A stretch of 64,000 nucleotides of DNA, taken from assembly GCA_017410375.1 (NCBI GenBank), contig JAFQQW010000016.1, positions 62,001-126,000 on the forward strand, in the 5' to 3' direction. This document shows, piece by piece, positions 1 to 64,000 of this stretch. How positions within the stretch are numbered: the first letter of the stretch is position 1; each line of letters starts with the position of its first letter. A model generated the notes under the pieces. That model worked only from the letters and a program-made list of their open reading frames with translations. It had not been told where the DNA came from and did not search any database. Made by a program: the position numbers and the translations under genes. The stretch comes from Clostridia bacterium (GTDB lineage Bacteria; Bacillota; Clostridia; RGIG6154).

Positions 1-933
1 ATTCCGGGTCGCATAAGCACGGATGAAGCAGATATTGCACGAAAAGCAACTGTTACTGCTTCTTCTGAAAATCCGAACGAAGTATATTACGCACACATCG
101 GTGATGAATCCGAAGGCTTTGAACTGGATAAACAGCGTGCAACCTTCTTCGCACGCGATGTTGCAGATTACATTGGAAGCGTTTGGACAAAACTTACCAA
201 CAAAACAAATGAAGAAAAGAAAGTTCTTTTCCATGTATACTTACAGGCTGACCCCGATGGTTTCTTAGAAGATCAGCCCATTCGTGATTGCGAAATCACC
301 TTACCGCCCAACTCTACTGATTGGTATGAAGTTAAAATCGATGTAACCACAAAACTGCGTTATCTTTGGATGTGGACCGACAAAAACCTCGGTGTGTGGT
401 GGCATACATATACCGGTGCCGCTCTTGATCACACCCACTCCGAACGTGAAACTGCCGATCAGGTGTTTGACAACATGCGCTTCATCACCCATTGCGTAGA
501 ATTGAAAAAACCTGAAATTTATATTGCGAACTGCTCAGCAAGCAATATTATAAACGGTTATTCCAGAGCAAACGACCACATTGACTACGAATGGGTTTCC
601 GACCCGGATCAGGGACTTCCCCAGTGGATTGAATTGAAGCTTGATAAACAGCAGCCTATCAATAAAATCCATGTTACATTAGATACCGACATGACAAATC
701 CATCTATGCTCCGTTGCTACGAGGATTATCCGCACACTTTAGTTCGTGCATATACCGTCGAGGTAAATGATGGAGAAAAATGGGTTCAGGTTGGTGATGT
801 AAAGGATAATTACATGAGAAGAATTGATCACAAATTTGATACAATTAATGCTACAGCCGTTCGTATTAACGTAACTGAAACCGGCGACAACGCAACAGCA
901 AGAATTTTTGAAGTTCGTATTTATAATGAATAA
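1..933 (+). CDS. C-terminal part of a protein with a discoidin-like tail (5' end outside window)
   Basis: Frame 1 is open from base 1 to the stop at 931-933, so the visible 310 residues are the C-terminal end of a longer protein. The opening residues IPGRISTDEADIARKATVTASSE resemble the linker that follows the catalytic part in FAD-dependent oxidoreductases of carbohydrate loci, but the catalytic part is outside the window. The last 140 residues (from PEIYIANCSASNIINGYS to the end) look like an F5/8 type C (discoidin, galactose-binding) beta-sandwich: solvent-facing WIELKLDKQQPINKIHV, TLVRAYTVEVNDG and a final ARIFEVRIYNE strand. It probably binds carbohydrate or a surface. The gene ends in an intrinsic terminator. 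The discoidin-like fold is fairly clear; the identity of the whole protein is a guess. Confidence 0.55.
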   Translation: MPGRISTDEADIARKATVTASSENPNEVYYAHIGDESEGFELDKQRATFFARDVADYIGSVWTKLTNKTNEEKKVLFHVYLQADPDGFLEDQPIRDCEITLPPNSTDWYEVKIDVTTKLRYLWMWTDKNLGVWWHTYTGAALDHTHSERETADQVFDNMRFITHCVELKKPEIYIANCSASNIINGYSRANDHIDYEWVSDPDQGLPQWIELKLDKQQPINKIHVTLDTDMTNPSMLRCYEDYPHTLVRAYTVEVNDGEKWVQVGDVKDNYMRRIDHKFDTINATAVRINVTETGDNATARIFEVRIYNE

Positions 934-943
934 TTGAGTCTGC

Positions 944-973
944 AAAATAAGCATCTTTAAAGATGCTTATTTT
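944..973 (+). terminator. Intrinsic terminator after the partial gene
   Basis: Twelve-base perfect stem (AAAATAAGCATC / GATGCTTATTTT) with a TTTAAA loop, ending in a T-rich tract, 11 bases after the stop codon. It separates the partial gene from the GH3 gene. Confidence 0.8.
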
Positions 974-1007
974 GACTTTATAACAAAACAGTGGTGGAGG
1001 CGTAAAA

Positions 1008-2231
1008 ATGTTAAAATCCAAACGTGTTGTTTCAGCTGTTGTTTTACTCGCAACGATATTTTTCAGCTCGTGTACACAACACACATCCTCTCCGATAAAT
1101 TCCGAGGTTGATTCACATGAAACGATCATTGTTGACAACAACGAGCACGATGTTTACCTCTCAAAAAAAGGCAAAAAAGCCTCTGAATTTATAGCCGGAT
1201 TGCTGAATGAAATGTCGCTGAGCGAAAAAATATACCAGATGATGTTCACAACGCCCGAAGATGTTACCGGGGTTGGTTGCGTTGTTGCTGCAGGTGAAAC
1301 GACAAAAAAAGCACTGACCGTTTATCCCGTTGGCGGAATTGTATATTTTTCTCAAAATTTCGAAAACAGAGAACAGACAATCGAAATGATTAAAAATACC
1401 CAAAACTATTCTCCCATTCCTCTTTTTATCAGCGTAGACGAAGAAGGGGGCACAGTTTCAAGACTGGGTTCAAATCCGGAGATGGGCATCACGAAGCATC
1501 CGCCTATGCTTGAAATTGGTAAAAAAGCCGATTTTTCAGATGCATATACTGTTGGAAAAACGCTTGCAACAGAATTAAAAGATATCGGATTTAATGTAGA
1601 TTTCGCCCCTGTGACTGATGTTTTGATAAATACGGAAAATGTAGAAATCGGAAGCAGATCGTTCGGTACAGACCCGATTTTGGTTTCTGAAATGATTGCA
1701 AACATTGTAAGTGGAATGGAAGAAAACGGTATTTCCTCCACTCTGAAACATTTTCCGGGGCACGGAAGCACATACATTGACTCTCACACCGGCTATTCGG
1801 AAAGCACGCGTACTTTAGACGAGCTTCAAAGCAACGAATTTCTTCCGTTTAAAGCCGGCATAGAAGCCGGTGCAGATTTTATAATGGTTTCACATATGAC
1901 ACTTGTAAATGCAACTGATGAAAAAGTACCCTGCTCTATATCCGACGAAGTTGTAAACGGCTGGTTAAAGAAGGACCTCGGTTATACAGGCGTTATTATT
2001 ACAGATTCGTTTAAAATGGGTGCTATTACAGACAATTATACTACCGGCGAAGCGGTTGTGAAAGCCATAAATGCCGGAGTTGACATGATTTTAATGCCAC
2101 AAAGCTTAAACGATGCACATGATGCATTGTATGAAGCTGTACAAAAGGGAGAAATCACAGAGGAACGCATCAATGAAAGTGTTGAAAAAATTCTGACCTT
2201 GAAATACGAAAAAGGAATACTTTACAAATAA
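1008..2231 (+). CDS. Glycoside hydrolase family 3 lipoprotein, NagZ-like beta-N-acetylhexosaminidase
   Basis: 407 residues. A short hydrophobic signal ends in the lipobox FSSC (Cys22), so the mature protein should be a membrane-anchored lipoprotein on the outer face. The rest is a single GH3 N-terminal TIM barrel, the length typical of one-domain NagZ enzymes. The family motif KHFPGHG at 247-253 is followed by D258 and H260 (DSH), the His-Asp dyad that serves as acid/base in NagZ. Asp333 in ITDSFKMGAI is at the nucleophile position. Members cleave beta-linked GlcNAc, often from peptidoglycan fragments, though some act on other beta-glycosides. The ATG follows a TGGAGG ribosome site and the gene has its own terminator upstream and downstream, so it is probably monocistronic. 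Confidence 0.88.
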   Translation: MLKSKRVVSAVVLLATIFFSSCTQHTSSPINSEVDSHETIIVDNNEHDVYLSKKGKKASEFIAGLLNEMSLSEKIYQMMFTTPEDVTGVGCVVAAGETTKKALTVYPVGGIVYFSQNFENREQTIEMIKNTQNYSPIPLFISVDEEGGTVSRLGSNPEMGITKHPPMLEIGKKADFSDAYTVGKTLATELKDIGFNVDFAPVTDVLINTENVEIGSRSFGTDPILVSEMIANIVSGMEENGISSTLKHFPGHGSTYIDSHTGYSESTRTLDELQSNEFLPFKAGIEAGADFIMVSHMTLVNATDEKVPCSISDEVVNGWLKKDLGYTGVIITDSFKMGAITDNYTTGEAVVKAINAGVDMILMPQSLNDAHDALYEAVQKGEITEERINESVEKILTLKYEKGILYK

Positions 2232-2270
2232 AAAAAGCCGAATGAACGACGAATTCATTCGGCCTTTTTT
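2231..2270. terminator. Bidirectional terminator between GH3 gene and rarA
   Basis: AAAAAGCCGAATGAA / TTCATTCGGCCTTTTTT stem-loop flanked by A and T runs. It can terminate both converging genes and overlaps the 3' end of each. Confidence 0.85.
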
Positions 2271-3543
2271 ATTTCTTTTTTATCTGCTCCCAATACGTTT
2301 TAAACGCTTGCTCGTTCTTATTTTCACCATACCGGTAGTATTGTTTGTTTTTGATTTTATCAGGCAAATACTGTTGCTCAACATAATGATTCGGATAGTC
2401 ATGCGGATACAAATAGTGTTGTCCTTTGATTACATCCCCTTCCCCATCGTAATGCTTGTTTTGCAATTGACGAGGTATTTCTCCGGTATTGATGTTTTCT
2501 ATATCTTCTATCGCTCCGGCAAGTGCCATGTATGCGGAATTGGATTTCGGTGCAGTTGCAAGCAGAACCGTTGCTTCGGCAAGCGGGATTCTCGCTTCCG
2601 GAAAACCAAGCATTAACGCAGAGTCTACACACCCTTTAACAATCGGCACAGCCATCGGATAAGCTAACCCGATATCTTCTGCCGCGATAACCATCAGACG
2701 GCGACAAATAATTTGAATATCTCCGGCTAGAACAAGCCTTGCGAGATAATGAACTGCCGCATCGGGGTCACTTCCACGAATTGATTTCTGAAAAGCACTG
2801 ATAATGTCATAGTGATTATCACCGTCACGGTCATATTTCAAACTCGAACGCTGGGTCGCCTGCACTGCATCATCAAGTGAGATTTCAACTTCTGAATCCT
2901 TTGTATTAACGTGGTTTAAAAAAGAAACTTCAACTGCATTTAAAGCCTTGCGCACATCTCCGTTTGACATGTGGCTGATATGTAAAATTGCTTTTTCGCA
3001 AATTGATATTTTTTTTGCATATTCTTTACTAAGATACAAAACGGCACGTTTAATAACACCTTCCATTTCAGCAGGCTCAACGGGCTTGAATTCAAAAACA
3101 CTGCAGCGCGACAAAATCGCATTATAAATGTAAAAATAAGGATTTTCTGTTGTGCTCGCAATCAAGGTTATGCTACCGTTTTCAATGACTTCAAGCAAAG
3201 ATTGTTGCTGTTTTTTATTAAAGTTTTGTATTTCGTCCAAATACAAAATTACACCTTGCATGGCATCAAATCCGTCAAGTTCGGAAATAATCTGTTTAAT
3301 ATCCGAAACAGACGCAGTTGTTGCATTCAATTTATAAAGCTTTCGGTTCGAAACCGTTGCAGCTATATTCGCAACTGTGGTTTTCCCTGTGCCGGACGGA
3401 CCGTAAAAAATCATATTCGGAATAATACCGCTGTTGAGGATGTTGCGCAGTATTTTACCTTCTCCCAGAATATGTTTTTGTCCCGCAACCATATCAATAT
3501 TATCCGGACGGATAGAAACCGCAAGCGGTGTTTTATACCCCAT
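2269..3543 (-). CDS. rarA: Replication-associated recombination protein A (RarA/MgsA), AAA+ ATPase
   Basis: 424 residues from the ATG at 3543, chosen because AAGG lies 8 bases upstream; the GTG nine bases earlier would overlap that site. Walker A GPSGTGKTT is at about 48-56 and Walker B LYLDEIQNF at about 101-109, followed by sensor 1 (STTEN) and the C-terminal MgsA/WHIP-type tetramerisation region (SIRGSDPDAAVHYLARL and AEDIGLAYP). RarA is a clamp-loader-like ATPase that acts at stalled replication forks with SSB. Length matches the family. It follows glyA on the same strand but a hairpin lies between them. Confidence 0.95.
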   Translation of the reverse strand: MGYKTPLAVSIRPDNIDMVAGQKHILGEGKILRNILNSGIIPNMIFYGPSGTGKTTVANIAATVSNRKLYKLNATTASVSDIKQIISELDGFDAMQGVILYLDEIQNFNKKQQQSLLEVIENGSITLIASTTENPYFYIYNAILSRCSVFEFKPVEPAEMEGVIKRAVLYLSKEYAKKISICEKAILHISHMSNGDVRKALNAVEVSFLNHVNTKDSEVEISLDDAVQATQRSSLKYDRDGDNHYDIISAFQKSIRGSDPDAAVHYLARLVLAGDIQIICRRLMVIAAEDIGLAYPMAVPIVKGCVDSALMLGFPEARIPLAEATVLLATAPKSNSAYMALAGAIEDIENINTGEIPRQLQNKHYDGEGDVIKGQHYLYPHDYPNHYVEQQYLPDKIKNKQYYRYGENKNEQAFKTYWEQIKKK

Positions 3544-3556
3544 AATTCTCACCTTT

Positions 3557-3586
3557 TAAAAGAAGGGACGTATTAAACGTCCCTTT
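3557..3586 (-). terminator. Terminator hairpin after glyA
   Basis: GGGACG / CGTCCC stem between the glyA stop codon and the rarA start, with A/T tracts on both sides that give a T run on the minus strand. Confidence 0.65.
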
Positions 3587-3592
3587 TGTTTA

Positions 3593-4831
3593 TTATTCGT
3601 AAAGCGGATGTTTTTTACAAAGTTCTTCAACTTTTGCGCATACCGCATCTTTTGTTCCTTCGTAATCCGTGATAACATCCGCAATCAGATTACCAACGAT
3701 AACCATATCTTCTTCTACAAAACCTCTGGAAGTAACAGCAGGCGTGCCAATACGAACACCGCTTGTAATAAAGGGACTCTGTGTATCAAAAGGAATCGCA
3801 TTTTTGTTCGCCGTAATATGAACCGAATCCAAACGAGCTTCAAGTTCTTTGCCGGTAATACCTGTGTCGGTAAGATCTAAAAGCATCAAATGATTGTCTG
3901 TTCCACCCGAAACAAGCTTAACACCTCTTTCGGTTAGTGTTTTTGCGAGCTGTGCGGCATTTTTTACAATCTGTTCCTGGTAAGCTTTGAACGCAGGAGT
4001 CAACGCTTCACCGAAGCATACCGCTTTTGCAGCGATTACATGCATCAAAGGACCGCCCTGGATGCCCGGAAATACAGCTTTATCAATCTGTTTAGCGTAT
4101 TCTTCCTTGCAAAGGATCATACCGCCTCTGGGGCCACGCAAAGTTTTATGTGTGGTTGTGGTTACAAAATCAGCATACTCAACAGGATTCGGATGAAGAC
4201 CGGCCGCAACCAAACCTGCAATATGAGCCATATCTACCATCAGATATGCACCAACTTTTTTTGCAATCTCGCCAAAACGTTTAAAATCGATGATTCTAGG
4301 GTATGCGCTGGCACCGCAAACAATCATTTTCGGCTTGCATTCTAAAGCAAGCTTTTCAACAGCATCATAATCGATTGTATTCGTATCTTCCGTTACACCA
4401 TAAGGTACAATATTAAAGTAAGAACCGGAAATATTCACGGGACTTCCATGTGTCAGATGTCCGCCGTGCGCAAGATTCATACCCAAAATAGTGTCACCGG
4501 GTTTTAACATCGCAAAATAAACAGCGGTATTGGCCTGCGCACCAGAATGAGGTTGAACGTTTGCGTGATCTGCACCGAAAATTTTCTTTGCACGTTCACG
4601 GGCTAAATCTTCAACGATATCCACTTTTTCACAACCACCATAGTAGCGCTTTCCCGGATAGCCTTCAGCATACTTGTTGGTAAGCGGAGTGCCCATAGCC
4701 GCCATTACCGCTTCACTTACAAAGTTTTCAGACGCAATCAGCTCAATGTTGTGTCGCTGACGGAACGCTTCTGCTTCAATGGCAGAAGCTACAGCTTCGT
4801 CCTGCTTTTTAATACATTCCAAATCGTACAT
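3593..4831 (-). CDS. glyA: Serine hydroxymethyltransferase
   Basis: 412 residues, full length for bacterial SHMT. It interconverts serine and glycine while loading tetrahydrofolate with a one-carbon unit, using PLP. Visible landmarks: LIASENFVS near residue 31, the [16 protein letters not shown] signature at 51-66, and the PLP lysine K229 in [14 protein letters not shown]. The start ATG sits behind CAGGAGGAT. A consensus promoter lies upstream, so the gene is probably expressed constitutively with housekeeping control. Confidence 0.97.
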
Positions 4832-4878
4832 TTTAAATATCCTCCTGAAATAATTTCAACCAAAATATGTTATTATAT

Positions 4879-4908
4879 ATAATAGCACAAATCCCCTTCT
4901 CTTGTCAA
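4879..4908 (-). promoter_or_regulatory. Promoter of glyA
   Basis: Minus strand TTGACA (4908-4903), 18-bp spacer, TATTAT (4884-4879), about 50 bases before the glyA start. Confidence 0.75.
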
Positions 4909-4920
4909 GTTTTTACACGA

Positions 4921-4957
4921 AAAAAGAAGATTGCAAAAAGCAATCTTCTTTTTTTGC
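4921..4957 (-). terminator. Terminator after the 2307-residue secreted protein gene
   Basis: AAAGAAGATTGC / GCAATCTTCTTT stem with an AAAAA loop, A-rich on one side and T-rich on the other, directly after the stop codon at 4960. Confidence 0.85.
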
Positions 4958-4959
4958 GA

Positions 4960-7900
4960 TCATTGAACCGCAGGAACTACAAAATCAGCCAAAGGTTTAA
5001 GCTTTTTATTCCATACGAACAATTTGTATGTTACACTTGGTTTTCGGGTCGGATTTACAATTGTTACAGTTTTGGTTTCGTTAGTTCCGACAGAAACCGG
5101 ATACGGAACAATGCTGTCCAGCTTACCTGTTGCCGTATTATAACCGACAACATAGATAATATTGTTGCCTGCAAAAGAGCTATCCATAGCACTATTAAGC
5201 ACAATCTGACTTTCCTGCTCACCGATTATATAGGAGTATGCGGAAGCAGACGCAACAATTTCCGAAGATACTTTTGTTTGGTTACCAAACGCATCAACTG
5301 CAGTTACATTTACGGTGTAACTTGCGCCGGGTTTTAAGTTACCAATTTCAACACTTGTTTCAAACGTGTCGCATACGAAAATTGATTTATTATCCGAATC
5401 AAGCACCTCAACCTTGTACGCAAGAACTTCACCGGCACTTCCGGAGCCTGCATCCGTTGCTTTAGTCCAACTCAGAACACTATTTGCTGCACCGGCTTTG
5501 TACTGAATATTTGCGTTAAATGTCGGAACGACAAAGTCTGTGTACTGCGGTTTTAAAACGTTTTTATAATTGTCAACCCATCCGGAGCCGCGTGTCGCAA
5601 GACCGCCATACAGAAGCTTGGTTATATCATATCCAATATCGTCAGTAATGATAAGGTCGTTAAACCAGTTGCTTCCACCGAGTGTATATACATCAACCGT
5701 ATGTACACCAGGTTCAAGATACACAGCAGGTGAATAACCCCAAAGATGCGCAGTAGTACGAACAACGCTGTGCGGATAATTTTTGCTCAAATCACTTGCA
5801 GGAGTTGTTGAGCCTGCTGTGCTGAACTCATGCGGATATTCTGAGCCGAAAACATAGGCGTTTGTGCCGTATGCATCCGTACCGTTATAAGATGTACCCT
5901 TGTTCCACTCAACCAAGCCATCTTCGGTCAATGCTTTTCCGTCAATCAAAATAAACTGTGTTCTTCTGCTGTCTGTATAAACCTCACCTGTGTTATGTGC
6001 ACGAAGATATGAGGAGATAAATTGATAAAAACGTGCTTCATTATCTTCGTTTTCCGGAATAACAAACTCACCCGAGAATGCTTTTAGAAACGTTGTGCTA
6101 TAATTGGAGTAATAATTGCTTTTATCTCCATTAAATAAGTCTGTGTCATTTTTATTTGCAACACTTGCGTCTCTGTTGAAGTTATCCTGTGTCATCAGAA
6201 CAAAATAACCGTCAGGTAAAGCTTTTGCCTGTTCGGCTTCCGCAACAGAAGCATAGACACTTCCTGTATTCAAATGCGCAAACGTTTCCGGACGAACCGA
6301 AGCGGTTAATTTCTGTACGGAAATCGGTTCAGATAATTCAGAAAGATTTCCGTGATCATCCTGCACGGAAACCTGAATTTTATCACCGTCTGAAAGTCCG
6401 GAAAGTGTAATCGTTCCGTCTGTAAGCTCTTTAACGAGATATGCATCCTGCAGCTTCGTACCATTCACATGCACATATGCATACAAGTTGTTCTTTAAAT
6501 CCGCTTCACTTAACCTGATTACGATATCATCGCTGTTATAAGTTGTAAACACAGGTGAAATGACAGGCTTTGATGCCTTCAAAACCATATAGCCTTCCAG
6601 AAATGCCTTTAACCCGGAATCAGAAGAGCGGAATTTAAAGATATCCATATTTTCATAGCTTCTGTAAGCTTCAAGCATTTCTACAACCTTGTGATCATCT
6701 GTCAGCAGGAAGAAGTCAAAACCACCATAAGGCCCAAAATCAAATGTGATTTCCGCAACACCTTTTTCAAGCCGAACCGGAACAGGTGCCATTACACCTA
6801 AACCGCAATCCCAGTAATCGTCTGCAATGATTTCATCATTTTTTGCCTGAACGTCAGCAGAGTAACCAAATTTATATGCATTTCCACTTGTATCCGTTAC
6901 AGTCTGCGTTTCACCGTTCTGCGTAATGCTTAACTGAACAAAACGTTTGTTGGCGTACGTGGAATGCCCTGCACGCATATTTCCGTAAATGTAGTAAGAC
7001 CCATCTTCTGGAACGGAAATCGTTACGGTTGCATCTTCTGCATTCTGTGCATAGAAACCATAATCATTTAAAATGTAGTCATCATGATCCCAACTGTTTC
7101 CGGGCGCGCTGTCGCTCATTTGTGCCTGTACGTTAGAGCCGGTTAAAAGAATGGTATTTCCGTTAAATTCTTTTGCCTCACCGTATTCAAGCTTCATCGG
7201 TGTCAAAGTATATTTTTTAGAAGTTTTAGCAAGTGTCCCCTGTTCGTCATATACTTTTACAATGTAATGAATTGGCAATTCAGAGTTTGCGTCAATTGCC
7301 TCAATCGTCTTTTCAAACGGATAAACGCTGTCTGAAACCTTAAAGGTTGAACTTGAATCGCCAAAAGAATATTCTATTTCTATTTTAGAAACGCCATCCA
7401 TCGAAGTTTCATCTTTAAAAGTATTCTGTACAAAAATGTGCGCAAAGTATATGTTCGGCTTCATCTGAAGCAAGAAACCACCACCGGTAACATCTGAATG
7501 TGTCACCTCTGTTACTGTATCAGCAACCTGCGTATAGTTATTGTAAGCGAAAGAAGGATTTGTGATTTCTTCACTGTAAAGTATTGCTGCAACTAAGTCG
7601 TGCCCCGGAATAGTAGCAGTAAATTTACCGTTTACAGCATCCACATACTTAAAGCTTCCGTCGCTGTTGTACAGACGAACTTTACCCGTGAAATCAGAAT
7701 CAGCCTTATTTCCAAGCTTAACCTCAGTTGTAAGTGCTTTGTCAGAAGCGTTCATAAGTGCGATACCCATCACACCGTCTTTTCTTGCTGCAATCCAGTC
7801 AGCGTTTACAGAAGAAACATTTACAACATCTTTGTCAATCCAGAGCCACATATTGTCTTCGGCAAAGAATTTGCCCGGTTCATGACCGTACTGATTGTTG

Positions 7901-10900
7901 TTAAAGTATGCGTACCCCTGCTGGCGGATAGACGGGAATTCAATTTGCTTGTTCGACCAGTTCCATGCCTGCGCCACAACAAAGTCTTCGATCATAGACA
8001 TAAAGGGCGGAATATGATGCCAGTATACACTCGAAATATCAACAGGAGATTCTCTGTGATAATTTTCTTTCATCTGCAGAGTAACAAATCTGTCTAAGTA
8101 GTAACCCGGATATGTTCCAAAACGACCGACAATTGCATTACGCGAAGCCGCTTCAAACAAATCATTACCGGTATATTCTGCAAGACGCATCATGTCAGGC
8201 GCCCAGTTGGACATAATCATGTTAAGGGATTGTCCGTAGAAGGTTGAAGGCTGTTCAAGACCAATACCAACACGGGACGGCACCCACGCAGGAACAATTT
8301 CTTCCTTAATTTCATCAAATCCAAGCTGTCTTAAAGGATGTGTAGAGGAGGAAACTTCTGCCACTTCAGTCGGTTCGAAATTTGAATTCAGACCAACACC
8401 CGGACGCCATTGGATTTCGCCATGCCACCAGAAATTATGATCTTTCATAAACGGACGTGTGCCAACTGTATTTTTATTTAAAATCATGTCCTCGTTTGCT
8501 CGATCACCATCCATACCGATAGACCATACAAGTGTAAGAACAACTTTGCCTGCGTACTCTGCGGCATCTAAGTATTTCTGCTCACCGGTTGCTTCGTAAA
8601 TATCAATTAAGCCCGAAAGAAACGGCATGTAACTTACATACGCAAACGCAGAATAAGCAACCGGAGACTCGCTTTGAATGTTTTTCTCCATATACGCAAG
8701 ATAGTTATCAGCTACTTTTCTTGCATTTGAAAGATACGTTTCATCACCTGTGAATTTATACATAGCAACCAGGTCGGAAATGTGATGTCCGTCAACAGTA
8801 GTCTCAACTTCAATATTGCTTGCAAGCTTTTCAGATGCTGTTTTAGCGGTAGTAAAAGAGTTGTTACTCATTTCATACAAACCGCCAACAACCGAAGCAC
8901 CAAAATAACTTGACGGCACATTGTTAACTTTAGTCGGCCAGGAAGATGAGGAGCCGACATAACCGGCTTGTGAACCGCCGGTAGAAAGATTTGACTTAAA
9001 ATGCGTCGGTCTTGTCATTGTGGAAACAATAGTCGGGATTGCTCTTTCCCGCAGGATTTCTTCATCATCAGAAAGAAGATATCTTTGGACAATTGCCAGA
9101 GGCGATGAGTTGCTGGTAAAGCCTCTGCCTTCCATGTCCCAGAAACTCATGTTGTTGTCATCCCAACCACCGTAAAAATCGTTCATCATCAAATCGGAAG
9201 TGTTTAAAATTGCATCTGTTACAGAGTGATAATAGTTTTCACGATAATCTCTGAATTCGAATAAGTCTGTAAACACATGTTCGAATGACTCGTACCAATC
9301 TCCTGTTCTGTAAATCGGACGGAATTTGAAAGCATAGGATTCGCCAACCAAAAATTCACCGATTCGTCCCCCTTGAGCCGGTGCAACAATAGCGGGTTGA
9401 ATTGCATTCTCTAAAGACGGAACAGAACCGCGCATGGATGCGCCGAATTCGTAATCATCCTTATACACCCATCTGTTTTCAATCCAGGAGGGTTCAAAGG
9501 TAAAACCGTATGTAATCGGCTTGCCGGATACAACGGAGTTATCCTCAGGCAAAGAAACCGACACCATAGGTGTATACATATACTGTTCTGTAATCAAAAG
9601 CGCCTTTTCCGGTATTCCGTGTCCTCTGTATTGCATAGGTGCTAATGCATACTCGTATTCGGAATTTACAAACTGCTGATGTGTCGGCACAACAACAGAA
9701 TAGTGCCCACGTTTTTTAGCTGTAAAGGAAAATGTTACTTTCGGTTCTTCATCGCTTGCAGAAAGCTCCCACACTTCTTTAGCTTTAATATAGTCATTTT
9801 CATAATTTACCGTAACTTTATTGGTTGCAGTTTGTTCCGCAGAAACAGGAATCAACCACTGCCCCTTACCCATTCTGGTCAAATCGGTTGTGCTGTAACC
9901 GTATGCAGGTTCATTCACATGTGCCACGTAGTCATATGTGATGGGATGCGGATAACCGGTGGTTGTAACCGGAACTGTCCCTGCCAAACTGTTTTCCAGT
10001 GCAGTACCGCCCAACAAAGAAACTGCAGTATTATAGTTTGTAAGCTTTGCTATAATCGTATCTAAAGCAGCCGTATCTTTAGCAGGAATCAATGAGAAAA
10101 AGCTAGTGCGCATGGGCGCATCGTTAAAAGAGGTCATTTCAACTTCAACAATGCCTTTTTTCAAGTATACCGGATCGGTATTATAAGAAAAATTATATGA
10201 TTTCAATGCCGCGTTTGTTGTGTTGAAATAATGCGTTGCTCCGCCGGTTTTCAAGTAAGACCCGTCAACTTTAACGGTATATCCTCTTTTATAGTTTGCA
10301 TCATATGCAAAACCACGGGTTACACCGTAATAATAACCGTCTGCAGGAATGTTAAGCTTTACCTTTACAGTTTCTCCCTTTACGTTGTAAACCATTGTGC
10401 TGCTTGCATCAAATTTGCCGATATTGGTCCACATTTTTTCGTTTGGAATTCCCCAACCGGTGTCCCCGCTCCAGTCACCTGCACCGTTTGTCATAGGTGC
10501 AATCTGTGACATTTGAAGCTGCGGACTGCCACGGTCATGTCCGATGAGAGAAGCAGATCCATAGCGATAAAGTTGACGAACAAACAAATCACTTCTGCTT
10601 TTTAACTTATCGCCTTTGTAAATAACATCATTCTGTACAAAGCTGTTCTTGCCATCATTTACATTATAGAAATTGACAGTAATATTTTCGTTCGAAATAC
10701 TTACAGTAGAAGATGGTGTCAAAGAAGAATCCTGAACAAACGCAGGCAACGTCATGATATCGTTATTGTCTGCAGTTAAATTTAGAAAATCATATTGTGT
10801 TTTGAAAGTATCTTCATAGCTGCTCGGTTGCGCAGAACCTTCCTTTGTGATATAAATACAGTTCAGTCTTGGGAAATATGCATAAAGATCTTTTAAAACA

Positions 10901-11883
10901 ATACGGTTTTCACCTTTATTAAAATGGAAAAGACCGACCTTTTCCCATGCAAAACCGGGCTTGTTTACACCGTGGTTGCCAAGCTCTTTTGAAAGTGTTC
11001 CGTTGATTTCAAGTTGCATCGAACGTTTCTTCGCAGAACTTTCAGAAGGTGAACCGGTACGCGCCCATACATAATAATCCCCTTCTTCGAGAATATACGG
11101 TTTTGCTACAGCATCCACAACACTCGGAATATCACGATTATTCAAGCCATAAAGAAAGTAACCGAAAAAGAAATCACGCGCATCGCCCGTTACGTCCAGT
11201 CCACCACTTTGAACTGTCCAGGAACCGTGCTCCGAAAAACCATCGTAATTCAAACAATAAGAAACTTCATCGAAAGGGAAAACACTTGCATCATACGACA
11301 TGTTTGCACTGAACTGCAGGCAACTTGTGCGTTTTTCCACCGCATCCTTGTCAGTGGGTGTATAACCAGCATTATCCGTCAATATAATACAATCCATACG
11401 GCTGAACCCGTTACTGGAATGCAAAGTCATTTTATTAACAACGCCTTTGGTAAGATATACTTCACCAATGCACTCCCATTCCCAGATTAGATTTGTATTA
11501 GCTGTATCTTTGGTTGCGTATATGCCGGCTTTCTGATCAATCCAGCCATCATTAACCTGTACAGCTGTTGATCTTCCGCCCGGATCGGGTGGATACTCTG
11601 CCGCAAGCGCCCACACCTTGTATTCGCCATCTTTTTCTCCTTTGAAGTATGCCGAAGTTGTTGCACCTCCGGTGCCGGCGCGCATGGTTTGTGATCCATT
11701 ATTGTACCCATAACTGTGATCCATTGCTGTCCAACCGTTGTCAACCGTAAAGCTCGAATAATCCAAAAGGATATAGTCATAGCCGTCGCTTTGTGTTGCT
11801 GCCTGAACTGAAACAGTCAGAAAAAACATACAAAAAACAGCCACGACAAACAGCAAAAGTCGCCCTATCTTTTTCATATTCAT
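4960..11883 (-). CDS. Giant secreted multidomain protein with carbohydrate-binding-like modules and an (alpha/alpha)-toroid-like core
   Basis: 2307 residues with an N-terminal signal peptide (MNMKKIGRLLLFVVAVF..., cleavage near AQA-TQ). Two beta-sandwich modules resembling carbohydrate-binding modules lie at about 30-165 and 190-345 (repeated pattern EGDYYVWARTG ... INGTLSKELG ... RLNCIYIT). A long core at about 370-1480 contains alternating helices and aromatic loops: WWHGEIQWRPG at 1152, then GRFGTYPGYYLDRF near 1250. More CBM-like modules sit near 1600 and 1900, and a fibronectin type III domain at about 2121-2217. The core is clearly related to that of the 1629-residue protein at 53935-58824. 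I do not recognise a named family; the layout suggests a polysaccharide lyase or glycosidase, which is inference. No sortase motif or SLH domain was seen. Confidence 0.7.
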   Translation of the reverse strand: MNMKKIGRLLLFVVAVFCMFFLTVSVQAATQSDGYDYILLDYSSFTVDNGWTAMDHSYGYNNGSQTMRAGTGGATTSAYFKGEKDGEYKVWALAAEYPPDPGGRSTAVQVNDGWIDQKAGIYATKDTANTNLIWEWECIGEVYLTKGVVNKMTLHSSNGFSRMDCIILTDNAGYTPTDKDAVEKRTSCLQFSANMSYDASVFPFDEVSYCLNYDGFSEHGSWTVQSGGLDVTGDARDFFFGYFLYGLNNRDIPSVVDAVAKPYILEEGDYYVWARTGSPSESSAKKRSMQLEINGTLSKELGNHGVNKPGFAWEKVGLFHFNKGENRIVLKDLYAYFPRLNCIYITKEGSAQPSSYEDTFKTQYDFLNLTADNNDIMTLPAFVQDSSLTPSSTVSISNENITVNFYNVNDGKNSFVQNDVIYKGDKLKSRSDLFVRQLYRYGSASLIGHDRGSPQLQMSQIAPMTNGAGDWSGDTGWGIPNEKMWTNIGKFDASSTMVYNVKGETVKVKLNIPADGYYYGVTRGFAYDANYKRGYTVKVDGSYLKTGGATHYFNTTNAALKSYNFSYNTDPVYLKKGIVEVEMTSFNDAPMRTSFFSLIPAKDTAALDTIIAKLTNYNTAVSLLGGTALENSLAGTVPVTTTGYPHPITYDYVAHVNEPAYGYSTTDLTRMGKGQWLIPVSAEQTATNKVTVNYENDYIKAKEVWELSASDEEPKVTFSFTAKKRGHYSVVVPTHQQFVNSEYEYALAPMQYRGHGIPEKALLITEQYMYTPMVSVSLPEDNSVVSGKPITYGFTFEPSWIENRWVYKDDYEFGASMRGSVPSLENAIQPAIVAPAQGGRIGEFLVGESYAFKFRPIYRTGDWYESFEHVFTDLFEFRDYRENYYHSVTDAILNTSDLMMNDFYGGWDDNNMSFWDMEGRGFTSNSSPLAIVQRYLLSDDEEILRERAIPTIVSTMTRPTHFKSNLSTGGSQAGYVGSSSSWPTKVNNVPSSYFGASVVGGLYEMSNNSFTTAKTASEKLASNIEVETTVDGHHISDLVAMYKFTGDETYLSNARKVADNYLAYMEKNIQSESPVAYSAFAYVSYMPFLSGLIDIYEATGEQKYLDAAEYAGKVVLTLVWSIGMDGDRANEDMILNKNTVGTRPFMKDHNFWWHGEIQWRPGVGLNSNFEPTEVAEVSSSTHPLRQLGFDEIKEEIVPAWVPSRVGIGLEQPSTFYGQSLNMIMSNWAPDMMRLAEYTGNDLFEAASRNAIVGRFGTYPGYYLDRFVTLQMKENYHRESPVDISSVYWHHIPPFMSMIEDFVVAQAWNWSNKQIEFPSIRQQGYAYFNNNQYGHEPGKFFAEDNMWLWIDKDVVNVSSVNADWIAARKDGVMGIALMNASDKALTTEVKLGNKADSDFTGKVRLYNSDGSFKYVDAVNGKFTATIPGHDLVAAILYSEEITNPSFAYNNYTQVADTVTEVTHSDVTGGGFLLQMKPNIYFAHIFVQNTFKDETSMDGVSKIEIEYSFGDSSSTFKVSDSVYPFEKTIEAIDANSELPIHYIVKVYDEQGTLAKTSKKYTLTPMKLEYGEAKEFNGNTILLTGSNVQAQMSDSAPGNSWDHDDYILNDYGFYAQNAEDATVTISVPEDGSYYIYGNMRAGHSTYANKRFVQLSITQNGETQTVTDTSGNAYKFGYSADVQAKNDEIIADDYWDCGLGVMAPVPVRLEKGVAEITFDFGPYGGFDFFLLTDDHKVVEMLEAYRSYENMDIFKFRSSDSGLKAFLEGYMVLKASKPVISPVFTTYNSDDIVIRLSEADLKNNLYAYVHVNGTKLQDAYLVKELTDGTITLSGLSDGDKIQVSVQDDHGNLSELSEPISVQKLTASVRPETFAHLNTGSVYASVAEAEQAKALPDGYFVLMTQDNFNRDASVANKNDTDLFNGDKSNYYSNYSTTFLKAFSGEFVIPENEDNEARFYQFISSYLRAHNTGEVYTDSRRTQFILIDGKALTEDGLVEWNKGTSYNGTDAYGTNAYVFGSEYPHEFSTAGSTTPASDLSKNYPHSVVRTTAHLWGYSPAVYLEPGVHTVDVYTLGGSNWFNDLIITDDIGYDITKLLYGGLATRGSGWVDNYKNVLKPQYTDFVVPTFNANIQYKAGAANSVLSWTKATDAGSGSAGEVLAYKVEVLDSDNKSIFVCDTFETSVEIGNLKPGASYTVNVTAVDAFGNQTKVSSEIVASASAYSYIIGEQESQIVLNSAMDSSFAGNNIIYVVGYNTATGKLDSIVPYPVSVGTNETKTVTIVNPTRKPSVTYKLFVWNKKLKPLADFVVPAVQ

Positions 11884-11907
11884 CCTCCTATAAATTATAG
11901 TTAATTT

Positions 11908-11937
11908 ATTATATCATATTATTGAGATTTGTGTCAA
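11908..11937 (-). promoter_or_regulatory. Promoter of the 2307-residue protein gene
   Basis: Minus strand TTGACA (11937-11932), 18-bp spacer, TATAAT (11913-11908). AGGAGGATG follows before the start codon. Its -35 box faces the -35 box of the divergent ATP-grasp gene only 6 bp away. Confidence 0.8.
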
Positions 11938-11943
11938 TTCATA

Positions 11944-11972
11944 TTGACAAAAATGCAAATTTTTGTTAATAT
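11944..11972 (+). promoter_or_regulatory. Promoter of the ATP-grasp gene
   Basis: TTGACA (11944-11949), 17-bp spacer, TAATAT (11967-11972), followed by AAAGGAGAGG and the ATG at 11999. Confidence 0.8.
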
Positions 11973-11998
11973 TTTATAAAAAAGGAGAGGATATTTTT

Positions 11999-12820
11999 AT
12001 GCATGGATGTATTGTGTATAACCACAGTTTAAAAAGCGACTCTTATCTGGAAAATATTCAGCTTTTTTCAAATCAGACAGGTCTTCCTGCTATTTCCAAT
12101 CAGGAAATGATGTTTAACTGTTTTAACATCCCTCTATCTCCCACTTTTGATTTCTGCATTTTTCTGGATAAAGATATTACGCTTGCCCGTATTCTGGAAA
12201 AAAACAGAACCCGTGTCTATAATACAAGCAAAGCAATCGAAATATGTGATAATAAGGCTTATACGCATGTTGAAATAGAAAAATTTATCCAAACTCCTGA
12301 AACATTTATTGCGCCACTCACTTATTTTAATCATGAAGCCGTCGCCTCTCTCCCCTATCCTTTTGTTTTAAAAGAATGTTACGGCTCTTGGGGTGCACAA
12401 GTACACCTGATAAAAAACGATAACATGTATCATGAAACATTGAAAAAAATCGGAAACAAACCGTTTTTAATCCAGGAATACATAGAGGCAAACGGCACAG
12501 ATTACCGTCTGTATACAATAGGCGGAAAAGTAGTGAGCGCAATGCAACGCAAAAATGATCACGATTTCCGTGCAAACTGTGAATTAGGTGGTGTTGCATC
12601 CAAAATCACACCTGATAGTGATATGATTCAGATGGCAGAAAAAGCATCCGAAATTCTACAGTTGGACTTTGGTGGTATTGATTTGATGCGTGATAAAGAA
12701 GGCAAATTATACTTTGTCGAAGCAAATTCCTCAGCGCAGATCGTACAGCTTCAAAAAACAACAGGTATAAATATTCCCGAACAAATTATGCACCATATAA
12801 AAAAAGACCTTGACTTTTAA
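11999..12820 (+). CDS. RimK/LysX-like ATP-grasp ligase
   Basis: 273 residues from the ATG at 11999, which follows AAAGGAGAGG; an upstream TTG in frame lies inside the promoter and is not used. The fold is that of RimK-type ATP-grasp enzymes, which ligate an amino acid or other amine to a carboxylate through an acyl phosphate. Visible features: an N-terminal substrate domain to about residue 95, the ATP-binding lysine in YPFVLKECYGSWGAQV, the hinge FLIQEYIE, the R-rich DYRLYTIGGKVVSAMQR strand, and the metal-binding end DFGGIDLMRD ... YFVEANSSAQI. In this family the final motif is usually ExNxxP; here it is EANSSAQI. No partner gene is next to it, so the substrate cannot be told. Confidence 0.82.
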   Translation: MHGCIVYNHSLKSDSYLENIQLFSNQTGLPAISNQEMMFNCFNIPLSPTFDFCIFLDKDITLARILEKNRTRVYNTSKAIEICDNKAYTHVEIEKFIQTPETFIAPLTYFNHEAVASLPYPFVLKECYGSWGAQVHLIKNDNMYHETLKKIGNKPFLIQEYIEANGTDYRLYTIGGKVVSAMQRKNDHDFRANCELGGVASKITPDSDMIQMAEKASEILQLDFGGIDLMRDKEGKLYFVEANSSAQIVQLQKTTGINIPEQIMHHIKKDLDF

Positions 12821-12839
12821 ATCTTTTTTGTGCTATAAT
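12810..12839 (+). promoter_or_regulatory. Promoter of tRNA-Leu, starting inside the ATP-grasp stop region
   Basis: TTGACT (12810-12815), 18-bp spacer, TATAAT (12834-12839). The tRNA begins 11 bases after the -10 box. The -35 box lies within the last codons of the ATP-grasp gene. Confidence 0.8.
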
Positions 12840-12849
12840 AACAAAGCAC

Positions 12850-12932
12850 GCGGATGTGATGGAATTGGCAGACATGCAAGATTTAGGTTCTTGTGCGCAA
12901 GCGTGGGGGTTCAAGTCCCTTCATCCGCACCA
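12850..12932 (+). tRNA. tRNA-Leu (anticodon TAG)
   Basis: Cloverleaf with acceptor stem GCGGATG / CATCCGC, anticodon stem CAAGA / TCTTG around loop TTTAGGT (anticodon TAG), a short class II variable arm, T arm GGGGGTTCAAGTCCC, and encoded CCA at 12930-12932. Reads CUA leucine codons. Confidence 0.95.
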
Positions 12933-12933
12933 G

Positions 12934-12973
12934 AAAAACCGACAGTAATCGACAGATTTCTGTCGGTTTTTTA
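12934..12973 (+). terminator. Terminator of tRNA-Leu, first copy of a duplicated hairpin
   Basis: AAAAACCGACAG ... CTGTCGGTTTTTT hairpin right after the tRNA CCA. A near-identical copy at 13219-13256 has the outermost pair of the stem switched (C-G to G-C). Confidence 0.85.
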
Positions 12974-13172
12974 GCTAAATTCGCTTGACGGCGAGCTAAA
13001 TGTGCAAAGGCACGCTAAATTACTTCGTAGCTAAATTGACCTTCGGTCAGCTATTTGCGAATTTAATTTAGCTGTTTCGTTAGAAACAATTTAGCTATTG
13101 CGAAGCAATAATTCCGCTTTGCAATTTATTGCAAAATTTAGCTAATACGAATTTATGACGGCTGAAAGCATT
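12971..13172. repeat. Hairpin array, module 1 (AGCTAAATT core)
   Basis: No gene here. The core AGCTAAATT occurs several times (near 12972, 12994, 13014, 13029) and in inverted form AATTTAGCT (near 13066, 13089, 13136). Each pair of cores is separated by a short perfect hairpin with a 3-6 base loop and its own stem: TCGC/GCGA, GTGC/GCAC, TAC/GTA, TGACC/GGTCA, GTTTC/GAAAC, ATTGC/GCAAT. The whole array could fold as one long stem with many small arms. Confidence 0.8.
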
Positions 13173-13218
13173 GATATAACTGTGTTTTTGCGTAAATCCT
13201 ATAACAATATCCACACCA
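13173..13218 (+). repeat. Repeat unit ending in CACACCA, copy 1
   Basis: About 46 bases that align with 13457-13502 (shared blocks TAAATCCTATAACA and CACACCA). Like the tRNA-Leu 3' end, each copy ends in CCA and is followed directly by a terminator-like hairpin, which suggests decayed tRNA 3' ends. Confidence 0.55.
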
Positions 13219-13256
13219 GAAAAAGCGACAGTAATCGACAGATTTCTGTCGCTTTT
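13219..13256 (+). terminator. Second copy of the tRNA-Leu terminator hairpin
   Basis: AAAAAGCGACAG ... CTGTCGCTTTTT; the same hairpin and loop as at 12934-12973, with one compensating base-pair change in the stem. Confidence 0.75.
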
Positions 13257-13440
13257 TCAACGAAATACACCTGACGGCGTGTGAAATATTGCTACGCAAC
13301 ATGAAATAGCTTCGCTGTGAAATATTTGCTTTGCAAATGTTAAAGGCGTATTTCATTTCACAGAAAACAAAGTTTTCTATTTCACAATTTACGCAGTAAA
13401 TTATTTTATATCGAGCAAAGCAAGATATTTCATTTAAAGT
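13257..13440. repeat. Hairpin array, module 2 (GTGAAATA core)
   Basis: Same design as module 1 with another core. GAAATA or GTGAAATA occurs near 13262, 13281, 13302 and 13318, and inverted as TATTTCA near 13349, 13379 and 13427. Between cores are hairpins with stems ACAC/GTGT, TTGC/GCAA, AGC/GCT, TTTGC/GCAAA, GAAAAC/GTTTTC and AATTTAC/GTAAATT. No coding potential seen. Confidence 0.8.
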
Positions 13441-13456
13441 ATTTACCAAAACCCTT

Positions 13457-13502
13457 GCTATTACTGCATTTTAAAATAAATCCTATAACATCACTCACAC
13501 CA
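13457..13502 (+). repeat. Repeat unit ending in CACACCA, copy 2
   Basis: Second copy of the unit at 13173-13218, about 284 bases downstream, again followed by a terminator-like hairpin. Confidence 0.55.
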
Positions 13503-13527
13503 AGTCACCCAATGAGGGTGACTTTTT
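13503..13527 (+). terminator. Third terminator-like hairpin after a CACACCA
   Basis: GTCACCC / GGGTGAC stem with AATGA loop, followed by TTTTTT. Confidence 0.75.
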
Positions 13528-13700
13528 TGTTTTGCGGGACTTGAACCCTAAGAGGGCAACGAACGTTAAGAAAACGATTGATAATCGTTTTTAGTAAGTT
13601 GGTGCGATGACGGGTGCCGAAATTGTAAAATTTCGACATATAACTTAATCATAAAATCCTTTTACTTGATGTCAAAAAAAGAAGAAAAACGGATGCTGAT
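13528..13700. other. Non-coding stretch with an inverted T-arm fragment and two hairpins
   Basis: Bases 13536-13548 read, on the minus strand, GGGTTCAAGTCCC, identical to the T arm of the nearby tRNA-Leu. Further hairpins: AAAACGATT/AATCGTTTT near 13572-13593 and GAAATT/AATTTC near 13619-13634. No gene seen. Confidence 0.5.
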
Positions 13701-13703
13701 GTA

Positions 13704-13732
13704 TTGACACAACAGATTGTCTGTGTTATAAT
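13704..13732 (+). promoter_or_regulatory. Promoter of the pyruvate formate-lyase operon
   Basis: Perfect consensus: TTGACA (13704-13709), 17-bp spacer, TATAAT (13727-13732). Between the boxes is an imperfect dyad, ACAACAGA-ttg-TCTGTGT, a possible operator. GGGAGG lies before the ATG at 13784. Confidence 0.85.
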
Positions 13733-13783
13733 AAACAATAACAAGGTATTGTATTTTTTGCGTGTCCGGGAGGTTGGATAAAC

Positions 13784-15817
13784 ATGGAAACAGCATGGAA
13801 AGAATTTATAGACGGCATCTGGCAAAAAGAGATAAACGTCCGTGATTTTATTCAAAAAAATTATACCCCTTACGAAGGTGATGATTCTTTTTTAACCGAA
13901 GCAACTGAAGACACAAATACCCTTTGGGCACAGGTTATGGATCTTAGTAAAAAAGAACAGGAAGCCGGCGGCGTACTGGAAATGGATACGAAAATTATTT
14001 CGGGCATCACCTCGCATGGACCGGGTTATTTAGATAAAACAAAAGAAAAAATTGTGGGTTTTCAGACTGACAAACCTTTTAAGCGCGCGCTCCAACCCTA
14101 CGGCGGTATCCGAATGGCAGAAAAAGCGTGTGCCGATAATGGCTATCAGATTGATCCTGAAATCAGCGATTTTTTCAAAACGCACAGAAAAACACATAAC
14201 GCAGGTGTTTTTGATGCATATACACCCGAAATGCGTGCTTGTCGTTCTAGCCATATCATTACAGGTCTTCCGGACGCTTACGGAAGAGGTCGTATTATCG
14301 GCGATTACAGACGTGTAGCACTTTACGGCGTTGATCACCTGATACAGGATAAAATCAAACAAAAAGACAGCACACGAATCATAATGTATTCCGATGTTAT
14401 TCGTGACCGCGAAGAATTGTCCGAGCAAATTCGCGCGTTGGAAGAATTGAAAAAACTGGGCGAAATCTATGGGTTTGATATCAGTCGTCCTGCAAAAAAC
14501 ACTAAAGAAGCTATCCAATGGCTGTACTTTGGTTACCTTGCTGCAATCAAGGAACAAAACGGTGCAGCAATGTCACTTGGCAGAACATCAACATTCCTTG
14601 ACATTTACGCAGAACGCGATTTAAAGAACGGTGTTTTCACAGAAACCGAAATTCAGGAAATGGTTGACCATTTTGTTATGAAGCTTCGCTTAGTAAAATT
14701 TGCGCGTACCCCCGAGTACAACGCTCTGTTTTCAGGCGATCCCACATGGGTAACTGAATCCATCGGCGGTGTCGGCATTGACGGAAGACCTCTTGTTACA
14801 AAGATGTCTTTCAGATATCTTCACACCCTCCATAATTTAGGTACCGCACCCGAGCCAAATCTCACGGTACTTTGGTCCACTCGCCTGCCACAAAAATTTA
14901 AGGAGTTTTGTGCTAAAACATCTATCGAATCTTCCTCTGTACAATACGAAAATGACGATTTAATGCGTGTAACCCATGGTGACGATTATGCAATTGCCTG
15001 TTGCGTATCTTCCATGCGTGTCGGCAAAGAAATGCAGTTTTTCGGCGCGCGTGCGAATTTAGCAAAATGCTTATTATACGCAATCAACGGCGGTATTGAC
15101 GAAATCAGCAAAAAGCAGGTTGGCCCGAAATTCCGACCGATTGAAACAGAATATCTTGACTATGATGAAGTTATGGAAAAATTCCACGATATGATGAAAT
15201 GGCTGGCTCAGGTTTATGTAAACATGCTGAACATCATTCATTATATGCATGACAAATATTGCTATGAAAGATTACAAATGGCTCTCCATGACAAAAAAGT
15301 GACCCGCTGGTTCGCAACCGGTATCGCAGGTTTGTCTGTAGTTGCCGATTCCCTGTCGGCAATTAAATACGCAAAAGTAAAAACAGTCCGTGATGAAAAC
15401 GGTGTTGTTGTTGACTATGTCACCGAAGGCGATTTCCCGAAATACGGAAACGATGATGACCGCGTGGATGAAATTGCGAGAGACATTGTACACACATTCA
15501 TGAGCTATGTGAAAGGCAACCACACTTACCGCGGTGGTATCCCGACCACGTCTATTCTGACCATCACTTCAAATGTTGTGTATGGCAAAAACACAGGCCC
15601 CACCCCTGACGGCAGAAAGGCAGGCCAGGCGTTCGCCCCGGGCGCTAACCCAATGCATGGGCGCGATAAAAACGGTGCTGTAGCGAGTCTTGCTTCTGTC
15701 GCAAAGCTTTCCTTCAGCGATGCACAGGACGGTATTTCAAACACCTTCTCCGTTATTCCTGATGCGTTGGGAAAAGAAGATATTGAAATCTATTACGATG
15801 ACAGCACTGAGGTATAA
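13784..15817 (+). CDS. pflB: Pyruvate formate-lyase catalytic core lacking the glycyl radical domain
   Basis: 677 residues, against about 750-760 in classical PFL. The enzyme converts pyruvate and CoA to formate and acetyl-CoA. The catalytic cysteine pair C406-C407 is present in [10 protein letters not shown], and the active-site region [20 protein letters not shown] and [22 protein letters not shown] are well kept. The sequence matches PFL to about [15 protein letters not shown], then ends in a short unrelated tail ([12 protein letters not shown]). The missing part, with the radical glycine, is encoded 215 bases downstream as a separate gene. The reading frame is intact and the stop is followed by a new start, so this looks like a real split rather than a frameshift. 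The specific substrate (pyruvate rather than 2-ketobutyrate) is inferred from similarity. Confidence 0.9.
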
Positions 15818-15819
15818 CC

Positions 15820-16011
15820 ATGACTGATAAAAAGCACATTGAAGACCTTGTAAACAAATTGGACAGCCTCTTTTCGGAGGGTGTTGGGCATGTAGATTTA
15901 GACTTTAAAAATAACTCCCAGACGGTTTTTACCACAAAAAGCTATAATGAATGCAACGACGGCAAAAATGCTTGTGGAATTCCTAACGAGCATTTTTCAG
16001 ATGATGAATAA
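15820..16011 (+). CDS. Small acidic protein between the two halves of pyruvate formate-lyase
   Basis: 63 residues; I recognise no family. Its ATG lies 2 bases after the pflB stop, with GAGG 7 bases upstream inside the end of pflB, so translation is probably coupled. The protein is rich in Asp, Glu and Asn, has an amphipathic N-terminal segment (EDLVNKLDSLFSEGVGHVDLDF) and two cysteines near the C-terminus (NECNDGKNACG). No signal peptide or membrane segment. Its place between core and radical subunit suggests a bridging or accessory role, which is inference. Confidence 0.65.
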   Translation: MTDKKHIEDLVNKLDSLFSEGVGHVDLDFKNNSQTVFTTKSYNECNDGKNACGIPNEHFSDDE

Positions 16012-16032
16012 TAAAACGAAAGGATGATTTGA

Positions 16033-16278
16033 ATGAGCAAACCTACCAAACAACAGATTGAAAACTTAGCTTCCATGATTGACGGATATGTTGAAAGCAA
16101 CGGGCACCACCTGAACGTAAATGTTTTTACCCGAGAAACTTTATTGGATGCTCAACAGCATCCGGAAAAATACCCGCAGCTTACTGTTCGTGTTTCGGGC
16201 TACGCAGTAAACTTCCACAAGCTGACCCGTGAACAACAGGATGAAGTTATTTCCAGAACATTCCATGAACACATGTAA
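16033..16278 (+). CDS. Stand-alone glycyl radical subunit of pyruvate formate-lyase (GrcA-like)
   Basis: 81 residues that match the C-terminal domain of PFL and the repair protein GrcA/YfiD. The radical motif RVSGYAV holds Gly56; the upstream strand [27 protein letters not shown] and the end [15 protein letters not shown] are typical. AAAGGATG lies 7 bases before the ATG. Since the adjacent core lacks this domain, here it should be an essential subunit rather than a spare part as in E. coli. It overlaps the start of the activase gene by 14 bases, so the two are probably translationally coupled. Confidence 0.92.
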
Positions 16279-17005
16279 CAAAACCGGTCGAATCCATTCT
16301 CTCGAAACCTTCGGAACGGTTGACGGTCCCGGCATACGTTTTGTTGTGTTTCTGCAAGGTTGTCCTATGCGGTGTAAATACTGTCATAACCCCGACACAT
16401 GGGCTATTAATGACGGAACCGAAATGACAGTTACCGAGATTATAGATAAACTGAAAAAGAACCTTGCTTTTTATAAAAATGGTGGCATAACCGTCTCCGG
16501 CGGAGAACCACTGATGCAAATCGAATTTGTAACCGCACTCTTTTCGGCGGCAAAAAAAATCGGTGTGCATACAGCTTTAGACACCAGCGGTGTTTTGTTT
16601 GACACTTCAAATAAAAATGCGTATGAGGCGTTGCTGTCCGTTACAGACCTTGTTCTTTTGGATATCAAGCAGATGGATTCTGAAAAACATAAAGAATTAT
16701 GCGGTTTTGACAATAAAAATGTGTTGAATTTTACAAAATTTCTTTCTGAAATAAAGGTGGATGTTCAAATCCGCTATGTACTCGTTCCGGGGCACACAGA
16801 CTCGGAGGACGACTTAAAGAAGCTGGGGATTTTTCTCTCGGAATTACAAAATGTAAAAGCTTTAGAAGTTCTTCCGTATCATACGATGGGTGTAAAAAAA
16901 TATGAGGAACTTGGCATTCCCTATCCTTTGCAAGATGTTTTACCGGCAACAAAAGAGTCTGCTTTAGAAGCTCGACAAATTATTTTGGAGAATATGAAAA
17001 AGTGA
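16265..17005 (+). CDS. pflA: Pyruvate formate-lyase activating enzyme (radical SAM)
   Basis: 246 residues from the ATG at 16265, which aligns with the usual N-terminus ([26 protein letters not shown]). The radical SAM motif CPMRCKYC places the [4Fe-4S] ligands at C33, C37 and C40, and the SAM-binding GGEP motif follows (VSGGEPLMQ). It abstracts hydrogen from the radical glycine, here on the separate small subunit. Earlier in-frame starts at 16229 and 16241 lie deeper in the upstream gene and are less likely. Last gene of the operon; a hairpin terminator overlaps its stop. Confidence 0.93.
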
Positions 17006-17026
17006 AGCAATTGCTTCACTTTTTTG
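17000..17026. terminator. Shared terminator of pflA and uvrC
   Basis: AAAGTGAAGCAA / TTGCTTCACTTTTTT hairpin that overlaps the stop codons of both converging genes. Confidence 0.85.
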
Positions 17027-18827
17027 TTTCATAAAATTCTTTGATTTTTTCTGCCAAAGAATAGCTAATTCCTTTTACTTCAGCAATTTCTTCGACGGTT
17101 GCTTTTTTTAAGGTGTCAACGGTTGAAAACCGTTGCATCAAAGCGTTGTAACGACTTTTGCCCACTCCGGGGATAGTTTGCATTTCGCTCTCCAAATTTT
17201 TCTTTCGACGCAACAACCGGTGATACGTAATTGCCACCCTGTGCATTTCGTCCTGAATTTCGGTAATAAGCGAAAAACTCTTTGTTCCGCGCGGAATTTC
17301 ATATGTCCGTTCCCCGTTTGTTATGCCGTTCGTCTTATGTTTATCATCTTTAAAAATACCGAAAATCGGTGTTCCGACATTGAATTGTTCTGCAATCTCT
17401 TTTGCAGAATGCACCTGGCCGACACCGCCATCCACAAAAATCAAATCCGGTGCAGTGCCGAATTTTTTATTGTCCGGATCATTTAAATATTTAAATCTGC
17501 GTTCCAATGTTTCACGCATTGCACCATAGTCATCGTTTTTAAGGGATGTTTTCATCTTGAATTTTCTGTATTGTCCCCTTGCGGGAACACCGTCCTGAAA
17601 AACAACCATGGACGCTACCACTTCACTGCCTGACGTATGGGAGATGTCATACGCTTCGATTCGTTGCGGAAGGGTTGACAATTCCAGGTAATAAGCAATT
17701 TGTTCGATCGCTTCTTTTTTCTCTTTGTTTTTGTCTTCTTTACGGTATTTTAACCGCATGGCCTCAACCGCATTCTTTTTTGCCATTTCCAGAAAACGAA
17801 CTTTATCTCCCCGTTGTGGCATATGAATAGAAACCTTGTTCCCTCGATGCAAGCTTAGGAATTTTTCCATTTCCTCTACCTCCGCGATATCGCATGACAG
17901 GTATACTTTTTTAGGGATATCGAAGGTCTGGTAATATTGTAATAAAAAGGCGCGCATAATCTCGGCATCTTCTTCGTTTTTGGTGTTGTTCATGAAAAAA
18001 GCCTGCTTATCCGTAAGTTTTCCACCACGAATATACAAAAGCTGTATGCAAAGTCTGTCGTTTTCCTTATACAGATACACAACATCCTCATTTTCATTAC
18101 CAACCGATACAACTAACTGTTTTTCCATAATGTGTTCAAGCGCACTTAATTTATCACGGTAGTCCGCAGCGAGCTCGAAGTTCAGGCTTTCGGACGCTTC
18201 ATACATTTTTTCCTTTAGCATTTTGTAAAACAAATCGGGTTTTCCGTTCAAAACATCTGCAAGAAAGGCAATTTTTTGAGCATACTCTTCTTTGGTGATT
18301 GCGCCGATACAAGGTCCGTCACATATTTTAATATGGTGATTCAGGCAAGGCTTTTCGCGCTCTGTCAGCTTTGAGCATTGTCGCAAACGAAAAAGCTTGT
18401 TAAAAGCATCTATAATTTGTTTTACGTTCAGACCGCTTATAAACGGTCCGAAATATTTTGCACCATCATTTTCCACACGACGTGCCAAAATAACGCGCGG
18501 GTATGGTTCGTTGGTAATTTTAATATAAGGATATCCTTTATCATCCTTGAGTAAAATATTGTATTTAGGGCGATTCTTTTTAATGAGGGAACACTCTAAA
18601 TTCAGCGCTTCAATTTCAGAATTCGTTAAAATATACTCGATGTGATCAATATGCGAAACCATAGCCAGCACTTTTTCGGTATGGTTGCTGTTTTTTACAA
18701 AGTACTGATTTACACGGTTCTTTAAATTCTTTGCTTTGCCGACATAGATGATTTTATTGTCCGCATTATACATAATATAAACGCCCGGATTTTGCGGTAA
18801 ACTGTGCAAAAACTTTTTATCCACCAT
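17016..18827 (-). CDS. uvrC: Excinuclease ABC subunit C
   Basis: 603 residues, normal UvrC length. It makes both incisions in nucleotide excision repair with UvrA and UvrB. An N-terminal GIY-YIG nuclease domain (PGVYIMYNADNKIIYVGKAKNLKNRVNQYF), a four-cysteine-like region around RQCSKLTEREKPCLNHHIKICDGPCIG, a UVR motif near 200-230, the RNase H-like domain (IEAYDISHTSGSEVVASMVVF, DLIFVDGGVGQ) and a C-terminal helix-hairpin-helix (IPGVGKSRYNALM) are visible. AGGGGTGA precedes the ATG. Confidence 0.97.
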   Translation of the reverse strand: MVDKKFLHSLPQNPGVYIMYNADNKIIYVGKAKNLKNRVNQYFVKNSNHTEKVLAMVSHIDHIEYILTNSEIEALNLECSLIKKNRPKYNILLKDDKGYPYIKITNEPYPRVILARRVENDGAKYFGPFISGLNVKQIIDAFNKLFRLRQCSKLTEREKPCLNHHIKICDGPCIGAITKEEYAQKIAFLADVLNGKPDLFYKMLKEKMYEASESLNFELAADYRDKLSALEHIMEKQLVVSVGNENEDVVYLYKENDRLCIQLLYIRGGKLTDKQAFFMNNTKNEEDAEIMRAFLLQYYQTFDIPKKVYLSCDIAEVEEMEKFLSLHRGNKVSIHMPQRGDKVRFLEMAKKNAVEAMRLKYRKEDKNKEKKEAIEQIAYYLELSTLPQRIEAYDISHTSGSEVVASMVVFQDGVPARGQYRKFKMKTSLKNDDYGAMRETLERRFKYLNDPDNKKFGTAPDLIFVDGGVGQVHSAKEIAEQFNVGTPIFGIFKDDKHKTNGITNGERTYEIPRGTKSFSLITEIQDEMHRVAITYHRLLRRKKNLESEMQTIPGVGKSRYNALMQRFSTVDTLKKATVEEIAEVKGISYSLAEKIKEFYETKK

Positions 18828-18851
18828 TGTAAATCACCCCTTTAAAAAATA

Positions 18852-18875
18852 TTGCCCACTTTGATAAGCGGGCAA
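18852..18875 (-). terminator. Terminator after the HPr gene
   Basis: TTGCCC...GGGCAA hairpin with an inner CTT/AAG stem; on the minus strand it is followed by ATATTTTTT, just upstream of uvrC. Confidence 0.7.
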
Positions 18876-18882
18876 ACAAATA

Positions 18883-19146
18883 TTATTCAAAAAAATCATT
18901 GGATACCAATGTACAAACACCGTCAAGTGCTTCCTGTTCATCCGGACCGTCAGCAATAATCTTAATTTCAGTACCTTTGATTACACCTAAGGACAAAACA
19001 CCGAGCAGGCTTTTCGCATTTGCACGTCGCTCATTCCGTTCAACCCAGATCGTACTTTTAAATTCATTCGCTTTCTGTATAAAACAAGTGGCAGGCTTTG
19101 AATGTAATCCAACCTGGTTCTGAACAATAACGACTTTTGATACCAT
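18883..19146 (-). CDS. HPr family phosphocarrier protein
   Basis: 87 residues. HPr carries phosphate from enzyme I to sugar-specific EII proteins and, when phosphorylated on Ser46, acts as a co-repressor with CcpA. Both sites are present: His15 in VGLHSKPA and Ser46 in AKSLLGVLSLG. The gene has its own promoter and terminator and is not next to enzyme I, so it may serve sugar transport or mainly regulation. Confidence 0.93.
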   Translation of the reverse strand: MVSKVVIVQNQVGLHSKPATCFIQKANEFKSTIWVERNERRANAKSLLGVLSLGVIKGTEIKIIADGPDEQEALDGVCTLVSNDFFE

Positions 19147-19182
19147 ATATGTTTACTCCTTCAAAAATAAATCATTATATAT

Positions 19183-19211
19183 ATAATACTAAATTTTTTG
19201 AAATAAGTCAA
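19183..19211 (-). promoter_or_regulatory. Promoter of the HPr gene
   Basis: Minus strand TTGACT (19211-19206), 17-bp spacer, TATTAT (19188-19183), then GAAGGAG before the ATG. Confidence 0.75.
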
Positions 19212-19262
19212 TAGAATTTTACAAAAAATCATTGTAATTTGTTGAAAAAACGAACCTGAAAA

Positions 19263-19307
19263 GGCAAGTTTTAATTAATTTCTCCTAAAAAAACAGATTG
19301 ACTTGCC
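19263..19307. promoter_or_regulatory. Inverted repeat overlapping the transporter promoter
   Basis: GGCAAGT (19263-19269) and ACTTGCC (19301-19307) flank 31 bases; the right arm overlaps the -35 box of the next promoter, so this could be an operator. Weak evidence. Confidence 0.35.
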
Positions 19308-19326
19308 TCTTTAAATATGGTATAAT
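19298..19326 (+). promoter_or_regulatory. Promoter of the MFS transporter gene
   Basis: TTGACT (19298-19303), 17-bp spacer, TATAAT (19321-19326). Confidence 0.8.
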
Positions 19327-19369
19327 CACGGGTGAAATAGACATTATAGAACACAAAGGAGACATCGTG

Positions 19370-20590
19370 ATGCCTGAAAAAAACAAAAAGTTTCTGCCAT
19401 ACGTTATTTTGTTCACCCTAATGTATTTTACAAGCTATATTACGCGAATCAATTACGGTGCAGTAATCGCAAACATCGAAGAGGTTGAAAAGATTTCTAA
19501 GGAATTGTTATCTCTTGCTATAACCGGAAGTTTTATAACCTATGGTATAGGTCAGGTTATCAGCGGATATTTAGGCGACCGCTTTCAACCTAAAAATTTA
19601 ATCGGATATGCATTTTTGGTAACCGCTACAATGAATTTACTGATTCCGTTTTGCACATCTCCTTATCAGATGACGGCTATCTGGTGCGTGAACGGTTTTG
19701 CGCAGGCATTTATGTGGCCGCCTCTTGTACGCATCGCATCTGAAATTTTTACACCCGATGAATACGCGAAAGCAACAACCTACATATCTTTCGGCGGAAA
19801 TTTTGGTACAATAGCAATCTATCTGATTGCCCCGGCAATCATTATGCTGGCAAGCTGGAGACAAGTGTTTTATGTGACTGCCGGCTGCGCAATCGTGATG
19901 TTTTTACTCTGGTGTAAATTCTGCCCTAAAATCACTTCCAAAAAGAAAGAAGTTGTTCCGCAGGAAAAAATTTCTTCGGAAAATTACATCGGCAGACATC
20001 CGATTTTTTCAATCATGATGGTACTTGTAATGGTTGCTATCGCCCTGCAAGGCTCGTTAAGAGATGGGATCACAACCTGGATGCCGACTTTTATTTCGGA
20101 ATCCTTTAACCTGGGTAGTAAAATTTCGATTCTTACGGGTGCGATTTTGCCTATTTTCGGAATTTTTTCTATTCAGCTTACTTCAATAATTTATCGAAAA
20201 AAGTTTCAGAAAAATCCGCTTTTATATGTTGGCATCATTTTTATGATTGGTGTAGCTTCAACCCTTTGTTTGTTGCTTTCAAACGGAAAAAGCGTGGTTT
20301 TATCCGTGTTATTTTCTGCTTGTCTTTCCGGCACAATGCATGGCGCAAACTGGGTTATGGTTTGCATTCTTCCGATGAATTTTAAAAAATTCGGTAACAT
20401 CTCTACGGTTTCAGGTGTACTCAACGCCTGCACATACGTTGGAAGCGCACTATCGGCGTATGGTATTGCCGTTCTTTGCGAAAACTTCGGCTGGACCTTT
20501 ACGATTGTAATCTGGGGATTGATTGCTCTGCTGGGTGCATCCATTTGTATCGGCTTTTCGAAAAAATATAAAAACAGAATTTTGAAATAA
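19370..20590 (+). CDS. MFS transporter, organophosphate:phosphate antiporter-like
   Basis: 406 residues from the ATG at 19370, placed 9 bases after AAAGGA; the in-frame start at 19298 lies on the promoter. About 12 hydrophobic segments. The N-terminal half carries TSYITRINYGAVIANIEE and GQVISGYLGDRFQPKNLIGY, the pattern of GlpT/UhpT-type carriers, which exchange sugar phosphates or glycerol 3-phosphate for phosphate. The central loop is short and basic. It stands alone with its own promoter and terminator, so the substrate is not revealed by context. Confidence 0.82.
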   Translation: MPEKNKKFLPYVILFTLMYFTSYITRINYGAVIANIEEVEKISKELLSLAITGSFITYGIGQVISGYLGDRFQPKNLIGYAFLVTATMNLLIPFCTSPYQMTAIWCVNGFAQAFMWPPLVRIASEIFTPDEYAKATTYISFGGNFGTIAIYLIAPAIIMLASWRQVFYVTAGCAIVMFLLWCKFCPKITSKKKEVVPQEKISSENYIGRHPIFSIMMVLVMVAIALQGSLRDGITTWMPTFISESFNLGSKISILTGAILPIFGIFSIQLTSIIYRKKFQKNPLLYVGIIFMIGVASTLCLLLSNGKSVVLSVLFSACLSGTMHGANWVMVCILPMNFKKFGNISTVSGVLNACTYVGSALSAYGIAVLCENFGWTFTIVIWGLIALLGASICIGFSKKYKNRILK

Positions 20591-20594
20591 AATA

Positions 20595-20624
20595 AAATAA
20601 GACGGACATTTGTCCGTCTTATTT
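20595..20624. terminator. Bidirectional terminator between transporter and cofE-like gene
   Basis: AAATAAGACGGACA / TGTCCGTCTTATTT stem with a two-base loop, followed by T7 on the plus strand. Confidence 0.85.
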
Positions 20625-20635
20625 TTTTACTGTTA

Positions 20636-21832
20636 TCAGTTTGTGTAATTATCAAAGTAACCCTGAACCAGGATGACAGGTGTACCTTTGTCACCGGATC
20701 CGCTGGTTAAATCACAAAGTGAGCCGATAAGATCGGTGAGCTGTCTTGGGGTTGTGCCCTGGGATGCCATGTTGCCCACCAAGTTACTCTCTTTGGAACG
20801 AATACTTTCGGAAATCGCTTTTTTAAGTTCTTCGCCCGAAAGATCTTTATAATCGTTATCAGCCAGGTATTTAAGCTTAATTTCGTTTGGTGTACCAATA
20901 AGTCCATCCGTAAATGCAGGAGAAACAACCGGATCGGCCAATTCCCAGATTTTACCCTGCGGATCTTTAAAAGCACCATCGCCGTAAACCATAACTTCAA
21001 CATGTTTTCCGGTTTCTTTTAAAATGCTGTCCTGAATTGCAACAACTAAATCTTTGCATTCCTTGGGGAAAAGTTTAATCTTTTCTTCGGTGGATTTATT
21101 AGAACCGAGAAGTCCGTATTTTTCGTTGCAGCCACTGCCGTTAACAGAAGCAGTCATAATATCATCCAAACCACATACGATTTTTGCACCTGCAGCTTTT
21201 AAAATACGCTTTGTTCTTGCTCTGGTATGGATGTCGCAGGTTAAAACACAATCGGCATAATCCAGAATTGCTTTCGGCTGGTTTGCGAAAATAATTTCAA
21301 CTTCAGCACCTTCTTCACGAACGATGCTGCTGTAGTATTCTACATAATCAACACCTGTAAATTCGTGCTTGTTTTCGCCAAACAATTCGCGGTACTTTTC
21401 AAGAGAAAGTACATCGGAATAAGGATTTATACCTGCTTCATCAATTTTGTCTAAATTTACAAGTTCGTTACCCACTTCATCCGAAGGGTAGCTGAGCATA
21501 AGCACAATTTTCTTTGCACCACGTGCAATACCTCTTAAACAAATGGCGAAACGGTTACGAGAAAGAATCGGGAAAATAACGCCAACAGTCTCACCACCAA
21601 GCTTAGTGCGTACATCCTGCGCAATATCATCAACAGAAGCGTAATTGCCCTGCGCACGTGCTACAATAGATTCTGTTAAAGCGATAACATCTCTGTCTCG
21701 AAGCTCAAAACCTTCTGCTTCGGCTGCTCCCAAAACGCTTTCGGAAACAATTTTTACCAAGTCATCCCCTTCTCTGATGATGGGACAACGGATACCGCGT
21801 GAAACCGTACCAACTCTTCTTTCATTGCTCAT
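20636..21832 (-). CDS. Coenzyme F420-0:L-glutamate ligase-like protein (CofE family)
   Basis: 398 residues from the ATG at 21832, which follows AAAGGATGA. The open frame continues upstream through the antisense of tRNA-Pro, but that part is not coding. The N-terminal region shows the CofE pattern (IREGDDLVKIVSESVL, RDRDVIALTESIVARAQGNY, IFPILSRNRFAICLRGIARGAKKIVLMLSYPSDEVGN), and the C-terminal half contains KIVCGLDDIMTASVNGSG. True CofE adds gamma-glutamates to F420. F420 is not expected in Clostridia of this type and no other F420 gene is here, so the real substrate is unknown. A hairpin separates it from the tRNA. Confidence 0.75.
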   Translation of the reverse strand: MSNERRVGTVSRGIRCPIIREGDDLVKIVSESVLGAAEAEGFELRDRDVIALTESIVARAQGNYASVDDIAQDVRTKLGGETVGVIFPILSRNRFAICLRGIARGAKKIVLMLSYPSDEVGNELVNLDKIDEAGINPYSDVLSLEKYRELFGENKHEFTGVDYVEYYSSIVREEGAEVEIIFANQPKAILDYADCVLTCDIHTRARTKRILKAAGAKIVCGLDDIMTASVNGSGCNEKYGLLGSNKSTEEKIKLFPKECKDLVVAIQDSILKETGKHVEVMVYGDGAFKDPQGKIWELADPVVSPAFTDGLIGTPNEIKLKYLADNDYKDLSGEELKKAISESIRSKESNLVGNMASQGTTPRQLTDLIGSLCDLTSGSGDKGTPVILVQGYFDNYTN

Positions 21833-21901
21833 TAAAATCATCCTTTCACTGCTGAACCAATTATCCAAAAAGGATAAAAACTCCATTTGTCTAAAAAAGA
21901 A

Positions 21902-21940
21902 TAAAAAAGTGTTCACATCGAGAGTCGTGAACACTTTTTT
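21902..21940 (-). terminator. Terminator of tRNA-Pro
   Basis: AAAAAAGTGTTCAC / GTGAACACTTTTTT stem with a 10-base loop, between the tRNA-Pro 3' end and the CofE-like gene. Confidence 0.85.
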
Positions 21941-21941
21941 A

Positions 21942-22018
21942 TGGTCGAGGTGACAGGATTTGAACCTGCGACCTCTGCGTCCCGAACGCAGCACTCTACC
22001 AAACTGAGCCACACCTCG
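21942..22018 (-). tRNA. tRNA-Pro (anticodon CGG)
   Basis: Minus-strand cloverleaf: acceptor CGAGGTG / CACCTCG, anticodon stem CTGCG / CGCAG around loop TTCGGGA (anticodon CGG), T arm with GGTTCAAATCC, encoded CCA at the 3' end. Confidence 0.95.
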
Positions 22019-22030
22019 AAAACATGAATA

Positions 22031-22059
22031 ATTATAGCACTAATTTACTTTAAAGTCAA
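22031..22059 (-). promoter_or_regulatory. Promoter of tRNA-Pro
   Basis: Minus strand TTGACT (22059-22054), 17-bp spacer, TATAAT (22036-22031). Confidence 0.8.
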
Positions 22060-22094
22060 GAGTTTTTTTGAATTTTTTTAACTTTTTTCAACAT

Positions 22095-22125
22095 GTAGTG
22101 CGTCGGTATATATCCGACGCACTAC
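22095..22125. terminator. Strong hairpin after the SDR operon
   Basis: Thirteen-base inverted repeat GTAGTGCGTCGGT...TCCGACGCACTAC just past the SDR stop. It lacks a T run on the minus strand, so it may be a transcript-end stabiliser rather than a classical terminator. Confidence 0.55.
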
Positions 22126-22134
22126 AAAGGCTAT

Positions 22135-22923
22135 TTATTCCGGTATAATAGGATAAAGTTGAATGGTGTTCCCGCCATCAACCACAAGCTCTGCACCCGT
22201 GGTGTTTCGGGCATGTGCCGCAAAATACCACACAGCATCTGCTACATCCTCGCCTATTGCCACATCACCTAACGGTGTGAATCGTGAAGGAACTTTTGCA
22301 TAAAACTCGGGATTTTTCTCCCATCTGTCCGTCTTAATCATACCGGGCAGGACCGCGTTAACACGAACATTGTATTTTCCAAAATCCAATGCCATAGCAC
22401 GCATCATACCGAGTTGTCCGCTTTTGGATGCTGAATACGCAATGCGGTTCGGAATCGCACGGTATGCAGTGTTTGAATTTATAAAAATAATATTTCCGCC
22501 ACCGTGCGCTTTCATCCGTTTAACCGCGTGTTCGCTTAAGCAATAATTCCAGACCATGTTTGTATTTATAACACGCATAAAGTCGGTAAGCGGATTTGAA
22601 AGAGCCTCAATCCCTAACCCTTGGTCGGCAGCATTTAAAACAAGTGTTTCTACAAAAATCCCTTTAGAATCCAAGTCAGAAAAAAGAGCTTCGACAGACG
22701 TTTCATCCACCGTATATGCATTTAAAAGCGAGTCGATATGATATCCGTATATATTTACATTCGGAAACTTTTCCTGATATTCTTTTTCTTTTGCATGTAC
22801 CTTCTCTGCATTTCTGCCGGTGAAGACAACATGATATCCTTCTGTCGCGAACTTTTCAACAATTGCCACACCGGTATTGATGCACGCACCTGTTATTAAA
22901 ACTGTTTTCATATTTTTCCTCAT
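22135..22923 (-). CDS. Short-chain dehydrogenase/reductase
   Basis: 262 residues, a normal SDR length. NAD(P)-dependent oxidation or reduction of an alcohol or sugar. The cofactor motif is TGACINTG (11-18), where the usual middle glycine of TGxxxGxG is Asn. The active site is present: Ser150 in INSNTAYRA, Tyr163 and Lys167 in YSASK. The first ATG overlaps the stop of the upstream GH16 gene as ATGA, so the two are translationally coupled; an internal ATG four codons later is an alternative. Last gene of the five-gene operon, so it probably oxidises a sugar or sugar acid released by that pathway. Confidence 0.88.
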   Translation of the reverse strand: MRKNMKTVLITGACINTGVAIVEKFATEGYHVVFTGRNAEKVHAKEKEYQEKFPNVNIYGYHIDSLLNAYTVDETSVEALFSDLDSKGIFVETLVLNAADQGLGIEALSNPLTDFMRVINTNMVWNYCLSEHAVKRMKAHGGGNIIFINSNTAYRAIPNRIAYSASKSGQLGMMRAMALDFGKYNVRVNAVLPGMIKTDRWEKNPEFYAKVPSRFTPLGDVAIGEDVADAVWYFAAHARNTTGAELVVDGGNTIQLYPIIPE

Positions 22924-23786
22924 TTCACTTTATCATATACTCTGACGAAATCCACGATAAATGCATCATCGACAAAATCACCATCAATCTCATAGGGGGC
23001 TTTTTCAGTCACTTTTCCTCCTTGACCTAGCAGTTTTTTTACTTTTTCTTTCGAGCGATACCCTTGCACTTCAGTCGTCAACAAAATAAACTGCGGTACT
23101 TGGGAAACGTGTTCGCTGCATCTTGAAATTTCTTCACCGTCGCAATAGAATACATAGCCGTCCGGTTGCCAGTCCATACCAAAGTAATGCCATCCATCTT
23201 CGGTATCTTTCAGATCATAACGCACGCGACCATCTTCGTGGTATTGAATGCCGTAACCGCCCATAATGTTGCCAGTTGAGCCTCTGCCACGTTCAAAGTG
23301 TTCCATGATGTCCGATTCCACACCACACCATTCCGGTTCAAATCTTGCGCCAATTGTCGGTGACTGTGTCCAGAATGCACTCCACATGGTTTCGGGGTCT
23401 TTCTGGAATTTGCAACGGCATTCATAATATCCGAAGCGGTGTACAAACTTAGGCTCTTCCAGAATACCGAGCGGCCAGATTTCATCCTGTCCCCAAGGGT
23501 TGTCGCTTCCTCCTTTAGGAATGTCAAAAGAATTGGAACCGGTTTGTAATTGCGGAGAAACATAACAGCCGTTCCGCTCTGTTCTATGTAATTCAATATG
23601 ACTTTTTCCGTCTAAAACGATACCCTGATCGGTATAAGCTTCAAAGAGTTTGCCCCAGAAATTTAAACGAAAATCCCATTTGGTACGGTCTAATTCGATA
23701 CCATCAAATTCATCTGCCCAAACCAGTTTCCACTCACCCTCGGGCAAAAAGCTCGGCTCGTGTCCTTCTATTTCAAATTTTTTCAT
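22920..23786 (-). CDS. Glycoside hydrolase family 16 protein (cytoplasmic)
   Basis: 288 residues. The GH16 jelly roll begins at WKLVWADEFDG and ends at IVDFVRVYDKV. The catalytic signature ESDIMEHF gives nucleophile E157, D159 and acid/base E162. GH16 enzymes cleave beta-1,3 or beta-1,4 glucans and galactans such as laminarin, lichenan, agar, carrageenan or keratan. There is no signal peptide, unusual for this family, so it should act on imported oligosaccharides. TAAGGAG precedes the ATG. The substrate cannot be fixed from sequence. Confidence 0.88.
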   Translation of the reverse strand: MKKFEIEGHEPSFLPEGEWKLVWADEFDGIELDRTKWDFRLNFWGKLFEAYTDQGIVLDGKSHIELHRTERNGCYVSPQLQTGSNSFDIPKGGSDNPWGQDEIWPLGILEEPKFVHRFGYYECRCKFQKDPETMWSAFWTQSPTIGARFEPEWCGVESDIMEHFERGRGSTGNIMGGYGIQYHEDGRVRYDLKDTEDGWHYFGMDWQPDGYVFYCDGEEISRCSEHVSQVPQFILLTTEVQGYRSKEKVKKLLGQGGKVTEKAPYEIDGDFVDDAFIVDFVRVYDKVK

Positions 23787-23798
23787 TTTATATACTCC

Positions 23799-24959
23799 TT
23801 AAAAATAAAATTCAGTTTTCGCAGGGCGAATGTCGGTAAGCGCCCCCGTATAATGTCTTAAAGTATGCGGTTGATACGGGTGCTTCAAGCATTCTTCTTC
23901 ATTAATTTCAATGCCAAGTCCCGGCTTGTCCGGAATAAACATAAATCCATCTTCATATTTCAAATCTTCGTTTGTGATATCCTTACGGTAGTCCACATCC
24001 GAATACATAATTTCCAAAATACTGAAATTCGGACTGCAGGCTGCAAGCTGAAGTGTTGCGGCGTTTGCAACCGGACCGCTGGGGTTGTGGGGTGCAAAGC
24101 CAACATAGTAAGGCTCTGACATTGCACCGATTTTACGCAATTCACCAATACCACCTGCATGACTAATGTCAGGTTGAATATAATCGGCACAACGTTTTTC
24201 CAAGAATCTTTGATATTCCCATCTGGTGTATGCACGTTCCCCTGCAGAAATCGGAACGGGAGATTTTTTCTTCACTTCTAATAATGCATCAATGCTGTCC
24301 GGCGGTGTGGGTTCTTCAAAAAGCATAGGTTTAAACTGCTCTAATTCCTTTGCAATTTTAATACCGGTTGCAATATCAAATCTACCATGGCCTTCAATCA
24401 GCAAATCAACCTGAGGACCAACCGCTTCACGCACTGCTGCAACACACCGAAGTGCTTTATCCAGTTCCCGGTTGGAAATACTTAAGTAGTTTTTGCCGAA
24501 CGGATCCCATTTCATGGCAGTTACACCTCTTTGAACGGCAATTTTCGCTTTTTCGCCGAATTCTTCCGGTTCTTTTGCGCCTGCAAACCAACCATTTACA
24601 TAAATGCGTACCTTTTCGTTCATTTTGCCGCCCAAAAGCTGGTAAACCGGAACATTTAAGCTTTTGCCTAAAATATCCCACAGTGCCATTTCCACTGCAG
24701 AAAGTGCGGACATCAAAACCGCACCGCCGCGCCAGTATGCATCTCTGTAAATGGTGTGCCAATGCTTCTCGATTTCAAAAGGATTTTTGCCGACTAAGTA
24801 TTCTTTGATATGTTCAACTGCGCCAACCAAAGCTTTTTCTTTGTATTCAAGGGTAGCCTCACCAACACCGTCAACACCCTCGTCAGTGTACACCTTCACA
24901 AACACCCAGTTGGTTCTGAAACAATCTACCACAAAGGTTTTTACGTCTGTAACTTTCAT
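23799..24959 (-). CDS. Enolase-superfamily sugar acid dehydratase (galactonate dehydratase-like)
   Basis: 386 residues with the mandelate racemase/muconate lactonising enzyme layout: an N-terminal capping domain (YTDEGVDGVGEATLEYKEKALVGAVEHIKEYLVGKNPFEIEKHWHTIYRDAYWRGG) and a beta barrel with metal-ligand strands LLIEGHGRFD, LFEEPTPPDSIDA and ISAGERAYTRWEY, and the catalytic-His region GFAPHNPSGPVA. The match is closest to D-galactonate dehydratase, which makes 2-keto-3-deoxygalactonate. Related family members act on other sugar acids, so the substrate is inferred. It lies 2 bases after the UlaG-like gene. Confidence 0.85.
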   Translation of the reverse strand: MKVTDVKTFVVDCFRTNWVFVKVYTDEGVDGVGEATLEYKEKALVGAVEHIKEYLVGKNPFEIEKHWHTIYRDAYWRGGAVLMSALSAVEMALWDILGKSLNVPVYQLLGGKMNEKVRIYVNGWFAGAKEPEEFGEKAKIAVQRGVTAMKWDPFGKNYLSISNRELDKALRCVAAVREAVGPQVDLLIEGHGRFDIATGIKIAKELEQFKPMLFEEPTPPDSIDALLEVKKKSPVPISAGERAYTRWEYQRFLEKRCADYIQPDISHAGGIGELRKIGAMSEPYYVGFAPHNPSGPVANAATLQLAACSPNFSILEIMYSDVDYRKDITNEDLKYEDGFMFIPDKPGLGIEINEEECLKHPYQPHTLRHYTGALTDIRPAKTEFYF

Positions 24960-24961
24960 TT

Positions 24962-25642
24962 TTAATCCTCCAATACAATTTCTTTGTAAATTTCGGGTAC
25001 CACTACCCTTTTATACTTAAAATTTGTTGGATATAACTCGTCATGCAAGCCCCAATGAGTCGGAACGGCTATTTGTGGCTGTACTTTTTCAGCAAAGCGC
25101 TCTGCGTCCTGCTGATTCATATTATTCCCTTTGCCGTTCATCACCACAAACAACGCATAGATGTCATCAGGAATGTCATCAAAAATATCTGTATTGTAAA
25201 GTGTGTCCCCTGTTATGTAGTATTTTTTGTTACCATCATCAACAATTACGCCAATCGGATGAATATCCGAGTGTTCTGCTTTGACAGCGGTGAATTTCAC
25301 GCCCTTCTCCGTCCACTCGGTGTGGCGGTTAAATTTTACATAATTGTGATTGTGTCCGAATTTACGAACTTCACTCCAGGCGGCCTCGGGTGCTAGCACC
25401 AGTACACCTGAATCGTTATCCAAATAATACTTAAGCGTTTCGGGATCCACATGATCTAAGTGGTTATGCGTAAGTATGATTACATCGGGTTTTATCTTCA
25501 AAAAAGATTCGTCTACGGGTTTTCTACGGTAACTTAAGGGGTTAAGCTTTTCACAACTTGAAGATAAATACGGGTCAATTATAATTGTTAAATCGTTGGT
25601 TTCAAATAAGAATCCTGCTTGTCCAAGCCATGTAATTTTCAT
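24962..25642 (-). CDS. Metallo-beta-lactamase fold hydrolase, UlaG-like
   Basis: 226 residues. The zinc motif THNHLDH (H59, H61, D63, H64) and later AEHSD, ITGDT and PTHWG are present, as in UlaG-type lactonases and the related UPF0173 hydrolases. In this operon, next to a sugar acid dehydratase, a sugar lactonase role is plausible but inferred. AAAGGAGTG precedes the ATG; no signal peptide. Confidence 0.82.
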   Translation of the reverse strand: MKITWLGQAGFLFETNDLTIIIDPYLSSSCEKLNPLSYRRKPVDESFLKIKPDVIILTHNHLDHVDPETLKYYLDNDSGVLVLAPEAAWSEVRKFGHNHNYVKFNRHTEWTEKGVKFTAVKAEHSDIHPIGVIVDDGNKKYYITGDTLYNTDIFDDIPDDIYALFVVMNGKGNNMNQQDAERFAEKVQPQIAVPTHWGLHDELYPTNFKYKRVVVPEIYKEIVLED

Positions 25643-25659
25643 ATTTACAAAACACTCCT

Positions 25660-27078
25660 TTATTCAAAATCAATAAAATCTTTGCCAAATAACAGAACGA
25701 GCGGTGTGTCTTTTACCGGTAAATTCTTTAAAATTACCGTACCGTCATCGGAAACCGATTTAATTTCTTCAGGGATTTCATACACCGTACCGTCCATAAC
25801 ATCTGCAAGATATACTTCCTCGCCCATGCTGGAGGCTTCAATGGATACAGACCCCATAAATGATGTTGTCATGATGTTTGTAGGTTTCCAGTAGGCGTAT
25901 GCATAACAACCATTTTTTTCAAAACCACCTGACAGCATTTCGAATTCCGAAACAGACATTTCATAAGTGTTATCGTCAAATCTTGATGGCATAACAAGTA
26001 ATGGCAGGTCAGCATTTGTAATATCATCGCTAAAAAGTGAAGCGATGTTTTGCAGCACATAATAGGAGGGCTTTTTGCTGTAACTGCCAATTGCAAAACC
26101 GTTCTCATCAAAATCTGCACTTAAAACGCCAAAATAACCGTAATCCTGATAGCTGGATTTATCGCTGTTTAAGCCGTTTAATGCTTCAATCATATCCATT
26201 GTGGAAAAGTAGGATGTAAATTTAACACCCGATATTAAATCTACCATGGTATGACGTGCAAGTTGTTTTGCTTGTCTTTCAGGTGTCCATGCCATCCAAT
26301 GAAGCGCGCCGTTACCGCCACGCTTGGATTGTGAACCGGATTCGCCCTGAACAACTTCAATATTCGGGTTATATTTGTGCGCCAAAGCTCTGTATGCGCG
26401 CACTTTGTTTAAAACCTCGGTTTCGTCCGAAGTGTATTCGTGATAAGAAATTGCATCTAAGTATGTACCCATACCGGTTTGAAATGCTTCGTTCAGGTAT
26501 TTTGTTGCAAATTTACATGTCACACCGCCGACCACTTTTGCGTTGCAGTCAGCTTCTTTTACAAATTTGGCAGTTGCAAGTGTGAATTTGCCAAGTTCGG
26601 TTGCGTTTACACCATGTTTCCAACACCACAAACCGTCAGGCTCGTTCCATACCTCATAGTAATCAATACGTCCTTTAAAGTGCTGAGCTGTAGCTAAAAC
26701 ATAGTTTTTCCATGCTGTTTTTTCCTCTTCTGTATGAATTGGAGGACATCCAACGGCGCCAAAAACATTTTTAGCAGATTCTGTATATAAATCATTGCCG
26801 TAACACAAGCAAAGCCACGGCTTTAAACCGCGTTTGATGAGATTATCTACTACATCATCCAGCCATTTGAAATCATATACGCCTTTTTCGCGTTCTGTTC
26901 TTTGCCAGCCTGATTGCAAGCGCACCCATTTGATGCCAAGCTCACCCACCGGGTCATAAGCTTTGTTTGGATCAAAAACATTTCGGTCAAGTTTTTCAAA
27001 TCCGATGCCGATTCTTGACGCTTTAACTTCGGTTGATTTTTTCGGTTTAATTTTACCGACTTTAATTAAACGGTCCAC
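25660..27078 (-). CDS. Clan GH-A glycosidase, GH39-like
   Basis: 472 residues from the GTG at 27078, which has AAAGGA 8 bases upstream; the ATG three codons earlier overlaps that site. A TIM barrel with the acid/base glutamate E146 in YYEVWNEPDG and the likely nucleophile E246 in VVQGESGSQSK, plus a C-terminal beta domain. The pattern is that of beta-xylosidase/iduronidase-type GH39 or related clan A enzymes. No signal peptide. First gene of the operon leading to SDR; divergent from an AraC gene that may control it. Confidence 0.75.
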   Translation of the reverse strand: MDRLIKVGKIKPKKSTEVKASRIGIGFEKLDRNVFDPNKAYDPVGELGIKWVRLQSGWQRTEREKGVYDFKWLDDVVDNLIKRGLKPWLCLCYGNDLYTESAKNVFGAVGCPPIHTEEEKTAWKNYVLATAQHFKGRIDYYEVWNEPDGLWCWKHGVNATELGKFTLATAKFVKEADCNAKVVGGVTCKFATKYLNEAFQTGMGTYLDAISYHEYTSDETEVLNKVRAYRALAHKYNPNIEVVQGESGSQSKRGGNGALHWMAWTPERQAKQLARHTMVDLISGVKFTSYFSTMDMIEALNGLNSDKSSYQDYGYFGVLSADFDENGFAIGSYSKKPSYYVLQNIASLFSDDITNADLPLLVMPSRFDDNTYEMSVSEFEMLSGGFEKNGCYAYAYWKPTNIMTTSFMGSVSIEASSMGEEVYLADVMDGTVYEIPEEIKSVSDDGTVILKNLPVKDTPLVLLFGKDFIDFE

Positions 27079-27119
27079 AACAAACATCCTTTCGTTACTG
27101 AATTATAAAATAATTATTA

Positions 27120-27148
27120 TTGACAATTTAACGCTCTAATGTTAGAAT
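27120..27148 (+). promoter_or_regulatory. Promoter of the AraC gene at 27223
   Basis: TTGACA (27120-27125), 17-bp spacer, TAGAAT (27143-27148). It lies in the 135-bp divergent region shared with the GH39-like operon. Confidence 0.7.
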
Positions 27149-27222
27149 ACAATAAAATAAACAAAAAATCTATTTAAATTCTTATTTATTTTTTTAGAAA
27201 TCTTACTTTATAGGTGATTGGT

Positions 27223-28017
27223 ATGGATTTTGAAATCATTAAAGCAGGCTTTTTCGACAGCAACATCGTATTTAAAAATGAAACCGGTGCAGAAACCGTC
27301 GACCGTCTTGTTACATGCTACGAAATTGAAATTTTTACAGAAGGAAACGGCATCTCTTATATTAACAGGGTTGCACATCCGATTCAAAAAGGATTTGTTC
27401 TGCTCGCGAAGCCCGGACAAATGCGACACAGCAAGCTCCATTTCCAATGCAATTATATTCATCTGAATTTTAAAAACGAAGTACTTGAGTCACAAATAAA
27501 CGCACTTCCTGATTTTTTTGAAATCAGCGGCGAGCAAAGATACCATGATATTTTATTTAAAATTTTAAATGCAATGGATGGCGGATTTGTGGCAAGCAAC
27601 TTATACATCAACAGCAAAATATATGAACTGCTTTATATGCTTTGTACTGATGCAACAAGAATTCAAAGAACTTCAGTCCGGTATGATAAAAATACACTCT
27701 TGCGCGCACAGCAATATATAAATCAGAATTATAATCAGAATTTATCTTTAAAAGAAATTGCAGGTTGTGTAAACTTAAGTCCGATTTACTTCCATAATCT
27801 TTTCAAGGCTTTTACCGGAAAAACACCACACGATTATCTACTGGAAGTCCGATTGTCGCGAGCGAAGCATTTATTGTCTTTTACACAGATGTCTGTAGAA
27901 GAGGTTGCGTTCAAAACAGGCTTTTCATCGCAAGCATATTTTAATGCTGTTTTTAAAAAGGAATTACATACAACACCCACCCAATTTCGTAAGGATGAAA
28001 TGTTAAAATACGAATAA
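27223..28017 (+). CDS. AraC family transcriptional regulator
   Basis: 264 residues from the ATG at 27223, which follows AGGTGA. An N-terminal cupin-like sensor domain (about 1-130) is followed by two helix-turn-helix motifs: QNLSLKEIAGCVNLSPIYFHNLFKAFTG and MSVEEVAFKTGFSSQAYFNAVFKKEL, ending in TPTQFRK. Divergent from the GH39-like to SDR operon and convergent with the sialidase-like gene; it most likely activates the former. Confidence 0.92.
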   Translation: MDFEIIKAGFFDSNIVFKNETGAETVDRLVTCYEIEIFTEGNGISYINRVAHPIQKGFVLLAKPGQMRHSKLHFQCNYIHLNFKNEVLESQINALPDFFEISGEQRYHDILFKILNAMDGGFVASNLYINSKIYELLYMLCTDATRIQRTSVRYDKNTLLRAQQYINQNYNQNLSLKEIAGCVNLSPIYFHNLFKAFTGKTPHDYLLEVRLSRAKHLLSFTQMSVEEVAFKTGFSSQAYFNAVFKKELHTTPTQFRKDEMLKYE

Positions 28018-28039
28018 AAGAGCGGAATAACCGCTCTTT
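28015..28039. terminator. Bidirectional terminator
   Basis: AAAAGAGCGG / CCGCTCTTTT stem with AATAA loop between the AraC gene and the sialidase-like gene. Confidence 0.85.
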
Positions 28040-29412
28040 TATTCTATTTTTATTCTGTTGAATGTAATGTAGTTTGTATCGTGATAGGTTTGTGCGCCAT
28101 TGGTTGCGGTTCTGCAAAGAAAAATAATTTCATCGCCCTCAATTTCAAAATCCACATACTGGTAGCCGTATTTATCGGGGTTTTTGTCCAGCATATTGAT
28201 AACATCTTTTTCCACGACCCAGTTTTCTAAATCAGAAGAAGACATCAAAGACAAAAGGGTTCTTGCGGTTTTATGCTCTGCATCAATAATGCGGGATGCA
28301 ATTGTATAATATTTTTCTGTCCGTTCATCAAATTTGATTACAAATTTAGAGTGGTTAGCCGGAAATTGTATGCATTTTTCGTATTTCAAAGGATTCTCGG
28401 GATTTTCTGTATCCACCTTATATACAACAGCAAGCCCGTAGCACGGCTCTGTTTTACGCATGTCGTAACGCATAACATTGTAGAGCTGATTGTCTTTTAC
28501 AACCAGGCAGCCTTCTATGTTACCTGTGCTTGGACCTTTGGCAACGCCAACCCACTCCGGATTATATTTAACCGGCTCGCTGAACATCCAGTTTTCCGGA
28601 TTCAGTAAATCACAGCCTATGGGCGCCGACATGACCATTGCAGCATGATATCCTGCGCCCCAGGAACCCCACTCCATGGTATTCCATATTCTGTCGTTAA
28701 ATTCTACCACCGGTTGCGGATTTTTATGAACGCCTACGCTTTCATTCTTTCCGTTGCAGCCTCTGAACAACACAACAGGCTCTGTAAAACTTTTTCCGCC
28801 GTCAACCGATTTACCAATCAGTAAGTCTCCATACTCTGTAGAAACCGCCAGAACATAAAGCTCGTTCTGGTAAATAAACATTTTGCTCCAGAAAGCCGGA
28901 AAAAGTTCGCTTACATATTGCCAGGATTTACCGTTGTCGTCCGAACGATATATCAATGTTAAATTCTGTGGATAATTTCCTTTAAACAAGTCCATGGACG
29001 CAAGCAAAAATCCTTCGGGGTGCCGAACAATGGATGGACTGCAAAGATACTGTCCCGAGAAATAGTATGCGTTGTCTTCCGGGTGTAAGTAATTTACAAC
29101 CACATCCCCCTCGAACGCACCGCATCTTGCAAGACGTACAAGACTTTTCTTCTCATTGCATGTTACATAAAAAGCATATTCCTCATTCTCAGTCAGATTG
29201 TTGATTACAAAATGATTTTTTACTGTTTCTCCCGCCTTTTGAAATACAGTTTCATGCTTTTTTCTGTAAAAAACTGCACATTTCCCATCAACAGGAAGCC
29301 AGCTTAGTTCAATTTTGTCCACATCGGGCGCAACACGCGAAATATAAATATCTCCACAGTCGGAAAGAAGCGGTTTAAAAGGTGTGTAGCTCCAACCTAT
29401 ATGTTTTTTCAT
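28039..29412 (-). CDS. Sialidase-fold (BNR repeat) protein
   Basis: 457 residues. A fibronectin-like N-terminal domain (about 20-95) is followed by a six-bladed beta-propeller of the sialidase type. Asp-box motifs are seen at SDDNGKSWQYV and SVDGGKSFTEP, and an arginine in LCSPSIVRHPEGFLLASMD could be part of the arginine cluster. True sialidases remove terminal sialic acid; other propellers of this type act on different glycosides. No signal peptide. It starts 1 base after the next gene upstream ends (a DapA/NanA-family lyase), so a common pathway is likely. Confidence 0.72.
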   Translation of the reverse strand: MKKHIGWSYTPFKPLLSDCGDIYISRVAPDVDKIELSWLPVDGKCAVFYRKKHETVFQKAGETVKNHFVINNLTENEEYAFYVTCNEKKSLVRLARCGAFEGDVVVNYLHPEDNAYYFSGQYLCSPSIVRHPEGFLLASMDLFKGNYPQNLTLIYRSDDNGKSWQYVSELFPAFWSKMFIYQNELYVLAVSTEYGDLLIGKSVDGGKSFTEPVVLFRGCNGKNESVGVHKNPQPVVEFNDRIWNTMEWGSWGAGYHAAMVMSAPIGCDLLNPENWMFSEPVKYNPEWVGVAKGPSTGNIEGCLVVKDNQLYNVMRYDMRKTEPCYGLAVVYKVDTENPENPLKYEKCIQFPANHSKFVIKFDERTEKYYTIASRIIDAEHKTARTLLSLMSSSDLENWVVEKDVINMLDKNPDKYGYQYVDFEIEGDEIIFLCRTATNGAQTYHDTNYITFNRIKIE

Positions 29413-29413
29413 A

Positions 29414-30340
29414 TCAATACTCCTTTAAAAAATCTTTTCTGATTATTTCGCACAAATCATGCATTTGTGTGACGCAAAGCTTTTGATATTTTGTTAATTG
29501 CTTTTCATCACAGCTCCTTGCATATGCATCCATAACGACCGCATATTGATTCAGATGATATTTTGCAGTGCATGGATATGCAGGATTTTCAGTAAACGCC
29601 ATCATGCTGAGTGCATTCGATAACACTTCTGCTTTTTCGGGATATGCTTTAAAATTTTGGCAAAGCCAGACATATAAATCGGGATGAAAATTTGCCATAA
29701 TACCTGAATAACCGCTTGCGCCCTGTTTTAACGCATGCAGGCAGGTTTGTCCGTTTGCATTAAAAAGCTTTAAAGTTGTTCCTCTTAACAATCCAAGGCG
29801 TTCGGATAACAATTCAGGGTCACAGCACGTATCTTTGATAAATGCAAAACGTTTTTTCGTCAGACACCATTTAAATATTTCAGTCGTGAGTAACCGCTTA
29901 TAAGGTTTAGGACATTCATAAATACCGAGCGGAATCGATTTATTTAAAGATTTTTCCAAAAGTTTTTCTGCATTTTCAATCCAGATTGCGTCACCGTCAT
30001 TGTGTAAATCTAAGCGGTTACTTACCCAAACAAATGCATCAATGCCTGTTTCGGAAATTCTATCCATTTCTTCGGCTTGTGCTTCGATTGAATCTGCACA
30101 ATGACCGGAAGCAACAACCTTGAGTCTGCCATTTGATGCATCAACAACCGCTTTGGCAAGTTGCACACGTTCTTTTAAGCTCAAAAACTGCATTTCGCTG
30201 GATTGACAAACCGCAAAAACACCGGAACACCCGTTTTTAACGTAAAAATCCACTAATTCTGCAACCGCATCAAAATCAATCTCTTTGTTTTTGTATGGGG
30301 TTATCATGGTCGGGTAAACACCATTTGGAATTTCAAACAT
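29414..30340 (-). CDS. Dihydrodipicolinate synthase/N-acetylneuraminate lyase family protein
   Basis: 308 residues from the ATG at 30340, preceded by AAAGGAGATG; an in-frame start 6 codons earlier lies on that site. A class I aldolase TIM barrel: Lys169 in AFIKDTCCD should form the Schiff base with a 2-keto acid and Tyr141 in LGIYECP is the catalytic tyrosine. The usual GTTGE motif is replaced by CQSSEM (45-50). Possible substrates are N-acetylneuraminate, 2-keto-3-deoxy sugar acids or others. Head gene of a two-gene operon with the sialidase-fold protein. Confidence 0.82.
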   Translation of the reverse strand: MFEIPNGVYPTMITPYKNKEIDFDAVAELVDFYVKNGCSGVFAVCQSSEMQFLSLKERVQLAKAVVDASNGRLKVVASGHCADSIEAQAEEMDRISETGIDAFVWVSNRLDLHNDGDAIWIENAEKLLEKSLNKSIPLGIYECPKPYKRLLTTEIFKWCLTKKRFAFIKDTCCDPELLSERLGLLRGTTLKLFNANGQTCLHALKQGASGYSGIMANFHPDLYVWLCQNFKAYPEKAEVLSNALSMMAFTENPAYPCTAKYHLNQYAVVMDAYARSCDEKQLTKYQKLCVTQMHDLCEIIRKDFLKEY

Positions 30341-30351
30341 AAAAACATCTC

Positions 30352-30380
30352 CTTTCAATCTTAGTATAGCAGATTGAAAG
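30352..30380. promoter_or_regulatory. Inverted repeat enclosing the -10 box of the DapA/NanA-like operon
   Basis: Perfect 10-bp inverted repeat CTTTCAATCT (30352-30361) and AGATTGAAAG (30371-30380), 9 bp apart. The gap holds, on the minus strand, an extended -10 TGCTATACT; no good -35 was seen. The downstream arm ends in the ribosome site. It may be an operator or a transcript hairpin masking the ribosome site. Confidence 0.6.
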
Positions 30381-30409
30381 ATGTTAGAAAATAGCTTTAA
30401 ACGACAAAT

Positions 30410-30695
30410 AGATGTCCGAAACGGACATCTCAGACTGTCGAAAAAGTCGTTCTACCGCAAGCAAAGAACTATTTGTTATTCTGAGCGAAGCGAAGAATCT
30501 CCGGTTTGAACAGATGTTGAATGGAGCGGAATCCATCGAGGATTCCACTCCATTTCTTGCTTTTTGTCAATTTGAACTCTACCGTACCTCTGTACGCCGA
30601 CGAATTCAAATTGACAAAATATAACTTCCTTTTTCGCACTCTGACAGCGTGTCGATAGGTTTATCGACACGCTGAGATGTCCGAAACGGACATCT
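30410..30695. mobile_element. MITE-like palindromic element, non-coding
   Basis: About 286 bp with no coding capacity. Both ends carry the palindrome GATGTCCGAAACGGACATC, extended inward as CTCAGACTGTCGA on the left and, in inverse, CTCAGCGTGTCGA on the right, giving about 32-bp imperfect terminal inverted repeats. Inside are four more palindromes: TTCTGAGCGAAGCGAAGAA near 30479, AATGGAG...CTCCATT at 30520-30554, TTTTGTCAATTTGAA paired with its inverse at 30562-30619, and AGCGTGTCGATA/TATCGACACGCT at 30646-30673. Its right edge overlaps the stop codon of the AraC gene. Confidence 0.65.
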
Positions 30696-31557
30696 ATTTT
30701 TTTATGGCACTTCTAAGTTCAGCAGGTGTCATACCTTCTTGTTTTTTAAAGAATTTGCTTAGGGAATATCGGTCTGAAAAGCCCGTTTGAGATGCTATTT
30801 CAGATAAAGTAAACTCTGTTTCTAATAGTAATTTTTTTATTTGTTCTGCTTGAATTTGTGCTTTTATTTCACGGAACGTCATGCCCGTTTCTTCTTTAAA
30901 AATACGACTCAACTGTCTTTCGCTCATGAAAAAATTTTCTGCGACATCCGAAAAACGCATGTCGTTTAAAAGATTGTCACGGATATATTTTCTGACATGA
31001 CTTGTAAGTGTGCCGTTTTTCATTTTCGGCTCAATCGAAGTGTTTCGAACATCTGCAATTACATCCGTAAGTTGCACAAAGATATTGTACAGGCAATTTT
31101 GTGAAAAATTATAACTTTCAAAATAGTTTTCCGTCGCACACTTTAATATACTCTCAACCATGATTATCGCTGGTTCTGGCATTTTTTTAACGCATGCAAT
31201 TTTAGCGCTGTGAATAAGTGATGATGATATTTTATGATCCTCGACCGCAAAACCCCAGACAAATTTTTCAAAATCATCTGAAGCATTTGTAAAGCGATGT
31301 GATTTGTTAGGCGGAATCAGGATAAAAGTATTTTTCGACGTGTTTAATATTTTGCCGTCAATTTCGAATTCACCCATCCCATTAAGACATAGATGTAGTT
31401 CAAAAAAGGAGTGCCTGTGTTGTTTGTAGTTCCATGTTTCAAACTGATTAAATGCCACTCTGCACCAATATGTTTTCAAGTGTATTGGTTCAATACACTT
31501 ATTCCAGTCAATTTTACTGATTTTTTTGGAGGCAAGAACTCTTTGCGATTCAGTCAT
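30694..31557 (-). CDS. AraC family transcriptional regulator, downstream of malQ
   Basis: 287 residues: cupin-like sensor domain with KQHRHSFFELHLCLNGMGEFEIDGKI, then two helix-turn-helix motifs (MRFSDVAENFFMSERQLSRIFKEETG and FTLSEIASQTGFSDRYSLSKFFKKQEGMTPAELR). The start follows AGGAG and lies 10 bases after malQ, so it is co-transcribed with malQ. The TAG stop coincides with the edge of the palindromic element at 30410-30695, so the very C-terminus (AIKK) may have been reset by insertion. Confidence 0.9.
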   Translation of the reverse strand: MTESQRVLASKKISKIDWNKCIEPIHLKTYWCRVAFNQFETWNYKQHRHSFFELHLCLNGMGEFEIDGKILNTSKNTFILIPPNKSHRFTNASDDFEKFVWGFAVEDHKISSSLIHSAKIACVKKMPEPAIIMVESILKCATENYFESYNFSQNCLYNIFVQLTDVIADVRNTSIEPKMKNGTLTSHVRKYIRDNLLNDMRFSDVAENFFMSERQLSRIFKEETGMTFREIKAQIQAEQIKKLLLETEFTLSEIASQTGFSDRYSLSKFFKKQEGMTPAELRSAIKK

Positions 31558-31567
31558 ATTGAGACTC

Positions 31568-33004
31568 CTATCTGTTAAACAATTTGTTCAGCTTACGGTA
31601 TTTTTGTTTATCAATGGAATCAAGCTGTTCTTTTGTGATTCTGTATTGCCAATTGCCGTCTGCTTTCCCCGGAATGTTTAAGCGTGTATCCGAACCAAAC
31701 CCAAGTAAATCCTGTATGGGTAAAATTACAAGTCCTGCATTGCTTGCAAACACCGTTCTGATAATGCTGTCGTAGCTCTTATCCCAATCAGCTTCGGTGA
31801 ATCCGCAATAATCCAAAACCTCTTTGCGTGTGTTATCATCCAATTCCCAGATGTATCCTAAAAGGGTATTGTTGTCATGTGTGCCTGTGTATGCGACACT
31901 GTTATTTACATAGTTATGCGGTTTATGCGGTGAATCTCCGTCCGATAAAAAAGCAAACTGGAATACCTTCATGCCCGGGAACCCGCTGTAGTTTACAAGC
32001 TCAATCACCTCATTGGTAATATCACCTAAGTCTTCTGCAATAATCAGTTTGTCGCCGGCAAGCTTCTTAATTGCATCAATAAACGGTTTGCCCGGACCTT
32101 TAACCCATTTTCCGTCTTTCGCTGTTTTGGCACCGTACGGAATGCTGTAATAAGCCTCTAACCCTCTGAAATGGTCAATGCGTACGCCGTCAAACAGTTC
32201 AAGCATCAAACTCATGCGGTCGAGCCACCATTTATAGCCGTCTTTTGCCATAACATCCCAATCGTATAAAGGGTTGCCCCAAAGCTGACCGTCTTCCGAA
32301 AAATAATCCGGCGGAACTCCTGCAACGCATTTAGGAACATTTTTTTCATCCAACTGAAATAATTTCCTGTTTGCCCACACATCACAGCTGTCATACGCTA
32401 CGAAAATCGGGATATCACCGATAATTTTTATTCCTTTGCTGTTCGCATAAGCTTTTATTTCGCTCCATTGATTGAAAAACTCATATTGGATAAACTGCCA
32501 TGCAAATAAAATATTTTCGTCGCAGCTATCTTTTTCCCAGGCATACCATTCCGTATTATCGTTTGCTTCTTTCAATGCCATGAATTTGCAAAAATCTGCA
32601 ATATGAGGATGAGACTCGATAAAATCCTTGATTGCACTTTTGTCTTTTATGCGAAGTGCTGCGGTTTTCAAAAGCTTAAAACGTGTATGGAACAAACGAA
32701 CATATTCACAACCGTAAGGTGTATTTTGTCTATGCGCATCAAGCTCCTCTTTCGACAATAATCCTTTTTTATACAAAGTGTTTAAATCCACGAAATACGG
32801 ATTACCTGCAAAAGCAGAATAAGATTTATATGGCGAATTACACTCATCCACCATAGTAAAAGGTAAAACCTGCCAATATTTAAATCCGCAATCGGACAGA
32901 AAATCAATAAATTCTTTTGCCTCTTTTCCGAAAGCACCCGATGAATACTCACCGTAAAGAGATGAAATGTGCATTAAAACACCGCTTGCTCTTTCCAATT
33001 TCAT
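31568..33004 (-). CDS. malQ: 4-alpha-glucanotransferase (GH77 amylomaltase)
   Basis: 478 residues, full length. It disproportionates maltodextrins by transferring alpha-1,4-glucan segments. Family landmarks: SSGAFGKEAKEFIDFLSDCGFKYWQVLPF near the N-terminus, SPYKSYSAFAGNPYFVDL, IGDIPIFVAYDSCDVWA, the nucleophile aspartate in GVRIDHFRGLEAYY and the acid/base glutamate in LIIAEDLGDI, and TGTHDNNTLLGY. Cytoplasmic. Own promoter; followed by an AraC gene in the same operon. Confidence 0.95.
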   Translation of the reverse strand: MKLERASGVLMHISSLYGEYSSGAFGKEAKEFIDFLSDCGFKYWQVLPFTMVDECNSPYKSYSAFAGNPYFVDLNTLYKKGLLSKEELDAHRQNTPYGCEYVRLFHTRFKLLKTAALRIKDKSAIKDFIESHPHIADFCKFMALKEANDNTEWYAWEKDSCDENILFAWQFIQYEFFNQWSEIKAYANSKGIKIIGDIPIFVAYDSCDVWANRKLFQLDEKNVPKCVAGVPPDYFSEDGQLWGNPLYDWDVMAKDGYKWWLDRMSLMLELFDGVRIDHFRGLEAYYSIPYGAKTAKDGKWVKGPGKPFIDAIKKLAGDKLIIAEDLGDITNEVIELVNYSGFPGMKVFQFAFLSDGDSPHKPHNYVNNSVAYTGTHDNNTLLGYIWELDDNTRKEVLDYCGFTEADWDKSYDSIIRTVFASNAGLVILPIQDLLGFGSDTRLNIPGKADGNWQYRITKEQLDSIDKQKYRKLNKLFNR

Positions 33005-33024
33005 TCCTCCCTGCTGTTTTATTC

Positions 33025-33053
33025 ATTATATCATAAATATGCAAAAATGTAAA
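33025..33053 (-). promoter_or_regulatory. Promoter of malQ-araC
   Basis: Minus strand TTTACA (33053-33048), 17-bp spacer, TATAAT (33030-33025), then GGGAGG before the ATG. Confidence 0.75.
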
Positions 33054-33054
33054 T

Positions 33055-33079
33055 AACCGCAATGCAAAACATTGCGGTT
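33055..33079 (-). terminator. Hairpin terminator after the isomerase gene
   Basis: AACCGCAATG / CATTGCGGTT stem, 10 bp, between the sugar isomerase stop and the malQ promoter. Confidence 0.7.
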
Positions 33080-33086
33080 AAATCAT

Positions 33087-33974
33087 TCAGCATTCGCTTT
33101 CAATTTCCGAAATATAGCGTTTTAAATTGTTGAAGCCTGTAGTGATACCCTGAATACAATCCTCTGCCCCTTCATACTCTATGGAAACATAGCCATCATA
33201 TCCGGCACGTTTTAAAATACGCAGACACTGTTTTACAGGAACACATCCCTGACCGATAATAGAACCTTTAAAGAAATTTCCGCCTCTGGTCATGCCGTAG
33301 CCTGCTCCCGGATGTGCATCTTTTCCGGAGCGGATGAAGAAATCCTTGCAATGTACATGAACTGCATAAGGCGCGAGACGAGAAACCGCCAGAGCATTGT
33401 CATCATCTGCGCATACAAAGTTGCCCATATCCACCAAAAGACCGAAATTTTCATGATTCACAGCATTAAAAAGCTCTTCCATTCTGTAACTGTCCTGGAA
33501 TATGTATCCGTGGTTTTCCGTGCAGGTTTTGATACCGAGCGACTGACCGTATTCCGTAATTTTTCTTGTATTTTCTGCAATAGTCGGGAGCATCAGCTTA
33601 TAGCTTCTGCCGTCTTTATCGTTGCCGAATGTAAAAGTGGAATCGTGTCTGAGTACTTTTGCGCCCAAAATTTTTGCCACATCCAGCTGTCCCTTTAAAC
33701 GGTTGATTTCTTGTTCAGCATTTTCTCCTTTGCAATAAAGAGATGCACCGATGGTATACGCATTGATATCCATGCCAAGCTCGTCGGCGCGTTTTTTAAG
33801 CTTTAATGCGTATTCCTTCTGATCGTCAAGTGTATATCCTTCTTTTGGATTTAACTCTGTAAACTCTATAGCCTCAAGACCAATTTTCTTCGCTTCATCA
33901 ATTGTATCAAGCTGTGTCAGTTTTCCTTGTCGGATGTACTGATGAAATGAATACGAACTGACTGAAATCTTCAT
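33087..33974 (-). CDS. Sugar phosphate isomerase/epimerase family TIM barrel
   Basis: 295 residues of the xylose isomerase-like (AP endonuclease 2) fold. Metal-ligand positions are seen in CTENHGYIF, LLVDMGNFV, HVHCKDF and VSIEYEGAED. The family includes epimerases, isomerases, dehydratases and inosose-modifying enzymes, and the exact reaction cannot be read from sequence. AAAGGAGA precedes the ATG and it has its own promoter and terminator, so it is monocistronic. Confidence 0.8.
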   Translation of the reverse strand: MKISVSSYSFHQYIRQGKLTQLDTIDEAKKIGLEAIEFTELNPKEGYTLDDQKEYALKLKKRADELGMDINAYTIGASLYCKGENAEQEINRLKGQLDVAKILGAKVLRHDSTFTFGNDKDGRSYKLMLPTIAENTRKITEYGQSLGIKTCTENHGYIFQDSYRMEELFNAVNHENFGLLVDMGNFVCADDDNALAVSRLAPYAVHVHCKDFFIRSGKDAHPGAGYGMTRGGNFFKGSIIGQGCVPVKQCLRILKRAGYDGYVSIEYEGAEDCIQGITTGFNNLKRYISEIESEC

Positions 33975-34041
33975 ATCATTTTCTCCTTTTTGTTAAGTTA
34001 GGCATCTGCAAAGCATCTCCTGCGATCCCTGTTTCGGAATA

Positions 34042-34070
34042 ATTGTATCATATTTTTTCTAACAAGTCAA
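34042..34070 (-). promoter_or_regulatory. Promoter of the isomerase gene
   Basis: Minus strand TTGACT (34070-34065), 17-bp spacer, TACAAT (34047-34042). Confidence 0.75.
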
Positions 34071-34080
34071 TTATAAAATA

Positions 34081-34106
34081 AAGCACCGCAGTAAGCGGTG
34101 CTTTTT
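34081..34106 (-). terminator. Terminator after the GH38 gene
   Basis: AAGCACCGC / GCGGTGCTTTTT hairpin directly after the GH38 stop codon. Confidence 0.8.
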
Positions 34107-34109
34107 GGC

Positions 34110-37100
34110 TTATTCAACCATTAAAGTTACAATTTCAAAGGTAGAAACATTCAGTTCAATCTTGTTATCGCGAACAGGAATTTCCGAAAGTTTATTTTCC
34201 AGCATATCGCAAAGGTATGCCTTTTTGATATTAAAACCAAAGGTGAATTCCGCTTTTCCGCGCCTGTTGTATGCGTCATACGCACGAACAACAATTGCAT
34301 CACTGTTTTCTGCTTTTTTCACGGTATCAATAATCACATTTTTCTTATCACAGGAAACAATGCTGAACTCTGAAGCAAGACTACCGTCGCCCAAAGCTTT
34401 AAACACAACAAGCGGTTTATTTAAGAGATACGCATTTTGCACAACTTCGCCCTGCTTATGGTTACCTGCGTGGGGATAAAGGCTATAAGTGAAAAAATGC
34501 ACTTCTATATCTGCCGCTTCGTTCGGATAGGTACCAGCCTTCAGCATGGTAAGCTTTAAAACATTCCCTTCGGTGTTATGACCGTACTTGCAGTCGTTTA
34601 ACAGTGCTACACCGTAATCATCTTCTGAAATGTCGGCAAATTTGTGCGCACAAACTTCAAATTTTGCCGCATCATAGGGCGTGTTTTCATGAGTCGGACG
34701 TTCCAGATATCCGAACTGTGTTTCATAAACTGCTTTGTCTGTATGCACATTTACCGGAAAGGCTGTTTTGAGTACAATATGCTTTTCTTTCCAGTCAACA
34801 ACTGTTTCAAAATCAATTCTTCTGGAATTTTCATACAAAAACATATGCTGTGTAATAGTAGAGCTCAAGAATTTACGAACAATTTTAAAGCCTGCGCGTG
34901 CACCATCTGTAATGGGCTCAAATACTTCTACATTATCCACACTCCACATTTTCTGCTTGTAGTACGGAGAAAGTTCCCAGTTATCATAGTTGTACGGCAA
35001 ATCCTCAAATGCCTGAATCACATTCGCTGCTTTGCCCGATTCCACAACCTCGCGCTCCAATTCTTTATCGTAAACAGAAATGATGTTTGCTTTTTCGTCC
35101 AGTTTTACAACAAAATACTTGTTTTCAACTGTTCTTTCTCCGACTTTGACAGTATTATCACAGGAAAGTGCGTCAAATGTTTTCCAGCCGTTCGCCGGAA
35201 CCTTTTCAGCATAAACAATTTTACCGTCCACATTTACATAGCCGTCTGTTTCAAAGCCGTTGGGATTATACACAACAACGCCTTTTTCCACACCTTTTGC
35301 AATGGTGTCGTACGCTTTTTGCAAAATAGCATTTCCGTCCTCGGCAATTTTTGCGTACTGCTTGTCAGAGGTTTTATATACCTCTTCAATGGAAGAGCCG
35401 GGAATGATGTCATGGAACTGGTTTAAAAGAATGGTTTTCCAACCTGCATTGATTACATCCTGCGGATAGGCTTCACCTTTCAAACGATTTGTAATGGCAG
35501 AAAGTTGTTCTGCGGTCTGGTACAGAAGCTCACATTTTCTGTTGTTTCTTTTGTTTTTAGCAATAGATGTATAGGTACCACGGTGAAATTCCAGATACAA
35601 CTCGCCCACCCATTTGGGCATCTTCTTCAAATCACAGGAAGCTTTGTCGAAATCAGCTTTAAGCTTGGTAAGGTATTCAGTCGGATTCTCAATAACTGTT
35701 TTCGGTATACCGGGAATGCCGTATTTTAAGCGTCTGTGAAACTCTAACATTCTGCGAACAGGACCGCCGCCACCATCACCGTAGCCAAAGGTCATCATGC
35801 TGCGTTTGGTATATGCTTTTTGTTGCAGTCTCTGCCTTGTTCCTTTTGTCATGGTCGGTGTGATGTCACAAACATAGGTGGTATAACGTTCGCCTTGAGG
35901 CTGATAATTTTGCGCCGTAATGAATGCGGTGAAAATCTGTGTGCCGTCAATACCCTCCCACATGAAAACATCATAAGGCAACTGGTTGGTGTCATTCCAG
36001 CTGATTTTGGAGGTTACGAATTTGTCTACGCCACACTTTTTCAAAATCTGAGGCAATGCTGCAGAATAACCAAACACATCTGGAAGCCAAAGTGTTTTGC
36101 TGTCTACATCAAATTCGTCTTTGAAAAATTTCTTACCGAACATAATCTGTCGGATTAAGCTTTCGCCGGAGGATAAATTACAGTCTGCTTCAACCCACAT
36201 TGCACCTTCGGGTTCAAAGCGTCCTTCTTTTACACGCTGTTTGATTTTTTCATACAGCTCGGGTTCGTATTTTTTTACATATTCATAAAGCTGAGGCTGT
36301 GAGGACATAAATTTATATTCATCATATTTTTCCATCAACTTTAAAACAGTTGCAAAAGAACGTTGCGCCTTTTCTTCGGTCTGATCAAGTGTCCAGAGCC
36401 ACGCCACGTCAATATGGGTGTGCCCGATACAGGTTACCTCATAATCACTCTTACCGCATACATCTTTATTTTCATAGTATTCGTTTTTCAGAAAATTAAT
36501 CGCTTTATCAATTGAAGCATAGAATTCTTCCGAATATGGTACACGCAAATCCAGAAGATTGCATGCCATTTCCAGATATTTTGCAGTCAGTACTGCATTA
36601 TCATCCGTTTCGTCCATGCAGGAAAGCGACTCGAAAGGCACGCGGATATCATAATAAAGCTGTTCAACCGAAGCGTCCACAATTTTAACAGAAGGCTCAA
36701 AAATAAACTTCCCACCTGCCATGCCGGTATAGAAATATAAGTGCAAGTCGTACTCTTTATCAAATTCAAGTTCGGCATCCGTGTGGTTCATGTCCATCCC
36801 CTGCTCTGCTTCACCATTTAAAAACAACAAACCTTGAGGATTGCAAGAATCCCATTGCCCTTCACGGCCGGTTCTTAAATCAAAATAAATTTTGTGTCTC
36901 GGTGATGTCTTTGGAGGCGTTGCAAGCTTTGAATACACCCAGTAATGCTTATCCACACCGTCAAAAAAATCTCCGAACGCAAGTGCATCCCAGGATTCAT
37001 CTGCAACAGGACATCTTTTTTCTTTTTTGTAACCGGTTTCGAGTTTTAAGCAAGTTTCAAGAGGCGTTTTCTGAATTGTTAGTAATTCGCCGAGAACTTT

Positions 37101-37136
37101 AACAATTTTCTCGATTTTTTTGTAAGTAAAATTCAT
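34110..37136 (-). CDS. Alpha-mannosidase, glycoside hydrolase family 38
   Basis: 1008 residues from the ATG at 37136, chosen because AAAGGTGG lies 8 bases upstream. An N-terminal domain precedes the GH38 catalytic domain. The zinc site begins with H239, H241 and D243 in IGHTHIDVAW, and the nucleophile is D353 in LWLPDVFGYS. A three-helix bundle and C-terminal beta-sandwich domains (LYENSRRIDFETVVDWKEKH) follow. It releases alpha-mannose from N-glycan-type or other mannosides. Cytoplasmic. Divergent from the AraC gene at 37242, which may control it. Confidence 0.95.
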   Translation of the reverse strand: MNFTYKKIEKIVKVLGELLTIQKTPLETCLKLETGYKKEKRCPVADESWDALAFGDFFDGVDKHYWVYSKLATPPKTSPRHKIYFDLRTGREGQWDSCNPQGLLFLNGEAEQGMDMNHTDAELEFDKEYDLHLYFYTGMAGGKFIFEPSVKIVDASVEQLYYDIRVPFESLSCMDETDDNAVLTAKYLEMACNLLDLRVPYSEEFYASIDKAINFLKNEYYENKDVCGKSDYEVTCIGHTHIDVAWLWTLDQTEEKAQRSFATVLKLMEKYDEYKFMSSQPQLYEYVKKYEPELYEKIKQRVKEGRFEPEGAMWVEADCNLSSGESLIRQIMFGKKFFKDEFDVDSKTLWLPDVFGYSAALPQILKKCGVDKFVTSKISWNDTNQLPYDVFMWEGIDGTQIFTAFITAQNYQPQGERYTTYVCDITPTMTKGTRQRLQQKAYTKRSMMTFGYGDGGGGPVRRMLEFHRRLKYGIPGIPKTVIENPTEYLTKLKADFDKASCDLKKMPKWVGELYLEFHRGTYTSIAKNKRNNRKCELLYQTAEQLSAITNRLKGEAYPQDVINAGWKTILLNQFHDIIPGSSIEEVYKTSDKQYAKIAEDGNAILQKAYDTIAKGVEKGVVVYNPNGFETDGYVNVDGKIVYAEKVPANGWKTFDALSCDNTVKVGERTVENKYFVVKLDEKANIISVYDKELEREVVESGKAANVIQAFEDLPYNYDNWELSPYYKQKMWSVDNVEVFEPITDGARAGFKIVRKFLSSTITQHMFLYENSRRIDFETVVDWKEKHIVLKTAFPVNVHTDKAVYETQFGYLERPTHENTPYDAAKFEVCAHKFADISEDDYGVALLNDCKYGHNTEGNVLKLTMLKAGTYPNEAADIEVHFFTYSLYPHAGNHKQGEVVQNAYLLNKPLVVFKALGDGSLASEFSIVSCDKKNVIIDTVKKAENSDAIVVRAYDAYNRRGKAEFTFGFNIKKAYLCDMLENKLSEIPVRDNKIELNVSTFEIVTLMVE

Positions 37137-37155
37137 ATTCATTCCACCTTTCGTT

Positions 37156-37166
37156 TTTAGTATATC
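37156..37166 (-). promoter_or_regulatory. Extended -10 element of the GH38 gene
   Basis: Minus strand TGATATACT without a recognisable -35 box, which fits activator-dependent expression, possibly through the divergent AraC protein. Confidence 0.45.
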
Positions 37167-37190
37167 ACATTTAAGCCGGCATTTCTTTCG

Positions 37191-37219
37191 TTGACTTGAT
37201 ATATTTTTTATGGTATAAT
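37191..37219 (+). promoter_or_regulatory. Promoter of the AraC gene at 37242
   Basis: TTGACT (37191-37196), 17-bp spacer, TATAAT (37214-37219). Confidence 0.75.
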
Positions 37220-37241
37220 GATATTTATATAAAGGATGGTG

Positions 37242-38105
37242 GTGGATTTGTCTCAAAACACACAAAAAACATATGTTCTGAAGAGAAATTTAAAAGAGTG
37301 GCATACCAACCCGGAAACGGGCTTTTTAATCCGCAGAGTTTATGGGGAAACGGAAAGGTTCACATACCACGATCATGACTACTATGAAATCTTTTTAACT
37401 GTTTCCGGTACAATCAAGCATTATATAAATGGTAAAAATCAATCGTTAGTGCCGGGCTGTCTTGTTTTTATCCGGCCGTCCGATAAACATTTGTATGTAT
37501 ATCAAAACGAAAAGAATTATGAGTTTGTAAATGTTGCGCTTGACCCGGAAATCATCGAAGGAATGTTTTCATACTTGAAAAACGTAACAGACACTGCAGA
37601 ATTTATCACGTCATTTCTTCCGCCCACAGCGAGGCTGACAGTTAACGAAGTTCAAAGCTTTATGAAGAAAATCGATTCCTTTAATGCGTTTCAGCAGGAA
37701 GATATTCAATCAAAAAAGTTGAAAATCCGAACTTTTTTACTGGAAGTATTTGCAAAACACTTTATTAACAATGCATCAGAAACAAAAAATGAAGTTCCTT
37801 TGTGGCTGGATATTACATGTGATAAAATGAAAAAGCCTGAGAATTTCACTGTCGGAATTAAAAGGATGGTGGAACTAAGCGGAAAAACGCAAGAACATCT
37901 TGCAAGATGTGTAAAAAAATATTTTGGAGTAACCTTGAGTGAATACATAAACGATTTACGCCTGAACTATGCGGTGAATCTGATTACAAGTACAAATTTA
38001 AAAGTCACAGATATCTGTTATGAAGCGGGATTCGGAAATATCAGCACCTTTTATACCCTTTTCCAAAATAAATATGGTGTTGCGCCAAAACAATTCAGAA
38101 ATTAA
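37242..38105 (+). CDS. AraC family transcriptional regulator, divergent from GH38
   Basis: About 287 residues. The start is uncertain: the ATG at 37236 lies on the AAAGGATGGTGG ribosome site, so GTG 37242 or TTG 37248 is more likely. The N-terminal cupin domain contains FTYHDHDYYEIFLTVSGTIKHYING, a typical sugar-binding AraC sensor pattern. The C-terminal DNA-binding part has KRMVELSGKTQEHLARCVKKYFGVTLSEYINDLRLNYAVNLI and KVTDICYEAGFGNISTFYTLFQNKYGVAPKQFR. Probably regulates the alpha-mannosidase. Confidence 0.9.
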   Translation: MDLSQNTQKTYVLKRNLKEWHTNPETGFLIRRVYGETERFTYHDHDYYEIFLTVSGTIKHYINGKNQSLVPGCLVFIRPSDKHLYVYQNEKNYEFVNVALDPEIIEGMFSYLKNVTDTAEFITSFLPPTARLTVNEVQSFMKKIDSFNAFQQEDIQSKKLKIRTFLLEVFAKHFINNASETKNEVPLWLDITCDKMKKPENFTVGIKRMVELSGKTQEHLARCVKKYFGVTLSEYINDLRLNYAVNLITSTNLKVTDICYEAGFGNISTFYTLFQNKYGVAPKQFRN

Positions 38106-38168
38106 ACTTAAATATTTATAACAAAAAAATACATCTAATTTTGATAAAATGCGTCCCCTACCGGATTT

Positions 38169-40091
38169 TTACCATTCAAACACCTCATCGGTGTTGTGCT
38201 TGTGATAATAATGCCAGAAATCACCTGTGATAAATTTTTCGTCCAAAACAGAATCGGTTATTTCACGGGAGTCTCTGCGTACATATTGAACAAGCTCGGC
38301 ATGAATTTTATCTTCTGTTTCTCTATCATCGTTATATCTCGCAATGTAAATATCCGCAAGATACAAGCAGAGTTTTGCGTGCACCTTAAGATACTGCCAG
38401 TCATGCGACTCATTTTCGTGAATACTGATATGTTTCTTCTCAAAATCAGACACAACTTTCTTGATTTTTGCAAAGTCAGCAAGCACCGCATTCTTGTCCT
38501 TTTTCTTTTCAAGTCTTATAAATTCCGGATCGAAAAGTTCAGAAAGTAGCGCAAGATAATTCTTAACCGTTTCAGCATTTTCATGGAATGCTGCTTCAAA
38601 ATATTCCTTTTCTACATCAGAAAATTCACTTTGTTTGTTCCAAAGTGCGCAAGCCATTCCATACTGCGGAAGACCTGTTGGCAACGCCACACGCAAAAGC
38701 TGACAGCTTATCATTCCGTTAAGTTTGAGTTTACCTATATTTTTCATATCTTTATGAAGCATCTTTGCCACATAATAATAACCGGGGTCGGTATGATGAT
38801 CCCACATCAGATGATAATCAAACAAAAAGCTGTCTTTTACATTTTGTTTCTGCCATTCTTTAAGCCTTGCCACATTCTTTTCAAGCTCAGTCTCACCCTT
38901 GAACTGATTTAATACAAATGGTTCAAGTTCTACTTCTTTTTCAATATCCAAATCTTCATAAGAATGAGTATAGGAACGGCTTATTGGTGCAAAATCCAGT
39001 ATTATACGGTCAGAATTCTCGATTTTTTCTGTTTCCGGCGCAAACATCAGTTCATTGTAAACAGCAACTACAATTTTTGTATCAATACTTTTAGCTGTAA
39101 GCTTTTTGTCAATCTCATTGAGCATCATTACATAGTAATCTGTCACAATCTTCTTTCGGCACTCATCGCATTCACAATGATTATTTGCATGGTCTGCAAG
39201 ATAAAAATGCAGTGTCTTATATTCCGGATGTTCTTCTGCAAATTCTACAAATGCGTCTGCCATTTTCGTTCTTGCTTTTGGGTTGGAATAACAAAGATTT
39301 GTGTCTGCTGCACAGCTTCTTATTCCTCGTTTTCCGTCCACCATTGCAAGAAGTGGAACCGTTTTTTCATCAATCTCTGTTTCGCAACTTTCCCATCCTG
39401 TAGATTTTACTCCCATGGCTTTTCCTGTCCATATATGTCCGCCCGTGTGATGATTGATGCCGCGCTTTGCAATTTCTTCTTTGACAACCTCCATAATTGC
39501 ATCCACTTCATCGTTTGTAATTTCGTTTCCGTAATGCAAATCGTTTTTGTCATTATAAAAATTATCGTAATATCTCCTTACAAACTCACCGGGCGTAACA
39601 AATTGCGTAAAATATTCGTTCATACCAACTTTAGGCAACCAGTCGATGGTATTTACAATATGCTCGTAACCGGTTGATCCTTCTATGCAAATACCACGAT
39701 ATTTGTAAGATGCAGTTTCGTTTACAGAAACAGTGAGCATATCGTAATAAAGTTTTTTCTTCGGTATCTTTTCACCTGTTTTCCCGGGATAAAGATAGCG
39801 ACATCCCAATTCATACATAAAGCGGTATATGGCTATCAGAACACTTCTTTCATTCGAGCCGCTGATAAAGCCGACGCTCTTCTTCACTTCAATATAAACA
39901 GTATCATTTTCGTTTTGTTCTGTAAAATCTGTGCCAATCCAAAGGGTATTTTTAACTTGTGCATTATATGTTTTGTATTTCCTTACATCAAGAACAATTG
40001 TACTGTCCATTTCTTTTAAAAGTCTGCAAAGCTCGCTTGTCGCAAAAGAAATAACTTGGCTATCTCCTGTTTTCGCAATAATCAGTCTCAT
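38169..40091 (-). CDS. DUF4838 domain protein, glycosidase-like
   Basis: 640 residues. The N-terminal part (SQVISFATSELCRLLKEMDSTIVLD ... AIYRFMYELGCRYLYPG) resembles the small alpha/beta domain found in front of GH20 and GH67 barrels. The central part carries the DUF4838 signature LHFYLADHANNHCECDECRKK. The fold suggests a TIM-barrel glycoside hydrolase related to alpha-glucuronidases, but no function is established that I know of. No signal peptide. The ATG follows AGGAGAG and lies 23 bases after the isomerase gene; last gene of a four-gene operon. Confidence 0.78.
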   Translation of the reverse strand: MRLIIAKTGDSQVISFATSELCRLLKEMDSTIVLDVRKYKTYNAQVKNTLWIGTDFTEQNENDTVYIEVKKSVGFISGSNERSVLIAIYRFMYELGCRYLYPGKTGEKIPKKKLYYDMLTVSVNETASYKYRGICIEGSTGYEHIVNTIDWLPKVGMNEYFTQFVTPGEFVRRYYDNFYNDKNDLHYGNEITNDEVDAIMEVVKEEIAKRGINHHTGGHIWTGKAMGVKSTGWESCETEIDEKTVPLLAMVDGKRGIRSCAADTNLCYSNPKARTKMADAFVEFAEEHPEYKTLHFYLADHANNHCECDECRKKIVTDYYVMMLNEIDKKLTAKSIDTKIVVAVYNELMFAPETEKIENSDRIILDFAPISRSYTHSYEDLDIEKEVELEPFVLNQFKGETELEKNVARLKEWQKQNVKDSFLFDYHLMWDHHTDPGYYYVAKMLHKDMKNIGKLKLNGMISCQLLRVALPTGLPQYGMACALWNKQSEFSDVEKEYFEAAFHENAETVKNYLALLSELFDPEFIRLEKKKDKNAVLADFAKIKKVVSDFEKKHISIHENESHDWQYLKVHAKLCLYLADIYIARYNDDRETEDKIHAELVQYVRRDSREITDSVLDEKFITGDFWHYYHKHNTDEVFEW

Positions 40092-40114
40092 AAAAACTCT
40101 CTCCTCATTTAAAA

Positions 40115-40993
40115 TTATTCATATAAACCGTTTACAATTTCGGTAGCCATAGAAAACGCAAGACGACAAGCGTTTTCAAAAACCTGTTCCGAAAATTTGT
40201 CGGGAAAAAGTAGTTCCAAAGAAAAAACGCCGTCAAAACCAACTTCACGCAGCGCCTTTACCCCGTCCTTCCAATCCGCCATGCCCATACCGGGAAAATT
40301 GTGCTGATCGGAATGACCATGGTTATCGTGCACATGAAGCGTTTTGATATATTTACCGCATTTTCTGATTTCCTGCCCCAAGTGAAGATCGGGCGAAAAA
40401 GCAGAAAGATGACCTGTATCCAGACACATTTTTACATTTTCCAGATTAACCGCTTTTAAAACCGCTAAAATTTCGTCAGGCGTGGAAATGGAAAAGCCGA
40501 TGCACGGCATATTTTCGTAGCATAAGGTAACATCATATTCCTTTGCATATGCGCCAAGCTCTTGCAAATAAGAAACATTTTTATTAAATGTATCTTCAGC
40601 AATAGTTGTTCCCCTGTCACTCCATCCGTTTGGCATAAAAGGATGCACTACAAGATATTTGCAGTCTAATATTTTACAGCTTTCTATTGCAATTTTAATG
40701 TTTTGCAAAAGGGTTGCGATTTCCTGCTTGGATAGGGCACGCGCAAGAGAAATAACAGGTGCGTGCGCCTGATTTATTTTAAGTCCTGCTTTTTCCGCAA
40801 GCATCTTTTCGCGCAAAAGGATTTTTTCACGTGTAGCTTTATCTGAACTGTAAATCATACTGTTCGTATCACTCAAAATACTGAAATCCACACACGAATA
40901 CCCAAACTCTTTTGCTTTTTCATAGCTGTTTTCTTTCCAGTATTTAGAAATCCCGGATTCACCAAAACTACTTGTATTAATACCTAAAAGCAT
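40115..40993 (-). CDS. Sugar phosphate isomerase/epimerase family TIM barrel
   Basis: 292 residues from the ATG at 40993, preceded by AAGGAG; the longer open frame upstream is out of context. Metal-binding motifs: LCYENMPCIGF, MCLDTGHLSAF, LHVHDNHG, FSLELLFPD. Same fold as the protein at 33087-33974 but only distantly similar. The glycan-operon context suggests an epimerase or isomerase for an unusual sugar. Confidence 0.82.
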   Translation of the reverse strand: MLLGINTSSFGESGISKYWKENSYEKAKEFGYSCVDFSILSDTNSMIYSSDKATREKILLREKMLAEKAGLKINQAHAPVISLARALSKQEIATLLQNIKIAIESCKILDCKYLVVHPFMPNGWSDRGTTIAEDTFNKNVSYLQELGAYAKEYDVTLCYENMPCIGFSISTPDEILAVLKAVNLENVKMCLDTGHLSAFSPDLHLGQEIRKCGKYIKTLHVHDNHGHSDQHNFPGMGMADWKDGVKALREVGFDGVFSLELLFPDKFSEQVFENACRLAFSMATEIVNGLYE

Positions 40994-41006
40994 ATTTTTG
41001 TTCTCC

Positions 41007-41876
41007 TTACAATTCAATAATATTGCTCCACGCATAGTTGCCCGACTTGTCATGCACTTCAACTCTGATCCACTTTTCATAGTCCTTGATTGTATATTCT
41101 GCATGCGTAAGATTCTCGCCTCGTACAGCTTTGTCCTTTGTGATAGATGCATTGGAAAGAAAATCAATCATAACGCATTCGCTACAATCTGCAATGATTT
41201 TTCCGCCTTCTCTTTTTACATACAGTTCAGGTCCTTGGGATGCATAAAAGTTTTTGTTTTCAATTGCCTTTAAAATATCCGCCTGCGAATCACTTTCTGC
41301 CTTTACCATTATGTAGGATATGGTATCATCAGTTCCGTCATAATAATGTGCATCGTCTGTTGCAATCAGCGGATACACAATGCCATTATTTGCAAGCACA
41401 TCCACGATATAGCCCGAATACGGTCTGCTGCTTAAATGGGCATTGGAAACGGTATTATAAATTTCGAGCAACGAAAAACCCTTTAATGGCTTTACATCCG
41501 CTATTGTATTTAACGACCACGCAGGATGTGCCAGGATAGCTTTTCCGCCCGCTTTAATAATGCCGTCTATTACTTGCTGTCTTGAATTTTCAGGTGTAAG
41601 ACATGGCTCTTCTTTCATACCAATGCCTACAATGTGCATAACATCTGTTGCAGTATCCGCACCGCCGAGATTATATTCACAGCCCGAAATGATTTTTAAA
41701 CCGCAAATTTCATCTGCATCATGGTACACCCAATGGTCGGTGATTGCAATCGCATCAAACCCTGCATTTTTATATCGGGTTGCAACATCCTCCGGCGAAA
41801 GAAATCCGTCCGACAGCATTGTGTGTATGTGAAGGCCTACTTTGTACCAGTTTTTCCCGAATTTATCTGTAAACAT
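41007..41876 (-). CDS. PHP domain phosphoesterase
   Basis: 289 residues from the ATG at 41876, preceded by AAGGAGG. The PHP metal site is visible: GLHIHTMLSDGFLSPEDV, AITDHWVYHD, ILAHPAW and LIATDDAHYYDG. PHP proteins are metal-dependent phosphoesterases. The C-terminal 75 residues form an extra beta-rich region (DSQADILKAIENKNFYASQGPELYV...). The second gene of the operon; could act on a sugar phosphate. Confidence 0.85.
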   Translation of the reverse strand: MFTDKFGKNWYKVGLHIHTMLSDGFLSPEDVATRYKNAGFDAIAITDHWVYHDADEICGLKIISGCEYNLGGADTATDVMHIVGIGMKEEPCLTPENSRQQVIDGIIKAGGKAILAHPAWSLNTIADVKPLKGFSLLEIYNTVSNAHLSSRPYSGYIVDVLANNGIVYPLIATDDAHYYDGTDDTISYIMVKAESDSQADILKAIENKNFYASQGPELYVKREGGKIIADCSECVMIDFLSNASITKDKAVRGENLTHAEYTIKDYEKWIRVEVHDKSGNYAWSNIIEL

Positions 41877-41890
41877 TTTGATTTTCCTCC

Positions 41891-42799
41891 TTAAAAATAT
41901 CCATTCAAAATTCCACTTAGCAAGACAGTTGCCAAAAGGCCTGTAATTATAGCAAACCACTGCTTGCCTGAAAGCTTTTCTTTGAAAATCAACACAGACG
42001 AAAGCAACAGAAAAATCATAGGAATGAGATTTACCAAAGGAAATATAATTACGGTTGGAAGTACGCCCACCAGGTATATGTTAATTGAATGGGAAATCGC
42101 ATTGGAAAAACCACCTAAAATTTGCATATAGTTTAATTTTTTTCTAAAATCAAACTTTTCATTTGTCTTTTTGCATTCAATACACAAACAAACGCATGAT
42201 AGAATTACAGATACCACAAAGCAACTTACAAGTAAAGCAAAGTGCTCTGCTCTATGTTCGGGAGAAGCTTGAAGTATTTTCTGAAAAATGCCGATAAGTC
42301 CGGAACTGACAAACGCAATCATTGACCATAAAAGCCATTTAAAAGATGCGCTTTTATTTTCTTTCCTGTTTTCAGCAGATAACACAATACAAGCAATCAT
42401 TGTCAGGATTCCGATATACTGAACGATAGAAATGGTTTCATCAAAAAACAACCCGCTTAAGGTTGGTATAACAACCGAAAGAGATACGATAACTGTGGTG
42501 TATGAAAAAGGTCCGTGCGAATAGGCTTTTAGGGATGCATATACAGCCATGGTGTTTGCAGTCCCCATAAAAGCACCGAGCAAAACCGTGTACACACTGA
42601 AACGTCCAAGCTTTTCCAGCAAAAGAAATACTATCAGAACCGTACATAACGAAAACATATTCTGGAATAAATTAAAAGTCCACATATCCGAACTGCTTTG
42701 GTCGTGATTGTGCTTCGAATAAAGTCCTCGTGAAAAATGGATAAGGAAACCCGTTATTAATGTTATAAAACACAGTAAAATTGTAATTTTATCCAACAT
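41891..42799 (-). CDS. EamA/DMT-type transporter
   Basis: 302 residues from the ATG at 42799, which follows GGGAGTG by 8 bases; a GTG five codons upstream overlaps that site. About ten hydrophobic segments in two repeats of five, as in drug/metabolite transporters. The direction and substrate cannot be read; in an operon with catabolic enzymes it may take up or export a sugar derivative. It is the only transporter inside any of the glycan operons of this window. Confidence 0.82.
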   Translation of the reverse strand: MLDKITILLCFITLITGFLIHFSRGLYSKHNHDQSSSDMWTFNLFQNMFSLCTVLIVFLLLEKLGRFSVYTVLLGAFMGTANTMAVYASLKAYSHGPFSYTTVIVSLSVVIPTLSGLFFDETISIVQYIGILTMIACIVLSAENRKENKSASFKWLLWSMIAFVSSGLIGIFQKILQASPEHRAEHFALLVSCFVVSVILSCVCLCIECKKTNEKFDFRKKLNYMQILGGFSNAISHSINIYLVGVLPTVIIFPLVNLIPMIFLLLSSVLIFKEKLSGKQWFAIITGLLATVLLSGILNGYF

Positions 42800-42845
42800 A
42801 TCTGTCACTCCCACATCCTAAAAAATCACTTTATTGCTGATCTTC

Positions 42846-42874
42846 ATTATAATGTATCCGACTTTAAAAGTAAA
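42846..42874 (-). promoter_or_regulatory. Promoter of the EamA-PHP-isomerase-DUF4838 operon
   Basis: Minus strand TTTACT (42874-42869), 17-bp spacer, TATAAT (42851-42846). Confidence 0.6.
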
Positions 42875-42929
42875 TGCACTTTTTTAGCAACAACGAGCAC
42901 TTTCTTATTCGCTTCAAAACAAATAAGAA

Positions 42930-42949
42930 AACCGCCATTTGGCGGTTTA
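42930..42949 (-). terminator. Terminator after the AraC gene at 42958
   Basis: AAACCGCCA / TGGCGGTTT stem-loop 8 bases past the stop codon, before the EamA operon. Confidence 0.65.
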
Positions 42950-42957
42950 TAAAGCAA

Positions 42958-43794
42958 TTATTCATTTTTTAAGCACTTATTGCGATATTCTGACGGAGAC
43001 ATTCCTGTCTTTTTTCTGAACATCCGGGCAAAGTAAGAGGGCGACTCGAAATTTAGAGCATTTGCCACACTTTTTACCGATTCTTCATCCAAAACAAGCA
43101 TAGACATTGCCTGTTCGATTTTTTTGGCGTATCGGTATTCAATGGGAGTCATACCGCTGTATTCTTTAAACAAGCGGTTAAAACAACTGATGCTGACAGG
43201 ACACATTTCTGCAACTTCGGCAACGCTCTTTGTCTGTTCGGGGTCGTTTTCCATATAATCAATACCTTTTGAAATTCCAATGAATCGCGGATTGCATTTT
43301 CCTTTTTTCTTATCTTGTAAAGCGAATCCGTGCATTATGAGTTGCAAATTTGCACATATATAAGGAAAAGGCTTCTCGGGCATAGTATATAAATGGTGTA
43401 ATTCTTCTATCTGGCGCATGATATTTGGCCCGAAAAACTCGTTCATTTTCATTATTTCACCTGAAATTACAATCTGCTCTCCGTACTCGTCCCGCATCAT
43501 AAAATCGGCGGATAAACCGTGATATACCACAGTTTCATCGCATTTTTTAAACACGCAGGTATATTCTGCACCGCCCGGAAGATAAAGGAAATCTCCGGGT
43601 TTTGCGGTTAAAAATATTTTGTTGTTGTAAGAATACTCAATTTCGCAGGCAGCCACATACAAAAGCGCACTGTTACGCCGGTTTTGATTTGCATAGCTCC
43701 AGCTGTACCCGTCACACCACAGTTCTTTGGCTATACCGCCAAGTTCTATGCTGTAGCGCTTCGCATATAAATCTTTCAAAGACACTTGATACAT
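42958..43794 (-). CDS. AraC family transcriptional regulator
   Basis: 278 residues. The N-terminal cupin domain (to about 150) has ALLYVAACEIEYSYNNKIFLTAKPGDFLYLPGGAEYTCVF. The DNA-binding part shows TKSVAEVAEMCPVSISCFNRLFKEYSGMTPIEYRYAKKIEQA and EESVKSVANALNFESPSYFARMFRKKTGMSPSEYR. It lies between the DUF4838 operon downstream and the big glycan operon upstream on the same strand, with its own consensus promoter. Confidence 0.92.
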   Translation of the reverse strand: MYQVSLKDLYAKRYSIELGGIAKELWCDGYSWSYANQNRRNSALLYVAACEIEYSYNNKIFLTAKPGDFLYLPGGAEYTCVFKKCDETVVYHGLSADFMMRDEYGEQIVISGEIMKMNEFFGPNIMRQIEELHHLYTMPEKPFPYICANLQLIMHGFALQDKKKGKCNPRFIGISKGIDYMENDPEQTKSVAEVAEMCPVSISCFNRLFKEYSGMTPIEYRYAKKIEQAMSMLVLDEESVKSVANALNFESPSYFARMFRKKTGMSPSEYRNKCLKNE

Positions 43795-43815
43795 ACGCCT
43801 TCACCTCTCGACTTC

Positions 43816-43844
43816 ATTATAGTGAAAAATTGATATTTTGTCAA
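43816..43844 (-). promoter_or_regulatory. Promoter of the AraC gene at 42958
   Basis: Minus strand TTGACA (43844-43839), 17-bp spacer, TATAAT (43821-43816); a perfect consensus. Confidence 0.85.
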
Positions 43845-43930
43845 CAAAAGTCATTTTTTATTTGAAATTGCTTCAAGGATGAGTGTTTTTTGCGTAAAAA
43901 GATTCTGTTTCTTCATTTCACTGCACAACA

Positions 43931-43964
43931 AAAAAATCCTCAAACAAAAGTTTGAGGATTTTTC
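43931..43964 (-). terminator. Terminator of the six-gene glycan operon
   Basis: AAAAATCCTCAAAC / GTTTGAGGATTTTT-type stem with T7 on the minus strand, about 135 bases after the GH110-like stop codon. Confidence 0.8.
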
Positions 43965-43979
43965 TTGGGTAAAGACCAT

Positions 43980-44082
43980 AACTTTGATAGAAAGTTTCAT
44001 CTTTAATCCGTATGGTTTCATTTTTTGAAATTCGGTTTCATTTAAATAGTTATGGTTTCAATTCACGATGTAAGGTTTCTTT
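43980..44082. repeat. Degenerate tandem repeat array with 20-bp period (array 1)
   Basis: Five GTTTC units begin at 43994, 44015, 44035, 44055 and 44075, a spacing of 21, 20, 20 and 20 bases, preceded by AACTTTGATA. The units between are not conserved. A related array lies at 62203-62300. The rest of the 43795-44100 gap holds only the AraC promoter and the operon terminator. Confidence 0.65.
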
Positions 44083-44100
44083 TTACAGATGCCGGCTACG

Positions 44101-45708
44101 TTACATATCCGTTTCCACCGTTTTGCAATGCACAGTATCATATAAAGGCATTTCCTGCCCAACGATTTCATTTCCTTTAAATATAAAGTTTTCTACATTG
44201 TTGGCAGAAACCAAAATTGCATTGCAACTTCGGAATGTATTATCTACTACTGCGATTTTTTTATGATAGTATTTTCCTTCTTCGATTTTTTTGCGAGGAA
44301 CAACTGTTATAACCGAGTCACTCCAAAAATAGCTATATTTACATCCATCAAAAACATTGCCTGTAATCAGAACATCTTTTGTGCCACCTGCTTCATACCA
44401 AAAGTTGCCGTTTGCTTCAAACATTATTGCAGAACCCGCAGACTTAAAAATATTATTACGGATGACAATTTTACCGTGTGATGCAAGAAGCATACTTCTT
44501 GCGCGGTTGTTTACCATAGTGCAATTTTCAAACAAAACTTCCGGCACATGGCTTATTTCATCTACTACATCTCCAATACGGATACCAGAGGTATCACCCT
44601 CTACTTTGACTTCCAACAGTTCTAAATTGATGCGTTTTACCGAAACCACTTTGTATTCACCATTTGGAATCAAGCTATCCGGATCTGCACTTTGCAAAAC
44701 ATCTCCGGGCGCAACTATATTTATCCCCGCCTGTTCACAATGCACCTGTTTCAAAAGAAGAGTGTTATCGAATTTGTTCACAATTTTCAAATAAATGCTA
44801 TGTACATTCAAAGCATCATCTAACTGACCTTCAAAATAGCAATCATGAATGTGAATTTTCCCTTCACAATGCACAAAATGAGTAGCGTCTGCATTGATAG
44901 AATAGCATCGATCATCCTTGCACCGTGTGTTAAAGCGAACAACCTCTATATCTTTACTGTTTTGTGCAATAACACCCATTCCCAATCCGCTATAGACAGT
45001 TACATCTTCAATTTTTGTATTTTGGCTACGATTTATAAATATAGTAGCTGCTCTTCGTGTTCTGGAGGCCATAACTACTTTTTGGCCTAATTGCAACGGA
45101 GCACGCAAATTTTCTACACGATATATGCCGTCTTCCAATGTCGTAAACAACATACGATTTGAGCTTTCATGACCGGCACTAAAATATTCACAGACACCTT
45201 CAGAAAGTCTGCCATCTTCGTCGTGATAGTCCATATAAAAAAGTTTGTATGATTCTTTGGGTTCAAATTCACCTGCAAATATATCGCCACCGTGAGTATA
45301 TGTCTTGCCGTGGGTATTGCAAAGAATTGCAGATGTTTCACCGCCCTCTATCACTTCAAACTGTGCATTGAAAGTGCAGTTCGATGTGAATGAAAATCCT
45401 TTGATGGTAACATTTTCGCAATGACTTATAATTATAGGAGTAAGTACATCTTCAAAAATAAAATCGCTGCCATTACCATCTAATGTAAAATTCTTAAATC
45501 CTTCTAAAAGAAAGCAACACCGCTTAAAGCCTGCATCCGAATGATTAGACATGCAATAAACACCTTCTGAGGCATATTCGGCGAAAATATGATACTCACC
45601 TTTATCAAAAATAAGTCCATCTTCACCGTGTTCCTTACAATATTGAAGAGCCGCTTGAATATTATAAGCAACATCATTGGTTGTAGCAAACTGACTGTAA
45701 TGTACCAT
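44101..45708 (-). CDS. Parallel beta-helix glycosidase, GH110-like
   Basis: 535 residues of repeated short beta strands (NVTIKGFSFTSNCT, NTKIEDVTVYSG, DIEVVRFNTRC, KIHIHDCYFEG, VLITGNVFDGC) typical of a right-handed beta helix. The segment CYFEGQLDDALNVHSIYLKI resembles the active-site region of GH110 alpha-1,3-galactosidases, which remove the terminal galactose of blood group B-type or linear B glycans. The family call is by recollection of this motif and is moderate. No signal peptide. Last gene of the six-gene operon; its ATG follows GAGGAGA 12 bases after the GH95 gene. Confidence 0.7.
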   Translation of the reverse strand: MVHYSQFATTNDVAYNIQAALQYCKEHGEDGLIFDKGEYHIFAEYASEGVYCMSNHSDAGFKRCCFLLEGFKNFTLDGNGSDFIFEDVLTPIIISHCENVTIKGFSFTSNCTFNAQFEVIEGGETSAILCNTHGKTYTHGGDIFAGEFEPKESYKLFYMDYHDEDGRLSEGVCEYFSAGHESSNRMLFTTLEDGIYRVENLRAPLQLGQKVVMASRTRRAATIFINRSQNTKIEDVTVYSGLGMGVIAQNSKDIEVVRFNTRCKDDRCYSINADATHFVHCEGKIHIHDCYFEGQLDDALNVHSIYLKIVNKFDNTLLLKQVHCEQAGINIVAPGDVLQSADPDSLIPNGEYKVVSVKRINLELLEVKVEGDTSGIRIGDVVDEISHVPEVLFENCTMVNNRARSMLLASHGKIVIRNNIFKSAGSAIMFEANGNFWYEAGGTKDVLITGNVFDGCKYSYFWSDSVITVVPRKKIEEGKYYHKKIAVVDNTFRSCNAILVSANNVENFIFKGNEIVGQEMPLYDTVHCKTVETDM

Positions 45709-45720
45709 TTTGTTTCTCCT

Positions 45721-48057
45721 CTATTTTATGTTTTTATAGATAATTTTAAATTCTTTTTCTTCAAATTTATTAAATGTTACAGAAAGTTCCCGTTTACCGT
45801 TTTCTTCAAAAATCATATTTGACGGAAGAACGAGCGTGATATTTTCTTCAGTTGATTTTTGTTTTAAAAATGCTGTGGCGTTCTGATCGTTCCAATTGAG
45901 CGAAACCTCTGTATTGGTTCTTGTAAGCAACGGTCCTATTTCACCTTTTCCCCATCTTGAAGGCATTGCATTGAATAAATACAATTCATTTGCTGTTGAA
46001 AATACAAACATTTCATTTATCGCACTTGTAATCCCCATATTCGCATCAAGCTGAACAGGTGCTTTTGTTTCCATCCCGGCACAAGTGGCAACGCCCATTC
46101 TTCTCCAGTCATTATGCGTTGTAAACAAATTACTTAAAATACACGATTTTGCGAGCATATCAATCGCATTCAATGCTTTATCGCCATAACCTAAACGAGA
46201 ATAGGTGTTCGCCATATACGCAAGCGACCAACCTGATTGTTCCCTCATGCCCACAATCTCGCGTTTTTCAACCGCTTTTACTGCTGCTTCATAAAGTGCT
46301 GGATTACTGTTTTTCGTAATCTCGGTTCCCGGGAAAACAGGATACAGATGCGATTCATGTCTATGCTTGTAGTTATCTTTATAAAAAGGATGCATCCACT
46401 CGGATAGTGCGCCGTCCTCATTAATCTGATAAGGCGGAATTTTTTTAAGCATTTCTTTAAGTTTTTCAGCTTTTTCCGAATACATTCCTGTGATTTCTAT
46501 ACCTTTAAGCAAGTTGGTGAACAGCTCTTTTGCTATTGCAAAATCCATCGTTGCATTAACAGTGACCTCAGAATTGCAACCCATAGTCAATACATTTAAA
46601 GGAACATTTTCGGGAGAATTTGACGGTGATGATACAAAATATCCACTCTCATCAACAGTGAAATAATCTTCATAAAACAATGCCGCTTCATACATAAACG
46701 GTAATGCTCTGCGTTTTAAAAATTCTGTATCGCGGGTGTACAGATAATAGTCAAAATAATGTTGTGCAATCCACCCTGCTCCGCCTGTCCAATGAAGAAT
46801 ATGCGGATAAACCAACTTATGAAGTCCGCTTTCGGGCGTACTTACAGAGCATATATTTATACCTCGACACCCGAAAAGTTTCATTGCATTTTCACGGTAA
46901 TCATCCATATGTTCTTCAACATAGTTAAATACATTCAAAAGGAGCTTGGGCATATTTCCGCTTAAAGCCTGCCAATATATCATTTCAAGATTTACATTAA
47001 ACATGTTATATGCCCACATGCCATTATAATCACCGCACCAGAGACCATAAAGATGACAAGGAAGTCCATTTTCACAGTTAGCACAAACCAAAAGATATCT
47101 ACCGAACGACCATAGTTTTTCAACGAGTTCGTCCGAACATGTATTTCCGTAAGCATCCATCAGCAAAAGTTCATTTGCTGTATCTCTGTTTCCATCCGAA
47201 AGTTTAAAGGTTGATGAATTGAACAACGCTTTGTGTAAAGGCATATGCAACATAAATGCCGTTTCATAGTCCGGTGCATCTGAAAGAATTTTTTCTATGT
47301 CAGAAAACTGTTGTTCTCTTTTCCCGTCAACAAAAGTTTTCAATACCAAATCAACACTTTTAGCGTTCGTTATATGTATTCCGTTTTCTTCAATCGTTTC
47401 TGTTCCGTCGTGTGTTACCTTAGCAACTGCGCCGTATTCTTCGTCCCATTTTGAGCCAAAGAAAACAAATCCTCTTTTGTATGTTGTTTTTCCATCCGGC
47501 GTCGCAAGAGCACCAATCGTTTGCAAATCATGCACTTTCAAATCAACAAGTATATTTATACGGTAATCTCCCGAAGCGGTAATCTTGCAATAAACATTTC
47601 CGTCATTTCTTGAAACGAAGACCCTTTTTTTGAATGTTGTGTTACCTTCATCCCAAGGCACAACCGCTTCTTCTGTTTCCATATCAAGTGTGCGCTCATA
47701 ATTTTTAAAAGCTTCATTGCAATCAAAAACCATATCAATGTCACAAAGCGGAAGCGGTCGTCCAAAAGAAGCTCCGTTAAAGCCTTTTTCTTTTAAAGCA
47801 TCTGCTATAACATTTTCAGCCTCTTTAACCTTGTTTTTAGAAAGAAGATCACGCATAGTTTCAATATGCTCGTGAACATCGGGCAGAAACGGTTTATTCT
47901 TGTCACGCCACAATTTCGAATGATTTATCGCAATAATATCATGACCAATTCCGCCATACAAAAGAGCGCCTGTTTCACCATTTCCGAGTGGTGTTGCTTC
48001 TCTCCATATATCGGAATAGCACGACGCAGGATATTTCATTATAATTTCTTTTTTCAA
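45721..48057 (-). CDS. Glycoside hydrolase family 95 (alpha-L-fucosidase/alpha-L-galactosidase)
   Basis: 778 residues, normal GH95 length. The N-terminal beta domain starts with the family pattern WREATPLGNGETGALLYGGIGHDIIAINHSKLW. The (alpha/alpha)6 barrel contains CHLYGLWCGDYNGMWAYNMFNVNLEMIYWQ, SPENVP, HRHESHLYPVFPGTEI and GWSLAYMANTYSRLGYGDKA, and a C-terminal beta domain begins near RWGKGEIGPLLTR. The start is a TTG at 48057 with GGAGGTG 8 bases upstream. Inverting enzyme that removes alpha-1,2-linked fucose or L-galactose. No signal peptide. Confidence 0.92.
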   Translation of the reverse strand: MKKEIIMKYPASCYSDIWREATPLGNGETGALLYGGIGHDIIAINHSKLWRDKNKPFLPDVHEHIETMRDLLSKNKVKEAENVIADALKEKGFNGASFGRPLPLCDIDMVFDCNEAFKNYERTLDMETEEAVVPWDEGNTTFKKRVFVSRNDGNVYCKITASGDYRINILVDLKVHDLQTIGALATPDGKTTYKRGFVFFGSKWDEEYGAVAKVTHDGTETIEENGIHITNAKSVDLVLKTFVDGKREQQFSDIEKILSDAPDYETAFMLHMPLHKALFNSSTFKLSDGNRDTANELLLMDAYGNTCSDELVEKLWSFGRYLLVCANCENGLPCHLYGLWCGDYNGMWAYNMFNVNLEMIYWQALSGNMPKLLLNVFNYVEEHMDDYRENAMKLFGCRGINICSVSTPESGLHKLVYPHILHWTGGAGWIAQHYFDYYLYTRDTEFLKRRALPFMYEAALFYEDYFTVDESGYFVSSPSNSPENVPLNVLTMGCNSEVTVNATMDFAIAKELFTNLLKGIEITGMYSEKAEKLKEMLKKIPPYQINEDGALSEWMHPFYKDNYKHRHESHLYPVFPGTEITKNSNPALYEAAVKAVEKREIVGMREQSGWSLAYMANTYSRLGYGDKALNAIDMLAKSCILSNLFTTHNDWRRMGVATCAGMETKAPVQLDANMGITSAINEMFVFSTANELYLFNAMPSRWGKGEIGPLLTRTNTEVSLNWNDQNATAFLKQKSTEENITLVLPSNMIFEENGKRELSVTFNKFEEKEFKIIYKNIK

Positions 48058-48083
48058 AACTACACCTCCATCTTTTTAGTCAT

Positions 48084-50285
48084 TTATGCTAAACGATTAA
48101 ACACATATACTTTGTTGGTGTATTCATATCTGTGAATAGCTGTTATACCAAAATTCATCAGATAATCTCCGCCAAACACTTCTCCGGTTTCTTCTAATTC
48201 ATATAAAGCATTTATATCCAACCCCTGTAATTTAATATGGTCTAAAGACGGATTTACCTTGCACTCCATTGTGTAATCAAATAAAACAACCTGGTTTTTA
48301 TCTTCCGAAACAAATTGCCACACCGTATTCTGTGTTGATTTATCATAAGGCGAACGAATTCTGTACATATCACCATAATGCACAGTTTTACGAATCCTTT
48401 TATAAAATTTAACCTGTTCAATCACCTGATTAAAATCATCTTCAGAAAGTTTATTCAAATCAAGCTCATAACCAAGTTGCCCTGCCATAGCTACATTACC
48501 ACGGAGAGAAATGGGTGTTGTTCTGCCGACCTGATGATTTGGAACTGCTGAAACATGCGATCCCATAGAAGATACAGGATACACCATACTTGTGCCATGC
48601 TGAATGTACATTCGTTCTATCGCATCAGTATTATCACTTGTCCAGATTTGCGGAGAATAATACAGCATCGCAGGATCAAATCTGCCTCCGCCACCACTAC
48701 ATCCTTCAAACAAAACATTCGGGAAAGTGGTTGTGATTCTTTCAAGAACATCATAAAGTCCAAGCACATATCGGTGTGCAATTTCACCCTGTTGATCAGA
48801 AGGATATGCCAATGAGCCAACTTCTGAAATATAACGATTCATATCCCATTTTACATATGTAATATTTGCACGATGCAATACATCACTCACAGCATTCACA
48901 ATATAATCACAAACATCTTTTCTCGATAGATCTAAAACATACTGGTTTCTGCCCACGCTCATTTCACGACCGGGTACCCCAATACACCAGTCAGGATGTG
49001 CCCGGAACAAGTCGCTGTCTTCCGAAACCATTTCGGGTTCAAACCAAAGTCCGAACTGCATACCCAAATCATTCACACGCTTTGCAAGATTCTCAAGACC
49101 TTTTGGCAACTTGTTTTTATCTTCATACCAATCGCCCAAAGATGTTGTATCATCATTTCGTTTACCGAACCAACCATCATCTAAAACCATAAGGTCAATC
49201 CCTGCACTTTTAGCTTTTTCAGCTATGCTTACGATTTTATCTTCATTAAAATCAAAATATGTTGCCTCCCAGTTGTTAATTAAAACAGGCCTCTCTGCAT
49301 CGCGATATTTTCCACGGCATATACGGCTTCTGTAAAGACTGTGATATGTCCTTGACATTTTTCCTAATCCGTCTGATGAATAGACCAAAACAGCTTCAGG
49401 GGACTGAAAATCTTCCCCGGAATTTAGTTTCCAACAAAAATCGTGTGGATTTATTCCCATATATACACGTGTCGTATCCTGGCCATTTACATCAACACCG
49501 GCAACGAAATTTCCGCTATATACCAAGCTGAATCCGTACACTTCTCCGCTTTCTTCTGTGGTTTCAGGACGAGCCAATGCCACAAAATTGTTTTGAATAT
49601 GGCTTGTTGTTCCTTTCGCACTGGAAACCTCGATTTTTGTATGCGATAATTTTGTATTGTTGATATGTCTTTCTCTTGCATGAGTTCCTGCAAGATTAAT
49701 AAACTCATAGTTCATATCGGGCAAATCAACAGTTGCACTCATAACCGATTTTAAATAAATACATTGCGTTCCGTTATTTATGTAACGCACACTTCTTGCA
49801 ATGGCATCATACTTTTCAAAAGTGGTATAACAAAGTACAGCTTCAAGACCTGAAATTGCGTCTTTTAAATAAATTTCCAATGTTGTTGCTTCGTCATCAG
49901 ATTCAGTATAAGTAGCCGGCAAACCTTTTAAAGTCGGCTTCCCTTTGAAAATTTTATATCCGTTATACCAAAGCTGTGTTACGGTACTTCCATTTTCATA
50001 CCGAGCGTGAAAGGATGGTGTTCTGAAATCAGCACTACCGAAGGTTGAGAAATCAAGCAAAATATTATCTCCTCGGATGCCAAGTTTTTCATAAGAATCA
50101 CTGTTAACCACAGAGTAACTTGAAGTATGTGCTTTTGCAAGACTATCACACGATGGCATAAATGCGATTTTTTTACCATAATGTGCGTGAAACAGATACT
50201 TGTCTTCCACAACTCCAATAATATAACTTGTGTTTGGTGTTTCAAGATAGAAATTTTTTGTTTCTTTATCAAAACGAATTGACAT
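48084..50285 (-). CDS. Alpha-galactosidase, glycoside hydrolase family 36
   Basis: 733 residues, full length. N-terminal beta-sandwich, TIM barrel and short C-terminal domain. The signature YVKWDMNRYISEVGS holds the nucleophile aspartate (about D481), and WTSDNTDAIERM the acid/base aspartate; GCSGGGGRFDP and LVLDDGWFGKRNDD are also typical. It removes alpha-1,6 and other alpha-linked galactose from raffinose-type or galactomannan oligosaccharides. Cytoplasmic. GAGGAGG precedes the ATG. Confidence 0.96.
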   Translation of the reverse strand: MSIRFDKETKNFYLETPNTSYIIGVVEDKYLFHAHYGKKIAFMPSCDSLAKAHTSSYSVVNSDSYEKLGIRGDNILLDFSTFGSADFRTPSFHARYENGSTVTQLWYNGYKIFKGKPTLKGLPATYTESDDEATTLEIYLKDAISGLEAVLCYTTFEKYDAIARSVRYINNGTQCIYLKSVMSATVDLPDMNYEFINLAGTHARERHINNTKLSHTKIEVSSAKGTTSHIQNNFVALARPETTEESGEVYGFSLVYSGNFVAGVDVNGQDTTRVYMGINPHDFCWKLNSGEDFQSPEAVLVYSSDGLGKMSRTYHSLYRSRICRGKYRDAERPVLINNWEATYFDFNEDKIVSIAEKAKSAGIDLMVLDDGWFGKRNDDTTSLGDWYEDKNKLPKGLENLAKRVNDLGMQFGLWFEPEMVSEDSDLFRAHPDWCIGVPGREMSVGRNQYVLDLSRKDVCDYIVNAVSDVLHRANITYVKWDMNRYISEVGSLAYPSDQQGEIAHRYVLGLYDVLERITTTFPNVLFEGCSGGGGRFDPAMLYYSPQIWTSDNTDAIERMYIQHGTSMVYPVSSMGSHVSAVPNHQVGRTTPISLRGNVAMAGQLGYELDLNKLSEDDFNQVIEQVKFYKRIRKTVHYGDMYRIRSPYDKSTQNTVWQFVSEDKNQVVLFDYTMECKVNPSLDHIKLQGLDINALYELEETGEVFGGDYLMNFGITAIHRYEYTNKVYVFNRLA

Positions 50286-50325
50286 AAATTAATTCCTCCT
50301 CACAGAATTTATATTTCATATTGCA

Positions 50326-53028
50326 TCAGCACACTCCGGTTTCTACGAAACAGTAACCCTCGTTCCATTTTTCAAGTTGTTTCCATGTGTAGTTCCATAC
50401 ACATCTTTCTTTGAAAAATGACCCCGGACCAACTCCGTAACTTTCTCCGATTTCAAGATGGTGAGGTCCAAGCAGATTTCTCAAATTGTTTATTAGTGTA
50501 ATTTCAATCTTGTTTCTGCCTTTCTCTGCAATGTCTAAAATCGGGATTTTTTCGTTATAAAGAGTTATCTTTTCATTGTTCCCTATTTTAATGCGAACGG
50601 CATTTATACCTTTGAGGTCAAGCATAAGATAGGGATTTTCACCAAGAACATCAACCGTGCCCTCAACGGTAAGTTCACCGCTGAAGAATGGAAAACCCTG
50701 CTGTTCAATATTTGAAAGTGTAATCTCGCTCTTAGGTTCTTCTATTGTAAAATCACCTGTATAACGAACTGCGTTTTTGTCAAGCTTTTCCCAGTTGTCG
50801 TCCGTTCCCACAGAGAAATCACCAGCCAAATAAATTGCTTCAATTTCCATATCGTAGAAGAGCTTGTTCTTTTCACTTTCAAAAAGTTTAGATTTACGGA
50901 TATTTTCATATACAGTTTCGGACTGAACAAAATTACAGTCAAAACTTATTGTGTTTTTACCGAGTATTAAATACTTTGAAATATCAGTTTTTCGGAACGA
51001 GATATCTCTGAAATATCCCTCGTCTTTAAATTCTACTTCTATTCCGTTGACATATATTTTAAATATTTCGGGAGTCTCGCACACAAGATACAATTTTTCG
51101 GGAATGTAGTTTGCAGTCACAAAGTACTCCTGATGGATTTTAACAGGTCGTGCAAGCTCATTCGCACGCTCTGCAATATTTAAAACATATCCGTCTTTTT
51201 CCTGAAGTTCACCATCAAAATAGTAATCACATTTATCAAGAGTGATTGAGTTTTCAATCTTTCCCTTAATTGCAAATGTTCCACTCAAACGAACCTCTGA
51301 GTCTTTAAGAGGCATTTGGGGTGTATCTTCTGTTTCAACAACCATAAGACTGCCCCAAGGCTCAAATTCATAAGGTGATTCAAAAGGTTCAAGCTCGCCG
51401 ATTTCAATATTAACCTTAAGCCCGTTAACCAGAATTTCAGACCGTTTTCTTTCTACGCTTGTATTTGTGAAGTAATGAACTTTATACTTATCATTTTCAC
51501 GAAGCGTATATGTCAGCGACTTATCTGTTGTTACGGAATTTTCGTCAAGAGAATTTGCGCAGTCTAAAATAATACCGCCGTTTGTTGTAAATTCCGATAA
51601 AATCTTTTCGGTTGTGGGAAGAAGCACATCGCATTCTGCAGTAATCACGTATTTGTAGCTCTGAAAACCGATTTCAATTCTGTCCTCAACAACTCTTGCG
51701 TGTCGTTCCATAATGGTTTCATCACCTAAATGGAAAGGCAAATGCTTTTCTTCAAGTTCATGAATAAGATTTATAAATCTGGCAAACTTTTCATTAATTC
51801 CTGCATTTTCGCCGGCATCGTAAAGTGTCCAGGCTGATGTCTGTGGATGAATAACCAAAATTTCAGGCTTGATTTTACCCTCCGTTAAAATCATTCCCTC
51901 TCTGCTCATAGCATCAACAAAGTGTTTATATTCACTCCACCAGGGTTGCTGACAGTACATCGCAGGCGGATAATCTCTCTTTCTTATACCTCTGTTTGAG
52001 TATCCCTCGAGGTGCTGGCAAAGAAGGTTAACACCACGAACCATCTGCCATTCGTACATACCTTTAAGCTCTGAAAAGCTTATATTGTGCCCACAACAAG
52101 CGAAAGTTTCAGAAAGAACTTGCTTTTTCCCCAACTGTTGTGCAACAGAACTTAATTGATGCATTGTTAAACCGTCAGAAATTCCTCTTCCGAGCCAATC
52201 CATTCCGGGAATGTGGAAATATTCATAATGCGGCATACAAGCACCGTTTGAAGGGAGCTGTGATAAAAATGTTTCCTCTAAAACAAGATGGCCGGTAAGT
52301 TTAAGACCTCTTTCATCGCACCAATCATATATCTGTTTCATATAAGCTGACGAAAACAAATCCGTCACCATTTTCCAGAAATTCACACGTACTTCTTTGT
52401 ATCCGTCCACTTCAAAAAACAGTGCATCAAGGTGTGAAAGCAAATCGTCATTATAACGGTTTTGGTATTCTGAAACCATCACAAAACTCCACGGAATACC
52501 GTTTCTTGAAACCTGCGGTTCATCGGTGAAAAAGCCCTCAATACTGTTTTTATATTTCTGATAATATGGTTCATAGGTGCATTCAATGAATTTTGCAATT
52601 ATCTTTTCATCTAAAGTATCAACATAAAAAGGATTCACATCGTAATAAAAATACAAATCACCTATCTGACAAATTGCAGTTTCTTTATGGGTAAATTCTT
52701 TTTCAAAGCGAAGATATTTCTGCTGATAATCAATACCATGACCGTTTACAAATCCGTTTCCGAAACCGCTGGGCCATCCATTTTCATCATAAGCCCAAGC
52801 GCCCATACCGAGCTTTTCAGCCTCATCAATCGATACAGAAACATTTTCGAACCATTCTTCTCCCATATACTCTGTCTGAAGTCCGCCCCTTGCGTGCATG
52901 AAAAATCCGCCGATACCAACATCGTGCATTTTCTTTATCTGACTTCTTGTTTCTTCGGTATCAAGTTTTTCATTCCAACTCCAAAAAGGTATGGGACGGT
53001 ATTTATCAGATATATTCTTAAAATTCAT
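50326..53028 (-). CDS. GH106-like glycosidase (alpha-L-rhamnosidase-related)
   Basis: 900 residues from the ATG at 53028, which has GAGGGG 8 bases upstream. The N-terminal barrel begins with PIPFWSWNEKLDTEETRSQIKKMHDVGIGGFFMHARGGL and continues AYDENGWPSGFGNGFVNG and GFFTDEPQVSRNG, as in GH106 proteins and their relatives. The second half contains beta-sandwich domains like the galactose-binding part of GH2 (KTDISKYLILGKNTISFDC, YTGDFTIE). GH106 enzymes remove alpha-L-rhamnose, for example from pectic rhamnogalacturonan; this branch could act on another sugar. No signal peptide. Confidence 0.75.
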   Translation of the reverse strand: MNFKNISDKYRPIPFWSWNEKLDTEETRSQIKKMHDVGIGGFFMHARGGLQTEYMGEEWFENVSVSIDEAEKLGMGAWAYDENGWPSGFGNGFVNGHGIDYQQKYLRFEKEFTHKETAICQIGDLYFYYDVNPFYVDTLDEKIIAKFIECTYEPYYQKYKNSIEGFFTDEPQVSRNGIPWSFVMVSEYQNRYNDDLLSHLDALFFEVDGYKEVRVNFWKMVTDLFSSAYMKQIYDWCDERGLKLTGHLVLEETFLSQLPSNGACMPHYEYFHIPGMDWLGRGISDGLTMHQLSSVAQQLGKKQVLSETFACCGHNISFSELKGMYEWQMVRGVNLLCQHLEGYSNRGIRKRDYPPAMYCQQPWWSEYKHFVDAMSREGMILTEGKIKPEILVIHPQTSAWTLYDAGENAGINEKFARFINLIHELEEKHLPFHLGDETIMERHARVVEDRIEIGFQSYKYVITAECDVLLPTTEKILSEFTTNGGIILDCANSLDENSVTTDKSLTYTLRENDKYKVHYFTNTSVERKRSEILVNGLKVNIEIGELEPFESPYEFEPWGSLMVVETEDTPQMPLKDSEVRLSGTFAIKGKIENSITLDKCDYYFDGELQEKDGYVLNIAERANELARPVKIHQEYFVTANYIPEKLYLVCETPEIFKIYVNGIEVEFKDEGYFRDISFRKTDISKYLILGKNTISFDCNFVQSETVYENIRKSKLFESEKNKLFYDMEIEAIYLAGDFSVGTDDNWEKLDKNAVRYTGDFTIEEPKSEITLSNIEQQGFPFFSGELTVEGTVDVLGENPYLMLDLKGINAVRIKIGNNEKITLYNEKIPILDIAEKGRNKIEITLINNLRNLLGPHHLEIGESYGVGPGSFFKERCVWNYTWKQLEKWNEGYCFVETGVC

Positions 53029-53082
53029 AAGCATTCCCCTCAGTTATTTGTTCTTTAACCTTATGCAAATCTGAAAAAGAAA

Positions 53083-53115
53083 GTCGCCTGTTCGTTGAAA
53101 CCATGAACAGGCGTA
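53083..53115 (-). terminator. Hairpin within the six-gene operon
   Basis: CGCCTGTTC (53085-53093) and GAACAGGCG (53105-53113) form a 9-bp stem; on the minus strand ACTTTCTTTTTC follows. It lies in the 166-bp gap between the SGNH gene and the GH106-like gene and may attenuate transcription of the downstream enzymes. Confidence 0.55.
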
Positions 53116-53194
53116 TAAAATACTTTTCAGTTGTTTGAACACAAGTGACTATATCTTGAAAACATACTTTCTTTTAGTAAACAGAGCGCCTTTT

Positions 53195-53911
53195 TCAAAA
53201 TTGTTCTTCTATTATTTTTTGAACTGTTTCTTTTTCACTTTCAGAAACTTCTTCATCAAAATCGCAGAAACTGTTATTCAGAACAGAGTTACCGGTTAAA
53301 ACTTTGTACCACAAAAGACCTGCTGCATATCTGCCTATACCAAGTTTCAGATGAAAGGTATCGCGGTAAACACTTTCGATACCATTATGAAGAATACAGC
53401 CAATCATCTCGCCGGAAGGAATGATTCCGTCAGCAGAAATTTCTATCTTCGCCTGTTCATAAGCAGTTTTGATATCTTTAAACATTTCATCATAAACTTC
53501 ATATCCAAGCTCGTTGATTTTTTTACTGCCGCTTTCGTAAGCCCATGTCTGATGAATGTAAATTTTTGCTTTAGGAGAATGTTCTTTTATGTAATTTGTA
53601 AGTTCAAAAATGTACGGCTTGTAATTTGCAAAATCTACCGATTCTGTGCTTACCTGCTGAATGGTTATAACATCCCACTCCCTGTTTATAAGTGCATCTT
53701 TAAGCGTTACGAGAAAACCTGTGCTTTTCCCATTCATCTCCAGCATGTATTCTTTCAGGTTCCCTTTCATATTTTTGAAATGTCTGAAAAAAGAGCATGC
53801 ACCGATATACAAATTAAAACAATTTATATCCACACCATCTGCATGGGCTATTTGATGCAGATATCTTGTCGCATCCTGCGAAAAGCTGTTTCCTATCGAT
53901 AAAATATTCAT
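53195..53911 (-). CDS. SGNH-type hydrolase, DUF4886-like
   Basis: 238 residues. Begins with MNILSIGNSFSQDATRYLHQIA, where Ser9 is the likely nucleophile, and carries ITIQQVS and IHQTWAY in the middle and DTFHLKLGIGRYAAGLLWY near the end, which supplies the Asp-x-x-His pair of SGNH esterases. Such enzymes remove acetyl or other acyl groups from sugars. No signal peptide, so it should act on imported fragments. Second gene of the operon, 23 bases after the 1629-residue protein. Confidence 0.78.
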   Translation of the reverse strand: MNILSIGNSFSQDATRYLHQIAHADGVDINCFNLYIGACSFFRHFKNMKGNLKEYMLEMNGKSTGFLVTLKDALINREWDVITIQQVSTESVDFANYKPYIFELTNYIKEHSPKAKIYIHQTWAYESGSKKINELGYEVYDEMFKDIKTAYEQAKIEISADGIIPSGEMIGCILHNGIESVYRDTFHLKLGIGRYAAGLLWYKVLTGNSVLNNSFCDFDEEVSESEKETVQKIIEEQF

Positions 53912-53934
53912 GTCTTTTCTCCCTCTTATAACAA

Positions 53935-56900
53935 TTATTTTGCAGGACTTATAGTCATTTCTACTTTTGACCCGTCAATAAGTACTTTGCCATTAAACTC
54001 TGCTAAAGGTAACACGATGGTTGTGTTTACGCCATCAGGTCGTTCTTCGTTGTTGATAATGGTATAATCGCCTTCAAGTGTCTTATTTTCTTTATCTGTA
54101 ACCTTAACGTGTGCCAAAAAGCCTTGTAAGGTTCCTGCTTTAACCTCAAACGGGAATTGACTCAAAGGCACAACTACACGGAATCCCTGCGCATTCGAGC
54201 CTGTTCCGATAGATTTAACCGTAAAAGGTTCGAAGTCTTTCGGTGTATTAACGGTTGCGTTCTGTTCACCATCAAAAGGTTTGGTTGAAATCTCAATTTT
54301 TGCCAAGCTATACGATTCCGGGGCATCTGGCAAAGCAAAAGTTATAGGCATTGCACAAGCATCTGCACGAACATCGTTACCTGAAATTGTTCCGGTGAAC
54401 GGAACATCTTCCCCACCGTTTTTAGATTTCAACACACCTCTTACATATAAGCCTTTCAACTGATTTTCAGCAGGTGAAAAGCCCAATGCTTTGTAGCCAA
54501 CAACAACACGAAGTGCCGCACCTTTTGAACCGCCTATGCCATTTACTTTGTATTCGCCATCTTTAAATGTAACGGACTCGGATTCGTTTGTTTTACCGCT
54601 ATCATCAAATGCTTTTTCCGATGCAGGCAATTCGTCGGTAAAGGGTTTGGCCGAAAGTTCAAAATTGCTCATTTTAAACTCATCAATGCTTGCACTTCCC
54701 ATCTGAGCCGGTTGTTGCAAAAGAATAACAACTCTTTCGGTTGTCCCTTCATTACCCAAAACAAAAACATTAAAGTTAAATGCTTCTCCTGTTGTTCTGT
54801 GCGTCAAAGTGCCGCGTGCATATAAACCGCCTAAAAGATTTGGCTCTATTGGAAGGTCAATTTTTTCGCCCTTCACAACCACACGCAATTTGCCTGCACC
54901 CGAGCCTATGCCTTCAATCGAAATTTTCTGCGTATAAGTTTCAGGAATTTTTGAAGAAATCTGTGGAACATTGGAGTTGTCCTGCTCATAAACCGGTTTG
55001 CCGATGGTCTCTTTAATATTTTCAGTTGTAGGACCATTTGATAAAGGAGCTAACACGCCGCTTCCGTATTCTTCTGTACTACCGTCTGTTTTTGTTGCGA
55101 TAAGCTTGTAGTTAAATTCTGCGGAAGAAGAATTTACTTTTACCAATGCTTCAAAAGGATATTTGTCATCGGTAACCGTTTTCTTTTCACCATTTGCTTC
55201 ATATTCCACCGTAATAGATTTGATATCTTTATCTGTTACATATACATAAGCGTGATATTTTTCGGGATTAAACTGAATGACATAACCTTTACCGTTCTTA
55301 TGCGTAGATTCCGTTTTTTCTGCTGTGGGATTATAAAGAATTTTGTCCAATGCATAAGACGGTTTTTTCGCAATATCGGTTTTAATAATCGCAGTTACAA
55401 TGCCTTTTGCGGGAATGTTAACGGCAAATACACCGTTTGCGACTGTTACTTCAGTTGTATTTCCTGCCGCATCATAAATGGTAGCAACACCATTTAGGCC
55501 TGCAAATTCATTACCTAATGTGATGTTGGTATTTACATTCTGTGCAGACTCGTTGACCATTGCCACACCCAATACACCGTCTTTTTTCGCGGTCACATAA
55601 TTAACGTTTATGTCAGAAGATTTTACGATGTCGCGGACATTACATAACCACATACCCTCTTCATTATACATTTTTCCGGGTTTCGCTCCATACTGATTTG
55701 ATACGAAGTAGGAATAGCCGTCATACCAGATTTCAGGGAATGAAACTTTACCATTCGAACGCGACATAACTTCCTGAATCTGGAAATCTTCTACAATCGC
55801 CTGGAAGGGAGCTACATGTGTGTAATAAATAATGTTGTATTCAGGTCCTTCATAAGGATATTCAGGCTTCATATAGTTTGTATAATATCTTTCGATATAA
55901 TAACCGGGATAATTGGTAAATCTGCCCAAAATTGCATTTCTGCCCTGGGTTTCAAAGAAGTTATCCCCTGTCCAGTCAGACATCTTATACATAAAAGGTG
56001 CCCAGGTGTTCATTAAAATAAAGTTACTGTGCCCTGCAGTGAATGTATGCTCTGTTGTAAGACCTGCTGTTGCAAAGGTCCAGCCGGGTGCATCATCCTC
56101 ATCTACAACCGAGGTCATACCCATTGCAGGTTTCCATGTGCCGTATTCGTTTTCCAAACGCCACTGGAAATCACCATGCCACCACCAGTTTGCCTTATCG
56201 GCATTAATAACGTGCACATCAGCTGCAGATTGCGGATCAACATGGTACATATTATCTGCGTATCCGTTCTGATATCCCATAGAGGAAAGGGCAGTCATTA
56301 ACCCCTGTGTAAAGGTTTGTGCCGCATCTAAATATTTTTTTTCGCCCGTTACCTGATACGCATACATCAGAGGCGGAATGTAACTGTTGTAATCGGTCAA
56401 TACAAACGCATCTGTGTTGGTGCCCTTTTTATATTTTTCATCGCTAAGCTTTGCAACAATTCCATCTGCATCGGTTTTAATTTGCTTAAGATATGCCGCA
56501 TCCCCTGTCATATTGTAAAAACCAATCTGTGCTGTGATGCCTGCTTGTGACGCACCTTTAGTGCCTTTGTTGATTGCGGTTTGCAACGCATACGGCATTC
56601 TTCCCTGACTCATTTCATAGAGTGATGTCCACATTGCACTGCCACCAATGTTAGGTGTAGTGGTCAGCTCGTTGGAGCCTAAAACGGATGTATCTTTCAA
56701 ATCATAGTTGAAATGGTTATGCTTTCTGCTGAGCATAAATGCGATTGATGGAGCCACGCGTTCATCTAAAAGCACTTCATCTTCTGTTAATAAATAACGC
56801 TGAACCAACTGAAGCGCATTACATTGAGCTACCTGATGGTCATATTCGGCATAGTAAAAACCCATACCGTTTTCGTCCCACGCACCGTATTTATCGTCCA

Positions 56901-58824
56901 TAATTAAATCGTCAATGTTATAAACCGCATCGTTTAAAGTGCCGTAATAATTGGTACGGATGTCTTTTACATTATACATATCTTCCGATACGTGCTTAAA
57001 GGTGTCATACCAACCGTTTGTACCTGCTAAAACGCGATATGCAAAAGAATAGGTGTCCCCTGCTTTAAAGTTTGCACCGGGTGTACCCATAAGCGGTGCA
57101 GTAATTTGTGGGCGCACATTATTTTCTTTGTCACGAAGCAAATAACCGTAACGAGCTGTTTCCCAGTATGCCACATCCTGATGGGTTGAGGAAGGATCTA
57201 CCGCAATACCTTTCACAACTTCGCCTGCTGTTTCATTTACGGCAAAGGCAACCATAGGTGTAAATAAGAAAGGTTCGGAAATGACATTTGTTGTGGTGGG
57301 ACCCCCTTCTCTTGTGTGCATAAACGGCACAACAGAGCGGGTTATCTCGCTTTCGTCAAGAGCATTGCCCGAGAAAAGCAAGAAAGAATATGCACCATCA
57401 TTGGCAAAAGATGCATCTAATTTGAATTTAGGTTCTTTTGCCAGATTATCCATAGTAACGGTTACGGTAAGGGTAACACCCGCCTTTACAGGGAAGAACA
57501 ATTTTGCTTCGTTATCCGAAAGTTTTTGTACCGCATCAGGCAAAAACCAATAGCCTGTTCCGCTTTCAAAGAAGTTTTCGGTGGTATAGCGGTTTTCTGA
57601 GCCGTTATATATAATGGTCTGTGCAAAATTTTCACCTGCGTAGTGCTGACCTACCATTTCACCCGGCACTCTGGGTATTGCTTTTTCTGTTTTATCGGTG
57701 GTCATCATTAAATAGCCAAATTCTTCGGATTTGTCTTTTACTTTAACCCATTGACCATCTTTTTTAACAAAAATTTCGTTTTGAACCAAATTACCTTTGT
57801 TTCCAACGCCCTCAATAAAGTTTACTTTGAACATATCATTTTCAAGGGTAATGGTTTGTGTTTCATTCATAGGCTGTGTTGCCCAATATGGAAACTGATT
57901 GTCAGTCAACAAAGAAGCAAGAGAATCCCTTACCGAATAGGTTTTGCTTAAAGCTTCTATATCATCGGCAGGGGTTTCATCTAGTTTATCGGTGACAAAA
58001 ATCGCCTTACATCTTGCATAATAGCCTGAAGTATCATGCACAGAAATGGTGTGTTTGCCTGCAACAAAGTCATACACGCCAACTTCCTGCCAGAAAAATC
58101 CGTCTTTTCCGTGGGTGCCCATCTTTTCAGGTGCAATAACACCATCTACGCCTACATTGTAATAGCGCGCGCCCGGGCGGTTGGTTGCAAAATCACGAGC
58201 CAAAGTCCAAACTTTGTACGTGCCACTGTTTTTTACATAAAAATCAATGGTAGCAGGATCTCCACCCGGCACACTACCTTCAGAGCCATCAGGCGAACCA
58301 TGTGTTCCGAATAATTCTTCTTCTTTATTTGTAATCCAAGAACCCAAATTTGTAAAATCGAGTGCAGAAATATAGTACGCATCTGCAGGTGCATTATCTA
58401 TGTCCGTAGTAATGTTTACAGTCTGTGTATCTCCGTCCCATTCCACATTTGCGCCATATGCCTCTGAAATAAATCGGAGCGGAACCAATGTTCTTCCGTC
58501 TAAAAGTACAGGCGGCTGGTCAAGGGCTGTTACCTTGCCATCAACAAATGCTTTGGGATTGTCAATGGAAACAGAGACTCTGATACCGCCTCTTACACCG
58601 CTTGCGGTTTCAGTATCTCCGTTCCATGTTACTGTAGCTCCAAGGGTTTCAAAAATTTTACGCATAGGCACCATAGTTCTGTCATTTAACAAAACAGGCT
58701 CTACGTCAAATTCCAACTTTTCGCCGTTTACATACACACTGATTGGTTGCTCTGCCGAAACAGGCATTACAAACATTGAAACCAAAAGTGCTATGCAAAG
58801 CATGACTGAAATAATTTTTTTCAT
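53935..58824 (-). CDS. Giant secreted protein: copper-amine-oxidase-N-like domains, CBM-like module and toroid-like core
   Basis: 1629 residues with a signal peptide (cleavage near SAE-QPIS at 24). Two copper amine oxidase N-terminal-like repeats at about 25-140 (VLLNDRTMVPMRKIFETLGATVTWNGDT and VLLDGRTLVPLRFISEAYGANVEWDGDT), common in secreted Firmicute proteins. A CBM-like module at about 150-280 is followed by a core at about 310-1160 with WWWHGDFQWR at 880 and GRFTNYPGYYIERY near 960. Three related beta-rich repeats occupy about 1298-1410, 1416-1520 and 1525-1629 (GIGSG...LRVVV...LLGGLYARG). The core is related to that of the 2307-residue protein. First gene of the glycan operon, so it is probably the secreted depolymerase or binding protein feeding the intracellular enzymes; that role is inferred. 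Confidence 0.72.
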   Translation of the reverse strand: MKKIISVMLCIALLVSMFVMPVSAEQPISVYVNGEKLEFDVEPVLLNDRTMVPMRKIFETLGATVTWNGDTETASGVRGGIRVSVSIDNPKAFVDGKVTALDQPPVLLDGRTLVPLRFISEAYGANVEWDGDTQTVNITTDIDNAPADAYYISALDFTNLGSWITNKEEELFGTHGSPDGSEGSVPGGDPATIDFYVKNSGTYKVWTLARDFATNRPGARYYNVGVDGVIAPEKMGTHGKDGFFWQEVGVYDFVAGKHTISVHDTSGYYARCKAIFVTDKLDETPADDIEALSKTYSVRDSLASLLTDNQFPYWATQPMNETQTITLENDMFKVNFIEGVGNKGNLVQNEIFVKKDGQWVKVKDKSEEFGYLMMTTDKTEKAIPRVPGEMVGQHYAGENFAQTIIYNGSENRYTTENFFESGTGYWFLPDAVQKLSDNEAKLFFPVKAGVTLTVTVTMDNLAKEPKFKLDASFANDGAYSFLLFSGNALDESEITRSVVPFMHTREGGPTTTNVISEPFLFTPMVAFAVNETAGEVVKGIAVDPSSTHQDVAYWETARYGYLLRDKENNVRPQITAPLMGTPGANFKAGDTYSFAYRVLAGTNGWYDTFKHVSEDMYNVKDIRTNYYGTLNDAVYNIDDLIMDDKYGAWDENGMGFYYAEYDHQVAQCNALQLVQRYLLTEDEVLLDERVAPSIAFMLSRKHNHFNYDLKDTSVLGSNELTTTPNIGGSAMWTSLYEMSQGRMPYALQTAINKGTKGASQAGITAQIGFYNMTGDAAYLKQIKTDADGIVAKLSDEKYKKGTNTDAFVLTDYNSYIPPLMYAYQVTGEKKYLDAAQTFTQGLMTALSSMGYQNGYADNMYHVDPQSAADVHVINADKANWWWHGDFQWRLENEYGTWKPAMGMTSVVDEDDAPGWTFATAGLTTEHTFTAGHSNFILMNTWAPFMYKMSDWTGDNFFETQGRNAILGRFTNYPGYYIERYYTNYMKPEYPYEGPEYNIIYYTHVAPFQAIVEDFQIQEVMSRSNGKVSFPEIWYDGYSYFVSNQYGAKPGKMYNEEGMWLCNVRDIVKSSDINVNYVTAKKDGVLGVAMVNESAQNVNTNITLGNEFAGLNGVATIYDAAGNTTEVTVANGVFAVNIPAKGIVTAIIKTDIAKKPSYALDKILYNPTAEKTESTHKNGKGYVIQFNPEKYHAYVYVTDKDIKSITVEYEANGEKKTVTDDKYPFEALVKVNSSSAEFNYKLIATKTDGSTEEYGSGVLAPLSNGPTTENIKETIGKPVYEQDNSNVPQISSKIPETYTQKISIEGIGSGAGKLRVVVKGEKIDLPIEPNLLGGLYARGTLTHRTTGEAFNFNVFVLGNEGTTERVVILLQQPAQMGSASIDEFKMSNFELSAKPFTDELPASEKAFDDSGKTNESESVTFKDGEYKVNGIGGSKGAALRVVVGYKALGFSPAENQLKGLYVRGVLKSKNGGEDVPFTGTISGNDVRADACAMPITFALPDAPESYSLAKIEISTKPFDGEQNATVNTPKDFEPFTVKSIGTGSNAQGFRVVVPLSQFPFEVKAGTLQGFLAHVKVTDKENKTLEGDYTIINNEERPDGVNTTIVLPLAEFNGKVLIDGSKVEMTISPAK

Positions 58825-58856
58825 AACTTTCCCTCTTTTCGTTTTCTTTATATTAA

Positions 58857-58865
58857 TATTGTAGC
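58857..58865 (-). promoter_or_regulatory. Extended -10 element of the six-gene glycan operon
   Basis: Minus strand TGCTACAAT with no good -35 box, upstream of AGAGGG and the ATG at 58824. Suggests activator-dependent transcription. Confidence 0.45.
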
Positions 58866-58887
58866 ATAAAACGTTTTTGCTTTAAAT

Positions 58888-58900
58888 GACATATTATGTC
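58888..58900. promoter_or_regulatory. Candidate operator palindrome in the divergent region
   Basis: Perfect 13-bp palindrome GACATATTATGTC. A partial second copy, GACATAATATAG, lies at 58949-58960 within the GH2 promoter spacer. Either could bind the AraC protein encoded at 61421. Confidence 0.5.
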
Positions 58901-58937
58901 GTTTTACTTGTCTATTCTGCTGTTTAACCCCAAATAC

Positions 58938-58966
58938 TGGACAAATCAGACATAATATAGTATAAT
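58938..58966 (+). promoter_or_regulatory. Promoter of the GH2 gene
   Basis: TGGACA (58938-58943), 17-bp spacer, TATAAT (58961-58966). Confidence 0.7.
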
Positions 58967-58996
58967 AATTTCATTCTTAAACAGGGAGTGTATGTT

Positions 58997-61360
58997 ATGG
59001 AAAAGTTTTGCATTTCGAAAGATTGGTTGTTAAAAACAGAGCGTGACAGCGACTATAAAAAAGTGGATTTACCCAACGATTATGTGATAACCGCAGGCAG
59101 AAGTGAACACGCGGCAGGAGGCGGTTCGGACGGATTTTTCAACAGTGGCGTGGCAAATTACATAAAATATCTGAAAGATTTAGAAGCGGGCAAACACTAC
59201 ATTTTAGATATTGACGGTGCATATATGGTTTCGGAAGTAACTTTTAACGATGATTTGCTTTCCATTCATCCGCACGGTTACACACCTTATCTTGTAGACC
59301 TTACTGACTATATAGTGCCTGATGTGACCAACAAAATTAAAATTTTCACCAACCCGATGCAACCCTCCACCCGTTGGTATGCGGGCGGTGGTATTTATCG
59401 TGATGTGTTTTTGTGGACAGGCGGTAAAGTACGCGTTGAGCCGTGGGATACCTTTATTACCACACCCGAAGCGGATGAAAAGCAGGCGGTTGTACAGATT
59501 AAATACGAAATTTCGTCTGATGTTGCAGGTGCCGCATCGGTAAAATCAGTGATTTGCGATGCAGACGGCAATGCGGTGGGCGAAAACGCAGTAAATATTC
59601 AGGTGGAACAAGAAAATAAAGCGGTTTTGAATGTGGAAATCCGTGTAGACAACCCTAATCTCTGGAATTTAGATACACCCTATTTATACACCTTAAAAAC
59701 TGAAATTTCTTATAAAAACGAAGTGACCGATACGGCAGAAACGAAGTTTGGTATTCGCACATTAGTTTGCAATTCAAAAGACGGCTTGCTGATTAACGGT
59801 AAATTCACCAAATTGCGTGGCGGTTGTATACATCACGACCACGGTGCTTTAGGTGCCGTAGCACTTCCGAAAGCGGAAGAGAGAAAAATTAAAAAATTAA
59901 AAGAAGCGGGATTCAATGCAATCCGTACCGCCCATTATCCGCCTTCTCTTGCTCTGTTAGAGGTATGTGACCGCGAAGGTATTCTGGTTATGGACGAAGC
60001 CTTTGATATGTGGAATTGTCAGAAAAAGGCAAACGACTATCATTTGTTTTTTAGAGACTGGTATGCAAGAGATATCAAGTCCATGGTATGCCGTGACAGA
60101 AACCATCCGTCGGTTATCAGCTATTCCATCGGTAACGAAATTGTTGAACGTGATTGCAGTTCGGACGGTGCAAAATGGGCAAATATCCTGTCTGAAGAAA
60201 TCAGAAAATATGACACCACCCGTTACGTAACTTCGGGCATTTGCTACGTATACGACAGAATAGACCCCTCCGATCCCGAAGATTATGTGGAAGGGTTTGT
60301 ACGCCAACGTCATCCGGCAATTGAAAAAGGAAAACCGGGTGTACAATTTGACACAATCACCGAAAAATTTATGGAGCCTTTGGACATTGTCGGTTACAAT
60401 TATTTATTTTCGCACTATGAAAAGGACAGCAAAAAATATGAAAACCGTGTAATCTGGGGATCTGAAACCCACACCCTTGATTTTTATGCGGATTGGCAAC
60501 TGACCAAATCCATGAATAATGTATTGGGCAATTTCACCTGGACAGCAATAGACAATCTGGGAGAAGCAGGTACAGGCAGGTCTGCATGGGAACGCGATGA
60601 ACACATTAAAGGCATCAATGTGGCAAATTATCCGTGGCGTTCCTGCTTCCAGGGTGACCTCGATTTGTGTGCATTCCGTATGCCACGGTCGTATTACAGA
60701 GAAGCGATATGGCTATCAGGCAAACCCATTAAGATTTTTACCACCCATCCCGAACACTATGGTGAGGGTTTCAGCGGAACCTATTGGCATTGGTTTGATG
60801 TGTATCCCACCTGGACCTTTGATGAAATTTATATCGGAAAACCCGTAAAATGTGAAGTGTATACCGAAGCAGATTGCATAGAATGGATTTTAAACGGTAA
60901 TTCTCTTGGTATGACCGTGCCCGAAAAGGCCATTGCAACCATAGATATTCCTTATGAAAAAGGAACCCTTATTGCCATTGCATACAAGGGTACTAAAGAG
61001 ATAAGCCGTGATACGCTTGTTACAACAGGCGCACCTGCGCACATTCATGTAATGGCAGAACAGGCAGAATTTTGGGCGGATAATCGTGACCTTGCATACT
61101 TTGATATTCAGCTTACCGACAATCAGGGCAATCCCATTGCAACAGGAGATAATGAACTTACTTGCGTTGTGGAAAATGGTGAGTTGTTGGCATTTTTCAG
61201 CGGTGACCCTCAAAACGAAGATCTCTATGGTTCAAACAAATGCCATGCTTTTATGGGAAAAGCACTCGCCGTTGTTCGTACAAACAACACAGGACCTGTA
61301 GTTGTTACAGTTTACGGAGAAGACTTAGCTTCAGGAAACACAAAAATTATCGCAAAATAA
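58997..61360 (+). CDS. Glycoside hydrolase family 2 protein (beta-galactosidase/beta-glucuronidase type)
   Basis: 787 residues from the ATG at 58997, 8 bases after AGGGAG. Domain order: jelly-roll sugar-binding domain (PSTRWYAGGGIYRDVFLW), immunoglobulin-like domain (LWNLDTPYLYTLKTEI), TIM barrel with LRGGCIHHDHGALGA and FNAIRTAHYPPS, and two C-terminal beta domains (from WTFDEIYIGKPVKCEVYTEADCIEWILNG). Acid/base E381 in YSIGNE and nucleophile E490 in IWGSETHT. It cleaves a terminal beta-linked sugar; which one is not clear. Cytoplasmic. Divergent from the six-gene operon and followed by an AraC gene. Confidence 0.92.
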   Translation: MEKFCISKDWLLKTERDSDYKKVDLPNDYVITAGRSEHAAGGGSDGFFNSGVANYIKYLKDLEAGKHYILDIDGAYMVSEVTFNDDLLSIHPHGYTPYLVDLTDYIVPDVTNKIKIFTNPMQPSTRWYAGGGIYRDVFLWTGGKVRVEPWDTFITTPEADEKQAVVQIKYEISSDVAGAASVKSVICDADGNAVGENAVNIQVEQENKAVLNVEIRVDNPNLWNLDTPYLYTLKTEISYKNEVTDTAETKFGIRTLVCNSKDGLLINGKFTKLRGGCIHHDHGALGAVALPKAEERKIKKLKEAGFNAIRTAHYPPSLALLEVCDREGILVMDEAFDMWNCQKKANDYHLFFRDWYARDIKSMVCRDRNHPSVISYSIGNEIVERDCSSDGAKWANILSEEIRKYDTTRYVTSGICYVYDRIDPSDPEDYVEGFVRQRHPAIEKGKPGVQFDTITEKFMEPLDIVGYNYLFSHYEKDSKKYENRVIWGSETHTLDFYADWQLTKSMNNVLGNFTWTAIDNLGEAGTGRSAWERDEHIKGINVANYPWRSCFQGDLDLCAFRMPRSYYREAIWLSGKPIKIFTTHPEHYGEGFSGTYWHWFDVYPTWTFDEIYIGKPVKCEVYTEADCIEWILNGNSLGMTVPEKAIATIDIPYEKGTLIAIAYKGTKEISRDTLVTTGAPAHIHVMAEQAEFWADNRDLAYFDIQLTDNQGNPIATGDNELTCVVENGELLAFFSGDPQNEDLYGSNKCHAFMGKALAVVRTNNTGPVVVTVYGEDLASGNTKIIAK

Positions 61361-61420
61361 ATTAACACTTTACAAAATAATGCCTGATGTGTTATAGTAA
61401 AATACGAAAGGTGGCTTCTT

Positions 61421-62182
61421 ATGAAAGTTATAGATAGTGGTATTCAAATTTTCAAAGATAAAAATTTTATAATAAACCGACCGAATAGTCCGTACTATGC
61501 TTTGCAGTTATTCTGGTCGCCTATTTCCATCAGAATAGACGGAAAAGATATTGTGTTGCCACCGCACACGCTTTTGCTTGTGGATAAAGACGCGCCGCAG
61601 TATTTTTACGCAACAGACGACGCTATGATAAACGACTATGTTGTTTTTTCCGCTGAAAAATCAGAACTTGAAGGTCTTATGTTAAACAAGCCGCTTTCCC
61701 TTGCAAGACCTGAGCAATATCACAATATCATTCGTTCTATTGATATAGAGCATCGCAGTGCAAATGCCCGACGAGAAGAAACGGTAACTTTTATGTTGCA
61801 GGGATTATTATCAAAATGCAAAGATTTATTTGATTATTACGATTCAGATGCCCCTACTTTAAAAACGCGCGATGCTTTTGTGCAACTTCGGGCAGACATA
61901 ATAAATTTTCCGTATTGGGAATGGAAAATACCCGAAATGGCAAAACGATGCAACTTAAGTGCTTCGCGTTTTCAGCGGGCATATAAAAAACTTTTTTCCG
62001 TCTCGCCTATGGCAGATGTGGTAAACGCACGTATTTTAACAGCAAAAATTAAACTTTCAAGCAACCAAACCATTAAAGAAATCGCGGCACAATGCGGATA
62101 CAAAAGCGATCTGCATTTTATGAAGCAATTCAAAAAAATCACCGGCAAAACGCCTTCCGAATACCGAAAAAACGGAGGATAA
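61421..62182 (+). CDS. AraC family transcriptional regulator next to GH2
   Basis: 253 residues; ATG behind AAAGGTGG. N-terminal cupin domain (WSPISIRIDGKDIVLPPHTLLLVDKDAPQYFYATD), then helix-turn-helix motifs WKIPEMAKRCNLSASRFQRAYKKLFSVSPMADVV and TIKEIAAQCGYKSDLHFMKQFKKITGKTPSEYR. A weak promoter (TTACAA, 17 bp, TATAGT at 61393-61398) lies upstream, so it can be expressed apart from GH2. Likely regulator of GH2 and the divergent glycan operon. Confidence 0.91.
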   Translation: MKVIDSGIQIFKDKNFIINRPNSPYYALQLFWSPISIRIDGKDIVLPPHTLLLVDKDAPQYFYATDDAMINDYVVFSAEKSELEGLMLNKPLSLARPEQYHNIIRSIDIEHRSANARREETVTFMLQGLLSKCKDLFDYYDSDAPTLKTRDAFVQLRADIINFPYWEWKIPEMAKRCNLSASRFQRAYKKLFSVSPMADVVNARILTAKIKLSSNQTIKEIAAQCGYKSDLHFMKQFKKITGKTPSEYRKNGG

Positions 62183-62202
62183 ATCTTCCTCCACTTACTC
62201 AA

Positions 62203-62300
62203 AACTTTGACGAATACCACCATAAATTTAACGATTACCATATAAATTTCACGAATACCCCATAAGTTTCACGATTACTGCAAAGATTTCACGATTTGAA
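62203..62300. repeat. Degenerate tandem repeat array with 20-bp period (array 2)
   Basis: ACGA occurs at 62210, 62231, 62251, 62271 and 62291 (spacing 21, 20, 20, 20) in units like ATAAATTTCACGAATACC. Like array 1, one end reads AACTTTGA. Lies between the AraC stop and a terminator. Confidence 0.7.
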
Positions 62301-62312
62301 TATAAAAAAATA

Positions 62313-62346
62313 ACCGCTACCCGGAATTTTGCTCTCGGATAGCGGT
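62313..62346 (+). terminator. Terminator after the AraC gene and repeat array 2
   Basis: ACCGCTA / TAGCGGT stem with an inner CCG/CGG pair, followed by GTTTTTTG. Confidence 0.7.
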
Positions 62347-62410
62347 GTTTTTTGTATGTGAAAATATAACGAAAAACCCGGGAATGGCTTAAATAAAGGC
62401 AAAAATAAAA

Positions 62411-62440
62411 GGACAACAATTCTATCAAAATTGTTGTCCT
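62411..62440 (-). terminator. Terminator of tRNA-Arg
   Basis: GGACAACAAT / ATTGTTGTCC stem; on the minus strand it is followed by TTTTATTTTT. Confidence 0.85.
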
Positions 62441-62444
62441 TATG

Positions 62445-62521
<77 letters not shown>

Positions 62522-62538
62522 ATATGAAGGCAACCTTT

Positions 62539-63111
62539 TTAACGGTTGTCTTCGGGGAATAATTTGTATTTTGAAAGCAAGTCGTATACTATAATAGATA
62601 TAGTGGGAATCAAAACACCTTTTAAAAGATTAAACGGCAAAAAACCGTAAAGCAACATGTTGTTTTTTACAGAAGAATCCGCAATACCGTACAGCGGGAG
62701 GGTGATATAAAAATTAAATATCGCCATTGCAATTGCACAACAGATAGCCGAAGCGGATATAGCCAAAAAACGATGTCCGATTGACTTATTTTTCCGCATT
62801 GCAATCCATAAAGGCAAAACCATGCACATGCCGGAAAGAAAATTGCCAACCTCACCGGAAAGTGCCGGCTCCTTTGTAATCGCAATATGTAATATGTTTT
62901 TAAGCAGTTCAACCAAAGTGCCTGCAATCGGTCCTAAGCCAAGGGTTGCAATCAATGCCGGCACATCACTGAAATCGATCTTTAAAAAAGGCGTTGCAGG
63001 AACTAAAAAGCCTGCCGGAATTTCCATATAATAAAGCGCAAATGCAAGTGCGGTAAGCATTCCGACATACACCATGCTCCGTACATGTTTTGAATCTTTT
63101 TTTGTGTTCAT
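62539..63111 (-). CDS. ribU: Riboflavin ECF transporter, substrate-binding S component
   Basis: 190 residues with five to six hydrophobic segments. The pattern MVYVGMLTALAFALYYMEIPAGFLVPATPFLKIDFSDVPALIATLGLGPIAGTLVELLKNILH is typical of RibU, which binds riboflavin and works with the shared ECF energy-coupling module encoded elsewhere. The FMN riboswitch upstream supports the call. The ATG follows AAAGGATGA. Confidence 0.93.
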   Translation of the reverse strand: MNTKKDSKHVRSMVYVGMLTALAFALYYMEIPAGFLVPATPFLKIDFSDVPALIATLGLGPIAGTLVELLKNILHIAITKEPALSGEVGNFLSGMCMVLPLWIAMRKNKSIGHRFLAISASAICCAIAMAIFNFYITLPLYGIADSSVKNNMLLYGFLPFNLLKGVLIPTISIIVYDLLSKYKLFPEDNR

Positions 63112-63135
63112 CTGTCAATCATCCTTTCATGTAAA

Positions 63136-63164
63136 TAGCCTTAAGATATACTATCTCAAGGCTA
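63136..63164 (-). promoter_or_regulatory. Expression-platform hairpin of the FMN riboswitch
   Basis: TAGCCTTGAGATA / TATCTTAAGGCTA stem between the riboswitch and ribU. Only a short TTTAC follows on the minus strand, so termination is not certain and translational control is possible. Confidence 0.5.
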
Positions 63165-63195
63165 CTTTTAAACAAAAGAATAATCAAAAACATCC

Positions 63196-63304
63196 TATTT
63201 CTTTCATCCAGACTATACTGTCGGCTTTGGAATCTCACCAAATCAGCTTATCTTAAGCTCGTGGGCTATACCACCGGTGGGGACTTACACCCCGCCCTGA
63301 AATA
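63196..63304 (-). ncRNA. FMN riboswitch (RFN element)
   Basis: On the minus strand the conserved RFN blocks appear in order: CAGGGCGGGGTGTAAGTCCC, CACCGGTGGTA, AGCCCACGAGC, GATTTGGTGAGATTCC, AAGCCGACAGTATAGTC, TGGATGAAAGAA. A closing stem pairs TATTTC with GAAATA. It should turn off ribU when FMN is abundant. Confidence 0.95.
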
Positions 63305-63337
63305 TTGTAATTATTATAGCATATTACCTGCGCATTG

Positions 63338-63811
63338 TCAATCCTTAATTGAATAAATCTCTCCGTAAAAAATATTTCCATTCCCACGGTATGCGTTAGA
63401 TGCACCGATGGACAGACATTGATTTCCGTTTACATAGTAACCGTCCTGCTGCTGGATTCCTTCCACTTCAACTGTAACGTAAACATCATATCTGTTAGCA
63501 ACTTCCGTTTCAACGGTTTTACCATCAGTCAGCAACTGGTTTGTTTTTGCAGGGGTAATTTCTTTTTTTATAATTAGACCAAACCTTGCATCTGTATCGT
63601 TTACAAAAATCTCCGTTCCTGCTTCCGGAACTGCTTCTGCAGTAAAATCACGCATTGAAGAAAGTTTTATAACAACCTCTGCTTTGCTGAATTGCCCGTT
63701 GTTGGAAACCACATCCGTACCGGTCATTTTAACACACACAACAAACGCAGCACAGAGAACAAAAACAATAATGAATGCATCCAAAATGTTAAACTTAAGT
63801 TTATTTTTCAT
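63338..63811 (-). CDS. DUF4330 family membrane-anchored protein
   Basis: 157 residues from the ATG at 63811, preceded by GGAGGG at 8 bases. One N-terminal membrane segment (NILDAFIIVFVLCAAFVVCVKMTG), then a beta-rich extracytoplasmic domain with the DUF4330 pattern (GTEIFVNDTDARFGLIIKKE ... RYDVYVTVEVEG ... YYVNGNQCLSIGASNAYRGNGNIFYGEIYSI). Function unknown; the family often lies near polysaccharide or capsule synthesis genes. Its start overlaps the 3' end of a paralogue. Confidence 0.82.
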   Translation of the reverse strand: MKNKLKFNILDAFIIVFVLCAAFVVCVKMTGTDVVSNNGQFSKAEVVIKLSSMRDFTAEAVPEAGTEIFVNDTDARFGLIIKKEITPAKTNQLLTDGKTVETEVANRYDVYVTVEVEGIQQQDGYYVNGNQCLSIGASNAYRGNGNIFYGEIYSIKD

Positions 63812-64000
63812 TACCATTTCCCTCCATTCCATCAATTCTCCAGACCGTACTGCTTAAAGCAAAATTCTGACCCTTGATATAACATCCTTTGCCAAGATAC
63901 AACTCGTAATTGTTAACAGAAAGAACACCGTTTTCATAAGATGCATCAGGTGTCGAAACAGTAAGTATAACGCTGTATCGATTATCTACCTTCTGTTTGT
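63801..64000 (-). CDS. Second DUF4330-like protein, C-terminal part (5' end outside window)
   Basis: The frame ending at 63801 is open to the window edge and codes KQKVDNRYSVILTVST ... VNNYELYLGKGCYIKGQNFALSSTVWRIDGMEGNGNEK. Its spacing of RY-V-LTV, YELYLGKG and a final W-I strand matches the end of the neighbouring DUF4330 protein. The stop overlaps the next gene's start by 11 bases, so the two form a translationally coupled pair. Confidence 0.7.
   Translation of the reverse strand, partial: KQKVDNRYSVILTVSTPDASYENGVLSVNNYELYLGKGCYIKGQNFALSSTVWRIDGMEGNGNEK

Follow-up and report, generated by a model that had tools for sequence, protein, structure and literature searches.

Two modules downstream of a tRNA-Leu gene

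The window analysed here is a 64,000-nucleotide stretch of the genome of a member of the Clostridia. Between the CCA end of a tRNA-Leu gene and a third terminator it contains two tandem modules, M1 (12933-13218) and M2 (13219-13502; Table 1). Both have the same order, i.e. a terminator hairpin with A5 and T5-6 tracts, direct cores and then inverted cores, both sets interspersed with mini-hairpins, and a tail ending in ...CACACCA. The M1 cores begin at 12973, 12994, 13014 and 13029 in direct and at 13065, 13088 and 13135 in inverted orientation, the M2 cores at 13260, 13281, 13301 and 13317 (direct) and at 13349 (double), 13378, 13402 (degenerate) and 13426 (inverted). The first-pass annotation had described two modules with direct and then inverted cores and mini-hairpins after tRNA-Leu; this architecture is real and its coordinates are exact. 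It had also stated that the modules share their design and differ in their cores. This is correct, but the common part extends to the terminator hairpin (85% over 79 nt) and the tail (74% over 54 nt). Both modules begin after CCA in the manner of tRNA-type units, with an A-tract/T-tract hairpin followed by a CA-core; the CA-core site of M1 reads TTTTTTAGCT, with the C missing. No open reading frame for IVP/S23p is present in 12933-13502. IVP denotes the 23S-rRNA intervening-sequence protein (PF05635/TIGR02436), a four-helix bundle.

Table 1. Features of the tRNA-Leu locus in window coordinates
Feature	Position	Strand	Remark	Basis
tRNA-Leu (anticodon TAG)	12850-12932	+	CCA at 12930-12932, presumed insertion point	ARAGORN, Rfam
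M1 left end, terminator hairpin GAAAAACCGACAG..CTGTCGGTTTTTT	12933-12972	+		inverted repeat; relatives match in place and layout
M1 left half, four direct AGCTAAATT cores with mini-hairpins between them	12973-13049	+	GACCTTCGGTC at end	sequence, repeats, core count, fold
M1 turn-round segment	13050-13064	+	GCGAATTTA able to pair with first core and hairpin	sequence, fold
M1 right half, inverted AATTTAGCT cores alternating with mini-hairpins	13065-13145	+		sequence, repeats, fold
M1 tail	13146-13218	+	last letters ATCCACACCA	repeat in common with M2 tail
M2 left end, terminator hairpin	13219-13257	+	one C-G pair of the M1 stem changed to G-C	inverted repeat
M2 left half, direct GTGAAATA cores and mini-hairpins	13258-13328	+		Rfam Gut-1 RF01706 match
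M2 right half, inverted TATTTCAC cores and mini-hairpins	13349-13435	-	part-decayed	sub-threshold Gut-1
M2 tail	13436-13502	+	last letters CTCACACCA	repeat in common with M1 tail
Third terminator AGTCACCCAATGAGGGTGACTTTTTTG	13503-13530	+	presumed original terminator of tRNA-Leu	sequence; order of unit(s), then other terminator in relatives

Past the last terminator, a stretch at 13531-13625 (GCGGGACTTGAACCCTAAGAGGGCAACGAACG..) opens with a reverse-complement tRNA T-arm. Similar stretches, some of which close with a tRNA 3' end, lie near arrays at five other loci (L008, L038, L052, L132, L207), and this is perhaps another tRNA-associated repeat. Elsewhere in the window, 40-nt inverted repeats at 30406-30445 and 30660-30699, each with the palindrome AGATGTCCGAAACGGACATCT in it and 214 nt apart, might be the borders of an invertible segment or of a small element. 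An FMN riboswitch (RF00050, 116.5 bits) was found at 63192-63308 on the minus strand.

Fold, mini-hairpins and the match to Gut-1

The best exact 7-mer core of M1 occurs seven times, as compared with a maximum of five in 200 dinucleotide shuffles, and that of M2 six times, which equals the maximum of its 200 shuffles. The number of hairpins by itself does not exceed that of dinucleotide shuffles in M1 or M2; the excess lies in core repetition and in the global fold. The whole M1+M2 region folds with z = -12.8, and none of 20 shuffles was as good. M1 alone folds well on both strands (z = -6.7 on the plus and -4.8 on the minus strand), with left cores paired with right cores and hairpins jutting out at the junctions. 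The M2 fold is weaker (z = -2.3), and M2 therefore looks decayed; some hairpins of its right half are imperfect. The earlier claim of a perfect hairpin between every two cores does not hold for the right half of M2.

Across the family, 65 arrays yielded 272 inter-core segments, 212 of them distinct. Hairpins are formed by 201/272 segments versus 14% of shuffled ones. Symmetric scoring of 192 distinct segments with 854 stem positions gave 739 Watson-Crick pairs, 26 G-U and 14 A-C (p = 0.08 for G-U versus A-C). An apparent G-U excess in a first wobble count was discarded, as on inspection it came largely from core-hairpin junctions. Hairpin sequences vary while pairing persists, and the stems covary; the first-pass annotation had held that stems without covariation would count against it. 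The near-lack of G-U pairs leaves room for an origin of the stems by copying at the DNA level. Loops of the form C(TNC)G occur in 39 of 124 first-half hairpins and loops of the form C(GNA)G in 39 of 178 second-half hairpins of the whole family, each against a background of about 0.6%. Loop type is tied to core orientation, and the swapped orientation is practically never found. Therefore, the repeat unit is an oriented core plus hairpin that reverses its direction at the array centre. The functional form of the array may be either RNA or DNA. One IVP-bearing relative (L104) has a much enlarged array with about 12 near-identical AGCTAAATTCGCCTGACGGCG units, which suggests a recent tandem expansion.

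The left half of M2 matches the Rfam Gut-1 covariance model with 55.5 bits, the membership threshold being a score of at least 50 bits. The right half reaches 33.8 bits on the minus strand, which is below threshold, and M1 gave no match to the model. As both M2 halves match on opposite strands, the Rfam model covers one arm of a two-arm array, and Gut-1 annotations in Rfam are half-elements. The likeness consists in GUGAAAU cores that alternate with three small hairpins. In contrast, the opposite arm, terminator, tail, CCA site and IVP link all lie outside the model. Gut-1 has been described from human gut metagenomes only, as a non-coding RNA and not as a mobile unit (Weinberg et al. 2010, PMC2864571), whereas here it is part of a proposed mobile unit. 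Gut-1 and IVP tend to occur in the same genomes, as counted in 147 members of the class (12/16 versus 31/131, Fisher p = 8e-5), and in several of them they stand side by side (e.g. G113:C56, G041:C14). The highly branched RNA that the first-pass annotation had considered is thus supported as a predicted fold and by the Gut-1 match.

Dispersed copies, IVP genes and the tRNA CCA end

M1 has nine clear further copies in this genome. Two of them again follow a tRNA gene and terminator (tRNA-Met, L005; tRNA-Ser, L006), and others, not at tRNAs, lie after different palindromes. There is also a third core family, ATGAATTG, with four copies, one of which is located directly upstream of the sole IVP gene of the genome (G000:C48:13096-13410, L059). 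That gene directly follows its array and has an in-frame TGA. Since the only IVP gene has another core type and an in-frame TGA, M1 and M2 have probably lost their mobility and are now relics. A close relative of this IVP in genome G004 (L060) lacks the in-frame TGA, so that intact copies exist. The arrays are not unique to one assembly but present in many.

An IVP-alignment scan over 84,980 genomes gave 80 clostridial loci with 76 usable upstream regions. Arrays, called by a simple core count, were found upstream of IVP in 58 of these 76, as compared with 10 of 642 windows taken from these loci as controls; as the 80 loci were picked by similarity to mostly array-linked IVPs, this share of 76% is not unbiased and may be inflated. 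Upstream of IVP genes the core types are AGCTAAAT (the M1 type, 13 loci), GTGAAAT (the M2 type, 13 loci) and three others. Hence, the arrays that precede IVP genes include core types identical to those of M1 and M2. Mapped onto the IVP tree, the five types require four changes, which is the minimum, and core type tracks IVP clade with no exception among the labelled loci. G004 alone has three core types, each paired with the matching IVP clade. Several loci (e.g. L126) have a promoter-like TTGAAA-17-TATAAT between array and IVP. L136 comprises, in this order, tRNA-Leu, a terminator, an array closely related to that of M2, a promoter and IVP. In Ruminococcus bromii 5AMG, an IVP element with GTGATAT-type cores follows tRNA-Arg (L120).

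Complete units are homologous from the tRNA CCA through the last IVP codons, and unrelated ORFs lie beyond. M1/M2 have the left end and the array in common with the IVP elements, but the right ends differ; a PSSM scan for the IVP 3' end as the source of IVP-less tails gave scores mostly not above shuffles. Arrays outnumber IVP genes by 24 to 7 in G124 and by 16 to 4 in G079, the excess to be expected of a family in which many copies are non-autonomous. An IVP with an internal deletion in G124 (L190) is an intermediate form. At eight loci (L121, L123, L127, L143, L144, L145, L148, L150) the IVP stop overlaps or nearly touches the start of another ORF downstream (ATGA), and AAAGGAG often stands within the last IVP codons there, as if the element gave the next gene a ribosome-binding site. 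The only solved IVP relative found by sequence, 2RLD, is an uncharacterised protein. PF05635 also weakly matches a protein of genome G003 (L065), which from its context appears to be the accessory protein of a diversity-generating retroelement.

The insertion site is best seen at tRNA genes. Among the 80 IVP loci, 23 of 33 tRNA genes lie on the same strand as IVP and at most 480 bp before it; they belong to 21 of 75 loci, and the layout there is nearly always CCA, A-tract hairpin, T-tract, CA-core. In G124, 17 of 18 M2-type units begin exactly after CCA. Thirteen of its M2-type units adjoin tRNA genes, which represent nine isotypes (Met, Lys, Leu, Glu, Arg, Gln, Pro, Ser, Tyr); the others follow the tail of a previous unit, a 3' fragment of a tRNA or some other CCA. 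The first-pass annotation had asked whether the arrays always follow tRNAs. This applies to the M2-type units of G124, but not to several M1-type copies in the present genome. The terminator GCATCGACTTTGTCGGTGC is found in G124 at tRNA-Gln, at tRNA-Pro and in a tandem copy; G079 has it at tRNA-Cys. Since one terminator occurs at different tRNAs, it belongs to the unit and travels along with it. The tRNA-Tyr gene of G124 is followed by two tandem units and then another terminator, which is exactly how the window is arranged. IVP-less units in three genomes of two families have a conserved tail, GCATC..TTC..CCA (L005, L041, L052, L184, L185 and twice in L188), which in most cases directly precedes terminator-like sequence. 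The tails of M1 and M2 have the CACACCA end but lack the GCATC..TTC motif.

In the congener G079, the orthologous tRNA-Leu(CAA) and tRNA-Gln have no M2-type unit directly after CCA, and at the orthologous tRNA-Tyr another array family is in place. G079 and G124 yielded no clean empty site whose two flanks are both intact, the downstream flanks being rearranged or carrying other repeats. For the tRNA-Leu of the window, the search for an empty site led to pflB in one congener, but with other genes upstream. Insertion directly after a tRNA CCA with a carried terminator appears in no paper among the literature searched, and the IVP-array link is not described in it either, a literature that included few subscription papers. 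Five elements of G004 that lie off tRNAs (L036, L039, L049, L051, L068) have the palindrome ATATGCCGAGTGTCCTTAAGGACACTCGG on the left and its counterpart on the right. Their outer flanks resemble the two halves of a terminator stem, which suggests insertion into hairpin loops, as in 23S intervening sequences.

Known systems, rival explanations and a proposed mobile element

Intervening sequences (IVS) of 23S rRNA are recognised by their excision from RNA by RNase III. They occur with IVP in place of helix loops and are suspected of mobility (Coxiella IVS, PMC4990558). The complete relatives of M1 and M2 encode the same protein family (PF05635, TIGR02436; S23p/IVP), and in both cases a structured element with inverted repeats at its borders is sited in structured RNA genes. 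However, the units of the window follow tRNA-Leu, and their relatives lie after tRNAs or between protein genes rather than in 23S helices; moreover, the arms are repeat arrays, many copies are dispersed, and M1/M2 have no ORF. Being in the wrong place and without an ORF, M1 and M2 are not IVS in the strict sense. With MITEs and REP/BIME elements they share a short, structured, non-autonomous, dispersed form and occurrence in tandem groups. They differ in that no transposase-type terminal repeats were recognised, the linked autonomous form bears IVP, and the array units have an exact tRNA-CCA boundary and their own terminator. The units would behave in the manner of a MITE, with transposition itself putative. 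A CRISPR array was discarded, in agreement with the first-pass annotation, as the cores are only 8-9 nt long and inverting and the spacers are hairpins. A phage link was likewise rejected, with few IVP matches (six in IMG/VR, two in phage records).

A set of 17 plasmid IVP loci came from Cyanobacteriota, Bacteroidota, Chloroflexota, Spirochaetota and Clostridia. These genes tend to have tandem heptamers before and their reverse complement after them. The best own inverted match is at least 29 in 11 of the 17 loci versus at most 18 in their far flanks, though between-locus matches can be high too, some cyanobacteria sharing repeats. The arrangement is like that of the cyanobacterial heptamer repeats (STRRs, TAACTGA), for which a repeat-binding protein has been supposed as a possible mobile element or partner (PMC4679880); IVP is a candidate for this protein. 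The heptamer arrays differ from the clostridial ones in lacking mini-hairpins and in flanking IVP on both sides, both arms lying upstream of it in the clostridial arrays. The plasmid IVP genes often stand amid defence clusters with type I restriction, DISARM drmD/MmeI, N-6 methylase/helicase or cas1-cas2 genes (L161, L165, L169-L174, L176).

Four other explanations were weighed. The arrays could be a functional RNA of the Gut-1 type, transcribed as a host regulator or 3'-trailer RNA and dispersed by mere gene duplication. The Rfam match, the conserved pairing of inter-core segments and promoter-like boxes ahead of some non-tRNA copies speak for it, but it sits badly with the presence in one genome of numerous copies that share a terminator though they lie at unrelated tRNAs and genes, with cores that track the IVP clade rather than the host genome, and with stems that have hardly any G-U pairs; we consider it unlikely. 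Somewhat less likely still is a pair of array RNA and IVP like a type III toxin-antitoxin system, the orphan arrays being antitoxin relics. Such a pair would suit a repeat array directly upstream of an ORF of about 105 amino acids with its own promoter, the strict core-clade pairing and the restriction, DISARM and cas gene surroundings on plasmids. Yet none of the IVP homologues (23S IVS proteins and, weakly, the diversity-generating retroelement accessory protein) is known as a toxin, orphan arrays exceed IVP genes in both genomes counted above, and CCA-exact insertion would not be predicted.

A purely mutational origin, in which snap-back or template-switching replication makes core-hairpin repeats without selection or dedicated machinery, fits the almost purely Watson-Crick stems and the mirror-image loops, which suit inverted copying of one oriented unit. 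As it leaves the IVP linkage, the core-clade match, the CCA boundary and the conserved tails unexplained, it is largely refuted as a full account and in this form very improbable; it may nevertheless be the route by which the stems arose. Least credible of all is a decayed tyrosine-integrase island at tRNA-Leu, for which ATCCGCACCA / ATCCACACCA / CTCACACCA would be the att direct repeats. The tRNA site and the repeated tRNA-like end would accord with it, but att-like copies of the tRNA 3' end on the downstream side are not above chance in 29 tRNA-adjacent loci, and one unit family occurs at nine tRNA isotypes.

From the anatomy, the clade-specific cores, the CCA left boundary, the carried terminator, the tandem stacking, the covarying hairpins and the CCA-ending tail of many IVP-less units, as read in the DNA, we propose with reasonable confidence that M1 and M2 are tandem non-autonomous copies, with the IVP gene missing, of a clostridial family of IVP-associated, tRNA-CCA-targeted mobile elements. 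The distribution of the units points to their mobility, and IVP would bind the array. The mobile structured element envisaged by the first-pass annotation is thus favoured by dispersed copies in this genome, one terminator at different tRNAs, tandem stacking and conserved ends. A complete element consists of a terminator hairpin or other palindrome, a fold-back array, a promoter and the IVP gene. The array, as RNA or single-stranded DNA, would fold such that left cores pair with right cores and mini-hairpins protrude at the junctions, and could then serve as the cognate binding platform for an IVP oligomer. Copies would go in at the tRNA CCA, where the carried terminator would maintain termination of tRNA transcription, and a unit end that again reads CCA would permit stacking of further units. 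Production or joining of the copies would fall to an enzyme that is presumably supplied in trans.

More tentatively, and as a possibility to which we give somewhat less than even weight, this may be a new class of mobile element. It would be made of IVP and a cognate fold-back array that inserts exactly at tRNA CCA or a tRNA-like end with its own terminator, possibly via tRNA or trailer RNA, and IVP with inverted short-repeat arms would be its general form. The model predicts a pairing of IVP to repeat. If it is true, the IVP and inverted-arm form would explain the cyanobacterial heptamers, Gut-1 and other dispersed short-repeat families, and it would place an orphan RNA (Gut-1), a widespread yet uncharacterised protein (TIGR02436/PF05635) and dispersed short repeats of obscure origin within one testable frame.
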